A stretch of DNA of 54,112 nucleotides from Teichococcus rhizosphaerae (GTDB taxonomy: Bacteria > Pseudomonadota > Alphaproteobacteria > Acetobacterales > Acetobacteraceae): contig NZ_PDNU01000038.1 of assembly GCF_002631185.1 (NCBI RefSeq), positions 1 to 54,112 of the forward strand, given 5' to 3'. Numbering within the stretch: position 1 is the first letter of the stretch; each line of letters opens with the position of its first letter. Below are positions 1 through 54,112 of the stretch, piece after piece. Both the position numbers and the translations under genes were made by a program. Under the pieces are notes generated by a model. It was not told the DNA's origin, ran no database searches, and saw only the letters and a list, made by a program, of their open reading frames with translations.

Positions 1-149
1 AGGATGACGTTGGCCTGGAGGTCTAACCGGCGCCGGCATCCCGGTCGTGGCGCCCTGGGCGCCATCCGATCAGGATGCCGGCTGCCGCTCGGGGCGGCGC
101 GGCCGCCCGGCAAGCGCGGGAGGCTACGCGAACGCCACGGAAGGGAGGG

Positions 150-440
150 CTAGTGGGCCAGTCCGCAGGCCGTGCTGCGCAGGGCGAAGGGAAGGGCGGT
201 GGGGCAGAGCTGCCACAGCTTCTCATAGGCCATGATCAGCCCTTCCAGGGCGCGCGTGCGGAGCTGGCTCGGCGCCATGCTCTGCAATTCCAGTTCCAGG
301 AGCTCGAGCAGCACAAGCCCGCAATAGGGATCGCCCTCGTCGCAGGCCTGGTGAAAGGCGTTCAGCAACTTGTTGGGCAAGCCGTCATGCTGCTTGATCT
401 GAATCGCATCGTCCTTGATGCGGCGGAACTGGGAGGCCAT
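150..440 (-). CDS. Small hypothetical protein (96 aa)
   Basis: I do not recognise this protein. It is predicted to be mostly helical, has no signal peptide or membrane segment, and has two Leu/Glu-rich stretches in its first half. The ATG at 440 is chosen because the minus strand has a GAAGGA Shine-Dalgarno about 7 bases upstream; a TTG at 455 would add five residues. The DNA just upstream is markedly AT-rich for this genome and holds a small palindrome, which supports a real promoter here. It stands alone, downstream of and co-oriented with the yqgE gene but 272 bases away, so it probably has its own promoter. Coding status is likely but not certain. Confidence 0.55.
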   Translation of the reverse strand: MASQFRRIKDDAIQIKQHDGLPNKLLNAFHQACDEGDPYCGLVLLELLELELQSMAPSQLRTRALEGLIMAYEKLWQLCPTALPFALRSTACGLAH

Positions 441-454
441 CTCGGCGTCCTTCA

Positions 455-470
455 ATCACAAAGCTGTGAT
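455..470. promoter_or_regulatory. Palindrome over the leader of the small gene
   Basis: ATCACA and TGTGAT form a perfect 6-bp inverted repeat with a 4-base spacer (455-460 and 465-470). It lies immediately upstream of the ribosome-binding site of the minus-strand gene starting at 440, inside an AT-rich stretch (about 455-535) that also holds AAAATATTTT (523-532). It could be an operator or a small RNA hairpin. The half sites look like Crp/Fnr half sites but in the opposite arrangement, so no regulator is assigned. Confidence 0.35.
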
Positions 471-712
471 AAATACATACACCGTTCTTTAGGCCTTTGT
501 TAAGGGATTCTTCGCTCTCGCGAAAATATTTTGGCAGAAGAACAAAAGCCCGAGCTCAAGCTTGCCCTGTGTCCATGGCCGCGCGGCTGGCCAAGGGCCG
601 GGCTAACACGTTGCCGCCCCGCCATTCTTCCGAGCGCATGATGCCGCGGCGGGCGGCGGCGCGGCGCGTCTCGCCGCTGGCGCGGGGAAGATCGGGCAAG
701 GGAGAGGCGGGC

Positions 713-1351
713 TCAGGCGTGACCGGCGGTGCCGGAAAGCAGCAGCGGGTCGATGCGCAGCTTGGCCAGGGCCTGGCGCCATTTCTCGTCCGGCGTGCCC
801 TCGAACAGAAGCGCCTCGTCCGGCGTCACGTTCAGCCAGGCATTGCGCTGGATCTCGTCCTCCAGCTGGCCCGGGCCCCAGCCGGCATAGCCCAGCGCCA
901 GCAGCCCCTGGCGCGGGCCGCCGCCGCCGGCGATGGCCTTGAGGATGTCGACGCTGGCCGTCAGGGCGAGATCGCCGGTCACCTTGAGGCTGCCTTCGCT
1001 CGACCAATCGGTGGTGTGCAGCACGAAGCCCCGGCCGCCCTCCACCGGGCCGCCGGCCAGCAGGCGGATCTGCCGCTGCGGCGGCAGCGGCTCCACCTCG
1101 AGCTGCTTGAGCAGTTCCTCGAAGCTGAGATTCTCCAGCGGCTTGTTCAGCACGATGCCCATGGCGCCATCGGCCGAATGCGCGCACAGGCAGATGACCG
1201 CGCGCGCGAAGCGCGGGTCCTGCATGCTGGGCATGGCCACCAGGAGCTGCCCGCCCAGATAGCCCGCCTGCAGGCCGCCCGCCCGGCCCCAGCCGGCTGC
1301 GGCGGAACGGGAAGCCCCTGGAATCTCAACCTCGCGTGCGCGTTTTGCCAT
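713..1351 (-). CDS. YqgE/AlgH family protein
   Basis: The 212-residue protein belongs to the UPF0301/YqgE-AlgH family. The family core starts near residue 29 with GYLGGQLLVAMPSM, followed by DPRFARAVI, then GIVLNKP and a GGPV segment, in the family order. The molecular function of the family is unsettled; AlgH was linked genetically to alginate control in Pseudomonas. The first 28 residues are a low-complexity extension and no clear Shine-Dalgarno precedes the ATG at 1351, so the true start could be a little further in. It is transcribed divergently from the peroxiredoxin gene, with 149 bases between them. Confidence 0.85.
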   Translation of the reverse strand: MAKRAREVEIPGASRSAAAGWGRAGGLQAGYLGGQLLVAMPSMQDPRFARAVICLCAHSADGAMGIVLNKPLENLSFEELLKQLEVEPLPPQRQIRLLAGGPVEGGRGFVLHTTDWSSEGSLKVTGDLALTASVDILKAIAGGGGPRQGLLALGYAGWGPGQLEDEIQRNAWLNVTPDEALLFEGTPDEKWRQALAKLRIDPLLLSGTAGHA

Positions 1352-1444
1352 GGTGTGGTGAAGATGGCGGCGGGGCGGGCCCCGCGCAAGCGGCGCGATG
1401 CCCAGGGCTCCGGCGGGGTGGAGGAAAGCTGGCCAGGGGCTCGG

Positions 1445-1471
1445 TTGACAGGGTGCGCGCCGGCGTGAAAT
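1445..1471 (+). promoter_or_regulatory. Candidate sigma-70-type promoter for the peroxiredoxin gene
   Basis: TTGACA at 1445-1450 is a perfect -35 hexamer. A weak -10-like TGAAAT lies at 1466-1471, a 15-base spacer. The site is about 30 bases upstream of the peroxiredoxin start, in the divergent gap with yqgE. The -10 is poor, so this is a candidate only. Confidence 0.35.
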
Positions 1472-1500
1472 GCCGGGGGCCCAACGAGGAGAACGGTCCG

Positions 1501-1983
1501 ATGCCGATCCAAGCCGGCGAGTCGATTCCCGCCCTGACGCTGACCCAGGCCACCGTCGAGGGCCCGCGCGAGCTGACCACCGAGGCGCTGTTCGGCGGCA
1601 AGACCGTGGTGCTGTTCGGCGTGCCGGGCGCCTTCACCCCCACCTGCTCGGCCAAGCACATGCCGAGCTTCCTGCAGAACATCGACGCGCTGAAGGCCAA
1701 GGGCGTGGACACGGTCGCCTGCATGGCGGTCAACGACCCCTTCGTGATGCAGGCCTGGGCCAAGGACCAGCTCGTGGGCGACAAGGTGGTGATGCTGGCC
1801 GACGGCTCGGCGGCTTTCACCCGCGCGCTCGGGCTGGAGCTGGACCTGACGGCGCGCGGGCTTGGCGTGCGCTGCCAGCGTTTCGCGCTCATCGCCAGGG
1901 ACGGCAAGGTGGCGCATGTCGCCGTCGAGCAGCCGGGCGCCTTCGAGGTGTCGGGCGGCGAGGCGATCCTCGCGGCGCTCTGA
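1501..1983 (+). CDS. Peroxiredoxin (Prx5/AhpE-like, 160 aa)
   Basis: A thiol peroxidase of the atypical 2-Cys Prx5 group, which reduces hydrogen peroxide and alkyl hydroperoxides in the cytoplasm. The peroxidatic site PGAFTPTCSAKH is clear, with its Cys near residue 47. CMAVNDPFVMQAW follows, the Prx5 signature after the active site. At 160 residues it has the usual length. The ATG at 1501 is preceded by GAGGAGAA at good spacing; longer in-frame readings overlap the divergent gene and lack this site. The reductant (glutaredoxin or thioredoxin) cannot be told, and no glutaredoxin domain is fused. A hairpin follows the stop codon. Confidence 0.92.
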   Translation: MPIQAGESIPALTLTQATVEGPRELTTEALFGGKTVVLFGVPGAFTPTCSAKHMPSFLQNIDALKAKGVDTVACMAVNDPFVMQAWAKDQLVGDKVVMLADGSAAFTRALGLELDLTARGLGVRCQRFALIARDGKVAHVAVEQPGAFEVSGGEAILAAL

Positions 1984-1994
1984 GCGGCGGAACC

Positions 1995-2018
1995 GGGCGC
2001 CGCGTGTCCGTGGCGCCC
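1995..2018. terminator. Hairpin between convergent genes
   Basis: GGGCGCC (1995-2001) and GGCGCCC (2012-2018) form a perfect 7-bp GC stem with a 10-base loop, just after the peroxiredoxin stop and before the end of the convergent NUDIX gene. There is no U tract, as is common in GC-rich genomes. It is probably a shared bidirectional terminator. Confidence 0.5.
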
Positions 2019-2061
2019 GCCATGGCCTGGCCTGGACCGCGCCACGCGGGCGCGGGGCGCC

Positions 2062-2733
2062 TCAGGCGGCCGCTTCCTGCAACCGGTTCTCGCGGCCGCG
2101 GAACCAGATCAGCGGCCGCGTGGCGCGCGCCGTCTCGGGCATGGCCAGCCATTCGCGGAACTCGTTCAGCACGCGCGCGGTGATGGGCGCCACGGGCAGC
2201 GCCAGCACCCCTTCCAGCAACAGCCAGTCCAGCCGCTCCAGCTCGCCCGACCCGGAAAGACTGCCTTCCGCCGCCTCGGCCGGCGCCACCAGGAAGCGGG
2301 CGTTGAAGCGGATCGGGCTGCGGGCGGGGGTCACGGCACGGCAGAGATAGTCCAGCCGGTCCAGCGTCGGCAGAGCACCGCCCAGGCGCAGCCCCGTCTC
2401 CTCCTCCAGCTCCCGCGCCGCGGCGATGGCGAGGGCGCGGGCCAGGCGCGGCGGCGCGCGGCGCTCCAGCGCGGCGCGGGTGTCGGCGCGCAGCTCGGTG
2501 GCGGCGGGGGCGGTGCGGTCGGCCAGGTCGACCCGGCCGCCGGGAAAGACCAGCCGGTTGGGCATGAAGCGGTGCCCGGCCGCGCGCAGGCCCATCAGCA
2601 CCTCCACCGTGCCCCCGGCCGATTGCCGCCACAGGATCAGGCTGGCGGCGTGGCGGGGGTGCGCGGGGCGGGTGCTTGCGGGGTGGCCAGGGCCGGCAGG
2701 GCTGGGTGCGGCGGGGCTGGGCTCGTTGCTCAT
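2062..2733 (-). CDS. NUDIX hydrolase (223 aa)
   Basis: A hydrolase of nucleoside diphosphates linked to another moiety. The catalytic Nudix helix is visible as AAARELEEETGL around residues 105-116 (RExxEExG core), with the Gly-rich PNRLVFPGGRVD segment before it near residues 58-69. The first 25 residues are Pro/Ala-rich and probably disordered. The C-terminal part (REWL, RPLIWFRGREN) resembles alphaproteobacterial NUDIX proteins of unknown substrate. The start at 2733 is the first ATG. It is divergent from the suf regulator with 151 bases between. Its link to Fe-S assembly, if any, is unknown. Confidence 0.88.
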   Translation of the reverse strand: MSNEPSPAAPSPAGPGHPASTRPAHPRHAASLILWRQSAGGTVEVLMGLRAAGHRFMPNRLVFPGGRVDLADRTAPAATELRADTRAALERRAPPRLARALAIAAARELEEETGLRLGGALPTLDRLDYLCRAVTPARSPIRFNARFLVAPAEAAEGSLSGSGELERLDWLLLEGVLALPVAPITARVLNEFREWLAMPETARATRPLIWFRGRENRLQEAAA

Positions 2734-2811
2734 GGGCCTAGCGTGGCACTCCCGCGGCGCCCGGAAAAGAGGGATGCCGGGGAGGCCGGCCGCGAACCAG
2801 ATGACGGCTTC

Positions 2812-2865
2812 TTGACAAGCCCCGGGGGCGAGCGCATCTGCCCGATACCGGACAAGACAGGTCCG
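2812..2865 (+). promoter_or_regulatory. Candidate promoter and operator of the suf cluster
   Basis: A perfect -35 hexamer TTGACA lies at 2812-2817; the -10 at about 2834-2839 (GCATCT) is poor. CGGAC (2849-2853) and GTCCG (2861-2865) form a perfect inverted repeat with a 7-base spacer, 19 bases before the GTG start of the Rrf2 regulator. A symmetric site next to the promoter of an Rrf2 gene is the expected place for autoregulation. The pairing with this regulator is inferred. Confidence 0.4.
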
Positions 2866-2884
2866 CTTTCAGGAGAAGGTCCGC

Positions 2885-3466
2885 GTGTTGCGGCTGTCGA
2901 AACTGACCGATTACGCCGTGGTGGTGCTGGCCCGGCTGGAAGCGGAGGGCGGGGTGCAGACCGCGCCCTGCCTGGCCCTGGCCACCGGCATCGCCGAGCC
3001 GACCGTGGCCAAGGTGCTGAAGGCGCTGGGCCATGCGGGCCTGGTGGAGGGGCTGCGCGGCGCGCGGGGTGGCTACCGGCTGGAGCGCCCCTTGCGGGCC
3101 ATTCCGCTGTCGGAGGTGATCTGCGCCATTGACGGCCCGATCGCGCTCACGGCCTGCGTCGACGGTGCCAGCGGCTGCTGCGAGGCGGAGACGGTCTGCC
3201 CCGTGCGCGGCCGCTGGGATCCGGTGAACGAGGCGATCCGCGCCGCGCTTTCCGCCATTTCCCTGGCCGAGCTGGCGGCCCCCCGCCCCGCCGCCGGCCG
3301 CAGGAAGCCCCCGCCGGCGCAGGCCGGCCCCGATTTCCCGCCGGCGCAGGCCGGCCCTGAATTCCCGCCGGCGCAGGCCGGCCTGAATGCTCCGCCGGCG
3401 CAGGCCGGCCTGAACGCTCCGCCGGCGCCGCCGGCCCGTCTGCCCGCCCATTCGCCCGCCGAGTAA
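2885..3466 (+). CDS. Rrf2-family regulator of the suf cluster (IscR/SufR-type)
   Basis: A DNA-binding Rrf2 protein that probably senses Fe-S cluster status and controls the suf genes directly downstream. The N-terminal MLRLSKLTDYAVVVL is the family start; the winged helix occupies about residues 1-75, including ARGGYRLERP. Three ligand-type cysteines, C91, C98 (or C99) and C105, match the IscR cluster-binding spacing. The GTG start at 2885 follows a GGAGAAGG site. From about residue 139 the protein departs from the family: a Pro/Ala-rich tail contains a 9-residue repeat (PPAQAG plus three residues) in four full copies and one partial copy. Normal family members end near residue 140-160, so the tail is an extension. 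sufB starts 12 bases after the stop. Confidence 0.88.
   Translation: MLRLSKLTDYAVVVLARLEAEGGVQTAPCLALATGIAEPTVAKVLKALGHAGLVEGLRGARGGYRLERPLRAIPLSEVICAIDGPIALTACVDGASGCCEAETVCPVRGRWDPVNEAIRAALSAISLAELAAPRPAAGRRKPPPAQAGPDFPPAQAGPEFPPAQAGLNAPPAQAGLNAPPAPPARLPAHSPAE
3311..3430 (+). repeat. 27-bp tandem repeat inside the suf regulator gene
   Basis: Units begin at 3311, 3338, 3365, 3392 and 3419 (last one partial), exactly 27 bases apart, each with the core CCGCCGGCGCAGGCCGGC. The unit length is a multiple of three, so the reading frame stays open and encodes PPAQAG-type repeats. Each core holds two GCCGGC palindromes and can fold as a hairpin. Nearly the same core occurs at about 47198-47216 between ispH and thrB. 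Confidence 0.9.
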
Positions 3467-3478
3467 GGGGTCAAGATC

Positions 3479-4984
<1,506 letters not shown>

Positions 4985-5072
4985 GGCCCGCCACAGGAAC
5001 CGGGCGCCAGGCGCCAAGCGGGATTGTTCGGGCGGCCCCCCACCGCCCGCAAAGGACGGAACTGAGAAGACG

Positions 5073-5816
5073 ATGTTGAAGATCGAAGGTCTGACCGCCG
5101 AAATCGACGGCAAGGAGATCCTGAAGGGGATCGACCTGGAGGTGCCGCAGGGCGAGGTGCACGCCATCATGGGGCCGAACGGCTCCGGCAAGTCCACCCT
5201 CTCCTATGTGCTGGCCGGGCGCGAGGGCTACGAGATCACCGGCGGCACCGCCAGCTTCAACGGCCATGACCTGCTGGCCATGGAGCCGGAGGAGCGTGCC
5301 GCGACCGGCCTGTTCCTGGCCTTCCAGTACCCGGTGGAGCTGCCCGGCGTCGGCAACGCCAACTTCCTGCGCACCGCGCTCAACGCGCAGCGCCGCAGCA
5401 AGGGCGAGCCCGAGCTGGACGCGATGCAGTTCCTCAAGACCGCGCGCGCGCGCATGAAGGAGCTGTCCATGCCGGAGGACATGCTGAAGCGCGGCGTCAA
5501 TGTCGGCTTCTCCGGCGGCGAGAAGAAGCGCAACGAGGTGCTGCAGATGGCCCTGCTGCAGCCCAGGGTCGCCATCCTGGACGAGACCGATTCCGGCCTC
5601 GACATCGATGCGCTGAAGATCGTGGCGGACGGCGTGAACGCCATGCGCGGCCCCGACTTCTCCGCCGTAGTCATCACCCACTACCAGCGCCTGCTGGACT
5701 ACATCGTGCCCGACCGCGTGCATGTGCTGATGGGCGGCCGCATCGTGCAGACGGGCGGGCCCGAGCTGGCGAAGCAGCTGGAGGCGAGCGGCTACGGCTC
5801 GGTGCAGGCGGCATGA
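5073..5816 (+). CDS. sufC: Fe-S cluster assembly ATPase SufC
   Basis: The ABC-type ATPase of the SufBCD complex; ATP-driven dimerisation opens the SufB-SufD scaffold. The 247 residues have Walker A GPNGSGKST near residue 35, a signature region FSGGEKKRNEVLQM near residue 146 and Walker B AILDETDSGLDIDALKIV. The ETDSGLDID wording is typical of SufC rather than of transporters. There is no membrane segment. Its stop overlaps the ATG of sufD (ATGA), indicating translational coupling. Confidence 0.97.
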   Translation: MLKIEGLTAEIDGKEILKGIDLEVPQGEVHAIMGPNGSGKSTLSYVLAGREGYEITGGTASFNGHDLLAMEPEERAATGLFLAFQYPVELPGVGNANFLRTALNAQRRSKGEPELDAMQFLKTARARMKELSMPEDMLKRGVNVGFSGGEKKRNEVLQMALLQPRVAILDETDSGLDIDALKIVADGVNAMRGPDFSAVVITHYQRLLDYIVPDRVHVLMGGRIVQTGGPELAKQLEASGYGSVQAA

Positions 5817-7123
5817 ACGCCCCGGTCGAGAACAGCCTGAGCGAGGCGGGCCTGAGCGCGGCGGGGGCCGCGGGCTTCCTGCACCGCTATGAGGGGCTGC
5901 GCGCCCGCCTGCCCGGCATCGGCCTGCCCTGGCTCGCCGCGCTGCGGGACCGCGCGGCCGAGGCGTTCCGCGCCCAGGGCTTTCCCACCCGGCGGGTCGA
6001 GGCGTGGAAGTACACCGATCTCGCCCCGCTCACCCAGACGGGCTTCGGCGAGCCGCTGACGCCGGTGGAGAGCGCGCTGCCATTGCCGCGCCACGCGGCG
6101 CCGAAGCGCGTGGTGTTCGTCGATGGCCGCTTCAGCGCCGAGCTGTCGGACGCGGATGTGCCGGTGCGCAGCCTCGCCCGCCACCTGCCGGAGCTGGAAG
6201 GCCGCCTCGGCGCCCTGGCGCGGACCGACGACCTGCCGCTGGTGGCGCTGAACACCGCGCTGTTCGAGGATGGCGCGCTGATCGAGCTGGGGCCGGACGA
6301 GGATGGGGGCGTCGTCGAGCTGCTCTCCGTCACCCGCGCGGATCGCCCCGTCACCGCCCATCCGCGCCACCTGGTGCGGCTGGCCGAGGGTGCCAGGCTG
6401 GTGCTGATCGAGCGCAGCTGGGGCCATGGCGAGAGCCGCTACCTGCACAGCCCGGTCTTCGAGGTCGAGGTGGCGGCGGGGGCGCACATCACCCATGCGC
6501 GCATCCAGCAGGAGGCTTCCGCCGGCCTGCATCTCTCCACCGTCTTCGCCCGCGTGGCGGAGGGCGGCACCTATGACAGCTTCCTGCTGCATGTGGGCGC
6601 GAAGCTGTCCCGCTCCGAGGCGCATGTGGCGCTGGTCGGGCCGAAGGCCGCCGCGCACCTGAACGGCGCGCAGCTGCTGGGCGATGGCCAGCACGGCGAC
6701 TGCACCACCTTCCTCGACCACGCGGCGCCGGACTGCCCGAGCCGCCAGACGGTCAAGACGGTGCTCGCCGGCCGCTCGCGCGGCGTGTTCCAGGGCAAGA
6801 TCCACGTCCACCAGGTCGCGCAGCGCACCGACGGCTACCAGATGAACCAGGCGCTGCTGCTGTCCGACCAGGCCGAGATCGACAGCAAGCCGCAGCTCGA
6901 GATCTACGCCGACGACGTGAAGTGCAGCCACGGCGCCACGGTAGGCGAGCTGGACGAGAACCAGCTCTTCTACCTGCGTGCTCGCGGCATCCCCGCGGCG
7001 GTGGCGCGCTCCATGCTGATCGAGGCCTTCCTGCAGGAGGCGATCGAGGGCGTGACGGAGGAATCCGCCCGTGCCGCCCTGTCCGAGGCCGTGGCCGGCT
7101 GGTGGGAAAGGAACGCGGCGTGA
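5813..7123 (+). CDS. sufD: Fe-S cluster assembly protein SufD
   Basis: SufD pairs with SufB in the scaffold complex and is needed for iron acquisition. The 436-residue length is normal. The N-terminal RRVEAWKYTDLAPL motif and the C-terminal beta-helix with QTVKTVLAGRSRGVFQGKIHV, DSKPQLEIYADDVKCSHGATVGELDENQLFYLRARGI are diagnostic. The conserved Cys and His (KCSHGA) implicated in the SufB-SufD interface are present. It overlaps sufC upstream by four bases and sufS downstream by one base. Confidence 0.97.
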   Translation: MNAPVENSLSEAGLSAAGAAGFLHRYEGLRARLPGIGLPWLAALRDRAAEAFRAQGFPTRRVEAWKYTDLAPLTQTGFGEPLTPVESALPLPRHAAPKRVVFVDGRFSAELSDADVPVRSLARHLPELEGRLGALARTDDLPLVALNTALFEDGALIELGPDEDGGVVELLSVTRADRPVTAHPRHLVRLAEGARLVLIERSWGHGESRYLHSPVFEVEVAAGAHITHARIQQEASAGLHLSTVFARVAEGGTYDSFLLHVGAKLSRSEAHVALVGPKAAAHLNGAQLLGDGQHGDCTTFLDHAAPDCPSRQTVKTVLAGRSRGVFQGKIHVHQVAQRTDGYQMNQALLLSDQAEIDSKPQLEIYADDVKCSHGATVGELDENQLFYLRARGIPAAVARSMLIEAFLQEAIEGVTEESARAALSEAVAGWWERNAA

Positions 7124-8364
7124 TGGACGGGGTGGTGGCGCCTTCCTTCGATGTCGCGCGCATCCGCCAGGATTTCCCGATCCTGTCGGAGAAGGTGCGC
7201 GGCAAGGATCTGGTGTTCCTGGATTCCGGCGCCTCCGCCCAGAAGCCGCGCCAGGTCATCCAGGCCATGACGCGGATGATGGAGACGGCCTACGCCAATG
7301 TCCATCGCGGCGCCTACCACCTCTCGGAGGCCGCCACCGAGGCCTATGAGGCGGCGCGCCGGGCCGTGGCCGGCTTCCTGAACGCGGCGAGCGAGCGGGA
7401 GATCGTCTTCACCGGCTCCTCCACCAACGCCATCAACCTCGTGGCGCACAGCTACGGGCGCGGCGTGCTGAAGCCGGGGCAGGCGGTGCTGGTGTCCGAG
7501 ATGGAGCACCACGCCAACCTCGTGCCCTGGCAGATGCTCAAGGCCGCGCACGGCATCGAGCTGCGCGTGGCGCGGGTGACCGATGCCGGCGAGCTGGACC
7601 TCGAGGATGTCGAGGCCAAGCTGGCGGATGGCAAGGTGGGGCTGGTCGCCGTCACCCACATGTCCAACGTGCTGGGCACGGTGACGCCGGCGGCGCGGCT
7701 GGCCGCCCTGGCGCACGCCCATGGCGCCAGGCTGCTGCTGGATGGCTCCCAGGCCGCCGTCCACCGCGCGGTCGACGTGCAGGCGCTGGGCTGCGACTTC
7801 TACGTCTTCACCGGCCACAAGCTCTACGGCCCCACCGGCATCGGCGTGCTTTGGGGGCGGATGGAACTGCTGGAGGCGATGCCGCCCTTCCTCGGCGGCG
7901 GCGACATGATCTCCGAGGTGACGCTGGAGGGCTTCCTGCCCGCGCCCGTGCCCGCCAAGTTCGAGGCCGGCACGCCGCCCATCATCGAGGCGGTCGGGCT
8001 GCACGCGGCGATCGACTATGTGCGGGGCATCGGCATGGCCTCCATCGAGGCGCATGAGCGGCATCTGGTGGACCGCGCCATGGCGCGTCTCCCGGCCGTC
8101 GACGGGCTCACCCTGATCGGCCGCGCGCAGGACCGCGGCGGCGTCTTCGCCTTCGCGCTCGACAACGCCCATGCCCATGACCTGGCGACATTGCTGGACC
8201 GCGTGGGCATCGCGGTGCGCTCGGGCCGCCATTGCGCCGAGCCGCTGCACGCACGATTTGGGGTGGAGAGCACCTGCCGTGCCTCCTTCGGCCTCTACAC
8301 CACGGAGGCGGAGGTCGATTACCTCGCCGAGGCGCTGGGCAAGGCACGGGAGTTCTTTGGATGA
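7123..8364 (+). CDS. sufS: Cysteine desulfurase SufS
   Basis: A PLP-dependent type II desulfurase that takes sulfur from L-cysteine and holds it as a persulfide. It has 413 residues. The PLP lysine is K233 in FTGHKLYGP, and the catalytic cysteine is C371 in RSGRHCAEPLHARFG. EMEHHANLVPWQ and GSQAAVHRAVDVQ are further SufS marks. The ATG at 7123 shares its A with the sufD stop (TGATG), so a longer in-frame reading into sufD is not needed. Its sulfur acceptor is probably SufU, encoded next, since no sufE lies in the cluster. Confidence 0.96.
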   Translation: MDGVVAPSFDVARIRQDFPILSEKVRGKDLVFLDSGASAQKPRQVIQAMTRMMETAYANVHRGAYHLSEAATEAYEAARRAVAGFLNAASEREIVFTGSSTNAINLVAHSYGRGVLKPGQAVLVSEMEHHANLVPWQMLKAAHGIELRVARVTDAGELDLEDVEAKLADGKVGLVAVTHMSNVLGTVTPAARLAALAHAHGARLLLDGSQAAVHRAVDVQALGCDFYVFTGHKLYGPTGIGVLWGRMELLEAMPPFLGGGDMISEVTLEGFLPAPVPAKFEAGTPPIIEAVGLHAAIDYVRGIGMASIEAHERHLVDRAMARLPAVDGLTLIGRAQDRGGVFAFALDNAHAHDLATLLDRVGIAVRSGRHCAEPLHARFGVESTCRASFGLYTTEAEVDYLAEALGKAREFFG

Positions 8365-8389
8365 ATGCCCGCGGGGCCGCGGAGGGCTG

Positions 8390-8857
8390 ATGTTCGACGA
8401 TCTGCGCGATCTCTACCAGGAAGTGATCCTGGACCATGGCCGCAAGCCGCGGAACTTCCGCCGGCTGGAGGAGGCGGACCGCGAGGGCCGCGGCGACAAC
8501 CCGATGTGCGGCGACCGCATGCAGCTCTGGGTGAAGCTGGCGCCCGACGGGCGGCTGGCGGATGTCGCCTTCCAGGGCAAGGGCTGCGCCATCTCCATGG
8601 CCAGCGCCAGCCTGATGACCGAGACGGTGCGCGGCAAGACGCAGGAGGAGGCGCGCACGCTGGCGGAGAAGTTCCGCGAGCTGGCGATGACCGGCACCTG
8701 CCCCGATTGCGGCGGCGTGCTGGAGGACGAGATGGAGCGCCTGCAGGCGCTGGGCGGCGTGCACGAGTTCCCGAGCCGGGTGAAATGCGCGACGCTCGCC
8801 TGGCACACGCTGAACGCCGCGCTGGAGAACACGGGCAAGGAGGCGAGCAGTGAGTGA
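8390..8857 (+). CDS. sufU: SufU-type sulfur acceptor / scaffold
   Basis: An IscU-like protein of the SufU branch, which accepts persulfide sulfur from SufS through a zinc-site exchange and passes it to SufBCD. The 155 residues carry the expected ligands C40 (with D42 in CGD), C66 (GKGCAIS) and C133 (VKCATLAW). The region between C66 and C133 holds the insertion typical of SufU, here with an extra CPDCGG (C104, C107) that I do not recall from standard SufU. The ATG at 8390 has GGAGGG upstream. It lies 25 bases after sufS and its end overlaps the next gene by 8 bases. Confidence 0.92.
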   Translation: MFDDLRDLYQEVILDHGRKPRNFRRLEEADREGRGDNPMCGDRMQLWVKLAPDGRLADVAFQGKGCAISMASASLMTETVRGKTQEEARTLAEKFRELAMTGTCPDCGGVLEDEMERLQALGGVHEFPSRVKCATLAWHTLNAALENTGKEASSE

Positions 8858-9248
8858 CGGAACCCCCGCTCCCGAGGCCACCACGGCCGGGGCTCATGCA
8901 ACCGGGGCCCACGCCGCCTGGACGCCGGAGGGCGAGACGGCCCCCCGCCTGTCCGAGGACGCCGTGATCAACGCCATCGCCCAGGTCTATGACCCGGAGA
9001 TCCCGGTCAACATCTACGAGCTGGGCCTGATCTACGCCATCGAGCTGAGCGAGGCCGGTGCCGTCAAGGTCGAGATGACGCTGACCACCCCCTCCTGCCC
9101 CTCGGCGCAGGAGCTGCCTGGGCAGGTGGAGGAGATGGTCCGCACCGTCCCCGGCGTCACGGACGTGGCGGTGGAGATCGTCTGGGACCCGCCATGGGAT
9201 CCCTCGCGCATGAGCGAGGACGCCCGGCTGGCCCTCAACATGTACTGA
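8850..9248 (+). CDS. sufT: SufT-like DUF59/MIP18 family protein
   Basis: A small MIP18-fold (DUF59) protein of the type used in Fe-S cluster maturation or transfer. The core is at residues 35-120: DAVINAIAQVYDPEIPVNIYELGL, then VEMTLTTPSCPSAQELP with the conserved family Cys, and VEIVWDPPWDPSRMSEDARL near the end. The first 33 residues are an Ala/Thr/His-rich, poorly conserved extension. The GTG start at 8850 overlaps the end of sufU by 8 bases, implying coupled translation. Its place between sufU and sufA matches alphaproteobacterial suf clusters. Confidence 0.9.
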   Translation: MSDGTPAPEATTAGAHATGAHAAWTPEGETAPRLSEDAVINAIAQVYDPEIPVNIYELGLIYAIELSEAGAVKVEMTLTTPSCPSAQELPGQVEEMVRTVPGVTDVAVEIVWDPPWDPSRMSEDARLALNMY

Positions 9249-9267
9249 GCGCGGAGGAGGAGGAGAG

Positions 9268-9633
9268 ATGAGCACCACCACCGAGGCCCGTCCGCGCCGC
9301 GCCCTGCCGCCGCTGATGCAGCTTTCCGACGCGGCGGCGGAGCGGCTGCGCGGGCTCTACGAGAAGGGCCAGCAGGGCAGGCTGCTGCGCATCGCGGTCA
9401 AGACCAAGGGCTGCTCCGGCATGGCCTACGACCTCGGCTGGACCGACGCTCCCGGTCCCGGCGACGAGGTGGTGACCGACAAGGGCGTCACCGTGCTGGT
9501 GGACCGCAAGGCCACGCTGTTCCTGCTCGGCACCACCATGGACTACGAGGTGAAGGCCATGTCCGCCGGCTTCACCTTCACAAATCCGAATGAGAAGGGC
9601 CGTTGTGGGTGCGGGGAGAGTTTCCACGTCTGA
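9268..9633 (+). CDS. sufA: HesB/IscA-type A-type carrier (SufA)
   Basis: An A-type Fe-S carrier that receives clusters from the scaffold and passes them to target proteins. The 121 residues end with the family signature: a first Cys in KTKGCSGMAYDL and the C-terminal pair in GRCGCGESF. The start at 9268 is preceded by a long GGAGGAGGAGGAGAG purine run. It sits 19 bases after sufT and is the last clear suf gene; the next gene starts 49 bases further on. Confidence 0.95.
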   Translation: MSTTTEARPRRALPPLMQLSDAAAERLRGLYEKGQQGRLLRIAVKTKGCSGMAYDLGWTDAPGPGDEVVTDKGVTVLVDRKATLFLLGTTMDYEVKAMSAGFTFTNPNEKGRCGCGESFHV

Positions 9634-9682
9634 GCCGGCACCCCAACTCTGGGCCCGGCAACCACCGAGAACGGAGAAAGAC

Positions 9683-10096
9683 ATGGCTCTCTACACCGGC
9701 AGCGCCACGGCCCAGGGCGGCCGCAACGGGCATGTGGCCAGCAGCGACGGCCTGATCAGCCAGGACCTGTCCATCCCCAAGGAGATGGGCGGCCCCGGTA
9801 AGGCGGGCGCCACCAACCCCGAGCAGCTTTTCGCCGCGGGCTACGCCGCCTGCTTCAGCGGCGCGGTGGACGCGGTCGGCCGCCAGAAGAAGCTGGACAC
9901 CACCGGCTCCACCGTCACCTGCGACGTGGGCATCGACAAGGTGGAGGGCGGCTTCCAGCTCTCGGCGAAGCTGAAGGTGAAGCTGCCGGCGCTGGACAAG
10001 GCGCAGGCGCAGGAGCTGGTGGAGGCCGCCCACCAGATGTGCCCCTATTCCAAGGCCACCCGCGGCAACATCGACGTTTCGGTGGAGGCCGTCTGA
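9683..10096 (+). CDS. OsmC/Ohr family organic hydroperoxide reductase (137 aa)
   Basis: A cysteine-based peroxidase of the Ohr subgroup that detoxifies organic hydroperoxides. The two catalytic cysteines are C57 in GYAACFSGAV and C120 in HQMCPYSKAT; the spacing and 137-residue length fit Ohr. TNPEQLFAAGYAACF is a strong family motif. The ATG at 9683 has ACGGAGAAAG upstream. It follows sufA by 49 bases on the same strand, so it may be read through from the suf operon; a link between peroxide defence and Fe-S repair would make sense, but co-transcription is inferred. No MarR-type ohrR lies nearby. Confidence 0.93.
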   Translation: MALYTGSATAQGGRNGHVASSDGLISQDLSIPKEMGGPGKAGATNPEQLFAAGYAACFSGAVDAVGRQKKLDTTGSTVTCDVGIDKVEGGFQLSAKLKVKLPALDKAQAQELVEAAHQMCPYSKATRGNIDVSVEAV

Positions 10097-10107
10097 CCCT
10101 GGCGCCT

Positions 10108-10136
10108 CGCCGGGGGAAGCGCCGCTCCCCCCGGCG
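10108..10136. terminator. Hairpin between ohr and the MBL-fold gene
   Basis: CGCCGGGGG (10108-10116) and CCCCCGGCG (10128-10136) form a perfect 9-bp stem between two convergent genes. There is no U tract. It is probably a bidirectional terminator. Confidence 0.6.
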
Positions 10137-10143
10137 GCCGCCG

Positions 10144-11148
10144 TCAGACCGTGCTGGACCAGCCGGCCGGCACGAAGCGGTAGCCCTGCGCCTCCTTCGC
10201 CACATAGCCATTGGCGGGGAAGGGGAAGTGGTAGCCGATGCAGCGGATGCGGTCGGTCGCCACGCGGTCGAACATGCGGCGGCGCGTCGTCTCCGCCATC
10301 TGCGCGTCCATGTCGAAGACCAGGTGCCAGCCCGGGTTGCGCAGGTTCAGCTCGGGGCGGTTGGTCACGTCGCCCAGCAGCATCGCCTGGTCGTTGCCGT
10401 CGGCCAGCAGGTAGCTGGTGTGGCCCGGCGTGTGGCCGAAGCTCGGCACCGCCTGCACGCCCGCCACCACCTCGCCCGCGCCGTCGATCGGCCGGATGCG
10501 CGCCTTGTAGGGCTCCAGCCGCTTCCGGACATTGGCGAAGGCGCCCTTCATCGCCTCCGGCGCGCGGCTCGCCTGCCCCTCATCCATCCAGTAGTCGTGC
10601 TCGGCCTTGGGCAGCGCCACCTCGGCATTGGGGAAGGCCGGCTTGCCCTCGGCATCGGTCAGGCCGGTGATGTGGTCGGCGTGGAAATGCGTCAGCACGA
10701 TCAGGGTGACGCGCGCCGGGTCCAGCCCCGCGGCGCGCATGTTGGCCGGGATGTTGCCGGCCGTGGCGCCGAGCTGCCCGCCCGTGCCCGTGTCGAACAG
10801 CACCAGCCCGTCCGGCGTTTCCAGCACGGTCACGGTGTAGGGGATGTCGAGATGGGTGGTGGGCAGGAAGGCCTCGCGCAGCGCCGCCTCCACGGCGGCC
10901 GGCTCGGCGTTGCGCACGAAGCCCTGGGTCGGGTTGGGGCGGCGGCCATGGCCGTCATGCACCATCGTCACCAGGCGGCTGCCGAGCCGGAAGCGGTAGA
11001 AGCCTGGCGCCTGCTGCGGGCCGGCGGCGGGGGAGGCCGGGGCGGCGGCGCCTTGCGCCAGGGCGTCGGCCAGGCCGAGGCGGAGCAGGGCTGGCGCCAT
11101 GGCCAGCGCGCCGGCGGCCTGCAGCAGCGTGCGTCGATCGAGTTCCAT
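10144..11148 (-). CDS. Exported metallo-beta-lactamase-fold hydrolase (334 aa)
   Basis: An MBL-fold metal-dependent hydrolase with the zinc motif THFHADH near residue 165 and further metal ligands in HTPGHTSYLL and LLGDV. The substrate is unknown; similar proteins include lactonases and quorum-quenching-like enzymes. The N-terminus DRRTLLQAAGALAMAPALL followed by ADALAQ is a Tat-type signal peptide, so the protein is predicted to be exported folded, with metal, to the periplasm. The ATG at 11148 is preferred because GGGAG lies about 6 bases upstream on the minus strand; an ATG at 11154 adds two residues. It is a single gene, convergent with ohr. Confidence 0.88.
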   Translation of the reverse strand: MELDRRTLLQAAGALAMAPALLRLGLADALAQGAAAPASPAAGPQQAPGFYRFRLGSRLVTMVHDGHGRRPNPTQGFVRNAEPAAVEAALREAFLPTTHLDIPYTVTVLETPDGLVLFDTGTGGQLGATAGNIPANMRAAGLDPARVTLIVLTHFHADHITGLTDAEGKPAFPNAEVALPKAEHDYWMDEGQASRAPEAMKGAFANVRKRLEPYKARIRPIDGAGEVVAGVQAVPSFGHTPGHTSYLLADGNDQAMLLGDVTNRPELNLRNPGWHLVFDMDAQMAETTRRRMFDRVATDRIRCIGYHFPFPANGYVAKEAQGYRFVPAGWSSTV

Positions 11149-11321
11149 CCTCATCTCCCATATGGCCAGCGGGCCACCCGGCAGAAGGGTGGGTTCTCCC
11201 GGGCGCGGGTCAAGACCGCCCTCTTTCCGCGCGGGGAAGGGGCGGGGGCGGCGCCGATACCCCCAGCCGCCGCCTTCTGCTATGCGCACCCCCTGGAACG
11301 CGGCCCTGAAGGGACAGGGGC

Positions 11322-12683
11322 GTGGAGAGATCAGTGACGAGCGTGACCCTGGCGAAGCAGCCCGCCGCGAGGCCCGGCCTCCTCATCGACACCGGACGCG
11401 TGGCGGCCCTCTACCAGAAGGGGGAGGGCGAGACGCTGCTCGTCTCCTTCGCGCCGCGGCAGGAGCGCCCCTCGATCTGGGGGCAGGGCTTCCTCAGTCG
11501 CTTTGGCGTCTCGCTGCTGGGGCTGGCGGATTACCATGCCAGCTGGTTTCCCGAGCGGGACATGGCGCAGGTCCTGCCCGCGCTGGAGGCGGTGCTGGCC
11601 AGCCACCGGCGGGTGGTGCTCTACGGCTTCAGCATGGGCGCCTATGCCGCGCTGAAATACGGCGCCCGGCTGCGCGCCGACGTGACGCTGGCCTTCTCGC
11701 CGCAATTCTCCATCGAGCCCGGCCAGGTCGGCCATTTCGACCACCGCCGCAGCCGCCTCTTCTTTCGGCCCGAACTGCATGACGGCATGCGCGTCACGCC
11801 AGGGGACATGGCGGGGCAGGTGCTGCTGTTCCTCGACCCGCTGTTCCGCGAGGATGCCCGGCACGCGGCGCTGATCGGCGAGGCGGGGCCGGTGGCGCGG
11901 GTGCCGACGCCCTTTTCCCGCCACGATTCCATCCGCTTCGCCGTCAATGCCGGGCTGGTCGAGCGGCTGCTGCGGGAGGCGCTGGGGCAGGGCGGGGTGG
12001 ATGAGGGGCGAGCGCGCCGGCTGCGGCGGGAGCGGCGCCTGCTCTGCCCGGACTATGCCCGCTCCGTGGCGGAGCTGCTCGACCGCCGCTTCGGTCCGGA
12101 GGCCGGCCTGTGGCTGCTGGAGCACGCCCTGGCGGCCGGCAACGACGCGCCCGCCCTGCATCTGGAGCGGGCCCAGCGCCTGCTGGACGAGGCCCGCGTG
12201 GCCGAGGCGGAGGCTGCCCTCAGCCCTCTGCCCGACGAGCTGAAGCCGGCGCAGCAGGCGGTGTTGGCCGATGTGCTGCGCCGCCTGGCGCTCCACACCG
12301 GGCAGGACGCGCCCGACCCGCCCGGCTTTCCGGCCGGGGACCCGCTCTGGGCGGAAACGGCCGCCTTCATCCGCCAGCGCCGCCTCCCCGGAGAGTGGGT
12401 CCTGGCGCCCCGCGCCTTCGCCTCCCTCCTCGATGACTGCGTGAGCGCGCTGCCCGAGGATGTGGCGCCGGACTGGACCGTGCTGCGCAAGAGCGCCATG
12501 GCCGGCCTCGGCCACCCCAGGCTGCGCGACCTCGCCCGCAATGCCACGCCGGTCTTCGCCAATGCGGAGTTCGTCGTCTGGGTGCGGCAGCCCGGCTTCG
12601 GCATGGTGGATCTGCGCGGCACGCCCGAGGTGCGCGCCATGCTGCGCGACGTCGAGGGGATGTGGGGCTTCCACGGCGGCTGA
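11322..12683 (+). CDS. Hypothetical protein with alpha/beta-hydrolase-like N-terminus (453 aa)
   Basis: I do not recognise a named family. The first ~215 residues look like an alpha/beta hydrolase: YGFSMGAYAALKYGA has a nucleophile-elbow GFSMG with S104, a following FSPQFSI strand, and a later DPLFREDARH and PFSRHDSIRF that could supply the Asp and His. The rest (about 220-453) is Leu/Ala/Arg-rich and helical, rather like TPR-type repeats, ending in a basic-acidic domain with RLPGEWVLAP and DWTVLRKSAMAG. No signal peptide is seen. The start is GTG at 11322 or GTG at 11334, which has GGAGAG upstream. It is convergent with the RNA methyltransferase gene. Confidence 0.7.
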   Translation: MERSVTSVTLAKQPAARPGLLIDTGRVAALYQKGEGETLLVSFAPRQERPSIWGQGFLSRFGVSLLGLADYHASWFPERDMAQVLPALEAVLASHRRVVLYGFSMGAYAALKYGARLRADVTLAFSPQFSIEPGQVGHFDHRRSRLFFRPELHDGMRVTPGDMAGQVLLFLDPLFREDARHAALIGEAGPVARVPTPFSRHDSIRFAVNAGLVERLLREALGQGGVDEGRARRLRRERRLLCPDYARSVAELLDRRFGPEAGLWLLEHALAAGNDAPALHLERAQRLLDEARVAEAEAALSPLPDELKPAQQAVLADVLRRLALHTGQDAPDPPGFPAGDPLWAETAAFIRQRRLPGEWVLAPRAFASLLDDCVSALPEDVAPDWTVLRKSAMAGLGHPRLRDLARNATPVFANAEFVVWVRQPGFGMVDLRGTPEVRAMLRDVEGMWGFHGG

Positions 12684-12684
12684 G

Positions 12685-12710
12685 CGGCCGCCGGACCCTC
12701 AGAGCGGCCG
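12685..12710. terminator. Hairpin at the convergent gene end
   Basis: CGGCCGC (12685-12691) and GCGGCCG (12704-12710) are a perfect 7-bp inverted repeat spanning the 15-base gap between two convergent stops and the last codons of the minus-strand gene. It is probably a shared terminator. Confidence 0.45.
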
Positions 12711-13949
12711 GGCGGCGCGCGGCCTTTCGAACACCACCACCGCCTCCAGCTGCGCCGACCAGAGGAACTGGTCGATCGGCGTCGCCTGCGCCACCTGCCA
12801 GCCGGCGGCGTGCAGCGTCCTGCCGTCCCGCGTCAGCGCGGCGGGGTTGCAGGAGACGTAGATGATCCGCCGCAGGGCGCTGCGGGCCAGGGCGGGCATC
12901 TGCTCGGCGGCGCCGGCGAAGGGCGGGTCCAGCACCAGGGCGGCGAAGCCTTCCAGCTCCTTCGGGCCGAGCGGCTGCCGCGCCAGGTCCCGCCGCGTGG
13001 CGGTGACGCGCCCGCCCGCCTTGCGCGCCGCGGCATCCAGCGCCGCCACGGTCTCCGGCGCGCCCTCGAAGGCGGCGACGCGGGCATGCCCGGCCAGCGG
13101 AAAGGACAGCGTGCCGAGCCCCGCATGCAGCTCGGCGATGCGCGCGCGGCCGGTGAGCTTCGGCAGGCCCTCCAGCACGGCGGCCACGATGGCGGCCTCC
13201 CCCTGGGGCGTCGCCTGGAGGAAGGCGCCGGGCGGCGGCGCCACGGTGACGCCGGCGAAGGCGATGCCCACCCCTCCGAGCTGCGCCAGGGTTTCCGTCA
13301 CGCCCCCCTTCAGCCCGGAGCCGGCGATGCGCGGAATGCCCCGCGCGGCGGCGAAGGCGGCGAGGGTGGCACGCTCCTGCACCCCCGGCACGCCATCCAG
13401 GCGGAGCAGCAGGTCGGGGCCGGTGTCCAGCAGGTTCAGCACGGCCGAGCCCTCGCGGCGGAAGGCCGGCAGGCCGCGCAGCAGGGTGCGCAGCGGCTCG
13501 AACAGCGCGACCAGCGCCGGGTCCAGCACATGGCAGGTGGAAAGGTCCTCCACCGGGCCCCCGCCCCGCGCGTGGAAGCCGAGCGCCACGCTGCCATCGG
13601 CGCGGCGGCGCAGCGCCAGGTCCGCGCGGCGGCGGGTGCGAGGCGGCGTGACGCGCGTCTCGGCCACGGGCGCGTCCCCGAAGCCGGCGCGCGCCAGGGC
13701 CTCGGCCAGGCGGCCGCGCTTCCAGGCGGCATAGGGGGAGAGCGCCCAGTGCTGCAGCACGCAGCCGCCGCAGGGGCCGAAATGCGGGCAGGGGGGCTCG
13801 ACGCGCTCCGGGCTGGGGGACAGCACCACGGGGCCATCGGGGCGCACCACCTCGCCGGGCAGGGCGAAGGGGATGAACAGGCGCGAGCCGTCCGGCGCGG
13901 TGGCCACGCCGTCGCCGGCGGCGCCCAGGGCTTCGATCGTCACTTGCAC
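12699..13949 (-). CDS. 23S rRNA (uracil-5-)-methyltransferase, RlmD/TrmA type (416 aa)
   Basis: A SAM-dependent RNA m5U methyltransferase. An N-terminal TRAM-like domain (residues 1-45, IEALGAAGDGVA) is followed by an Fe-S site CPHFGPCGGCVLQHW (C54, C60, C63) with a fourth Cys near residue 140 in LSTCHVLDP. The SAM domain has ELHAGLGTLSFPLA, then LDPP, and the catalytic Cys in YVSCNPAAL. This layout fits RlmD/RumA; the exact 23S position modified cannot be told. The start is GTG at 13949 with a weak ribosome-binding site. A strong hairpin lies just upstream and probably ends gcdH transcripts. Confidence 0.88.
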   Translation of the reverse strand: MQVTIEALGAAGDGVATAPDGSRLFIPFALPGEVVRPDGPVVLSPSPERVEPPCPHFGPCGGCVLQHWALSPYAAWKRGRLAEALARAGFGDAPVAETRVTPPRTRRRADLALRRRADGSVALGFHARGGGPVEDLSTCHVLDPALVALFEPLRTLLRGLPAFRREGSAVLNLLDTGPDLLLRLDGVPGVQERATLAAFAAARGIPRIAGSGLKGGVTETLAQLGGVGIAFAGVTVAPPPGAFLQATPQGEAAIVAAVLEGLPKLTGRARIAELHAGLGTLSFPLAGHARVAAFEGAPETVAALDAAARKAGGRVTATRRDLARQPLGPKELEGFAALVLDPPFAGAAEQMPALARSALRRIIYVSCNPAALTRDGRTLHAAGWQVAQATPIDQFLWSAQLEAVVVFERPRAARPL

Positions 13950-13975
13950 CGGAAACGGACCCCTTGAAACAGAAC

Positions 13976-13996
13976 AAGGGGGGCTTTGCCCCCCTT
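13976..13996 (-). terminator. Rho-independent terminator of gcdH
   Basis: AAGGGGGGC (13976-13984) and GCCCCCCTT (13988-13996) form a perfect 9-bp stem with a 3-base loop. On the minus strand it follows the gcdH stop by about 60 bases and is trailed by a T-rich GTTCTGTTTC. It lies just upstream of the next minus-strand gene, so it insulates that gene from gcdH. Confidence 0.75.
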
Positions 13997-14056
13997 GGAA
14001 CTCCTGAGCGGAAGCCTGGGAAAACGCAGACGTTTCCCTCCGCGCCTTCCGACGGT

Positions 14057-15247
14057 TCAGCCGAAGGCGTTCAGGCCGGTCTGGGCGCGGCCCAGGATCA
14101 GCGCGTGCACGTCATGCGTGCCCTCATAGGTGTTCACCGCCTCGAGGTTCATGACGTGGCGGATCACGTGATACTCGTCGGCGATGCCGTTGCCGCCGTG
14201 CATGTCACGCGCCACGCGGGCGATGTCGAGCGCCTTGCCGCAGGAGTTGCGCTTGCAGAGCGAGATCATCTCCGGCGCCACGCGGTGCTCGTCGAACAGG
14301 CGGCCGAGGCGCAGCACGGAGTGGAGGCCGAGGGTGATCTCGGTCTGCATGTCGGCCAGCTTCTTCTGGACGAGCTGCGTGTTGGCCAGCGGGCGGCCGA
14401 ACATCTTGCGCTCCATGGTGTAGTTGCGGGCCGCGTGCCAGCAGAACTCGGCAGCGCCGAGCGCGCCCCAGGCGATGCCGTAGCGGGCGCGGTTGAGGCA
14501 GGAGAACGGCCCCTTCAGCCCCTTCACGTCCAGCCGGTTCTCCTCCGGCACGAACACCTCCTCCATCATGATCATGCCGGTGGTGGAGGCGCGCAGGCTG
14601 AACTTGCCCTCGATCTTGGGCGCGGAAAGGCCCTTCATGCCCTTCTCGAGCACGTAGCCGCGCACGTCGCCCGCCTCGTCCTTCGCCCAGACCACGAACA
14701 CGTCGGCGATCGGCGAGTTGGTGATCCAGGTCTTGGAGCCGGACACGAGGTAGCCGCCATCCACCTTCCTGGCGCGGGTGCGCATGGAGGAGGGGTCGGA
14801 GCCGGCATCGGGCTCGGTCAGGCCGAAGCAGCCGACCAGCTCGCCCTTCTGCATGCCGGGCAGCACGCGGTCCTTCAGCGCGTCCGTGCCGTAGGCCCAG
14901 ATCGGGAACATGGCGAGGGAGGACTGCACGGAGAAGGCGGAGCGGTAGCCGCTGTCCACCCGCTCGACCTCGCGCGCGATCAGGCCGTAGGAGACGTAGT
15001 TGACGCCGGCGCAGCCATGGCTGTCCAGCGTCGCGCCCAGGAAGCCCATCTCGCCGAACTCGTTCATGATCTCCCGGTGGAAGACCTCGTGGCGGTTGGC
15101 CTCCAGCACGCGCGGGAACAGCTTCTCCTGGCAGTAGTCGCGCGCCGCGTCGCGGATCATGCGCTCATCCTCGGAGAGCTGGTCCTCCAGCAGCAGGGCG
15201 TCGTCCCAGACGAAGCTCGGCTTGGCGGCTTGGGTCACGACATTCAT
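14057..15247 (-). CDS. gcdH: Glutaryl-CoA dehydrogenase
   Basis: A FAD-dependent acyl-CoA dehydrogenase that oxidises and decarboxylates glutaryl-CoA to crotonyl-CoA in lysine, tryptophan and benzoate breakdown. The 396 residues match the family. [19 protein letters not shown] and [19 protein letters not shown] are the FAD/substrate loops. The C-terminal [17 protein letters not shown] carries the catalytic Glu in the YEGT motif and is characteristic of GcdH rather than of short-chain dehydrogenases. The ATG at 15247 has GGAGAG upstream on the minus strand. It stands alone, with no CoA-transferase or lysR gene next to it, unlike many gcdH loci. Confidence 0.94.
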
Positions 15248-15404
15248 GGGGTTTCTCTCCTGCTGGAACCGGCCTCGCTGTGGCCGGGCTGGGCGCGCAT
15301 GGGGCCAGTATCGGCCGCGGAGACTGGCCCCGTTGTCCCCGCGCGGCAACCGCGCCGCGCGGCCCATCCCCTTGTCCGGGCGGGCCGCGCGGCGGGGTCC
15401 GGTC

Positions 15405-17135
15405 TCAGGCGGCTTCCGCCCCCCGGTTCTCCTCGGCCTCGGCCGGCGACTCGGCGATGCCGGTATCGCGCTGCGGGCGCGGGATGGGGATGAGCATGAA
15501 GGCCGGGATCATGTCGCCGAAGCCGCGCACCGGCGGGCCCAGATCGTCGCGCTCGCGGCGGTGGTCGTCGCGCCGGTGGTCGCGGCGGCGGTCGTCGCGG
15601 TCGCGCGGGGCGCGCGTCTCGTCGCGGTCGCGCGGCGCGCGCGCCTCGTCATGGTGGGGCCGGGCCTCGTCGCGCTCGCGCGGCGGGCGGGCTTCCTCGC
15701 GGCGGGGGCCGCGCTCGGCGCGCGCCTCGGCCGGCTCGGCCTCGGGGCGGATCCGGTTGGCGCCGCGGCGGACGATTTCCTTCTCGCCGCGCTCCTTCTC
15801 GCCCCGCTCCCTGTCGCCCCGCTCCTTGTCACTCCGGCGCGGCTCGGCGCCGCCACGGCCGCCCTTGGCGGCGTGCCTGCCACGGTCGCGTCCGCCACGC
15901 GGCGCGGCGGCAGCCTCGGCCAGCTCCTCCTCGCTCACCGGGTCCAGCCCGGAGATCTCGATGCGGGGGACCGGCTTGCCGGTCAGCTTCTCGATCGCCT
16001 CCACCAGCTTCACGTCGTCGGCGGTGGCGATGGTGTAGGCATGGCCCTCGCGGCCCGCCCGGCCGGTGCGGCCGATGCGGTGGACATAGTCCTCGTCGCG
16101 GAAGGGGACGTCGAAGTTGAAGACGTGGGACAGGCCGCCGATGTCGATGCCGCGCGCCGCGACGTCGGAGCAGACCAGCAGCTGCAGCTCGCCCGCCTTG
16201 AACTTCTCCAGCGTGGCGAAGCGCACCGACTGCGGCAGGTCGCCATGCAGCGCGCCGGCGGCGAAGCCGTGCTTGCCGAGGCTCTTGTGGAGGACGTCCA
16301 CGTCGCGCTTGCGGTTGCAGAAGATCAGCGCGTTCTGGACGTCCTGGCTGCGGATCAGCCGGCGCAGCGCCTCGCGCTTGTCGTGCGGCTGCACGAAGGC
16401 GACGCCCGTGGTGATGGTGGTGGCGACCGAGGCAGGGGCCGAGACCGAGATGGTCTTGGGGTTCTGCAGGAAGGCGTCGGCCAGCTTGCGGATCTCGGGC
16501 GCCATGGTGGCGCTGAAGAACAGCGTCTGGCGCAGCGGCGGCAGCATGGAGACGATGCGCTCGACATCGGGGATGAACCCCATGTCCAGCATGCGGTCCG
16601 CCTCGTCGATCACCAGCACCTTGCAGTCGGCCAGCATGACGCGGCCGCGGTCGAACAGGTCGAGCAGGCGGCCGGGCGTGGCGATCAGCACGTCCACGCC
16701 CTTGTCCAGCACGTCCCGCTGGTCGGACATGCTCTCGCCGCCGATCAGCAGGGCATGGTTCAGCTTCATGTGCTGGCCATACTTGACGAAGTTCTCGGCC
16801 ACCTGGAGCGCCAGCTCGCGGGTCGGCTCCAGGATCAGGGAGCGCGGCATGCGCGCCTTGGCCCGGCTGCCGGCCAGGATGTCCATCATCGGCAGCACGA
16901 AGGAGGCGGTCTTGCCGGTGCCGGTCTGGGCGCAGCCCATCACGTCGCGCCCCATCAGCACCACCGGGATGGCCTGCTCCTGGATCGGCGTGGGATGCAC
17001 ATAGCCCGCCTCGGACACGCCGCGCAGCAGCGCCTCGGACAGCCCCAGATCCTCGAAGGTGGCGCGCGGCGGCTCCGGCTCGGCGGGCGGCGCAGCGGCT
17101 TCGGCCGGCTCTGGGGAGGTTGCCGGTTGGGTCAT
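15405..17135 (-). CDS. DEAD-box ATP-dependent RNA helicase (RhlE-like)
   Basis: An RNA helicase for RNA or ribosome remodelling. Motifs in order: Q motif with TFEDLGL and [10 protein letters not shown], motif I AQTGTGKT, Ia PTRELA, Ib TPGRLLD, II DEAD, III SAT, and [12 protein letters not shown]. The core ends near residue 400. The remaining ~175 residues are a charged tail of Arg/Asp/Glu repeats ([19 protein letters not shown]) that is probably disordered and binds RNA. The ATG at 17135 lacks a clear Shine-Dalgarno. A TTG at 17195, with GAAGGA further upstream, would add 20 residues and is a serious alternative. A 189-base gap separates that TTG from the divergent hydrolase gene. Confidence 0.93.
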
Positions 17136-17239
17136 CGTATCGGAAAGCTCGTCTTCGGCCACGCGGGGCGCGGTCACGTCAGGCTGATCGCTCAAGGGCA
17201 GTCGGTTCCTTCGCCGGCAGGCGGCGGGATGTGTGCGGG

Positions 17240-17264
17240 CGGCCGCGCGATAGCCACGCGGCCG
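17240..17264. other. Perfect 8-bp palindromic hairpin in a divergent gap
   Basis: CGGCCGCG (17240-17247) and CGCGGCCG (17257-17264) flank a 9-base spacer. The element lies upstream of the helicase gene (minus) and of the alpha/beta hydrolase gene (plus). It could be a hairpin in the helicase 5' leader or an operator. Confidence 0.4.
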
Positions 17265-17387
17265 ATCTCCGGTCTCCGAGACCCGCATATGCGCCGCTCG
17301 CACCGGCTTGGCAAGGTTTTCCACCGCCCCCGCGGCCATTCCGCGCGGTTGCCCGCCCCGCGCCGGAAGCGTAACAGCAGGGCCGTG

Positions 17388-18086
17388 ATGCCGAACCGAC
17401 ACGACCTGCTGCTGCTGCCCGGCCTGCTGTGCGACGCGCGGCTGTGGCGCGACCCGATCGCGGCCCTTCGCGGCCTGGCGGACTGCCAGGTGGCGGACCT
17501 GACCCAGGACGACACGCTGCGCGGCATGGCGCTGCGCACGCTGGAGCGGGCGCCGCCGCGCTTCGCCCTGGCCGGGCTGTCGATGGGCGGCTACGTCGCC
17601 TTCGAGATCCTGCGCCTCGCGCCGGAGCGGGTCACGCGGCTGGCGCTGTTCGACACCTCCGCCCGGCCCGACACGGAGGAGGCCGTGCGCCGCCGCCGCG
17701 GGCTGATGGCGCTGACCCGCACCGGCCAGTTCCGCGGGGTGACGCCGCGCCTGCTGCCCAGCCTGCTGCACCCCGATGCGGTGGCGGGGCCGCTCGCCCA
17801 CGAGGTGCGCGCCATGGCCGACCGCGTGGGGCGCGAGGCCTTCCTGCGCCAGCAGCTCGCCATCCTGCACCGCCCCGATTCCCGCCCGCTGCTGCCCGGC
17901 CTCCGCCTGCCCACCCTGGTCGCGGTGGGGGAGGAGGACGTGCTGACGCCGCCCACCCTGGCCGAGGAGATCGCCGCCGGCATCCCCGGCGCGCGGCTCG
18001 CGCGCATCGCCCGCTCCGGGCACCTGCCGACGATGGAGCAGCCCGAGGCGGCCACCGCCCTGATGCGGGACTGGCTCGCCGCCTGA
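17388..18086 (+). CDS. Alpha/beta-fold hydrolase (232 aa)
   Basis: A small cytoplasmic alpha/beta hydrolase. The nucleophile elbow is GLSMGGYVAFEIL with its Ser near residue 66; the likely acid is in the VGEEDVLTPP segment and the His in RSGHLPTMEQPE near the end, giving a complete catalytic triad. LLLLPGLLCDARLW is the oxyanion-region strand. The substrate is unknown; the closest pattern is esterase/lipase-like hydrolases of the BioH type. The ATG at 17388 is used; a GTG directly before it (17385) would add one residue. It is divergent from the helicase and is followed by bcsZ on the same strand after 128 bases. Confidence 0.88.
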   Translation: MPNRHDLLLLPGLLCDARLWRDPIAALRGLADCQVADLTQDDTLRGMALRTLERAPPRFALAGLSMGGYVAFEILRLAPERVTRLALFDTSARPDTEEAVRRRRGLMALTRTGQFRGVTPRLLPSLLHPDAVAGPLAHEVRAMADRVGREAFLRQQLAILHRPDSRPLLPGLRLPTLVAVGEEDVLTPPTLAEEIAAGIPGARLARIARSGHLPTMEQPEAATALMRDWLAA

Positions 18087-18214
18087 GGCCAGCCCGCCTT
18101 TGCCCGAAGGGGCCGGCGGGGGAGGGGCGAAGGAGCGGCCTGGGGCGGGGAAAGGCACCGCCGCGGCCGGCGTCGTAACCAATCCGCAAGGAGCGCGGCG
18201 CGAGCCTGGGCGTC

Positions 18215-19282
18215 ATGCCGTCCTCCGTTCCCCGGCGCGCCTTGTTGGCCGCCCTGGCCACCTCCTCCGCCGCCGGCATGCCCGTGGCCGGCGCCCTGGC
18301 GGCCGCGCCGCTGCCCGGCGCGCCGCCGCCGCCCGCGCTGGCGGAAAGCTGGCGGCACTTCCGGCAGGCTTTCCTGCGGCCGGAGGGGCGGGTGGTGGAT
18401 ACCGGCAACCAGGGTGTCTCGCATTCGGAAGGGCAGGGATGGGCGCTCTACTGCGCCGAGCGCTGCGGCGACCGCGACAGCTTCGACCGCATCTGGGGCT
18501 GGACCCGGCAGGTGCTGGCCCGCCCGCGGGACAGCCTGCTGGCCTGGCGCTACATGCCCGGCGGCCTCACCCCCGTGCCCGACCGCAACAACGCCGCCGA
18601 TGGCGACCTCTTCGCCGCCGCCGCCCTGCTGCTGGCCGGGCAACGCTGGGGAGATGCCGCCTATACGGAGGCGGGCGCCGCCATCGCGCGGGACGTGCTG
18701 CGCCTGCTGCTGCGCGAGGTGGCGGGCGGCACCGTGCTGCTGCCCGCCCTGCACGGCTTCGAGGAGGCGGACCATGTGGTGCTGAACCCCTCCTATTATG
18801 CCTTTCCCATCTTCGGCGTGCTGGCCCGCGCGGTGCCCGACCCGGCCTGGCTGCGCCTGGCGCGGGACGGGCTCGCCCTGCTGCGCCGTGCCCGCTTCGG
18901 CCGCTGGAGCCTGCCGCCGGACTGGCTGAGCCTGCGCCGGGCCGATGGCGCCCTTGCCCTGCCGCCCCGCTGGCCGGGCCGCTTCTCCTACGACGCGGTG
19001 CGCGTGCCGCTCTATCTGTGCTGGGCGGGGCTGGAGGATGAGGCGCCTGTGCAGGCGGCCCGCCGGTTCTGGGCCGACCCTGGCCATGCCTACTGGCCCG
19101 CGTGGGTCGATCTCACCGGCAACCGCAACGCGACCTATCCCGCGTCATCGGGTATGCAGGAGATCGGACGGTGGGTGCTCGAACTGGGAGGTTATCGCGC
19201 AGGAGTTTCAGGAAGCCTGCCACGCCAGGACGATTATTACTCGAATGTCCTGAAAATGTTGATTTTGTCTGCAAAAATATAA
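18215..19282 (+). CDS. bcsZ: GH8 endoglucanase of the cellulose operon (BcsZ/CmcAx)
   Basis: A secreted endo-beta-1,4-glucanase of glycoside hydrolase family 8 that trims nascent cellulose in the periplasm and is needed for proper fibre formation. The 355 residues begin with a signal peptide (RR followed by LLAALATSSAAG, cleavage near AAAPLP). SEGQGWALYCA carries the general-acid Glu and NAADGDLFAAAAL the conserved catalytic Asp of GH8; DDYYSNVLKML is the family C-terminus. It is first in the cellulose cluster, as cmcAx is in Komagataeibacter. The last ~30 codons are distinctly AT-richer than the rest of the gene. 103 AT-rich bases separate it from the next gene. Confidence 0.93.
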   Translation: MPSSVPRRALLAALATSSAAGMPVAGALAAAPLPGAPPPPALAESWRHFRQAFLRPEGRVVDTGNQGVSHSEGQGWALYCAERCGDRDSFDRIWGWTRQVLARPRDSLLAWRYMPGGLTPVPDRNNAADGDLFAAAALLLAGQRWGDAAYTEAGAAIARDVLRLLLREVAGGTVLLPALHGFEEADHVVLNPSYYAFPIFGVLARAVPDPAWLRLARDGLALLRRARFGRWSLPPDWLSLRRADGALALPPRWPGRFSYDAVRVPLYLCWAGLEDEAPVQAARRFWADPGHAYWPAWVDLTGNRNATYPASSGMQEIGRWVLELGGYRAGVSGSLPRQDDYYSNVLKMLILSAKI

Positions 19283-19313
19283 TTAACCAAATTTCGATAC
19301 AGATTCGGATAAT
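19283..19313 (+). promoter_or_regulatory. Candidate promoter within the cellulose cluster
   Basis: The 103-base gap after bcsZ opens with an AT-rich stretch. GATAAT at 19308-19313 is a near-consensus -10; TTAACC at 19283-19288 could be a -35 with a 19-base spacer, which is long. It would start transcription of the downstream cellulose genes separately from bcsZ. Confidence 0.35.
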
Positions 19314-19385
19314 CTTGCAGGAAGGCTGCTTACCACATAGACGACGGAAGGCCACTCTGCATGGTGGCCGGGAAACGGGGCGGAC

Positions 19386-20381
19386 ATGGGACAAAATGTC
19401 GATGTGGCGCGGGTGGCGGCTGCGCTGAACATGGCTGGAATCCGCTACCAAACCTTTGCAAACAAACCTGTTTTGGCTGAACGGAAGGACGTGCCCGGCG
19501 TGGCCGCGCGGGCCGTTCCCGTGCCGGCGGCGCCTGAGGCGAAGGCTCCGCCGCTGCCCCAGTCCTCAGTGGCGAGCGTGCAGGAACCGTGTTCTCCGCA
19601 GCACAGCACCGGGGTTTCCGAGGTTGCGGGAGGGGGCGGGGTGCAACCTGTTCTGGACCTTTCCCGGTTGGAAACGGTACTCACGAGGCTGAGAGCAGAA
19701 CATCCGGCCCCGTCCATGCCCGAAGCGCTTCAGCCGCCGCCCGACATGCCGGCCACCGTGGCACCGGTGGCGGCGCCCACGCCGCCGCCGTTGCTGGCCC
19801 CCCTGCCGGCACCCCTGGCCGCGCCGGCCGCCGCCCCCGCAGGGGCAGGCTTCGGCCCGCCGCGCCCAGTGGCGGGGGAAGTGGCGGGGGAATTCGATTC
19901 CACGCCCCTGGCCGCGGCGTTCCAGCCCCGGCCGCAGGCGCCGGCCGCCAGGCCTTCCCTCCTGTTCCGGGAAGTGCTGCCCGCCGCCCCGCCGCCCGCC
20001 GCTCCGCCGCCGGTGGCCGCGCCTCCTGCCGCCGCGCCATCCGCCGCCCCGCTTCCCCCTGCCGCGCCGGCCCCGCTCGGAGGCGCCGCCTCGCTGCTCG
20101 CCGCCCTGCAGGCCTCCGCCACGAAAGCCGCCCTGCCGCCGCCGCGGAGCGGGCTGCTGGCACAGCTCGGCCAGGCCACGCCGCCGCCGGTGCAGCCCGC
20201 CGCGCCCTCCCTGCTGGCGACGCTCGGCGTGCCCTTCGCGCCGCTCGACACCCCGCCCGCGGCCTCCGCCTCCCTGCCCGGCCTGCTGCGCAGCCTGGGC
20301 GCCCCGCCGCCACCCGCCGCGCCGGGCGTCACCCCGCTGGCGGATGTGCTGGGCGGCCTGCGCCCCACCCGGCAGGCCTGA
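19386..20381 (+). CDS. Pro/Ala-rich cellulose operon protein at the BcsH/CcpAx position
   Basis: 331 residues, about half Pro and Ala, with no signal peptide or membrane segment, so cytoplasmic and mostly disordered. The first ~40 residues look folded (DVARVAAALNMAGIRYQTFA). From memory they resemble the N-terminus of Komagataeibacter CcpAx/BcsH, which has a helix followed by a Gly-Tyr-aromatic segment. Residues 226-315 hold repeated short motifs, SLLAALQ (226), GLLAQLG (246), SLLATLG (265), GLLRSLG (289) and PLADVLGGL (307), spaced 19-24 residues in Pro-rich linkers; SLLFREVL (191) is a weaker copy. Its place between bcsZ and the synthase genes matches ccpAx, whose product organises BcsD. 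BcsO/BcsP-type Pro-rich proteins are the alternative. bcsQ starts 13 bases after its stop. Confidence 0.75.
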   Translation: MGQNVDVARVAAALNMAGIRYQTFANKPVLAERKDVPGVAARAVPVPAAPEAKAPPLPQSSVASVQEPCSPQHSTGVSEVAGGGGVQPVLDLSRLETVLTRLRAEHPAPSMPEALQPPPDMPATVAPVAAPTPPPLLAPLPAPLAAPAAAPAGAGFGPPRPVAGEVAGEFDSTPLAAAFQPRPQAPAARPSLLFREVLPAAPPPAAPPPVAAPPAAAPSAAPLPPAAPAPLGGAASLLAALQASATKAALPPPRSGLLAQLGQATPPPVQPAAPSLLATLGVPFAPLDTPPAASASLPGLLRSLGAPPPPAAPGVTPLADVLGGLRPTRQA

Positions 20382-20394
20382 GGAACGCCGCCTG

Positions 20395-21225
20395 ATGCCG
20401 CTGATCGCGTTTGTTTCCCCCAAGGGAGGGGTGGGCAAGACCACGCTGGCCGCCAACGTGGCCGATGCCCTCCGCCGCGGCGGCCGTGCGGTGCTGGCCC
20501 TGGACCTGGACCCGCAGAACGCGCTGCGCCTGCATTTCGGCGTGCCGCTGCACGACACGGGCGGCTTCATGGCCGAGCTGCCGCGCCGGCCGGACTGGCG
20601 CGCGCTGGTCCGCCGCACCGCCCCGGACGTGCTGCTGCTGCCGCATGGCGCCATCGAGCTGCGCGCGGCGCTGGAGCAGGCGCTGCTGCTGGAGCGCGAG
20701 CCCGCCACGCTGGCCACGCCCCTGCGCGAGATGCTGTCCGACCCGAAGCTGCTGGTGGTGGCCGACCTGCCGCCCGGCCCTTCCCAGGCCCTGGCCGTGG
20801 CCGCGCCGCTCGCCACCGTCATCGTGACGGTGCTGCAGAGCGAGGCGATCAGCACCGCCATGCTGGCCGAGGTGGAGAGCGGGCGCTTCCTCGGCGGCGG
20901 CACCATGGCCGCGCTTTTCGGCGGCAGGCTGCAATTCGTCCTGAACGGCGTCGATCTCCGCGCCCGGCTGTCGCGCAGCGCGGCCGAGGTCGTGGCGCGC
21001 CATCTGGGGCCACGCCTGCTCGGGGCCGTCAGCCGCGACGAGGCGGTGGCCGAGGCGCTGTCGGAGATGCGCCTGGTGCAGGACATGGCGCCGGCCAGCG
21101 CGGCGGCGGGCGATCTGCGCCACGTCGCGCGCGCGATCGAGATGCTGTTGCCGGCCATGCCCGAGGTGGCGCCCGCGGCTTCCGCCGCCGGCCCGCTGCC
21201 GGGGCTGCTGCGGGGGGGATGGTAA
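20395..21225 (+). CDS. bcsQ: Cellulose biosynthesis ATPase BcsQ (MinD/ParA-like)
   Basis: A MinD-like ATPase of the BcsQ/YhjQ family, which localises or activates the cellulose synthase complex at the inner membrane face. The deviant Walker A VSPKGGVGKTTLAANVADAL is at residues 7-26 and is intact with both lysines. LDLDPQNALRLHFGV is typical of BcsQ, and ADLPPGPSQAL is the switch region. The protein has 276 residues, somewhat longer than E. coli BcsQ (about 250), because of an Ala/Pro tail ending in GPLPGLLRGGW, which resembles the SLPGLLRSLG motif of the preceding protein. The ATG at 20395 follows GAGGA; bcsAB starts 4 bases after the stop. Confidence 0.92.
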   Translation: MPLIAFVSPKGGVGKTTLAANVADALRRGGRAVLALDLDPQNALRLHFGVPLHDTGGFMAELPRRPDWRALVRRTAPDVLLLPHGAIELRAALEQALLLEREPATLATPLREMLSDPKLLVVADLPPGPSQALAVAAPLATVIVTVLQSEAISTAMLAEVESGRFLGGGTMAALFGGRLQFVLNGVDLRARLSRSAAEVVARHLGPRLLGAVSRDEAVAEALSEMRLVQDMAPASAAAGDLRHVARAIEMLLPAMPEVAPAASAAGPLPGLLRGGW

Positions 21226-21229
21226 GCGA

Positions 21230-24200
21230 ATGCGGCGTTTCCGCGGGCTGATGGCGCGCCTGCCGCTCCTCAGCGGCATGATGGCGATCCTGGGCGCCCT
21301 TCTCGGCTTCGTCTTCGTGGTCTCGCCCCTGGAGCCGATGGAACAGCTCGCCCTGGCCGGGGCGGGGCTGCTCATCTTCCTGGCGGTGTCGCGCGTGCCG
21401 GGGCGTGGCGCGATGTTCTTCCTGATGGCGCTCTCCAGCCTGATGTCGCTGCGCTACCTCTACTGGCGGCTGACCGAGACGCTCGATTATGGCGGCTTCA
21501 TCGGCACCTTTCTCGGCACGGGCCTGCTGCTGGCCGAGATCTACGCCGTCATCGCGCTGCTGCTCTCCTATTTCCAGCAGCTCTGGCCGCTGGAGCGCAG
21601 GCCGGTGCCGCTGCCGCCCGACCCGGCGGAGTGGCCGGTCGTGGACGTGTTCATCCCCAGCTACAACGAGCCGCTGGAGGTGGTGCGCCCCGCGGTGTTC
21701 GGCGCCATGGCCATGGACTGGCCGCGCGAGAAGCTGAACGTCTACATCCTCGATGACGGGCGCCGGGAGGACTTCCGCAAGTTCGCCGAGGAGGTGGGCT
21801 GCGGCTACATGATCCGCCCCGACAACAAGGGCGCCAAGGCCGGCAACATCAACCACGCCATGACCAGGACGAAGGGCGAGTACATCGTCATCTTCGACTG
21901 CGACCACGTGGCCACCCGTGCCTTCCTGCAGCTCACCATCGGCTGGATGGTGCGCGACAAGGGCATCGGCATGTTGCAGACGCCGCACCATTTCTACTCG
22001 CCCGATCCCTTCGAGCGGAACCTCGCCTCCGGCAAGCGCGTGCCCAACGAGGGGCTGCTGTTCTACGGCCTGGTGCAGCAGGGCAACGACCTCTGGAACG
22101 CCACCTTCTTCTGCGGCTCCTGCGCCGTGCTCCGGCGCACCGCGCTCGAGGAGGTGGGCGGCGTGCCGACCGAGACGGTGACGGAGGATTGCCACTGCTC
22201 GCTGAAGATGCAGCGGCTCGGCTGGCGCACCGCCTATCTGCGCGTGCCGCTGGCGGCCGGCCTGGCGACGGACCGCCTCATCGCGCATATCGGCCAGCGC
22301 ATGCGCTGGGCGCGCGGCATGGTGCAGATCTTCCGCGTGGACAACCCGATGCTCGGGCCGGGGCTGAAGCTCTACCAGCGGCTCTGCTACGTCAACGCGC
22401 AGTGGCATTTCCTCTTCCCGCTGCCGCGCTTCGTCTTCCTCACGGCGCCGCTGGCCTTCCTGCTGTTCGGCCAGAGCATCATCGCCGCCTCGCCGCTGGC
22501 CATCCTGGCCTATGCCGGGCCGCACATCTTCCATTCCATCGGCACCAACAGCCGCGTGCAGGGCAAGGTGCGCCACAGCTTCTGGTCCGAGATCTACGAG
22601 ACGGTGCTGGCGCTCTACCTGCTGCCCGTGGTGCTGGCGACGCTGTTCGACCCCAAGAAGGGCAAGTTCAACGTCACCGACAAGGGCGGCACGCTGGAGG
22701 AGGGCTATTTCGACCTGCGCGCCGTGGCCGCCAATTTCGTGCTGGCCATCGTGCTGGTGCTCGGCCTGCTGTCGGGCATCTACGGCATGGCGGCGAACCC
22801 CCCCTCCAGCCTCGAGTTCCAGGCCAACGCGCTGAACTCCATCTGGGTGGTGCTGTCGCTCGTCACGGTGATGGCGGGCCTCGCCGTGGGCCGCGAGCGG
22901 CGGCAGGTGCGCGAGCGGCACCGCGTGCATGCGCGCCTGCCGGTGGCGGCCGTGCTGGCGGATGGGACCCGCCTCGCCGGCGAAAGCATCGACGTCTCGC
23001 TGGGCGGCGCCGCCCTGATGCTGGAACGCCGCGACGAGATCCCGGCCGAGACGCGGCTGCACCTGGAATTCGATATCGGGCCGGAGCGCATTCTGCTGCC
23101 GGCCGAAGTGCTGCGGTGGCAGGACGGCCGCCTGCAGGCCCGCTTCGAGCCACAAGGGCTGATGGATGAAGGCAATATTGTCCGCGTCGTGCTCGGCCGT
23201 GCCGATGCCTGGCTGGACTGGGACCATGTGCGTCCCGACCGCCCCCTGCGCGCCCTGCTGGAGGTGGTGGTGAGCATCACCGGCCTGTTCCGTGGCGACA
23301 GCCAGATCTCGCTGCGGGGCCGGCGCAACCGCCGCGCCGCCAGGGCCCGCGCCGAGGCGGGCGGCGCCACCGGCAAGGCGGCCAGGCTCCGCCGCGCCGC
23401 CGCGCTGCTGCTGACCGCGGGCCTCGCCTGGCCGGGCACGGCCGCCGCGCAGCGGCCGCAGGCGCCTCCGCCTCCGCCGCCGGTTTCCATGCCGCAGGCG
23501 GCGCCGCCCTTCGCCGCCCCGCAGCCTTCCGCGCCCGCCTTCGCGCAGCCCGACCCGGGCGTGGCGCCGCTGCCCGGCGGCACGCTCTTCGGCGCGCCCC
23601 CGGCCGATGGCAATGTCCGCATCCAGACCCGCACCCTGCGCCAGCTCGGCCTCGGCGGCCCGATGCAGCTGCGCGGCACGTCGGACCTCCAGGGCGTGCT
23701 GTTCGGCATCCGCTCCGACGAGGTGGTGACCGGCGCCCGGCTGGTGCTGCAGGGCGCGAGCAGCCCGGCGCTGATCCCCGAGCTCAGCCAGATCGCCATC
23801 ACGCTGAACGAGCAGTTCGTCGGCACCATCACGCCAGACCGCGCGCGCCCCTCCTTCGGGCCGGTCGAGTTCCCGGTGAACCCGGTCTTCTTCGCCGATG
23901 TGAACCGGCTGAACTTCCGCTTCACCGGCCGCTACGCGGTGGAGTGCAACGACCCGCTCTCGGGCCTGCTCTGGTCCACGATCTCGGACCTCTCCACCCT
24001 GCACCTGACGGTCGAGCGGCTGCCGCTGGCGCGCGACCTGGCGCGGCTGCCCGAGCCCTTCTTCGACCGCCGCCTGCGCAACGAGCGGCTGGTCCTGCCC
24101 GTGGTGATGCCCGACATGGCGGGCAACGAGCTGGTGCGCGCCGCCGCCATCGCCAGCTCCTGGTTCGCCGTGCAGGCCGACTACCGCGGCGCCAGCTTCC

Positions 24201-25756
24201 CCGTCAGCACCAGCGTGCCGCCGCGCGGCAACGCCATGGTGATGGTGGCGGGGCAGGAGACGGTGCCCGGCCTCGCCCTGCCGCGGATGGAGGGGCCGAC
24301 CCTCGCCGTGGTGCCCAACCCCGCCGATCCCGGCGCCACGCTGCTGGTGGTGGGCGGCCGCACCGCCGCCGAGGCGGTGACGGCGGCGCAGGCGCTGGCC
24401 GTGGGCCCGCAGGCGCTCTCGGGCGAGATCGCCATGGTGTCGTCGCCGGAGATGGTGGCGCGCCGGCCCTATGATGCGCCGCGCTGGATCAACAGCGACC
24501 GCCCCGTGCGCTTCGGCGAGCTGGTCGATCCCTCCGAGCTGCAGAGCTACGGCTTCGCGCCCGGCAACATCGCCATCCCCTTCCGCACCGCGCCCGACCT
24601 CTACACCTGGCGCGACCGCGCCATGCCGGTGAACCTGCACTTCCGCGCCCCTCCCGGCCCCATCACCGACGTGGCGGTCTCGCGGCTCGACGTGGCGCTG
24701 AACAACCTCTACCTGCACTCCTTCCCGCTGCGCGAGATGGAGCCGGGCTGGCCGTGGAACTGGCTGGCGCGGCAGACCGGCCTCGGCGCCGCGGGCGAGC
24801 GGGGCAGCGGCGAGGTGGGGCTGCCGCCCTATCTGGTCTTCGGCCAGAACGAGCTGCAGATGCGCTTCGACATGCGGCCGCTGAACCGCGGCGACTGCAT
24901 CTCCATCCCCGGCGACGTGCGCGCCGCCATCGACCCCGACAGCACCATCGACCTTTCGCGCGCCTACCGCTTCACCGAGCTGCCCAACCTCGCCTATTTC
25001 GCCGGCGCCGGCTACCCCTACACGCGGCTGGCCGATTTCTCGACCACCGCCCTGGTGCTGCCCGACCGCGCCAACACGCTGGAGCTGTCCACCGCGCTGG
25101 CGCTGGTGGGCCACCTGGCGGCCAATGTCGGCCACGCCGCCACCCAGCTCCAGATCGTCCGCCCCAACGCGCTGGAGCAGATGGCCGACCGCGACCTGCT
25201 GGTGGTGGGCTCGCTCGGCCGCCAGCCGGCGCTTGGCGCGCTGCTGCGGCAGGACGGGCCGGTGAGGGTCGAGGGCAGCCGCGTCAGTCTCGCCCTGCCG
25301 GGCGCCCTGGAAGGCTTCCGCAACTTCTTCATTGGCGACGACCGGCTGCGCGAGCGGCAGCGGCTGGAGGCGATGCTGGCCTCGCCGGGCGAGGGGATGG
25401 GCATGCTGGCCGGGTTCCAGAGCCCGCTGCGCGGCGGCCGCTCGGTGGTCGCGATCAGCGGCACCAACCCGCAGGGGATGGAGGCGATGATGGCGGCGCT
25501 GCGCGACCCCGCGCTGGTGCCCCTGATCCAGGGCGACCTGGCGCTGCTTTCGGGCGGCCGGATGGCCTCCTTCAAGACCGTCCCCAGCTACACGGTGGGC
25601 GATCTGCCGCTGCATCTCTGGCCGCAATACTGGCTGGGCAAGCGGCCGGACATGCTGCTGGGCCTGGCCCTGCTGTCCTCCCTGCTCATCGCCATCCCGA
25701 CCTACTGGCTGCTGCGCCGCCGGGCCGCCCGCCGTCTGAGGACCAGGACGCAATGA
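21230..25756 (+). CDS. bcsAB: Fused cellulose synthase catalytic and periplasmic subunits BcsA-BcsB
   Basis: A 1508-residue fusion that makes cellulose from UDP-glucose and passes it through the inner membrane. The BcsA half (about 1-700) has N-terminal membrane helices, GT2 motifs D175 (LDDGR), D223/D225 (FDCD), FFCGSCAV, TED 318-320 and QRMRW 356-360, more helices, then a PilZ domain with RQVR 558-561 and DVSLGG 588-593 for c-di-GMP. The junction (about 716-741) has RR, a hydrophobic run and TAAAQ, like a signal peptide. The BcsB half follows a Pro-rich linker, with carbohydrate-binding and flavodoxin-like domains, and ends with a membrane helix near 1475-1495. Fused AcsAB is known from Komagataeibacter. 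The stop overlaps the bcsC start (ATGA). Confidence 0.96.
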   Translation: MRRFRGLMARLPLLSGMMAILGALLGFVFVVSPLEPMEQLALAGAGLLIFLAVSRVPGRGAMFFLMALSSLMSLRYLYWRLTETLDYGGFIGTFLGTGLLLAEIYAVIALLLSYFQQLWPLERRPVPLPPDPAEWPVVDVFIPSYNEPLEVVRPAVFGAMAMDWPREKLNVYILDDGRREDFRKFAEEVGCGYMIRPDNKGAKAGNINHAMTRTKGEYIVIFDCDHVATRAFLQLTIGWMVRDKGIGMLQTPHHFYSPDPFERNLASGKRVPNEGLLFYGLVQQGNDLWNATFFCGSCAVLRRTALEEVGGVPTETVTEDCHCSLKMQRLGWRTAYLRVPLAAGLATDRLIAHIGQRMRWARGMVQIFRVDNPMLGPGLKLYQRLCYVNAQWHFLFPLPRFVFLTAPLAFLLFGQSIIAASPLAILAYAGPHIFHSIGTNSRVQGKVRHSFWSEIYETVLALYLLPVVLATLFDPKKGKFNVTDKGGTLEEGYFDLRAVAANFVLAIVLVLGLLSGIYGMAANPPSSLEFQANALNSIWVVLSLVTVMAGLAVGRERRQVRERHRVHARLPVAAVLADGTRLAGESIDVSLGGAALMLERRDEIPAETRLHLEFDIGPERILLPAEVLRWQDGRLQARFEPQGLMDEGNIVRVVLGRADAWLDWDHVRPDRPLRALLEVVVSITGLFRGDSQISLRGRRNRRAARARAEAGGATGKAARLRRAAALLLTAGLAWPGTAAAQRPQAPPPPPPVSMPQAAPPFAAPQPSAPAFAQPDPGVAPLPGGTLFGAPPADGNVRIQTRTLRQLGLGGPMQLRGTSDLQGVLFGIRSDEVVTGARLVLQGASSPALIPELSQIAITLNEQFVGTITPDRARPSFGPVEFPVNPVFFADVNRLNFRFTGRYAVECNDPLSGLLWSTISDLSTLHLTVERLPLARDLARLPEPFFDRRLRNERLVLPVVMPDMAGNELVRAAAIASSWFAVQADYRGASFPVSTSVPPRGNAMVMVAGQETVPGLALPRMEGPTLAVVPNPADPGATLLVVGGRTAAEAVTAAQALAVGPQALSGEIAMVSSPEMVARRPYDAPRWINSDRPVRFGELVDPSELQSYGFAPGNIAIPFRTAPDLYTWRDRAMPVNLHFRAPPGPITDVAVSRLDVALNNLYLHSFPLREMEPGWPWNWLARQTGLGAAGERGSGEVGLPPYLVFGQNELQMRFDMRPLNRGDCISIPGDVRAAIDPDSTIDLSRAYRFTELPNLAYFAGAGYPYTRLADFSTTALVLPDRANTLELSTALALVGHLAANVGHAATQLQIVRPNALEQMADRDLLVVGSLGRQPALGALLRQDGPVRVEGSRVSLALPGALEGFRNFFIGDDRLRERQRLEAMLASPGEGMGMLAGFQSPLRGGRSVVAISGTNPQGMEAMMAALRDPALVPLIQGDLALLSGGRMASFKTVPSYTVGDLPLHLWPQYWLGKRPDMLLGLALLSSLLIAIPTYWLLRRRAARRLRTRTQ

Positions 25757-28700
25757 CCGGATTCCGCTCCCGCCTCCTGGCCACGGTCGTCTCGGCCGCG
25801 CTTCTGCCCCTGCTGCCCGCCGCCCCGGCGCGGGCGCAGGACAGCGCCATCGGCGTGCTGCTGGAGCAGGCCAATTTCTGGCGCAGCCAGAACCGACCCG
25901 ACCGCGCCTTGCAGACGCTGGAGCGGGTGCTCGCGGTCGAGCCCAACAACGTGGACGCGCTTTCCGCCGCCGCCGCGGCGCAGGCGGAGAACGGCAACCG
26001 CGCCGAGGCGGACCGGCTGCTGGCGCGCATCCGCCAGCTCGCCCCGGCCGATCCGCGCCTGTCGGACGCCGCCCTTTCGGTGCGCGGCGCCACGGTCGAT
26101 CCGGGCGCCGTGGCCGAGGCGCGGCGGCTGGCGCAGGCCGGCCAGCAAGCCCAGGCCGTGGCGCGCTACCGGCAGATGTTCGGCGGCAGCACCCCGCCCG
26201 ACAACTACGCCGTCGAGTACTACCAGGCGCTGGCCGGCACCCAGGAAGGCTATGCCGAGGCACGCAACGCCATGGAGCGGCTGGCCGAGGGCCGCCCCGG
26301 CGACGCCCGGCTGGCCCTGGCCTACGCGCAGATCCTGACCTACCGCGAGGGCTCGCGCGCGGAGGGCATCCGCCGCCTCCAGGCGCTCGCGCAGCGGCAG
26401 GACACCGCCGAGGCGGCGCGCGCCGCCTGGCGCGAGGCGCTGCTGTGGCAGGGCCCGAACCCGGAGGCCGCCCCCGCCATCGAGGACTACCTGCGCGCCA
26501 ATCCTAGCGACACGGCGCTTCGCCAGCGGCTGGAGGAGGCGCGCAATCCGCCGGCCGGGCCGGTGGACGAGGTGGGCCAGGCGCGCATCCGCGGCTTCGA
26601 GGCGCTGAACGCCGGCCGGCTGGGCGAGGCCGCGCAGGCCTTCGAGAGCGTGCTGGCGGCGAATGCGGGCGACCCGGACGCCACGGGCGGGCTCGGGCTG
26701 GTGCGGCTGCGCCAGGGCCGCACGGCCGAGGCGCGCCGGCTGCTCGCCGCCGCCATCGCCGCCGACCCGCGGGAGGGCCGGCGCAAATGGGGCCGCGCGC
26801 TGGATGGCGCAAGCTACACGGGCGAGCTGACCCAGGCCCGCGGCCTGATCCAGCGCGGCCAGCTCGACCAGGCGGAGACGCTGCTGCTGGCCGCCACCCG
26901 CCGCGAGAGCGGCGAGCGCGCCGATGCCGAGGCGCTGCTCGGCGACCTGGCGCTGCGCCGCAACGACCCGCTGGGCGCCGAGCAGCGCTACCGCGCCGCC
27001 CTGGCCCGCCGGCCCAACCTGAACAACGCCCTGGCCGGGCTCTACGACGCCCTGCAGCAGCAGGGGCGCTTCGCGGAGGCGGAGCAGCTCGCCGCGCAGC
27101 ATGGTGGCGCCTTCGCCTCGGCGGCCGCCACGCAGCGCGCGGAATCGCTGCGCGCCGAGGCCACCCGCAGCGCCGATCCGGCCGCCGCCCTGGCGCTGCT
27201 GCGCGCCGCGCAGCAGGCCACGCCGGACAATCCCTGGGTCGCCCTCGATCTTGCCCGTGCCCTGGCGAGCCAGGGCGAGCCGCTGGAGGGCCGCGCCGTG
27301 CTGGACCAGCTTGCCGCCAGCGGCAAGCCCGAGGCGCTGCACGCCGCCGCCCTCTTCGCCACCGAGCAGGGCCGCACCCGGGATGCCGCCGCCCTTGTGG
27401 AGCGCATCCCCGAGCGGCTGCGCAGCGCCGACCAGACGCGTCTGCTGCGCGGCGTGCGCATCCAGCAGCAGGTGGCCGCCGCCGCCGAGCCGGCCCAGTA
27501 TGGCCAGCCGGACGAGGCGCGCCGCCGGCTGATGGCGCTCGCCGCGCGCCCCGATCCGAGCGGCGAGACGCCGCGCCTGGTGGTGGAGGCGCTGGCCGGC
27601 ATGGGGGACAGCCGCGGCGCGGCCGAGGCGGCGCGCGTCGCCCTCGCGGTCAACCGCGGCGCGCCGCCTTCCGGGCGCATCGCCCTGGCCAGCGCGCTGC
27701 TGGAGGGCGGCATGGAGGCGGAAGCGACGCAGCTCGCCGCCCAGCTCGCCCAGGACCCGCGCCTGACCGCCGATGAGCGCCGGCAGCTCGCCGGTCTGCA
27801 TGCCGGCGTCGCCATCCGCGCCAGCGACCGGCTGAACGAGCAGGGCAACCAGGCCGCCGCCTATGACCGGCTGGTGCCGGCGCTGCGGCAGGACCCGCAG
27901 AACGCCGACGCCAATCTGGCGCTCGCCCGCCTCTACCAGGGCGCGCGCGAGCCGCGCGAGGCGCAGCGCATCGCCGAGGCGGTGCTGCAGCGCGACCCGC
28001 GCAACCTCGACGCGCGCGCCGGCGCCATCGATGCCGCGCTGGCGCTGGGGCAGAACGCGCGTGCCGAGGCGCTGCTGGCGGATGGCCGCGCCATGGCGCC
28101 GAACGACCCACGCCTGACCATGCTGGAGGCGCGGCTGGCGCGTGCCGCGGGCAATCCGCGCCGCGCCCGCGCCGCGCTCGAGCTGGCGGCCGAGCAGCGC
28201 CGCAGCCAGCTCGGCATCAGCGCCGGCGCGCCGGCCATGGGCGGCGCGCCCTTTGGTTCTCCTGGCGTTTCCCCTGGCGTTTCCCCTGGCGGCGCCGCGC
28301 CGGGTGTCGCCTCGGAGAACCCGTTCCGCCGCGTGGCCCTGGCGGGTCCGGGTCCGGGTCCGGGTCTGGGCCCGGCTTCCGGCGGCTACGCGGGCAGCCT
28401 CCAGACCGCGGCGCCCGCCGATCCGGTGCTGGCGCAGATCCAGCGCGAGCTGGCGCAGGTGCGGGAGGAGGCGGCGACCATCGCCACGCCCGGCTTCAAC
28501 TTCCGCACCCGCAGCGGCGAGGCGGGGCTCGACCAGCTCACCGAGTTCGGTGCCGGCGCGGAGGTTTCCACCGCCATGCCGGGCATTGGCGGGCGGGTGG
28601 CGCTGCGGGCGCAGGCCGTCAACATCGACTCCGGCGACATGGCGCAGGATTCCGGCACGCTGCGCCGCTTCGGCGGCAACGCGCTGCGCCTGCCCGGGCC

Positions 28701-29595
28701 GGGCGTGGCCGTCCCTGCGGCGGTGGCGCGGGCGCTGACCCCCACCGACACCTCCGCCTCCGGCGTCTCCTTCGCAGCCGGCTACACGCGGCCGAACTTC
28801 TCGCTCGACATCGGCACCACGCCGCTCGGCTTCCGCAAGCAGAACGTGCTGGGCGGCGTCGAGGTAGCGCCGGCCCTGACCGAGAGCCTGCGCCTGCGCG
28901 TGACGGCCGAACGCCGCGCCATGACCGACACCATGCTCTCCTGGGCCGGCATGCGGGACCGCGGCACGGGTCAGGTCTGGGGCGGCGTGGTGCGCAACAC
29001 CGCGCGCGGCCAGTTCGAGTTCGCCGTGGGCGACACCAACTTCTATGTGGGCGGCGGCTACTCCACGCTGGAGGGCGATGGCGTCGCCGACAACACCCGT
29101 ATCGAGGCGGGGGCGGGCCTCAGCCATGCCCTGTACCGCCGGCCGGATTCGGAGCTGGTGACCGGCCTCGACCTCGTCTACCAGGCCTATGACAAGAACC
29201 TGCGCCTCTTCACCCTCGGCCATGGCGGCTATTACAGCCCGCAATCCTATCTCGGCGCCTCGATCCCGCTGGATTACCGCGCGCGGATGGGGGATTTCAC
29301 CTACCGCATCGGCGGCACGGCCGGCATCGCCTCCTGGCGGGAGGACCGCGCGCCCTATTTCCCGACCGATGCGGCGGCGCAGGGCCGGCTCGAGGCGCAG
29401 GCGGCCTCCGACCCCACCGTCAGCGCCTTTTATCCGGGGCAGTCGCAGACCGGCTTCGCCGGCGGCCTGCGCGGTGACCTGGAATACAACCTGACGCCGG
29501 CGCTCCGCCTCGGCGCCGCCCTGCGCTACGACAAGTCCGCCGACTGGAGCGAGGCCCGCGGCCTGCTCTATGCCCGCTACCGGCTGGACCAGTGA
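25753..29595 (+). CDS. bcsC: Cellulose export TPR/outer-membrane protein BcsC
   Basis: BcsC guides cellulose through the periplasm and out through an outer-membrane barrel. The 1280 residues begin with a Sec signal peptide (residues 1-28, ending PAAPARAQ). About 30-815 are TPR repeats (for example ALQTLERVLAVEPNNVDAL and AAQAFESVLAANAGDPDA). About 824-880 is a Gly/Pro-rich linker with short tandem repeats. From about 890 the BCSC C-terminal barrel starts (FNFRTRSGEAGLDQLTEFG) and runs to the C-terminus. The ATG at 25753 overlaps the bcsAB stop, so translation is coupled; longer in-frame readings into bcsAB are not needed. Length fits the family (1150-1330). Confidence 0.95.
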   Translation: MTGFRSRLLATVVSAALLPLLPAAPARAQDSAIGVLLEQANFWRSQNRPDRALQTLERVLAVEPNNVDALSAAAAAQAENGNRAEADRLLARIRQLAPADPRLSDAALSVRGATVDPGAVAEARRLAQAGQQAQAVARYRQMFGGSTPPDNYAVEYYQALAGTQEGYAEARNAMERLAEGRPGDARLALAYAQILTYREGSRAEGIRRLQALAQRQDTAEAARAAWREALLWQGPNPEAAPAIEDYLRANPSDTALRQRLEEARNPPAGPVDEVGQARIRGFEALNAGRLGEAAQAFESVLAANAGDPDATGGLGLVRLRQGRTAEARRLLAAAIAADPREGRRKWGRALDGASYTGELTQARGLIQRGQLDQAETLLLAATRRESGERADAEALLGDLALRRNDPLGAEQRYRAALARRPNLNNALAGLYDALQQQGRFAEAEQLAAQHGGAFASAAATQRAESLRAEATRSADPAAALALLRAAQQATPDNPWVALDLARALASQGEPLEGRAVLDQLAASGKPEALHAAALFATEQGRTRDAAALVERIPERLRSADQTRLLRGVRIQQQVAAAAEPAQYGQPDEARRRLMALAARPDPSGETPRLVVEALAGMGDSRGAAEAARVALAVNRGAPPSGRIALASALLEGGMEAEATQLAAQLAQDPRLTADERRQLAGLHAGVAIRASDRLNEQGNQAAAYDRLVPALRQDPQNADANLALARLYQGAREPREAQRIAEAVLQRDPRNLDARAGAIDAALALGQNARAEALLADGRAMAPNDPRLTMLEARLARAAGNPRRARAALELAAEQRRSQLGISAGAPAMGGAPFGSPGVSPGVSPGGAAPGVASENPFRRVALAGPGPGPGLGPASGGYAGSLQTAAPADPVLAQIQRELAQVREEAATIATPGFNFRTRSGEAGLDQLTEFGAGAEVSTAMPGIGGRVALRAQAVNIDSGDMAQDSGTLRRFGGNALRLPGPGVAVPAAVARALTPTDTSASGVSFAAGYTRPNFSLDIGTTPLGFRKQNVLGGVEVAPALTESLRLRVTAERRAMTDTMLSWAGMRDRGTGQVWGGVVRNTARGQFEFAVGDTNFYVGGGYSTLEGDGVADNTRIEAGAGLSHALYRRPDSELVTGLDLVYQAYDKNLRLFTLGHGGYYSPQSYLGASIPLDYRARMGDFTYRIGGTAGIASWREDRAPYFPTDAAAQGRLEAQAASDPTVSAFYPGQSQTGFAGGLRGDLEYNLTPALRLGAALRYDKSADWSEARGLLYARYRLDQ
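28258..28374 (+). repeat. Short in-frame tandem repeats in the BcsC linker
   Basis: Two microsatellite-like tracts lie in the linker between the TPR part and the barrel: a 12-base unit coding SPGV, about three copies from 28258, and a 6-base GGTCCG unit coding GP, three copies from 28345 followed by two diverged copies. Both keep the frame. Linker length could vary between strains. Confidence 0.75.
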
Positions 29596-29640
29596 GCCCC
29601 GGGCGGGCATCCTGGGGGTGGTGTGCATGAAGGAACGGGC

Positions 29641-30114
29641 ATGACGCAGATGGACCCCGCGGCGCTGGCCTATCTCGCGCGGCGGGATGTCAGCGCGCAG
29701 TGGCGTGGCTTCCTGCGCGCCCTGCTGGAGACGCTGGACGCGCATCTCGACCGCAACACCCGCAACGGCCTGCTGCGCGCCGTGGGCACGCGGCTCGGCC
29801 AGGCGGTGCCCTTGCCGGCGGCGGCCACGCTGCCCGAGCTGGAGGCGCGGATGAACGCCGCCCTGGCCGAGCTTTCCTGGGGCTATGTCGCCGTGGCGCT
29901 GGACGAGACCGACCGCAGCCTGCGCCTTTCGCACCACGCCGCCCCCGCCGTGGGCGCGGCCGGGGACGAGGCGGGGGAATGGTTCGCCACTGTGCTGGAG
30001 GGGCTCTACGCGGCCTGGCTGGCGCAGCAGCAGGGCGGCGGCGCCGAGGGTGGGCCGCAGCTCCGCCTGGTCCGCCACGAGCCGGGGTTGGCGGAGCTGC
30101 GCTACGGCAGCTAG
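29641..30114 (+). CDS. bcsD: Cellulose synthase subunit D (BcsD/AcsD)
   Basis: BcsD forms ring-like octamers that, in Komagataeibacter, build a cytoplasmic belt aligning synthase complexes for crystalline cellulose. The 157-residue length equals known AcsD (about 156). Matching features are NGLLRAVGTRLGQ, the LEARMNAALAELSWGYVAVAL segment, and AGEWFATVLEGLYAAWLAQQ, all in AcsD order. The ATG at 29641 has GAAGGA six bases upstream; a GTG at 29623 would add six residues and has no better site. It is 45 bases after bcsC and is the last gene of the cluster; a GC hairpin follows its stop. No bglX homologue follows. Confidence 0.92.
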   Translation: MTQMDPAALAYLARRDVSAQWRGFLRALLETLDAHLDRNTRNGLLRAVGTRLGQAVPLPAAATLPELEARMNAALAELSWGYVAVALDETDRSLRLSHHAAPAVGAAGDEAGEWFATVLEGLYAAWLAQQQGGGAEGGPQLRLVRHEPGLAELRYGS

Positions 30115-30132
30115 GCGCCGGCATTCCGGCGC
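30115..30132 (+). terminator. Hairpin after bcsD
   Basis: GCGCCGG (30115-30121) and CCGGCGC (30126-30132) form a perfect 7-bp stem with a CATT loop directly after the bcsD stop. There is no U tract. Likely end of the cellulose operon. Confidence 0.55.
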
Positions 30133-30265
30133 GCCAGGCGGCCCGGCGGTGTCCGCCCGGCGCGCGCGCTCATCCGGCGGGGCTGGCCCGCTGATGTGAG
30201 CCTTGCGGCATCCCGACCCGCCCGGCATCCTCCGCCCCCAATTAAACAGGTGAGGAGGGCGGGGA

Positions 30266-31429
30266 ATGCGCCTCGCGGTGCTCAAGGAAAGGCGGGCGGG
30301 CGAGACCCGTGTCGCGGCCACGCCGGAGACGGCGCGGAAACTGATGGATCTCGGGCTCGGCGTGGTGGTGGAGACCGGCGCCGGCGCCGGCTCCGGCCTC
30401 ACCGATGCCGCCTATCGCGAGGCGGGCGCCGAGATCGTTCCCGACGCCGCGGCCGCGCTGGCCGGCGCCAAGGTGGTGCTGAAGGTGCGCGCGCCGCTCG
30501 GCACGGGCGAGGGCGAGGTGGACGAGCTGGCGCTGATCCCGCGCGGCGCGCTGCTGATCGGCACGCTGGAGGCGGTCGCCAACCCGCGGCGGGCCCAGGC
30601 CTATGCCGAGCTGGGGATCGAGGCCTGCAGCATGGAGCTGCTGCCGCGCATCACCCGCGCGCAGAGCATGGACGTGCTCTCCTCCCAGGCGAACCTCGCC
30701 GGCTACCGCGCCGTGATCGAGGGCGCGGCCGCCTTCGACAAGGGCTTTCCCATGCTGATGACGGCGGCGGGCACCATCCCGGCCGCCAATGTGTTCATCA
30801 TGGGCGCGGGCGTGGCGGGGCTGCAGGCCATCGCCACGGCGCGGCGCCTGGGCGGGCGCGTCTCGGCCACCGACGTGCGGCCGGCGGCGAAGGAGGAGAT
30901 CAAGTCCCTTGGTGCCGCCTTCGTGGGCTACGAGGACGAGGAAAGCCGCGCCGCGCAGACGGCGGGGGGCTATGCCAAGCAGCTCTCGCCCGAGTTCTAC
31001 GCCCGGCAGGCCGAGGTCATCGCCGCCGCGGTCGCCAAGGCCGATGTGGTGGTCTGCACCGCGCTGGTGCAGGGCCGCCGCGCGCCGACCCTGCTCACCG
31101 CCGCCATGGTGGAGAGCATGAGGCCCGGCAGCGTGGTGGTGGACATCGCCGCCGATGCGGGCGGCAACTGCGCGCTGACGAAGCCGGGCGAGGCCATCGT
31201 CACGGAGGGCGGCGTCAAGATCCTGGGCCACACCAACTGGCCGGGCCGCATCCCCGCCGCGGCCAGCGCGCTCTACGCCCGCAACCTGCTGACCTTCCTG
31301 TCCACCTTCTGGGACAGGGAGGCGAAGGCGCCGAAGCTGCCGCAGGAGGACGAGATCGTCCGCGGCGTCACGCTCACCCGGGGGGGCGCGGTGGTGCACC
31401 CGCAACTCGCCACGGCCGCCGCGGCCTGA
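30266..31429 (+). CDS. pntAA: NAD(P) transhydrogenase subunit alpha part 1
   Basis: The NAD(H)-binding dI domain of proton-translocating transhydrogenase, which uses the proton gradient to make NADPH from NADH. The 387 residues start [21 protein letters not shown], the family N-terminus, and contain [20 protein letters not shown], the nucleotide-binding [20 protein letters not shown] and [15 protein letters not shown]. It is soluble and cytoplasmic. With the next two genes it gives the three-subunit form known from Rhodospirillum rubrum. GTGAGGAGGGCGGGG precedes the ATG. Confidence 0.96.
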
Positions 31430-31446
31430 GGGGAGGGACCACGAAC

Positions 31447-31851
31447 ATGAACGCGACCGACCTTGCCAACCAGGCCAGCGCCACCGCCGAGCGGGCCCTG
31501 GCGCTGGCCGCCCAGGCCCGGCAGATGGCCGAGGCGGCGGCACCCGCCATCGCGCACGGCGCCGCCGCCGCCGAGCCCTTCCTGCTGCTGCTGACGATCT
31601 TCCTGCTCGCCTGCTTCGTGGGCTATCACGTCGTGTGGAACGTGACGCCGGCGCTGCACTCGCCGCTGATGGGCGTCACCAACGCCATCTCCTCGGTCAT
31701 CGTGGTGGGGGCCATCCTGGCCACCGGCCTCGGCGATTCCTGGGCCGCCAAGGCCTTCGGCTTCCTGGCGGTCACGCTCGCCTCCGTGAACATCTTCGGC
31801 GGCTTCATGGTGACGCGCCGGATGCTCGCCATGTTCAAGAAGAAGGGCTGA
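31447..31851 (+). CDS. pntAB: NAD(P) transhydrogenase subunit alpha part 2
   Basis: The small membrane subunit that supplies part of the proton channel (dII). Of 134 residues, the first ~45 are an Ala-rich helical lead. [20 protein letters not shown] is the first membrane helix; [16 protein letters not shown] and a further helix to [21 protein letters not shown] complete the family pattern. [12 protein letters not shown] is a strong PntAB signature. It starts 17 bases after pntAA, and pntB begins three bases after its stop. Confidence 0.95.
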
Positions 31852-31854
31852 GCC

Positions 31855-33261
31855 GTGGCCCACACCCTTTCCACCCTCGCCTATCTCGTCGCCTCCGTCC
31901 TGTTCATCCTGGCGCTGCGCGGCCTGTCCCACCCCGAGACCAGCCGGCGCGGCAACCTCTACGGCATGGTGGGCATGGGGCTCGCCATCGTGGCGACGCT
32001 GGCGCAGCCCGGCATGGGCGGCGGCGGGCTGGCGCTGATCCTGGCCGGCATCGTGCTGGGCGGCGGCATCGGCACGGCGCTGGCCAACCGCATCCAGATG
32101 ACGGCGCTGCCGCAGCTCGTGGCCGCCTTCCACTCGCTGGTGGGCCTGGCCGCCGTGTTCGTCGCCGCCGCCGCCTTCTACAACCCGGAGAGCTTCGGCA
32201 TCGGCGTGCCGGGCGACATCAAGGCCGGCAGCCTGGTCGAGATGTCGCTGGGCCTGGCCATCGGCGCCATCACCTTCTCCGGCTCGCTGATCGCCTTCGC
32301 CAAGCTGCAGGCGCTGATGTCCGGCGCGCCGATCACCTTCCGGGGCCAGCACTGGCTGAACCTCGCGCTCGGCATCCTGCTGCTGGTGCTGGTCATCGCC
32401 TTTGTCGCCACGGGCAGCGGCGTGCTGTTCTGGGTCATCGCGCTGCTGGCGCTGGGCCTGGGCTTCCTGCTGATCATCCCGATCGGCGGCGCGGACATGC
32501 CGGTCGTGGTGTCCATGCTGAACAGCTATTCGGGCTGGGCGGCGGCGGGCATCGGCTTCACGGTCGGCAACCTGCTGCTGATCGTCACCGGCGCGCTGGT
32601 GGGCGCCTCGGGCGCCATCCTCTCCTACATCATGTGCAAGGGGATGAACCGCAGCATCGTCAACGTGCTGCTGGGCGGCTTCGGCAGCGACCCGGCGGCG
32701 GCGCAGGCGGCGGGCGGCGGCGGACCGGCGCGGCCCGTCAAGGCCGGCAGCCCCGAGGATGCCGCCTACCTGATGAAGAACGCCGGCAAGATCATCATCG
32801 TGCCCGGCTACGGCATGGCGGTGGCGCAGGCCCAGCAGGTGCTGCGCGAGATGGCGGACCTGCTGAAGAAGGAGGGCGTCGAGGTTTCCTACGCCATCCA
32901 TCCCGTCGCGGGGCGCATGCCCGGCCACATGAACGTGCTGCTGGCCGAGGCCAACGTGCCCTATGACGAGGTGCACGAGCTGGAGGAGATCAACCCCGAA
33001 TTCGCCGAGGCCGACGTGGCCTATGTGATCGGCGCCAACGACGTGACCAACCCCGCCGCCAAGACCGACAAGTCCAGCGCCATCTACGGCATGCCGATCC
33101 TGGACGTGGAGCGGGCCAAGACGGTGTTCTTCGTCAAGCGCGGCATGTCCTCGGGCTATGCCGGCGTGGAGAACGAGCTGTTCTTCCGCGACAACACCAT
33201 GATGCTGTTCGGCGACGCCAAGAAGGTGACGCAGCAGATCGTGCAGGCCCTGCAGAAGTGA
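31855..33261 (+). CDS. pntB: NAD(P) transhydrogenase subunit beta
   Basis: The membrane (dII) plus NADP(H)-binding (dIII) subunit. The 468 residues contain about eight to nine membrane helices to about residue 260, then the dIII domain with IVPGYGMAVAQAQQVLREMAD, AIHPVAGRMPGHMNVLLAEA, YVIGANDVTNPAA and the C-terminal FVKRGMSSGYAGVENELFF. The start is GTG at 31855, three bases after pntAB. A strong GC hairpin follows the stop, closing the pnt operon. Confidence 0.96.
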   Translation: MAHTLSTLAYLVASVLFILALRGLSHPETSRRGNLYGMVGMGLAIVATLAQPGMGGGGLALILAGIVLGGGIGTALANRIQMTALPQLVAAFHSLVGLAAVFVAAAAFYNPESFGIGVPGDIKAGSLVEMSLGLAIGAITFSGSLIAFAKLQALMSGAPITFRGQHWLNLALGILLLVLVIAFVATGSGVLFWVIALLALGLGFLLIIPIGGADMPVVVSMLNSYSGWAAAGIGFTVGNLLLIVTGALVGASGAILSYIMCKGMNRSIVNVLLGGFGSDPAAAQAAGGGGPARPVKAGSPEDAAYLMKNAGKIIIVPGYGMAVAQAQQVLREMADLLKKEGVEVSYAIHPVAGRMPGHMNVLLAEANVPYDEVHELEEINPEFAEADVAYVIGANDVTNPAAKTDKSSAIYGMPILDVERAKTVFFVKRGMSSGYAGVENELFFRDNTMMLFGDAKKVTQQIVQALQK

Positions 33262-33266
33262 CCGGC

Positions 33267-33300
33267 GGGCCGGGGGCGGGGAGGCCTCTTCCCCCGGCCC
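33267..33300 (+). terminator. Terminator hairpin after pntB
   Basis: GGGCCGGGGG (33267-33276) and CCCCCGGCCC (33291-33300) form a perfect 10-bp stem with a 14-base loop, starting 6 bases after the pntB stop. No U tract follows. Confidence 0.65.
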
Positions 33301-33368
33301 GTTCCGCGCCGCCCCGCCGCGCCGCCCCGCCGCGCGCGCGGAACCGAGGTGGGTTGCGCATTCCGCCT

Positions 33369-33397
33369 TTGTTTCACCCTGGAAGCAGTTCTATAAG
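33369..33397 (+). promoter_or_regulatory. Promoter of the Crp/Fnr-type gene, implying a leaderless mRNA
   Basis: TTGTTT (33369-33374) and TATAAG (33392-33397) are -35 and -10 hexamers with an ideal 17-base spacer. The ATG of the gene lies at 33404, just where transcription should begin (7 bases after the -10). There is no Shine-Dalgarno between them. Confidence 0.55.
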
Positions 33398-33403
33398 CAG
33401 CCC

Positions 33404-34135
33404 ATGGTCGCCAAGAACAGCCCAACTCCGCTGCCCGGTTCCTGCGCGGCCTGCGCGGTGCGGCCCTTTGCCCTGTTCCGGGTGGTGCCCCAGGCGCGGG
33501 TGGGCGAGATCGCCCGCGTCCGCTCCGCCGTCCGGCTGGTGCGCGCCAACGAGGCGATCCGCGACTCCGTCTTCACCCTGTATGCCGGCTGGGCCTTCTC
33601 CTGGACCACGACGCCGGACGGGCGCCGCCAGATCCTCGACTTCCACCTGCCCGGCGACCTGGTGGAGCGCAGCGAGGACGGCGCCGAGGTTTCGGCGCTG
33701 ACCGATGTCAGCTTCTGCGTGCTCGCCAAGGACCGGCTCTGCGAGTTCATGGGCCGCGACCCGGGCCTCGCCCTTTCCTATGCCGACGGCCTGGTGCGCG
33801 ACCGCGCCCGGCTGCGCGAGCGGCTGACCAGCCTCGGCCGGCGCGACGCGCTGGGGCGGGTGTCGCACCTGCTGCTGGAGCTGCATGGCCGGCTTGCCCG
33901 GCGCGGCGGGGCGGACCGCAGCGGCGCTCCCCTGCCGCTGAAGCAGGCGCACCTGGCCGATGCGCTGGGCCTTTCGGTGGAACACGCCAACCGTGCCCTG
34001 GCGGTGCTGCGGCGGGACGGCGTGGCCTCCTTCCAGAAGGGGCGGCTCGACCTCCTGGACCGCACCGCGATGGAAGAGCTCGCCGGCTGGTCCACCGCCC
34101 CCGCGCCGCCGGTGCTGACCCGCGTCGGCGCCTGA
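33404..34135 (+). CDS. Crp/Fnr-family transcriptional regulator (243 aa)
   Basis: A Crp/Fnr-type regulator with an N-terminal cyclic-nucleotide-fold sensor (about 25-125, with GRRQILDFHLPGDLVE as the core roll), a long dimer helix (about 128-160) and a C-terminal helix-turn-helix at 177-210 (QAHLADALGLSVEHANRAL). The N-terminus has an Fnr-like CxxC (C14, C17), and C105 and C113 lie where Fnr has its fourth cysteine, but the third Fnr N-terminal Cys is missing. It may therefore sense redox or oxygen differently, or the cysteines may have no cluster role. It sits between pnt and an ABC importer operon on the same strand. Its targets are unknown. Confidence 0.88.
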   Translation: MVAKNSPTPLPGSCAACAVRPFALFRVVPQARVGEIARVRSAVRLVRANEAIRDSVFTLYAGWAFSWTTTPDGRRQILDFHLPGDLVERSEDGAEVSALTDVSFCVLAKDRLCEFMGRDPGLALSYADGLVRDRARLRERLTSLGRRDALGRVSHLLLELHGRLARRGGADRSGAPLPLKQAHLADALGLSVEHANRALAVLRRDGVASFQKGRLDLLDRTAMEELAGWSTAPAPPVLTRVGA

Positions 34136-34280
34136 GCGGGCCTGCGGGGAGCCGGGCGCTTCCCTCTTGCGAAGCAGCATCATTCGCGCCAGCCTCGCTG
34201 CAACGCGGCAAGGCGCCTTCAGCGCTGCCTTGACCCTGGCTCAATTCGACGATCTGCCTTAGTGGCTGTTCCAATCATGC

Positions 34281-34295
34281 GGACGCTCAGCGTCC
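34281..34295 (+). other. Leader hairpin upstream of the ABC importer operon
   Basis: GGACGC (34281-34286) and GCGTCC (34290-34295) pair around a TCA loop, 43 bases before the start of the binding-protein gene. A possible -35 TTGACC lies at 34230-34235 without a good -10. The 203-base gap holds nothing else I can identify. Confidence 0.35.
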
Positions 34296-34338
34296 ATTGA
34301 TCGCCCCGCCTCCATCACCACCGACGGAGCCTCAGACC

Positions 34339-35943
34339 ATGCGCCTCTCCCGCCGTCATCTGCTCTTGTCCGGCGCCGGCCTCGCCAGCCTGGCCAGCGG
34401 CCTGCCGCTGCCCGCCGCCCTTGCCCAGGAGCCGCGCCGCGGCGGCGTGCTGACGGTGCATCTGGGCTCCGAGCAGCGCATCCTGAACCCGGCGCTGCGC
34501 GCCTCCACCGGCGTCTATGTCATCACCAGCAAGATCATCGAGCCGCTGGTCGATCTCGGTGCGGGCGGCAAGATCGTCCCCGTGCTGGCCACCGCCTGGG
34601 AGGCGGCGCCGGACGGCAAGACCGTCACCTTCCGGCTGCGCGAGGGCGTGCAGTGGCATGACGGCAAGCCCTTCACCAGCGCCGACGTGCAGTACAGCGC
34701 GATGGAGCAGTGGAAGAAGCACCTCAACTACGGCACCACGCTGCAACTCTACCTCGATGCTGTGGAAACGCCGGACGCCCACACGGCGGTGTTCCGCTAT
34801 TCCCGCCCGATGCCGCTCGACCTGCTGCTGCGCGCGCTCTGCGACCTGGGCTATGTGGTGCCGAGGCATGTGTTCGAGGGCACCAACGTGCTGGAGAACC
34901 CGGCCAACACGGCCCCCATCGGCACCGGCCCCTTCAAGTTCGTCGAGTACCAGCGCGGCCAGTACGTCATCGCCGAGCGCAACCCGAACTACTGGCGCCA
35001 GGGCTTCCCCTATCTCGACCGCGTGGTGTGGCGCTTCATCACCGACCGCTCGGCGGCCACCGCCGCGCTGGAAACGGGGGCGGTGCAGCTTTCCGCCTAT
35101 AACGGCCTGCCGCTGGCCGATCTCGACCGGCTGCGCAAGGATGACCGCTTCGAGGTCTCGACCCGCGGCGTCGAGGGCAACGTGTTCAACAACACGCTGG
35201 AGTTCAACACGCGCCGCAAGGAGCTGTCCGACAAGCGCGTGCGCCAGGCCATCGCCCACGCCATCGACGTGGACTTCTTCCTGGAGAACTTCCTCTACGG
35301 CCTCGGCAAGCGCGCCACGGGGCCGATCCCCTCGCTCTCGCCGGAGTTCTTCCCCAACAATCCGGTGCCCTACCCCTACGACAAGGCGCGCGCCGAGAAG
35401 ATGCTGGACGAGGCGGGCTACCGGCGTGGCGCGGGGGGCGTCCGCTTCTCGCTCCGCATCGTGCCGATCATGAACGGCGAGGACGTGCCGCTGCTGGCCA
35501 CCTTCATCCAGCAATCGCTGCAGCAGGTGGGCATCCGCGTCGAGATCGTGCAGCTCGACATCGCCGGGGCGCTCTCCGCCGTGTACCGGGACTGGAACTT
35601 CGACCTCGCCACGGGCTGGCACCAGTATCGCGGCGACCCGGCGGTCTCCACCACCGTCTGGTACCGCTCCGGCAGCCCCAAGGGCTCGCCCTGGACCAAC
35701 CAGTTCGGCTGGCAGTCCGACAAGGTGGACCAGCTGATCGACCAGGCCGCCACGGAGCTGGATTCCGCGAAGCGCCGCGCGCTCTATGCCGAGTTCGTCC
35801 GCCAGGTGAATGACGAGCTGCCGGTGTGGATGATGACCGAGCGGCCCTTCTACGCCGCCACTTCCAAGCGGGTGCAGAACCACCACAACGTGCCGCGCTG
35901 GGATTCCGGTGACTGGCACGACACCTGGCTGTTGCCTTCGTAA
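34339..35943 (+). CDS. ABC transporter substrate-binding protein, peptide/opine/nickel family
   Basis: The periplasmic SBP family 5 protein of a Dpp/Opp/Gsi-type importer. The 534 residues begin with a Tat-like signal peptide (LSRRHLLLSG then a hydrophobic stretch, cleavage near ALAQ). Core family marks are VPVLATAWEAAPDGKTVTFRLREGV-type text, WHDGKPFTSADVQYS, GTGPFKFVEY and NPNYWRQGFPYLDRVVWRF. The substrate cannot be told from sequence. The ATG at 34339 is used, with GGAG about 10 bases upstream. The first permease gene starts 8 bases after its stop. Confidence 0.93.
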   Translation: MRLSRRHLLLSGAGLASLASGLPLPAALAQEPRRGGVLTVHLGSEQRILNPALRASTGVYVITSKIIEPLVDLGAGGKIVPVLATAWEAAPDGKTVTFRLREGVQWHDGKPFTSADVQYSAMEQWKKHLNYGTTLQLYLDAVETPDAHTAVFRYSRPMPLDLLLRALCDLGYVVPRHVFEGTNVLENPANTAPIGTGPFKFVEYQRGQYVIAERNPNYWRQGFPYLDRVVWRFITDRSAATAALETGAVQLSAYNGLPLADLDRLRKDDRFEVSTRGVEGNVFNNTLEFNTRRKELSDKRVRQAIAHAIDVDFFLENFLYGLGKRATGPIPSLSPEFFPNNPVPYPYDKARAEKMLDEAGYRRGAGGVRFSLRIVPIMNGEDVPLLATFIQQSLQQVGIRVEIVQLDIAGALSAVYRDWNFDLATGWHQYRGDPAVSTTVWYRSGSPKGSPWTNQFGWQSDKVDQLIDQAATELDSAKRRALYAEFVRQVNDELPVWMMTERPFYAATSKRVQNHHNVPRWDSGDWHDTWLLPS

Positions 35944-35951
35944 CGCCGCGG

Positions 35952-36929
35952 ATGCAGATCCTGCTGCTCGCCCTGCGCCGGCTGGCCGCCAGCCTGCCGA
36001 CGCTGCTGCTGATCCTGGTCGGGCTGTTCCTGCTGCTGCAGCTGGCGCCCGGCGACACGGTGGACGCGCTGATCGCCCAGATGGGCGGCGGCGACCCGGC
36101 CATGGCCGAGCAGCTCCGCACCTTCTACGGGCTGGACGCGCCGGTGGTGGTGCAGCTCGGCCGCTACCTGCTGCGGCTGGTGACGCTCGACCTCGGCTTC
36201 TCCGCCATCTACGGCAAGCCGGTGGCGGAGGTGATCCTGGAGCGGCTGCCGGTGACGCTGCTGCTGATGGCGAGCGCGCTGAGCTTCGCCTTCGCCGCCG
36301 GCATGGCGCTCGGCGTCGTCGCCGCGCGGCGCGTCAACCGCTGGCCGGACACGCTGATCTCGACGCTCGGGCTGGTGTTCTACGCCACCCCCTCCTTCTG
36401 GTTCGGCATGATGGGCATCGTGGTCTTCGCGGTGCGGCTTTCCTGGCTGCCGGCGGGCGGCTTCGAGGAGATCGGCAGCGGCAACGCCGGCCTCACGCGC
36501 GTGCTGGACATCGCCTGGCACCTGGTGCTGCCGGTGGCGACGCTGGCGCTCACCTACCTCGCCACCTATCTGCGCATCATGCGCGCCTCCATGCTGGAGG
36601 TGCTGACGCTGGATTTCGTCCGCACCGCCCGCGCCAAGGGCCTGGGCGAGACGGCGGTGGTGCTGCGCCACGTCCTGCGCAACGCGCTGCTGCCCGGCGT
36701 CACGCTGATGGGGTTGCAGGCCGGCACCATGCTGGGCGGCTCGGTGGTGGTGGAAAGCGTCTTCGCGCTGCCCGGCCTCGGGCGGCTGGCCTATGAATCG
36801 GTCGTGCAGCGGGACGTGAACACGCTGCTCGGCATCGTCTTCGTTTCGGCGCTGCTGGTCATCGCCATCAACTTCATCGTGGACATGCTGTACGCCAAGC
36901 TCGATCCGCGCATCGTGTCGGGGCGCTGA
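35952..36929 (+). CDS. ABC transporter permease, DppB type
   Basis: The first membrane subunit of the peptide-type importer. Of 325 residues, one N-terminal membrane helix (about 8-30) is followed by a periplasmic loop and five further helices. The cytoplasmic EAA loop is RTARAKGLGETAVVLRHVLR, where the ATPase docks. SAIYGKPVAEVILERLPVTLLL and the C-terminal VFVSALLVIAINFIVDMLYAKLDPRI are typical of DppB/GsiC. It is closely packed with its neighbours (8 bases from the binding protein, 1 base from the next permease). Confidence 0.94.
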   Translation: MQILLLALRRLAASLPTLLLILVGLFLLLQLAPGDTVDALIAQMGGGDPAMAEQLRTFYGLDAPVVVQLGRYLLRLVTLDLGFSAIYGKPVAEVILERLPVTLLLMASALSFAFAAGMALGVVAARRVNRWPDTLISTLGLVFYATPSFWFGMMGIVVFAVRLSWLPAGGFEEIGSGNAGLTRVLDIAWHLVLPVATLALTYLATYLRIMRASMLEVLTLDFVRTARAKGLGETAVVLRHVLRNALLPGVTLMGLQAGTMLGGSVVVESVFALPGLGRLAYESVVQRDVNTLLGIVFVSALLVIAINFIVDMLYAKLDPRIVSGR

Positions 36930-36930
36930 G

Positions 36931-37764
36931 ATGCTCGGCTTCCTCCGGCGCTATATGCGCAACCCGGCGGCGGTGATCGGCCTGCTGCTGGTGCTGGCGG
37001 TGATCGGCATGGCCGTCTCCGCCCCCTTCGTCTTCCCGCGCGACCCGCTCTCGCTGGCGGGCCGCCCGCTGCAATGGCCGATGGACAACCCGCGCTTCTG
37101 GCTCGGCACCGACAACACGGGGCGGGACATCGCGGCGCAGATCTTCCACGGCGCCCGCGTCTCGCTGCTGATCGGCCTCGTCGCCACGGTCATCGCCATC
37201 GTCATCGGCATCGTCATCGGTGCCGTGTCGGGCTTCTATGGCGGCTGGGTGGACGACGTGCTGATGCGCGTCACCGAGGCGTTCCAGACCCTGCCCAACT
37301 TCATCCTGCTGCTGGTGCTGGTGGCGGTGTTCGGCTCGGACATCACCTTCGTCACCATCGCCATCGGCATCGTCTCCTGGCCGCCCTCGGCGCGGCTGAC
37401 GCGGGCGGAGTTCCTGTCCTTGCGCAACCGGGAGTTCGTGCAGGCCTGCCGCGTGCTGGGGATGCGGGACGCGCAGATCATCTTCCGCGAGATCCTGCCC
37501 AACGCGCTGCCGCCGGTCATCGTCTATGCCAGCGTCATCATGGCGGTGGCCATCCTGCTGGAAAGCGCGCTGGCCTTCCTCAACCTGTCCGACCCCAACG
37601 TGCCGAGCTGGGGCAACCTGATCGGCGCCGGGCGCGGCGTGCTGCGCGTGCAGTGGTACGTCTCCGCCATTCCGGGCGTCGTCATCCTGCTCACCGTGCT
37701 CGGCGTCTCGCTGGTCGGGCAGGGGCTGAACGACGCGCTGAACCCGAGGCTGAGGGGCCGATGA
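36931..37764 (+). CDS. ABC transporter permease, DppC type
   Basis: The second permease of the importer. Its 277 residues start with a cytoplasmic segment and first helix, then the WLGTDNTGRDI motif seen in DppC/GsiD proteins. The EAA loop is EFVQACRVLGMRDAQIIFRE, followed by ILPNALPPVIV. ESALAFLNLSDPNVPSWGNL and the final VSLVGQGLNDALNPRLR complete the family C-terminus. Its stop overlaps the ATPase start by four bases. Confidence 0.94.
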   Translation: MLGFLRRYMRNPAAVIGLLLVLAVIGMAVSAPFVFPRDPLSLAGRPLQWPMDNPRFWLGTDNTGRDIAAQIFHGARVSLLIGLVATVIAIVIGIVIGAVSGFYGGWVDDVLMRVTEAFQTLPNFILLLVLVAVFGSDITFVTIAIGIVSWPPSARLTRAEFLSLRNREFVQACRVLGMRDAQIIFREILPNALPPVIVYASVIMAVAILLESALAFLNLSDPNVPSWGNLIGAGRGVLRVQWYVSAIPGVVILLTVLGVSLVGQGLNDALNPRLRGR

Positions 37765-39413
37765 GCGACACGACACTCCTCTCCCCCCCTCTGCTCTCCA
37801 TCGAGGGGCTGACCGTCGCCCTGCCCCGGGGCGCCGACCGTCCGCACGCGCTGGAGGACGTCTCGCTCCGCCTCGCGCCCAACGAGATCCTCTGCGTGGT
37901 GGGCGAGAGCGGCTCGGGCAAGTCGCTCACCGCCGGCGCGGTGATGGGGCTGCTGCCCGAGGGGGTGCGCGCCACGGCGGGGCGCATCCTGTTCGAGGGG
38001 CGGGACCTGCTGGCCCTGTCTCCGGCCGAGATGCGCAAGCTCCGCGGCGCGCGCATCGGCATGGTGTTCCAGGAGCCGATGACGGCGCTGAACCCGCTGC
38101 GCAGCATCGGCAGCCAGATCGCCGAGATGTTCCGCGTCCACACGCGGCTTTCCGGCGCCGAGATCGACCGGCGCGTGCTGGCGCTGCTCGGGGATGTGCG
38201 CATCCCCGACCCCGCGGCGGCGGGGCGCGCCTTTCCGCACGAGCTGTCGGGCGGCCAGCGGCAGCGCGCCATGATCGCCATGGCGCTGGCCCTGGAGCCG
38301 CGCCTGCTGATCTGCGACGAGCTCACCACCGCGCTCGACGTCACCACCCAGGCGCAGATCCTGCGCCTGATCCGCGACATGCAGCGGCGCACCGGCACGG
38401 CGGTGCTGTTCATCACCCATGATTTCGGCGTGGTGGCCGACATCGCCGACCGCGTGGCGGTGATGCGGCGCGGCCTGCTGGTGGAGCAGGGGCCTGCCGA
38501 TGAGGTGCTGAACCGTCCGCAACACCCCTATACCCGCGCCCTTGTCGCCGCCGTGCCGCCGCTGGCGCCGCCCGCGCCCCAGCCCGTCTCGGCCGAGGCG
38601 GTGCTGGAGATCGACCACGTCTCCAAGACCTACCGCAAGGGCGGCTGGCTGAAGCGCAACCGGCGCGTCACCCACGCGGTGAAGGACGTCTCCCTCAGCC
38701 TGCCGCGCGGCGCCACGCTGGGCATCGTGGGCGAGAGCGGTTCGGGCAAGTCCACGCTGGCCCGCTGCATCGTCCGGCTGCTGGACCCAGATGGCGGCGA
38801 GATCCGGCTGGAGGGCAAGGACCGTCTGGCCCTTTCGCGGGAAGAACTCCGCCAGGCCGCGCCGCAGGTGCAGATGGTGTTCCAGGACCCCTTCGCCAGC
38901 CTCAACCCGCGCCGCCGCGTGGGCGAGCTGGTGGCGCAAGGCCCGATCATCCATGGCACGCCCAAGGCCGAGGCCATGGCCCGCGCGCGGGAGCTGTTCG
39001 GGCTGGTGGGGCTGGACCCCGCCGCGCTGGACCGCTTCCCGCACGAATTCTCCGGCGGGCAGCGACAGCGCATCGGGCTGGCGCGGGCGCTGGCCATGCG
39101 GCCGCGCGTGCTGGTGGCGGACGAGCCGGTCTCGGCGCTGGACGTGTCCGTCCAGGCCCAGGTGCTGAAGCTGCTGGCGCGGCTGCGCGCGCAGCTCGGC
39201 CTGTCCATCGTGTTCATCACCCACGACCTGCGCGTCGCCGCCCAGCTCTGCGACCATGTGGCGGTGATGCGCGAGGGCGAGGTGGTGGAAAGCGGCCCGG
39301 TCGCGGAGGTCTTCGCGCGGCCGGCGCATGACTACACGCGGGCGCTGATGGCGGCCATTCCCGGGCAGGGCTGGACCCCGCCCGTGGCCTTCGGCAGCGA
39401 GGAGCCGGCCTGA
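37761..39413 (+). CDS. ABC transporter ATPase with two fused ATP-binding domains (DppD-DppF)
   Basis: Both ATPases of the importer in one 550-residue chain, as in GsiA. Domain 1 (about 8-265): Walker A GESGSGKS, signature LSGGQRQRA, Walker B written ICDELTTALD instead of the usual ADEPTTALD. Domain 2 (about 280-540): Walker A GESGSGKST, signature FSGGQRQRI, Walker B VADEPVSALD. HPYTRALVAAVPP after domain 1 and HDYTRALMAAIP after domain 2 are the oligopeptide-type C-terminal motifs. A frameshift origin is unlikely since the linker is clean. It is the last gene of the operon; a hairpin follows. Confidence 0.94.
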   Translation: MSDTTLLSPPLLSIEGLTVALPRGADRPHALEDVSLRLAPNEILCVVGESGSGKSLTAGAVMGLLPEGVRATAGRILFEGRDLLALSPAEMRKLRGARIGMVFQEPMTALNPLRSIGSQIAEMFRVHTRLSGAEIDRRVLALLGDVRIPDPAAAGRAFPHELSGGQRQRAMIAMALALEPRLLICDELTTALDVTTQAQILRLIRDMQRRTGTAVLFITHDFGVVADIADRVAVMRRGLLVEQGPADEVLNRPQHPYTRALVAAVPPLAPPAPQPVSAEAVLEIDHVSKTYRKGGWLKRNRRVTHAVKDVSLSLPRGATLGIVGESGSGKSTLARCIVRLLDPDGGEIRLEGKDRLALSREELRQAAPQVQMVFQDPFASLNPRRRVGELVAQGPIIHGTPKAEAMARARELFGLVGLDPAALDRFPHEFSGGQRQRIGLARALAMRPRVLVADEPVSALDVSVQAQVLKLLARLRAQLGLSIVFITHDLRVAAQLCDHVAVMREGEVVESGPVAEVFARPAHDYTRALMAAIPGQGWTPPVAFGSEEPA

Positions 39414-39423
39414 CCGGAAGGGG

Positions 39424-39440
39424 AGGGGAAGCCCTTCCCC
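39424..39440 (+). terminator. Hairpin after the ABC operon
   Basis: AGGGGAA (39424-39430) can pair with TTCCCC (39435-39440) around GCCC, 11 bases after the stop of the fused ATPase gene. It is short and lacks a U tract. Confidence 0.4.
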
Positions 39441-39554
39441 CTGGCCCGCCCGTTGCCCAGCCCGTCATCAGGGCTGTGCAAGGGACGGGCAGATCCGCGC
39501 CGGCCGGGTCCAACAAGAGGGGCGAAGGTGGCTTTTCAGCCGCCCCGAAGCGGT

Positions 39555-39588
39555 GAACACTCCCCGCCCGTCCTGGCTGGGAGTGTTC
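39555..39588 (+). promoter_or_regulatory. Perfect 10-bp inverted repeat over the hyuA ribosome-binding site
   Basis: GAACACTCCC (39555-39564) and GGGAGTGTTC (39579-39588) are perfectly complementary around a 14-base loop. The right arm contains GGGAG, the Shine-Dalgarno of the gene starting at 39595. As RNA the hairpin would hide that site; as DNA it could be an operator. Confidence 0.6.
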
Positions 39589-39594
39589 CGACTG

Positions 39595-41670
39595 ATGCCT
39601 TCTGCTCGCTTGGCCTCCGACATCGGAGGAACCTTCACGGATCTCGCGCTGGAACGCGATGGGGAGCGCTGGACCGCGAAGGTGCTCACCACGCCGCACG
39701 CGCCGGAGCTGGGCGTGCTGGAGGGCATCCGCGTCGTGCTGGACAAGGCGGGGCTGCGGCCCGCCGATGTGGCGCTGTTCATCCACGGCACCACCCTCGC
39801 CACCAACGCCGTGATCGAGCGCAAGGGCGCCCGCACCGCGCTGCTGACCACCGAGGGCTTCCGCGACGTGCTCGCCCTCGGCAACGAGTCCCGCTACGAC
39901 CAGTATGACCTGAACATCGAGCTGCCGCGGCCGCTGGTGCCGCGCCGCTGGCGCCTGCCCGTGCCGGAGCGGCTGGACAATGAAGGCAAGGTCCTGCTGC
40001 CGCTGGACGAGGCGGCGCTGCGCCGGCAGATCGCCTTCATGAAGGCGGAGGGCATCGAGAGCGTCGCCATCGGCTTCCTGCACGCCTTCGTCAATCCGGC
40101 GCATGAGCGCCGCGCCGCCGAGATTTTGGCGGAGGAATGGCCGGAGGTGCGGGTCTCCCTTTCCTCCGAGGTCTCGCCCGAGATGCGGGAATGGGAGCGC
40201 TTCTCCACCACCGTCGCCAACGCCTATGTGCAGCCGCTGATGGCCAGCTATCTCGGCCGCCTGCAACAGGGCCTGGCCGAGGGCGGCTTCGCCTGCCCCT
40301 TCTTCATGATGCTCTCCGGCGGCGGGCTCACCACGGTGGAGACGGCCGCGCGCTTCCCCATCCGGCTGGTGGAGAGCGGCCCCGCGGGCGGCGCCATCTT
40401 CTCCGCCCATGTCGCGCGGCAGCGGGGATTGTCGAAGGTGCTGTCCTTCGACATGGGCGGCACCACCGCCAAGGTCTGCCTGATCGACGACTTCCAGCCC
40501 CAGGCCAGCCGCAGCTTCGAGGTGGCGCGCGTCGGCCGCTTCAAGAAGGGCTCGGGGCTGCCGCTGCGCATCCCCGTCATCGAGATGGTGGAGATCGGCG
40601 CGGGCGGCGGCAGCCTGGCGCAGGTCGATGCGCTGGGCCGCATCCAGGTGGGGCCGGAAAGCGCCGGCGCCGATCCCGGCCCGGCCTGCTATGGCCGCGG
40701 CGGCACGCGGCCGGCGGTGACGGATGCCAACCTGGCGCTCGGCCGCTACGAGCCCGCCCTGTTCGCCGGCGGCCAGTTCCCGCTGCAGGTGCCCCCGGCG
40801 CTGGCCGCGCTGGAGGAGCATGTCGGCGGCAGGCTTGGATTGGCCCCGGAAATGGCCGCCCTCGGCGTGGTCGAGATGGTGGACGAAAACATGGCCAACG
40901 CCGCCCGCGTCCATGCCATCGAGAGCGGCAAGGGCTATGAGGGCCGCGCCATCATCGCCTTCGGCGGCGGCGGGCCGGTGCATGGCTACCGCGTGGCGGA
41001 GAAGATCGGCGTGTCGCGCATGCTGGTGCCCTCGGGCGCCGGCGTCGGCAGCGCCATCGGCTTCCTGCGCGCGCCCGTGGGCTACGAGGTGGTGAAAAGC
41101 CTCTACCAGCGCTTCCGCAGCTTCGACGTGGCGGCGGTGAACGGGCTGCTCGGCGCCATGTCGGCCGAGGCGCGGAGCGTGGTGGAGCAGGGCAGCTTCG
41201 GCGCTAGGCTCGCCGAGAGCCGCATCGCCTATATGCGCTATGTCGGCCAGGGCCACGAGATCTCCGTGGCGCTGCCGGCGCGCGACCTGACGGAGGCCGA
41301 CATCGCCGCCATCCGCGCCGATTACGATGCCGAGTATTCCCGCTTCTACGACCGCCCCGTGCCGGGCAGCGACGTGGAGATCCTGTCCTTCGCCGTGACG
41401 GTGGCGACGGTGCTGCCCGAGGTGGCGCCCGCCGGCGCGGTGGAGGAGGCGCCTGCGCCGTCCCCCATCCGCCACCAGGCGGTGCGCGACACCACCGACG
41501 GCACCGTCGCCGACTGGGCGGTGTATGACCGCGAGCACCTTTCCCCCGGCGCGACGCTCGCCGGCCCCTGCATCGTCGCCGAGGCGGAAACCAGCACGCT
41601 GGTCGGCCCCGGCTGGACCTGCCGCATGGATGCGCTCGGATATCTGGAACTGTTCAAGGAGGCCGCGTGA
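39595..41670 (+). CDS. Hydantoinase/5-oxoprolinase subunit A (HyuA family)
   Basis: The ATP-dependent A subunit of an N-methylhydantoinase/5-oxoprolinase-type enzyme, which hydrolyses cyclic amides such as hydantoins or 5-oxoproline. The 691 residues start ARLASDIGGTFTDLAL (actin-like phosphate loop). Further marks are HGTTLATNAVIERKGARTAL, GFRDVLALGNESRYDQYDL, SFDMGGTTAKVCLID and GAGGGSLAQVDALGRIQVGPESAGADPGPACYGRGG-type sequence. The substrate cannot be told. The ATG at 39595 follows GGGAG, which lies inside a hairpin; a GTG at 39553 is possible but would start before the hairpin. The B subunit starts one base after its stop. Confidence 0.92.
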   Translation: MPSARLASDIGGTFTDLALERDGERWTAKVLTTPHAPELGVLEGIRVVLDKAGLRPADVALFIHGTTLATNAVIERKGARTALLTTEGFRDVLALGNESRYDQYDLNIELPRPLVPRRWRLPVPERLDNEGKVLLPLDEAALRRQIAFMKAEGIESVAIGFLHAFVNPAHERRAAEILAEEWPEVRVSLSSEVSPEMREWERFSTTVANAYVQPLMASYLGRLQQGLAEGGFACPFFMMLSGGGLTTVETAARFPIRLVESGPAGGAIFSAHVARQRGLSKVLSFDMGGTTAKVCLIDDFQPQASRSFEVARVGRFKKGSGLPLRIPVIEMVEIGAGGGSLAQVDALGRIQVGPESAGADPGPACYGRGGTRPAVTDANLALGRYEPALFAGGQFPLQVPPALAALEEHVGGRLGLAPEMAALGVVEMVDENMANAARVHAIESGKGYEGRAIIAFGGGGPVHGYRVAEKIGVSRMLVPSGAGVGSAIGFLRAPVGYEVVKSLYQRFRSFDVAAVNGLLGAMSAEARSVVEQGSFGARLAESRIAYMRYVGQGHEISVALPARDLTEADIAAIRADYDAEYSRFYDRPVPGSDVEILSFAVTVATVLPEVAPAGAVEEAPAPSPIRHQAVRDTTDGTVADWAVYDREHLSPGATLAGPCIVAEAETSTLVGPGWTCRMDALGYLELFKEAA

Positions 41671-41671
41671 C

Positions 41672-43315
41672 ATGGACGCCCAGCCGATGAATGCGCTCGA
41701 GAAGATCCAGCGCCAGATCCAGTGGAACCGCCTGATCGCGGTGGTGGAGGAGCAGGCGCAGACCATGATCCGCACCGCCTTCAGCACCACGGTGCGCGAG
41801 GCGGGCGACCTTTCCGCCGGCATCTTCGACCTCAAGGGCCGCATGCTGGCGCAGGCTGTCACCGGCACGCCCGGCCATGTGAACTCCATGATGGAGTCCG
41901 TCGGCCACTTCCTCGCCAAGTTCCCGGCGGAAACGATGAAGCCGGGCGACCACTACATCACCAACGACCCCTGGCTCGGCACCGGCCACCTGCACGACCT
42001 CACCGTGGTCTCGCCCGCCTTCCGGCAGGGGAAGATCGTCGGCCTCTTCGCCAACACCGCGCATGTGATCGACGTGGGCGGCCTCGGCATGGGGCCCGAG
42101 GGGCGCAGCGTATTCGAGGAGGGGATGTACATCCCCATCGTCAAGTGCTTCGACCAGGGCCGCGCCAACGAGACCTTCTTCGACTTCATCCGCGCGGGCT
42201 CCCGCACGCCGGTCGAGCTGGAAGGCGACGTCTATTCCCTTTGCGCCTGCAACGACGCCGGCATCAAGCGGCTAGTGGAGATGCTGGACGAGTTCGGCAT
42301 GGACAGCATCGACCCGCTGGCCGCGTACATCTTCGACAGCTCGCTCGCCGCCACCATCGCGGAGATCCGGAAGCTGCCGCGCGGCACCTACAGCGCCAGC
42401 ATCCGCAGCGACGGCTACGAAGCCCCTGTCACGCTGAAGGCCGCGATGACGCTGCACGAGGACCACATCACGGTGGACTTCGCTGGCACCTCGGGGTTGT
42501 CGGGGCGCGGCATCAACGTGCCGGCGGCCTATTGCCGCGCCTATTCCTGCTTCGGCATCAAGTGCGTGGTGGCGCCCGAGATTCCCAACAACTGGGCTTC
42601 GCTGGCGCCCTTCCGCATGGAGATCCCGGAAGGCTGTATCCTGAACGCGCCGCGGCCCTTCCCGGTCAGCGTGCGGCATGTCACCGGCCAGCTGCTGCCG
42701 GACCTGATGATGGGATGCCTGCACCAGGTGGTGCCGGACCGCGTGACCGCCGAGGGCTCCTCCTGCCTGTGGAACCCGCCGCTCCGCGGTGGCGGCCAGG
42801 TTTCCGGTGCCGCCGCCGAGCTGCCGGATTTCGAGGTGATCACCTTCAACTCCGGCGGCACCGGCGCGCGGCCGGCCAAGGACGGGCTGGATGGCACGGC
42901 TTTCCCCTCCGGCGTGCGCACCATGCCGGTGGAGGCCACCGAGAACGTGGCGCCCGTGGTGTTCTGGAAGAAGGAGCTGCGGCCGGATTCGGCCGGCGCG
43001 GGGCGCACCCGCGGCGGCTTCGGGCAGATCATGGAGATCGGCACCAAGGGCGAGGCGGAATTCGCGGTGAACGCCATCTTCGACCGCGTGGCCAACGCCC
43101 CGCGCGGCCGCGACGGCGGTGGCGACGGCGCGCCGGGCTGGGTGGGGCTGGACGACGGCACACCCCTGCGCACCAAGGGCTACCAGGTGGTGCCCAAGGG
43201 CCGGCGCCTGCTGCTGAAGCTTCCCGGCGGGGGAGGGATGGGCGACCCGGCGGAGCGCGACCCGGGGCTGGTGGAGCGCGACATCGCCGATGGGCTGGTG
43301 ACGGCCAGGCCCTAG
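41672..43315 (+). CDS. Hydantoinase/5-oxoprolinase subunit B (HyuB family)
   Basis: The partner of the preceding HyuA, 547 residues, of normal length. NRLIAVVEEQAQTMIRTAFS, DLSAGIFDLKGRMLAQA, GDHYITNDPWLGTGHLHD, and near the end RGGFGQIMEIG plus LLLKLPGGGGMGDPAERDP are the family signature segments. The ATG at 41672 has AAGGAGG at good spacing. With an importer of the glutathione/peptide type upstream, uptake and opening of a cyclic amino-acid derivative is a reasonable guess, but the two operons look separately expressed. A 14-bp hairpin follows the stop. Confidence 0.93.
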   Translation: MDAQPMNALEKIQRQIQWNRLIAVVEEQAQTMIRTAFSTTVREAGDLSAGIFDLKGRMLAQAVTGTPGHVNSMMESVGHFLAKFPAETMKPGDHYITNDPWLGTGHLHDLTVVSPAFRQGKIVGLFANTAHVIDVGGLGMGPEGRSVFEEGMYIPIVKCFDQGRANETFFDFIRAGSRTPVELEGDVYSLCACNDAGIKRLVEMLDEFGMDSIDPLAAYIFDSSLAATIAEIRKLPRGTYSASIRSDGYEAPVTLKAAMTLHEDHITVDFAGTSGLSGRGINVPAAYCRAYSCFGIKCVVAPEIPNNWASLAPFRMEIPEGCILNAPRPFPVSVRHVTGQLLPDLMMGCLHQVVPDRVTAEGSSCLWNPPLRGGGQVSGAAAELPDFEVITFNSGGTGARPAKDGLDGTAFPSGVRTMPVEATENVAPVVFWKKELRPDSAGAGRTRGGFGQIMEIGTKGEAEFAVNAIFDRVANAPRGRDGGGDGAPGWVGLDDGTPLRTKGYQVVPKGRRLLLKLPGGGGMGDPAERDPGLVERDIADGLVTARP

Positions 43316-43336
43316 CAGGGCCCGGGCGGCGGCGCC

Positions 43337-43376
43337 GGAAGCCCGCCGGGCAGGAGTGGCCCCCCGGCGGGCTTCC
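43337..43376. terminator. Strong bidirectional terminator
   Basis: GGAAGCCCGCCGGG (43337-43350) and CCCGGCGGGCTTCC (43363-43376) form a perfect 14-bp stem with a 12-base loop between the convergent hydantoinase and SDR genes. It is the longest perfect stem I noticed in the window. Confidence 0.8.
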
Positions 43377-43389
43377 CCGGCGGCCCGGC

Positions 43390-44415
43390 TCAGCGGCGGG
43401 TGAGCCGGGAGGTCAGGAAGGCCAGGGCGGCGACGCCGAGGCCGACGCAGAGCGTGGGGTTGCGCGAGAGCGCCATCTGCACGCTGTGGCCCAGCGTCTC
43501 GCCGCCGAAGGGGCCATGCACCGGCGAGGCCCGCAGGGAGGGGCGGTGCAGCGTCTCGTCCCGCTGCGCGGCGATGCGCTCGGAGTTCGTGACCTGGGTG
43601 GCGGTGGTGCCGAGATGGCCCAGCAGCCAGTCCAGCGCGCCCGGCATCACCGTGTTGGCCACCCCGAACATGGCCGTCTGGCCGCCGACCTGCACCGAGC
43701 GCCGGTTCTGCGTCACGGCCAGGTGGATCGCGTCGGCGGTGATCTCCGGTGCGTAGATCGGCGGCGGCGGGCGCGGCACGCCGCCTTCCGGCAGGTGCGA
43801 GGCGGCATGGCTGAAGAACGGCGTGTTGGTCGAGGGCGGATGCACGATGCCGAGCTGCACCGCGCTGCGCGCCTCCACCAGCTCGGCCCGCAGCGCCTCG
43901 GTGAAGCCGGCCACCGCGTGCTTGGCGGCGGAATAGGCGGACTGCATCGGCACCGCCCGCAGCGCCACGGCCGAGCCGACATTGACGATGTTGCCCCGGT
44001 TGCGCGGCAGCATCCGCTTCAGCGCCACCCGCGTGCCATTGACGACGCCGAGATAGGTGACGCGCGTCACCCGCTCGTAATCCTCCTCGGGCACGTCCAT
44101 GAAGCGGCCATAGGAGCTGACGCCGGCGCAGTTCACCCAGGCGTCGATCGGGCCGAGCTCCGCCTCGATGGCCGTGGCGGCCTGCTCCAGCGCGGCGGAG
44201 TCGGACACGTCGGCCTCGGCGATGGCGGTGCGGGCGCCGCCCTGGCGCACCTCCTCCTGCGCCGATTCCAGGCCGTTCCGGCCGCGCGCGATGAGCCCGA
44301 CATCCCAGCCCCGCCGCGCGAACAGCGCCGCGGTGCAGCGGCCGATGCCGGAGGAGCCGCCGGTGATGACCAGCACCGGCCGGCGCCTGGTGTCGGAAGG
44401 AAGGGATGCGGACAT
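43390..44415 (-). CDS. SDR-family oxidoreductase with C-terminal membrane helix (341 aa)
   Basis: A classical short-chain dehydrogenase: NAD(P)-binding TGGSSGIGR near residue 18, NCAGVSSYG, the catalytic Ser in NVGSAVALRA and YSAAK as the Tyr-x-x-x-Lys pair. The SDR core ends near residue 250. The extra ~90 residues hold a linker and a hydrophobic segment near the end (TLCVGLGVAALAFLTSRLTRR region), which may anchor it to the membrane. The arginine-rich cofactor pocket text (ARGRNGLE) suggests NADP(H). The substrate is unknown. The start at 44415 is ATG with GGAG about 10 bases upstream on the minus strand. Confidence 0.9.
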   Translation of the reverse strand: MSASLPSDTRRRPVLVITGGSSGIGRCTAALFARRGWDVGLIARGRNGLESAQEEVRQGGARTAIAEADVSDSAALEQAATAIEAELGPIDAWVNCAGVSSYGRFMDVPEEDYERVTRVTYLGVVNGTRVALKRMLPRNRGNIVNVGSAVALRAVPMQSAYSAAKHAVAGFTEALRAELVEARSAVQLGIVHPPSTNTPFFSHAASHLPEGGVPRPPPPIYAPEITADAIHLAVTQNRRSVQVGGQTAMFGVANTVMPGALDWLLGHLGTTATQVTNSERIAAQRDETLHRPSLRASPVHGPFGGETLGHSVQMALSRNPTLCVGLGVAALAFLTSRLTRR

Positions 44416-44583
44416 GCGGGAGGAACTCCGGGGCTGCGAAGGAGGGGCGCCGGCCTGGCGCGGGGCATGCCGCACCTACCGGCGGGGCAGGGGGCGGTTC
44501 CCGCCTGCCGGGATTTCCGCCGGCCCCACCCTCTAAGCCGCGCCACCCGCCCTGGGTTGCCGGAGCTGCCGCGCGGCGGCAGG

Positions 44584-44664
44584 GGCAGCTTCCTCATTGG
44601 CGGGGAGGCGTTCTTCGGCAAGGATCGGCCGCGCGACGCGGAGGAGGGAGCCGTCCGTCCCGGC
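44584..44664 (+). pseudogene. Relic of a DsbA-family 2-hydroxychromene-2-carboxylate isomerase C-terminus
   Basis: In the 294-base gap between the SDR and the flavoprotein gene, one plus-strand frame reads GSFLIGGEAFFGKDRPRDAEE. That closely matches the C-terminal motif of DsbA-fold isomerases of the 2-hydroxychromene-2-carboxylate / kappa-GST type (pattern PTFxVGGExFFGKDRLxxxEE). No recognisable thioredoxin-fold sequence lies upstream, where the expected GVFGVP segment is lost, so this looks like a decayed 3' end of a gene. The frame runs on open into the next gene. The call rests on motif recall. Confidence 0.5.
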
Positions 44665-44709
44665 GCCTTCCCTCCGCCCTGCCAACCCGATCGGGAAACG
44701 CCCTGCACC

Positions 44710-45699
44710 ATGACCCTGCTCGCCTCGCTCCGCGGCCGCCTCTCCCTGCCGGTGATCGCCTCGCCGCTGTTCATCATCTCCGTGCCGGACCTGGTCGTGG
44801 CCCAGTGCTGCGCGGGGGTCATCGGCAGCATGCCCTCGCTGAACGCCCGCCCGCTGTCGCAGCTCGACGAGTGGCTGGGCGAGATCCGCGAGCGGCTCGC
44901 CGCGCATGACGCGGCCCACCCCGAGGCGCCGGCCGCGCCCTTCGCCATCAACCTCATCGTCCACCGCTCGAACGACCGGCTGGAGCAGGACCTGGAGCTG
45001 TGCGCGCGGCACCGCGTGCCGCTCATCATCACCTCCCTCGGCGCCCGGCGGGAGGTGAACGAGGCCATCCACGCCTATGGCGGCCATGTGATGCACGACG
45101 TCATCAACCAGCGCTTCGCCCACAGCGCCATCGACAAGGGGGCGGACGGGCTGATCCTGGTGGCGGCCGGGGCGGGCGGCCATGCCGGCAGCCTCTCGCC
45201 CTTCGCGCTGGTGCAGGAAACGCGCGCCTGGTTCGACGGGCCCGTCGCGCTGTCGGGCGCCATCGCCAACGGGCGGTCGATCCTGGCGGCGCAGGCGATG
45301 GGCGCGGACTTCGCCTATATCGGCAGCGCCTTCATCGCCACCGAGGAGGCGAGGGCGGCCGAGGCCTACAAGCGCATGATCGTGGAAAGCGGCGCGGGCG
45401 ACATCGTCTACAGCAACCTCTTCACCGACGTGCACGGCAACTACCTGCGCGGCTCGATCGCCAATGCCGGGCTGGACCCGGACAACCTCGCCGCCTCCGA
45501 CCCCTCGCGCATGGACTTCTCCTCCGACCGCAAGAAGGCCTGGAAGGACATCTGGGGCTCGGGGCAGGGGATCGGCGCCATCCGCGCCGTGGAGCCCGCC
45601 GCCGCGCTGATCGCCCGGCTGCGGCGGGAATACGCGGCGGCCCGGCTTGAGCTGCGCGAACGGCCCGCCCTGCTGCGCGCCGGGACGGTGGAAGCCTGA
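44710..45699 (+). CDS. NAD(P)H-dependent flavin oxidoreductase, nitronate monooxygenase family
   Basis: An FMN TIM-barrel enzyme of the 2-nitropropane dioxygenase family, 329 residues. LSLPVIASPLFIISVPDLVVAQ replaces the usual PIFQAPM start; INLIVHRSNDRLEQDLELC, VPLIITSLGARREVNEAIH, KGADGLILVAAGAGGHAGS and VALSGAIANGRSILAAQAMGADFAYIGSAF are the flavin-binding barrel segments. The true substrate may be a nitronate or an enoyl-type compound. The ATG at 44710 is the first Met of the conserved region; the frame is open far upstream only because of GC bias and the relic. Confidence 0.9.
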   Translation: MTLLASLRGRLSLPVIASPLFIISVPDLVVAQCCAGVIGSMPSLNARPLSQLDEWLGEIRERLAAHDAAHPEAPAAPFAINLIVHRSNDRLEQDLELCARHRVPLIITSLGARREVNEAIHAYGGHVMHDVINQRFAHSAIDKGADGLILVAAGAGGHAGSLSPFALVQETRAWFDGPVALSGAIANGRSILAAQAMGADFAYIGSAFIATEEARAAEAYKRMIVESGAGDIVYSNLFTDVHGNYLRGSIANAGLDPDNLAASDPSRMDFSSDRKKAWKDIWGSGQGIGAIRAVEPAAALIARLRREYAAARLELRERPALLRAGTVEA

Positions 45700-45700
45700 G

Positions 45701-45720
45701 CCCGGCCAGCCGCCGCCGGG
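45701..45720. terminator. Hairpin between convergent genes
   Basis: CCCGGC (45701-45706) and GCCGGG (45715-45720) pair around an 8-base loop in the 24-base gap between the flavoprotein gene and rnhA. Probably a shared terminator. Confidence 0.5.
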
Positions 45721-45723
45721 TGC

Positions 45724-46215
45724 TCAGCCCTCGCCGGCCAGCCGCGCGGCGGTGGCGAGCTGGTCGGCGCGCTCGTTCATCGGGTCGCCCGCATGGCCGC
45801 GCACCCAGAGCCATTCCACCTTGTGCGGGCGGGCGGCGGCCAGCAGGCGCTGCCACAGCTCGTAATTCGCCACCGGGTCCTTGGCCGCGTTGCGCCAGTT
45901 GTTGCGCACCCAGCCATGCACCCAGCGGCTGATGCCGTTGCGGACATACTCGCTGTCGGTGTGCAGCTTCACGGTGCAGGGGCGCTTCAGCGCCTCCAGC
46001 GCCATGCAGGCGGCGGTCAGCTCCATGCGGTTGTTGGTGGTGGCGGCGTCGAAGCCCGAAAGCTCCTTCTCCGCGCTCCCGAAGCGCAGGATCGCGGCCC
46101 AGCCGCCCGGGCCGGGATTGGGCTTGCAGCCGCCATCGGTCCAGATCTCCACCACGCGCTCCGCCGCCTCGGCGGGAGCGCTTTCGAAGACGTCAGAGGC
46201 CATAGGCGCCGACAT
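45724..46215 (-). CDS. rnhA: Ribonuclease HI
   Basis: Degrades the RNA strand of RNA-DNA hybrids. The 163 residues carry the four acidic catalytic residues in context: D27 in [17 protein letters not shown], the Glu in NNRMELTA, the Asp in [11 protein letters not shown] and the last Asp in NERADQLA. The basic handle region [17 protein letters not shown] is present. The start at 46215 (or Met at 46203) lies inside the end of thrB, so the two are translationally coupled. The order ispH-thrB-rnhA is conserved in alphaproteobacteria. Confidence 0.95.
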
Positions 46216-47170
46216 CCTTCGCGGCGGCGTGGAAGCGCAGGCGCCTGAGGTATTCCAGCGGGTCCTTGCGCGTCACCAGCGCGCCGGGGGGCGTGTGCGT
46301 CCAGTCATAGAGGCGGGTGAGCAGGAAGCGGATGGCGGCGCCACGGCAAAGCACCGGCAGCGCCTCCAGCTCCGCCCCGCTCAGCGGCCGCAGCGCCTGG
46401 TAGGCGCCGAGCAGGGCGCGGGCCTTGGTGATGTTGAAGGCGAGGTCCGGCTCGAAGCACCAGGCGTTCAGGCAGATGGCGATGTCGTAGGCCAGGTGGT
46501 CGGTGCAGGCGAAGTAGAAGTCGATCAGGCCGGAGACGCGCGGCGTGCCGCGCTCCTGCTCCAGGAAGAACACGTTGTCGGGGAACAGGTCGGCATGGAT
46601 GTGGCCGCGCGGCAGGCCCCGCGGCCATTCCCGCAGGATGCCGGAAAGGTGGCCCTCCAGCTCGGCGACGAGGCCAGGCTGCACCGCGTCGCCGCCCTCG
46701 CGGCAGCGCTCCAGCAGCGGCGCCCAGGCGCGGGGGCCGAGGCCGTTCGGCCGCTCGGCGCGGAAGCCCTCGCCGGCCGCGTGCAGCATGGCCAGCGCGG
46801 CGCCGAGCGGGGCGCAATGCTCCTGCCGCACCCGGCGCGGCCAGACGCCGGGCAGGAAGGTGCAGATGGCGGCCGGCCGCCCCGCCAGCTCGCGCAGCGC
46901 GATGCCGTCCCGACCCGCCACGGGCAGCGGGCAGGACAGGCCCTGCGAGGCCAGGTGGCGCATCAGCCCGAGGAACCAGGGCAGCTCCGCCGGGTCCACG
47001 CGCTTCTCGTACAGCGTGAGGACGAAGTCGCCGCCCTCGCTGGTCTTCAACGCGTAGTTGCTGTTCTCCACGCCTTCCGCAATGCCGCGGAAGGCCAGCA
47101 GCTCGCCCAAATCGTAATCGGCGAGGAACGCGCGCAGCGCCTCGTCCGAGATCTCGGTATAGACCGCCAT
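46193..47170 (-). CDS. thrB: Homoserine kinase ThrB (APH-fold type)
   Basis: Phosphorylates homoserine for threonine synthesis. This is the alphaproteobacterial aminoglycoside-phosphotransferase-fold form, not the GHMP form of E. coli. The 325 residues start [22 protein letters not shown] and contain [15 protein letters not shown], the catalytic [13 protein letters not shown] (HxDxxxxN) and the [21 protein letters not shown] metal region. It overlaps rnhA and follows ispH after 117 bases that contain GC-rich repeats. Confidence 0.94.
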
Positions 47171-47197
47171 CGGCGCCCCGTTCTCGTGAAATCCCCG

Positions 47198-47250
47198 CCG
47201 GCGCTAGGCCGGCATACCCCCTGGCACCGGCGCGATGCCGGCATACCCCT
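47198..47250. repeat. GCCGGC palindromic repeats between ispH and thrB
   Basis: GCCGGCATACCCC occurs at 47209-47221 and again at 47238-47250, inside an imperfect 29-bp duplication. The first copy is preceded by CCGCCGGCGCTAGGCCGGC (47198-47216), which is the core of the 27-bp repeat in the suf regulator plus one inserted T. Each unit can fold as a small hairpin. Confidence 0.65.
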
Positions 47251-47287
47251 CCGCGCCGGCCTTCCCCCGCCGGCGGTGCGCGCCGCC

Positions 47288-48232
47288 CTACTTGGCCAGG
47301 GCCGCGGGCAGCTTGAACACCACGTTCTCCTCCGCCACCACCACCTCCTCGATGGTGAGGGCGAAGCGCTCGCCCAGCCGCTCCAGCACCTCCTGCACCA
47401 GCATGTCCGGCGCGCTGGCGCCGGCGGTGATGCCGAGGGTGGAAAGGCCGTCGGCCAGAGCGGGGTCCAGCTCCCGGCCGCGCTGCACCATGATGGCGCG
47501 GGCGCAGCCGGCGCGCTCCGCCACCTCGCGCAGGCGCACGCTGTTGGAGGAGTTGGGCGCGCCCACCACCACCACCATCTCCGACCGCGCCGCGATCGCC
47601 TTCACCGCCGCCTGGCGGTTGGTGGTGGCGTAGCAGATATCCTCCTTGGCGGGCGCCACGAGCTGCGGGAAGCGGCGCTGCAGCACCGCCACGATCTCCG
47701 CCGTGTCATCCACCGAAAGGGTGGTCTGGGTGGTGTAGGCGAGCGGCCCCTCGGGCGCCTGGATGCTCTCGGCATCGGCCACCGTCTCCACCAGCGTCAC
47801 GGTACCGGGCTCGAGCTGGCCCATGGTGCCGATCACCTCCGGGTGGCCGGCATGGCCGATCAGCAGGATGTGCCGGCCGGCGGCGGCGTGGCGCTCCGCC
47901 TCGCGGTGGACCTTGGAGACGAGCGGGCAGGTGGCGTCCAGATAGACCATGTTGCGCCGCCTCGCCTCGGCGGGCACCGATTTCGGCACGCCATGGGCGC
48001 TGAACACCACCGGCGCGTCGGCCGGCACCTCGTCCAGCTCCTCGACGAAGACGGCGCCCTGCGCCTCCAGGCTCTGCACCACGAACTTGTTGTGCACGAT
48101 CTCGTGCCGGACATAGACCGGCGCGCCGAAGCGGCGCAGCGATTCCTCGACGATCTTGATCGCGCGGTCCACCCCGGCGCAGAAGCCGCGGGGGCCGGCG
48201 AGCAGGACATGCAGGGCGGGCTTGACGGTCAT
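47288..48232 (-). CDS. ispH: 4-hydroxy-3-methylbut-2-enyl diphosphate reductase
   Basis: The last enzyme of the MEP isoprenoid pathway, making IPP and DMAPP with a 4Fe-4S cluster. The three cluster ligands are C18 ([12 protein letters not shown]), C102 ([11 protein letters not shown]) and C200 ([12 protein letters not shown]). The 314-residue length is normal. The ATG at 48232 is the natural start of the conserved region, although the ribosome-binding site is weak. The frame is open far upstream, and a GTG 48 bases earlier (VKRPFVN) cannot be excluded. It is first in the ispH-thrB-rnhA group and divergent from a lipoprotein gene. Confidence 0.95.
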
Positions 48233-48301
48233 GCTGGCCTGTTCGATGGGGGCGTTGGCGTTCACGAATGGTCGCTTCACAGGGTGGTGCCGGGCCCATT
48301 G

Positions 48302-48376
48302 GGCATGGCATAGGCAGGCATGGCGTAGGCGGGCATGGCATAGACGGCCGTGGCGCCGGAGGCCATGGCATCCGGA
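48302..48376. repeat. 15-bp tandem repeat in the ispH/lipoprotein divergent gap
   Basis: Five consecutive 15-bp units begin at 48302, 48317, 48332, 48347 and 48362. The first three are nearly identical (GGCATGGCATAGGCA and variants); the last two are diverged. The array fills most of the 171-base space between two divergent starts, so it lies in or near both promoters or leaders. Confidence 0.8.
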
Positions 48377-48403
48377 CGCGGCACTAAGGGGAAGAGTGGC
48401 GGC

Positions 48404-48958
48404 ATGGTCAAGGCGCGGAAGCTCCGAAGCGGCGAGATGGCGGCGATGGGCGGGGCGCTCCTGCTGCTGGCGGGGTGCGGCGGCGGCGGCGCGCTGCCGC
48501 AGATGACGGCGCCATGCCCGCGCGTGGCCATCCTGGCCGATGCCGCGGATCTGACGCGCTTCCGCGCCGGGGGCGGGCGGGACCTGACGGCCATGGAGCT
48601 GAATGCCTCCGTCGCCGGCTTCCAGGCGCGCTGCGACTACGCGCCCGGAGGGGCCGGGCTGGATGTGACGCTGACGCCCGGCTTCACCGCCGAGCGCGGC
48701 CCGGCGGCCACGGGCCGCACCGCCGAGATCCCCTATATGGTGGCGGTGGCCGAGGGTGAGAACCGCATTCTCGCGCGCCAGGCCTACACCATGCGGGTGA
48801 GCTTCCCCGCCAATGTGTCGCGCATCCGCAGCACGGGGGAGGAGGTGACCATCCGCATCCCCGGCAGCCCGCAGGAGGCGGCGCGGAAGCAGGTCTGGCT
48901 CGGCTTCGTCCTCAGCCCCGAGGAGCTGGCCCTCAACCGCGAGCGCGGCCCGCGCTGA
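48404..48958 (+). CDS. Predicted lipoprotein of unknown function (184 aa)
   Basis: A probable outer- or inner-membrane lipoprotein. After a basic start ([10 protein letters not shown]) a hydrophobic stretch ends in the lipobox LLAGC followed by a GGGG linker, so Cys at about residue 25 would be lipidated. The mature part has one pair of Cys (CPRVAIL and RCDYAPGG), possibly a disulfide, and beta-rich sequence ([15 protein letters not shown]). I do not recognise a named family. The ATG at 48404 has GGGGAAGAG upstream; a later Met at about 48446 just before the hydrophobic run is possible. Divergent from ispH. Confidence 0.75.
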
Positions 48959-49102
48959 GGCGGCCCGCCCGGGGCCGGGCCGGGCGAGGCGGGGTGGCGC
49001 GCGCGCCCCTTTCACGCCATCAGGAGAAGGGGTGGCGCCGCTGGAGGGGAAGCCGGCCGATCGGGTAAGGTGCGACATCGCAACAATATCCGGAGGCAGC
49101 CG

Positions 49103-49936
49103 ATGTCCGACCCATCCAGCGCGACGCCCGCACCGGATCTGGCGGGACTGAAGACCAGGCAGATGGCGGCCTGGTCGTCCGGCGACTACGCCATCATCGG
49201 CACCACCTTGCAGATCGTGGGCGAAAGCCTGTGCGGGGCGGTGGACCTGCGGGGCGGCGAACGGGTGCTGGACGTGGCCAGCGGCAATGGCAATGCCAGC
49301 CTGGCCGCCGCCCGCCGCTTCGCCGAGGTCACCTCCACCGACTACGTGCCGGCCCTGCTGGAGCGGGGCCGCGCCCGGGCCGAGGCGAACCGCCTGCCCA
49401 TCACCTTCAAGGTCGCCGATGCCGAGGCGCTGCCCTTCGAGGACGGCGCCTTCGACGTGGTGCTGTCCACCTTCGGCGTCATGTTCACCCCGGACCAGGA
49501 CCGGGCGGCGGCGGAGATGCGGCGCGTCTGCCGCCCCGGCGGGCGGATCGGCCTGGCCAACTGGACGCCGGCCGGCTTCGTCGGCCAGCTCTTCAAGCTG
49601 CTCGGCGGCTTCCTGCCGCCGCCGGCCGGGGTGCGCTCCCCCGCGCTCTGGGGAACGGAGGAGCGCCTGCGCCAGCTCTTTCCGAACGCCACGGTCACGG
49701 CCACGCCGCGGCACTTCCAGTTCCGCTACCGCTCGCCCACTCACTGGCTGGAGGTGTTCCGCGGCTATTACGGGCCGGTCCACAAGGCCTTCCAGGCGCT
49801 CGACCCGGAAGCCCAGGGGAGGCTGGAGCAGGAGATCCTGGCCCTGCTCGGGCGCTGCGACCGTGGCGGCGGCGCGGGCCTCGTGGTGCCGTCCGAGTAT
49901 CTGGAGGTGGTGGTCAGGCCGGGCGCCACGCATTGA
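49103..49936 (+). CDS. SAM-dependent class I methyltransferase (277 aa)
   Basis: A UbiE/Methyltransf_11-type methyltransferase. SAM motif I is [16 protein letters not shown] near residues 56-71; motif II region [12 protein letters not shown] and the post-motif [11 protein letters not shown] follow in the usual order. The C-terminal 100 residues ([21 protein letters not shown]) probably bind the substrate, which is unknown. The ATG at 49103 is preceded by GGAGG at good spacing. It lies just upstream of the glycine riboswitch and is separated from it by a GC hairpin. Confidence 0.88.
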
Positions 49937-49980
49937 AGGAGGGGATGCGGGGCGCGGGCGGAGAGGAACGCTTGCGCCCC

Positions 49981-49995
49981 GCCCCGCGCTGGGGC
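49981..49995 (+). terminator. Short hairpin after the methyltransferase gene
   Basis: GCCCC (49981-49985) and GGGGC (49991-49995) pair around a 5-base loop, about 45 bases after the methyltransferase stop and just before the riboswitch. Short and without a U tract. Confidence 0.35.
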
Positions 49996-50014
49996 ACAGA
50001 GTGGCCTACCCGCA

Positions 50015-50228
50015 GATCCCGCGCGGGAGAGAACGGCTGCCGTCCGCGGTGGCCGTCGCCGAAGGCGCAACCGGCCCCCGGAAACGCTCAGGCAGAAGGG
50101 CCGCGTGGGGAAGGGGCCTCTGGAAAGCCCAGGCCTGGAAGCAGGCATGCCCGGAAACGGGCGCTGGCACCGACGGAGTAAGGCGCGCAACGCCCGCGCT
50201 GAATCTCTCAGGTCATCGGACAGAGGGG
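50015..50228 (+). ncRNA. Tandem glycine riboswitch upstream of gcvTHP
   Basis: Two glycine aptamers in series control the glycine cleavage operon, switching it on when glycine is abundant. Aptamer 1 (about 50017-50107) shows GGGAGAG (50025-50031), GCCGAAGGCGCAA (50058-50070) and GAAACGCTCAGGCA (50081-50094). Aptamer 2 (about 50112-50228) shows CTCTGGAAAGCC, CACCGACGGAGTAA and the classic GAATCTCTCAGG with GGACAGAGGGG (about 50201-50227). The gcvT start is about 45 bases downstream, and its GGAGG site follows a small GC hairpin, so control is probably at translation; that last point is inferred. Confidence 0.92.
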
Positions 50229-50273
50229 GGCCACGAACCCTGACCCGCCGCCCCGCGCGGCGCTGGAGGCTGC

Positions 50274-51374
50274 GTGGCCGAATCCCTGCTCGAAACCCCC
50301 CTGGCATCGTTGCACCGCGAGCTTGGCGGCAAGATGGTGCCCTTCGCCGGCTATGCCATGCCGGTGCAGTACCCGGCCGGCATCCTGGCCGAGCACCTGG
50401 CCACCCGCGCCGGCGCCACGCTGTTCGACGTCTCCCACATGGGCCAGGCCGAGCTGGTGGGCGAGGGAGCCGCCGCCGCGCTGGAGCGGCTGACGCCGGC
50501 CGACGTGCAGATCCTGAAGCCGGGCCGGCAGAAATACGGCCTGCTGACCAACGAGGCCGGCGGCATCGTCGATGACTTCATGGTGGCCAATCTGGGCGGC
50601 GACCGGCTGTTCCTGGTGGTGAACGCCAGCCGCAAGCATGTGGACCTGCCGGCGATCGAGGCCGTGCTGCCGGCGGGGGTGCGGCTCAACCGGCTGGACG
50701 GGCGCGCCCTGCTGGCCTTCCAGGGGCCGCAGGCGGTGGCGCTGCTGGCGCCGCTCGCCCCCGCCGTCGCGGCGCTGGGCTTCATGGGCGTGGCCGAGAC
50801 GGAGATCGCCGGCATCCCCGTGCTGGTCAGCCGCAGCGGCTACACCGGCGAGGACGGCGTCGAGATCAGCGTGCCGGCGGAACAGGCCGAGGCGCTGGCC
50901 CGTACCCTGCTCGCCCTGCCCGGCGTGGCGCCGGCCGGCCTCGGCGCGCGGGACTCGCTGCGGCTGGAGGCGGGGCTCTGCCTCTACGGCAACGACATCG
51001 ACGAGACGACCAGCCCGGTGGAGGCCAGCCTCGTCTGGACCATCGGCAAGCGCCGCCGCATGGCGTGGGACTTCCCCGGCGCGGAGCGCGTGCGGCAGGA
51101 GCTGGACAACGGCCCCGCCCGCCTGCGCGTCGGGCTGCTGCCGGAAGGCCGCCAGCCGGCCCGCGCCCACACCGCCATCGCGGCGGGCGGCGAGACGGTG
51201 GGCGAGATCACCAGCGGCACCTTCGGCCCCTCGCTCGGCGGCCCCTGCGCCATGGGCTATGTCGCCCGCCCCCATGCCGCCGACGGCACCGCCCTTTCCC
51301 TGATGGTGCGCGGCAGGGAACTGCCCGCGCGCGTCGCCCCCACGCCCTTCATCCCCCACCGTTACGCCCGATAA
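50274..51374 (+). CDS. gcvT: Glycine cleavage system T protein (aminomethyltransferase)
   Basis: Transfers the methylene group of glycine from the H protein to tetrahydrofolate, releasing ammonia. The 366 residues contain ETPLASLHRELGGKMVPFAGY at the N-terminus, LFDVSHMGQ with the family Asp, SRSGYTGEDGVEI, ARDSLRLEAGLCLYGNDID and a C-terminal barrel with EITSGTFGPSLGGPCAMGYV. The start is GTG at 50274 with GGAGG upstream; no ATG fits better. It lies directly below the tandem glycine riboswitch and 12 bases before gcvH. Confidence 0.96.
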   Translation: MAESLLETPLASLHRELGGKMVPFAGYAMPVQYPAGILAEHLATRAGATLFDVSHMGQAELVGEGAAAALERLTPADVQILKPGRQKYGLLTNEAGGIVDDFMVANLGGDRLFLVVNASRKHVDLPAIEAVLPAGVRLNRLDGRALLAFQGPQAVALLAPLAPAVAALGFMGVAETEIAGIPVLVSRSGYTGEDGVEISVPAEQAEALARTLLALPGVAPAGLGARDSLRLEAGLCLYGNDIDETTSPVEASLVWTIGKRRRMAWDFPGAERVRQELDNGPARLRVGLLPEGRQPARAHTAIAAGGETVGEITSGTFGPSLGGPCAMGYVARPHAADGTALSLMVRGRELPARVAPTPFIPHRYAR

Positions 51375-51386
51375 GGACCTGCCCCG

Positions 51387-51764
51387 ATGGCCGAGCTGAA
51401 ATTCTCCAAGGATCATGAGTGGGTGCGGCTGGAGGGTGGCGTCGCCACCGTCGGCATCACCGACCACGCGCAGACCGCGCTGGGCGACGTCGTCTTCGTC
51501 GACCTGCCCGAGGTGGGGCGCGAGGTGGCGGCCGGCGATTCCATCGCCGTGGTGGAAAGCGTGAAGGCCGCGTCGGACGTCTATGCCCCGATCGCCGGCA
51601 CCATCGTCGAGGTGAACGCCGCCCTGCCCGACGACCCCTCCCTGGTGAACAGCGCGCCGACCGAGGGTGGCTGGTTCTTCCGCATCCAGCCGGCCGACAC
51701 CGCCGAGATCGAGGCGCTGATGGACGCGGACGCCTACCAGTCCTTCGTGGACAGCCAGTCGTGA
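51387..51764 (+). CDS. gcvH: Glycine cleavage system H protein
   Basis: The lipoyl carrier that shuttles the aminomethyl group between P, T and L proteins. The 125 residues contain the lipoylation site [11 protein letters not shown], with the modified lysine at K60, preceded by [11 protein letters not shown] and followed by [10 protein letters not shown]. The length is normal. The end overlaps a 16-bp sequence that is repeated 30 bases later at the start of gcvP. Confidence 0.97.
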
Positions 51765-51775
51765 GCGGGGCAGCC

Positions 51776-54112
<2,337 letters not shown>

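Follow-up and report, generated by a model that had tools for sequence, protein, structure and literature searches.

Two classes of leucine motif in a BcsP-like protein of Teichococcus rhizosphaerae, one of which accompanies bcsD

Introduction

The attachment of BcsD to cellulose synthase bears on the secretion and the ordering of cellulose. According to PMC11470070, BcsD builds large assemblies with proline-rich partners, and two proline-rich organisers of BcsD, BcsP and BcsH, are already published. The same source describes BcsP as rich in proline and BcsR-like at its N-terminus; it is reported there to recruit BcsD, with BcsQ enhancing its expression or its stability. The C-terminal helices of BcsR are described as stabilising the BcsQ dimer. 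The role of BcsP as a BcsD scaffold is already known.

The bcs operon of Teichococcus rhizosphaerae raises the question of which partner is served by a series of short leucine motifs. We analysed a stretch of 54,112 nucleotides (contig NZ_PDNU01000038.1, positions 1 to 54,112; hereafter the window), in which a proline- and alanine-rich protein carries five such motifs, read in an earlier note on this DNA as a single uniform array with an echo in the C-terminus of BcsQ.

The bcs operon and its proline-rich protein

The following features were identified in the operon.

18215..19282, + strand: bcsZ, GH8 endoglucanase (PF01270, E 1.4e-60)
19386..20381, + strand: bcsP-like gene, Pro/Ala-rich product of 331 aa (from translation and synteny)
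19386..19481, + strand: BcsR-like N-terminal pattern, residues 1-32 (conserved in relatives; AlphaFold helix 2-14)
20395..21225, + strand: bcsQ (PF06564, E 2.2e-24; TIGR03371, 158.4 bits, cut-off 157.85)
21230..25756, + strand: bcsA-bcsB, a single ORF of 1508 aa
25753..29595, + strand: bcsC (from its position and its matches beside bcsB in relatives)
29641..30114, + strand: bcsD (PF03500, E 5.5e-42)

The bcsP-like gene is placed between bcsZ and bcsQ, in an operon that has bcsD; the window BcsD has relatives of solved structure, among them the BcsD chains 7zzq and 8pog. The gene order bcsZ-bcsP-bcsQ-bcsA recurs in many relatives, and the gene between bcsZ and bcsQ in these relatives starts with a shared pattern, approximately DVARVAAALxxPGxRYRSFGNxPVR. 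The genus of the window genome was represented by 17 genomes, and Pseudoroseomonas vastitatis and P. oryzae were placed among its members in a BcsQ tree.

The window protein returned zero Pfam or NCBIfam matches at E<=1, leaving PF17040 (BcsH/CcpA), PF17037 (BcsO), PF10945 (BcsR) and the curated BcsP model NF040718 all unmatched, and PDB sequences gave no match at E<=10. The BcsP of a further locus, L139, was likewise unmatched by the curated BcsP, BcsR, BcsO and CcpA models at E<=10, and those of L180, L213 and L216 matched NF040718 weakly, below its cut-off. As NF040718 was unmatched, we file the window protein as BcsP-like, outside the family of that model. Profile-profile comparison of the Acetobacteraceae N-termini with gammaproteobacterial and betaproteobacterial ones and E. 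coli BcsR gave a probability of 58 over only 26 columns, with an E-value of 1e-4 in one comparison of that length, which is compatible with a BcsR-like hairpin and falls short of proof. The body of the protein is proline-rich and predicted to be largely disordered (AlphaFold mean pLDDT 55, nine-row alignment). On the grounds of synteny, architecture and the N-terminal pattern we call the protein BcsP-like, and it is best read as a putative alphaproteobacterial BcsP, a published type of BcsD/BcsQ scaffold.

Five leucine motifs of two classes

The five motifs, and one further predicted helix, are as follows.

19659..19700, + strand: predicted helix LSRLETVLTRLRAE, residues 92-105 (best-scored model element, block mean pLDDT 79)
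20091..20111, + strand: copy 1, SLLAALQ, residues 236-242, LLxxL class
20151..20171, + strand: copy 2, GLLAQLG, residues 256-262, LLxxL class
20208..20228, + strand: copy 3, SLLATLG, residues 275-281, LLxxL class
20271..20300, + strand: copy 4, SLPGLLRSLG, residues 296-305, class C LxxhhxxL (profile 9.9; predicted helix 297-304)
20334..20366, + strand: copy 5, PLADVLGGLRP, residues 317-327, class C (profile 8.9; predicted helix 317-323)

Translation of the ORF at 19386-20381 placed all five motifs where the earlier note had put them, with cores 19-24 residues apart (20, 19, 24 and 21 residues in turn), all in the last third of the protein. Its expectation that the motifs are conserved while the linkers drift also held for the window protein and its closest relative, at locus L072: 33/40 motif residues are identical, against 33/56 in the linkers among the motifs, 103/193 aligned positions in residues 33-235 and 27/32 in the N-terminal 32 residues. 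When the motif mask was shifted circularly along this pair, 2 of 96 shifts reached the motif identity value, the unshifted one included.

It could be supposed that copies 1-3 have no partner and simply reflect a GC-rich reading frame full of Leu, Ala and Pro codons, and that only copies 4 and 5 matter. The pattern LL..[LIVM] is present five times after residue 40 of the window protein, with 0.77 expected (2000 shuffles, p 0.0005), a count that includes PLLAPLP, absent from the earlier list, and misses copy 5. The same pattern exceeds shuffling (p<0.05) in 11/13 other proteins of the genus group, and lies within the shuffle expectation in L067 (p 0.116) and L075 (p 0.2985). These two proteins, and the fact that the motifs were picked after the sequence had been read, favour a by-product, but the enrichment in the window and in the 11 others, and the higher conservation of motifs than of linkers in L072, speak against it, and we hold this explanation to be distinctly unlikely.

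Across the genus, the BcsPs (n=12) span 205 to 524 aa, and their linkers vary in length and composition. By eye, a first subgroup shows SLLAxLQ, LLAQLG, LLAxLG and LxxLLRxh along with ends resembling DVLRGLR, and a second shows SLLMxLRG, SLLEQLRAS, GLLxLLAQPAVWD, SLAEVFRxV and SLKDILRGLR, some members of each being without some copies. In the BcsP of L068 (genome G004), the linker before motif 4 is enlarged by a repeat of the type PYQEPxQPFVQQPAYV.

The motifs themselves fall into two classes. In copies 4 and 5, a leucine stands three residues ahead of the hydrophobic pair (LxxhhxxL, class C). We scored the window protein with a class C profile built from 78 tails of bcsD-bearing systems, with the genus excluded: copy 4 ranked first (9.9), copy 5 second (8.9) and copy 3 third (2.5), and 95% of shuffle peaks lay at or below 6.2 and 99% at or below 9.9. 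The BcsP of genome G008, a member of the genus, scored -0.7, and the best score in E. coli BcsR was -8.6. The AlphaFold model of the window protein, a weak one (nine sequences, mean pLDDT 55, pTM 0.18), has helices at residues 2-14, 92-105, 297-304 and 317-323, so that copies 4 and 5 are predicted helical and copies 1-3 are not, at low confidence. A model of the BcsP-BcsQ chain from P. vastitatis places helices of at least 4 residues within BcsP at 2-14, 239-246 and 258-267, the latter two coinciding with its last two motif copies. The motif helices had block mean pLDDT values of 54-66 (window protein) and 38-50 (P. vastitatis), with copies 1-3 of the window close behind at 47-50. Taken with the tail survey below, the profile and the models divide what had been read as one uniform array into class C copies 4-5 and LLxxL copies 1-3.

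The stretch at residues 92-105 (LSRLETVLTRLRAE) has the form LxxVLxxL, and a similar stretch is present in L072.

Distribution of the class C motif and of bcsD

We identified bcsD in 121/397 genomes of the family and 14/398 of the phylum. One search for relatives contributed the best 80 of 372, and the class C pattern was fixed after tails had been inspected. The survey covered the last 80 residues of BcsP, BcsO or BcsH, with relaxed class C defined as [LFVIM]xx[LVIM][LFM]xx[LVIMF]. Of 121 bcsD-bearing entries at the outset, 118 matched the strict pattern (the misses being L087, L115 and L120) and 121 the relaxed one. Removal of L181, which has no bcsD, and L151 left 119 entries, in 10 of which bcsD lies elsewhere in the genome, outside the BcsP locus; with the window they come to 120, of which 108 are non-redundant. 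Nine bcsD-bearing entries were excluded because their frames were judged wrong or truncated (L092, L096, L117, L123, L134, L135, L145, L184, L214), and 8/9 lacked the pattern as picked; other frames found in L117 and L134 have the tails SEVFRLL... and KVFSMLEKN...LNEIFR. The wrong BcsP pick in L159, a bcsD-less locus, was swapped for another frame and not dropped. No BcsP was picked in L082, L089, L091, L104-L109, L121, L125, L182, L236, L239 and L242. We set aside a Fisher test on the class C and bcsD counts because the entries are related. Apparent BcsD fusions were rejected, as the long BcsD frames looked, by eye, like open frame 5' of the real start.

Every one of the 108 non-redundant tails whose genomes have bcsD carries the relaxed class C motif, with 6.5 expected by shuffling, and 105/108 carry the form with a leading leucine. 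Of these tails, 60 come from Acetobacteraceae or near, 36 from enterobacteria and 12 from other groups. At least two hydrophobic cores were present in the last 80 residues of 71/108 tails with bcsD (4.2 expected) and of 0/18 bcsD-less ones. Similarly, class C was found in 0/18 BcsP tails from loci scored bcsD-less, and in 0/1 for G008. These 18 comprise 11 genomes without a bcsD match and seven loci in genomes with bcsD elsewhere, one of which, L192, is shortened and uncertain, the sole bcsD match of its genome being assignable to either of two operons. In G008, where a threshold as loose as E<=10 still brought no bcsD match, the BcsP is the shortest in the genus (205 aa) and has no class C match, and it keeps two LLxxL copies and the end TLELLRGLR. 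At its locus (L074, 11606-17001), bcsC directly precedes the gene that sits after bcsD in the window.

The sampled genomes bear on whether all five copies might act together as an array for multivalent binding of BcsD octamers. That all five are conserved against L072, that the class C profile puts copy 3 in third place (2.5) and that BcsD forms large assemblies with proline-rich partners (PMC11470070) would agree with such an array. However, copies 1-3 have no leucine at the leading position of class C, and the model predicts no helix for them; the bcsD-less G008 keeps two LLxxL copies and loses class C; and in most bcsD systems beyond the genus group the tail motifs are seen, by eye, with no array of this kind. 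We therefore consider a single BcsD-binding array unlikely.

On the BcsQ tree (n=102, omitting most enterobacterial entries and the near-copies L138, L148, L184 and L206), the three labels require five changes. The bcsD-less entries are a clade of ten, which may represent an old second operon type, six from Siccirubricoccus, Neoroseomonas and Roseomonas, two from Roseicella, G008, and Candidatus Sodalis (L181). Four of these five bcsD-less lineages are without class C; the exception is Sodalis, a symbiont with no bcsD match in its genome, which retains the motif. As bcsQ is present in every bcsD-less lineage, BcsQ alone does not explain the class C motif. In Roseicella, compared with three sisters (bcsD status being known for all of these except Dankookia), the class C block is gone and WPLL is retained.

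Many bcsD-less loci are also without a nearby bcsZ. Nevertheless, bcsZ is kept where bcsD is missing in L149, L153, L154, L157 and L074, and in part in L150, indicating that the association of class C with bcsD is more than a shrunken operon. No bcsA was found beside bcsQ in L150, L152 and L156. The bcsD-less genomes are mostly drafts, and their loci contain no N-runs. Seven Acetobacteraceae loci (L158, L159, L160, L165, L167, L190 and L192) are bcs loci without bcsD in genomes that have it elsewhere, and their BcsPs share a conserved FALLDEI-type motif.

Synteny, the N-terminal pattern and a tight association of class C with bcsD, and not with bcsQ, are observed. Since class C accompanies bcsD and is missing in nearly all bcsD-less relatives examined, copies 4 and 5 are suggested to be BcsD docking sites; this pattern of presence and absence, with its one exception, suggests direct binding of BcsD by the two copies. 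The idea of a disordered proline-rich chain with partner-binding motifs stands in so far as it concerns BcsD, which is the better supported partner and for copies 4-5 only, and fails for a motif shared with BcsQ (see below). Short amphipathic helices spaced along a disordered chain could also self-associate or condense, and the motifs might drive such behaviour of BcsP, but on this account class C would not be expected to disappear along with bcsD, and we regard it as very improbable.

Comparison with known scaffolds

The BcsP of betaproteobacteria (NF040718; Sana et al. 2024, as cited in PMC11470070) is likewise proline-rich and encoded with bcsD and bcsQ, and it has a BcsR-like N-terminus, for which the pattern of the window protein is a candidate counterpart. 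Class C motifs are found in the tails of the homologues at L232 and L233 and in that of the window protein, which differs in being unmatched by NF040718 and in having three extra LLxxL copies. E. coli BcsR (PF10945; PDB 6yar, 9fnn) starts with a short hairpin region, to which the N-terminus of the window protein may correspond, and shares an LLxxh motif, there a helix, but it is a 62-aa protein of a type II system, without a proline-rich tether or class C. For the enterobacterial BcsO (PF17037), the protein at L197 matches above the cut-off and ends LHSLLERIASCR, a class C tail, although the N-terminal pattern used for BcsP was not found there.

The Komagataeibacter BcsH/CcpA (PF17040) is a proline-rich partner of BcsD, like the window protein. 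The proteins at L115 (7126-8349) and L120 (3491-4675) match PF17040 and combine a BcsR-like N-terminal pattern, judged by eye, with a class C-like tail pair, for example TMEEMFMILGG ... STLRDAL, that matches the relaxed pattern and not the strict one; unlike the window operon, both loci gave no bcsQ match. Because of this N-terminus and these tails, BcsH may be a variant of BcsP. A profile comparison of BcsH and BcsP C-termini returned no alignment.

The class C signature spans BcsP, BcsO (L197) and BcsH/CcpA (L115, L120). We did not find this commonality, or the absence of class C without bcsD, in the literature searched, and it may well be in print. If BcsP, BcsO and BcsH do have a short BcsD docking motif in common, this could be tested with peptides, could reveal BcsD scaffolds missed by annotation, as here, where the curated models were unmatched, and could be traced through lineages that gain or lose bcsD.

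A proposed adaptor between synthase and BcsD

We propose, with a probability of roughly 0.6, that the window protein is a BcsP-like cytosolic adaptor whose N-terminus sits at BcsA and whose copies 4 and 5 dock BcsD across a Pro/Ala tether. The BcsR-like N-terminus would contact the synthase BcsA, by analogy with the published BcsR structure and BcsP models, and the long tether would link it to the motifs of the tail. Copies 4 and 5, as short amphipathic LxxhhxxL helices at the end of the tether, would dock BcsD, and BcsD assemblies would be brought to the synthase through them. Copies 1-3 are extra motifs of the genus group that may make weak contacts, perhaps to BcsQ, given how often BcsPs, whether bcsD is there or not, have an LLxxh motif resembling the helix RWPLLAEF of E. 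coli BcsR, the C-terminal helices of which sit on BcsQ. Such an LLxxh helix might bind BcsQ in the manner of those BcsR helices (PMC11470070).

More broadly, BcsP, BcsO and BcsH could form one modular family of tethered adaptors, with a hairpin for BcsA, LLxxh for BcsQ and an LxxhhxxL pair for BcsD, whose modules were gained, multiplied and deleted with their partners. The Roseomonas-like genus would then have multiplied the middle module, the array tuning valency. We offer this extension tentatively and think it rather doubtful.

The LLxxL copies and BcsQ

Copies 1-3 may duplicate a putative BcsQ-binding helix of this kind, provide additional contacts to BcsD, or have no partner. It has to be considered whether the motifs, or at least copies 1-3, bind BcsQ as helices comparable to the one at the C-terminus of BcsR. 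Motifs of this kind are found with and without bcsD, LL[^P]x[LIVMFA] being present in 99/119 bcsD-bearing BcsPs (41.5 expected) and in 15/18 bcsD-less ones (4.6 expected), and RWPLL is found both in E. coli BcsR and in the betaproteobacterial BcsPs of L232 and L233. Against this, a profile built from bcsD-less LLxxh motifs gave at best 5.7 for copies 1-3, below the 95% level of shuffles (8.3), and its top match in the window protein was copy 5 (10.8). In the AlphaFold model of the L139 BcsP-BcsQ read-through chain, the BcsQ part of which is closest to solved BcsRQ chains, the LLxxL copies stay at low confidence (a reading of confidence values only, without contacts). BcsQ-binding helices would also leave the association of class C with bcsD unexplained, and we judge this account improbable.

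Inside the BcsP part of the read-through model, confidence rises clearly at one stretch only, residues 142-153 of the L139 protein, AAPAFPAHWLPG, to which DFPAGWLAGG is the counterpart in P. oryzae.

The supposed echo of the motif at the end of BcsQ is the following feature.

21193..21222, + strand: BcsQ tail, PLPGLLRGGW (conserved in L072 only)

We rejected this tail as a shared motif, as it is unconserved, being present in 2/12 genus BcsQs, those of the window (PLPGLLRGGW) and L072 (PLSGLLRGGW). A tryptophan lies within the last four residues in 11/12 genus BcsQ tails (GGW, TRW, WGTR), surveyed at 21220-21222 of the window and at the BcsQ C-termini of L066-L075 and L136, the last being the exception.
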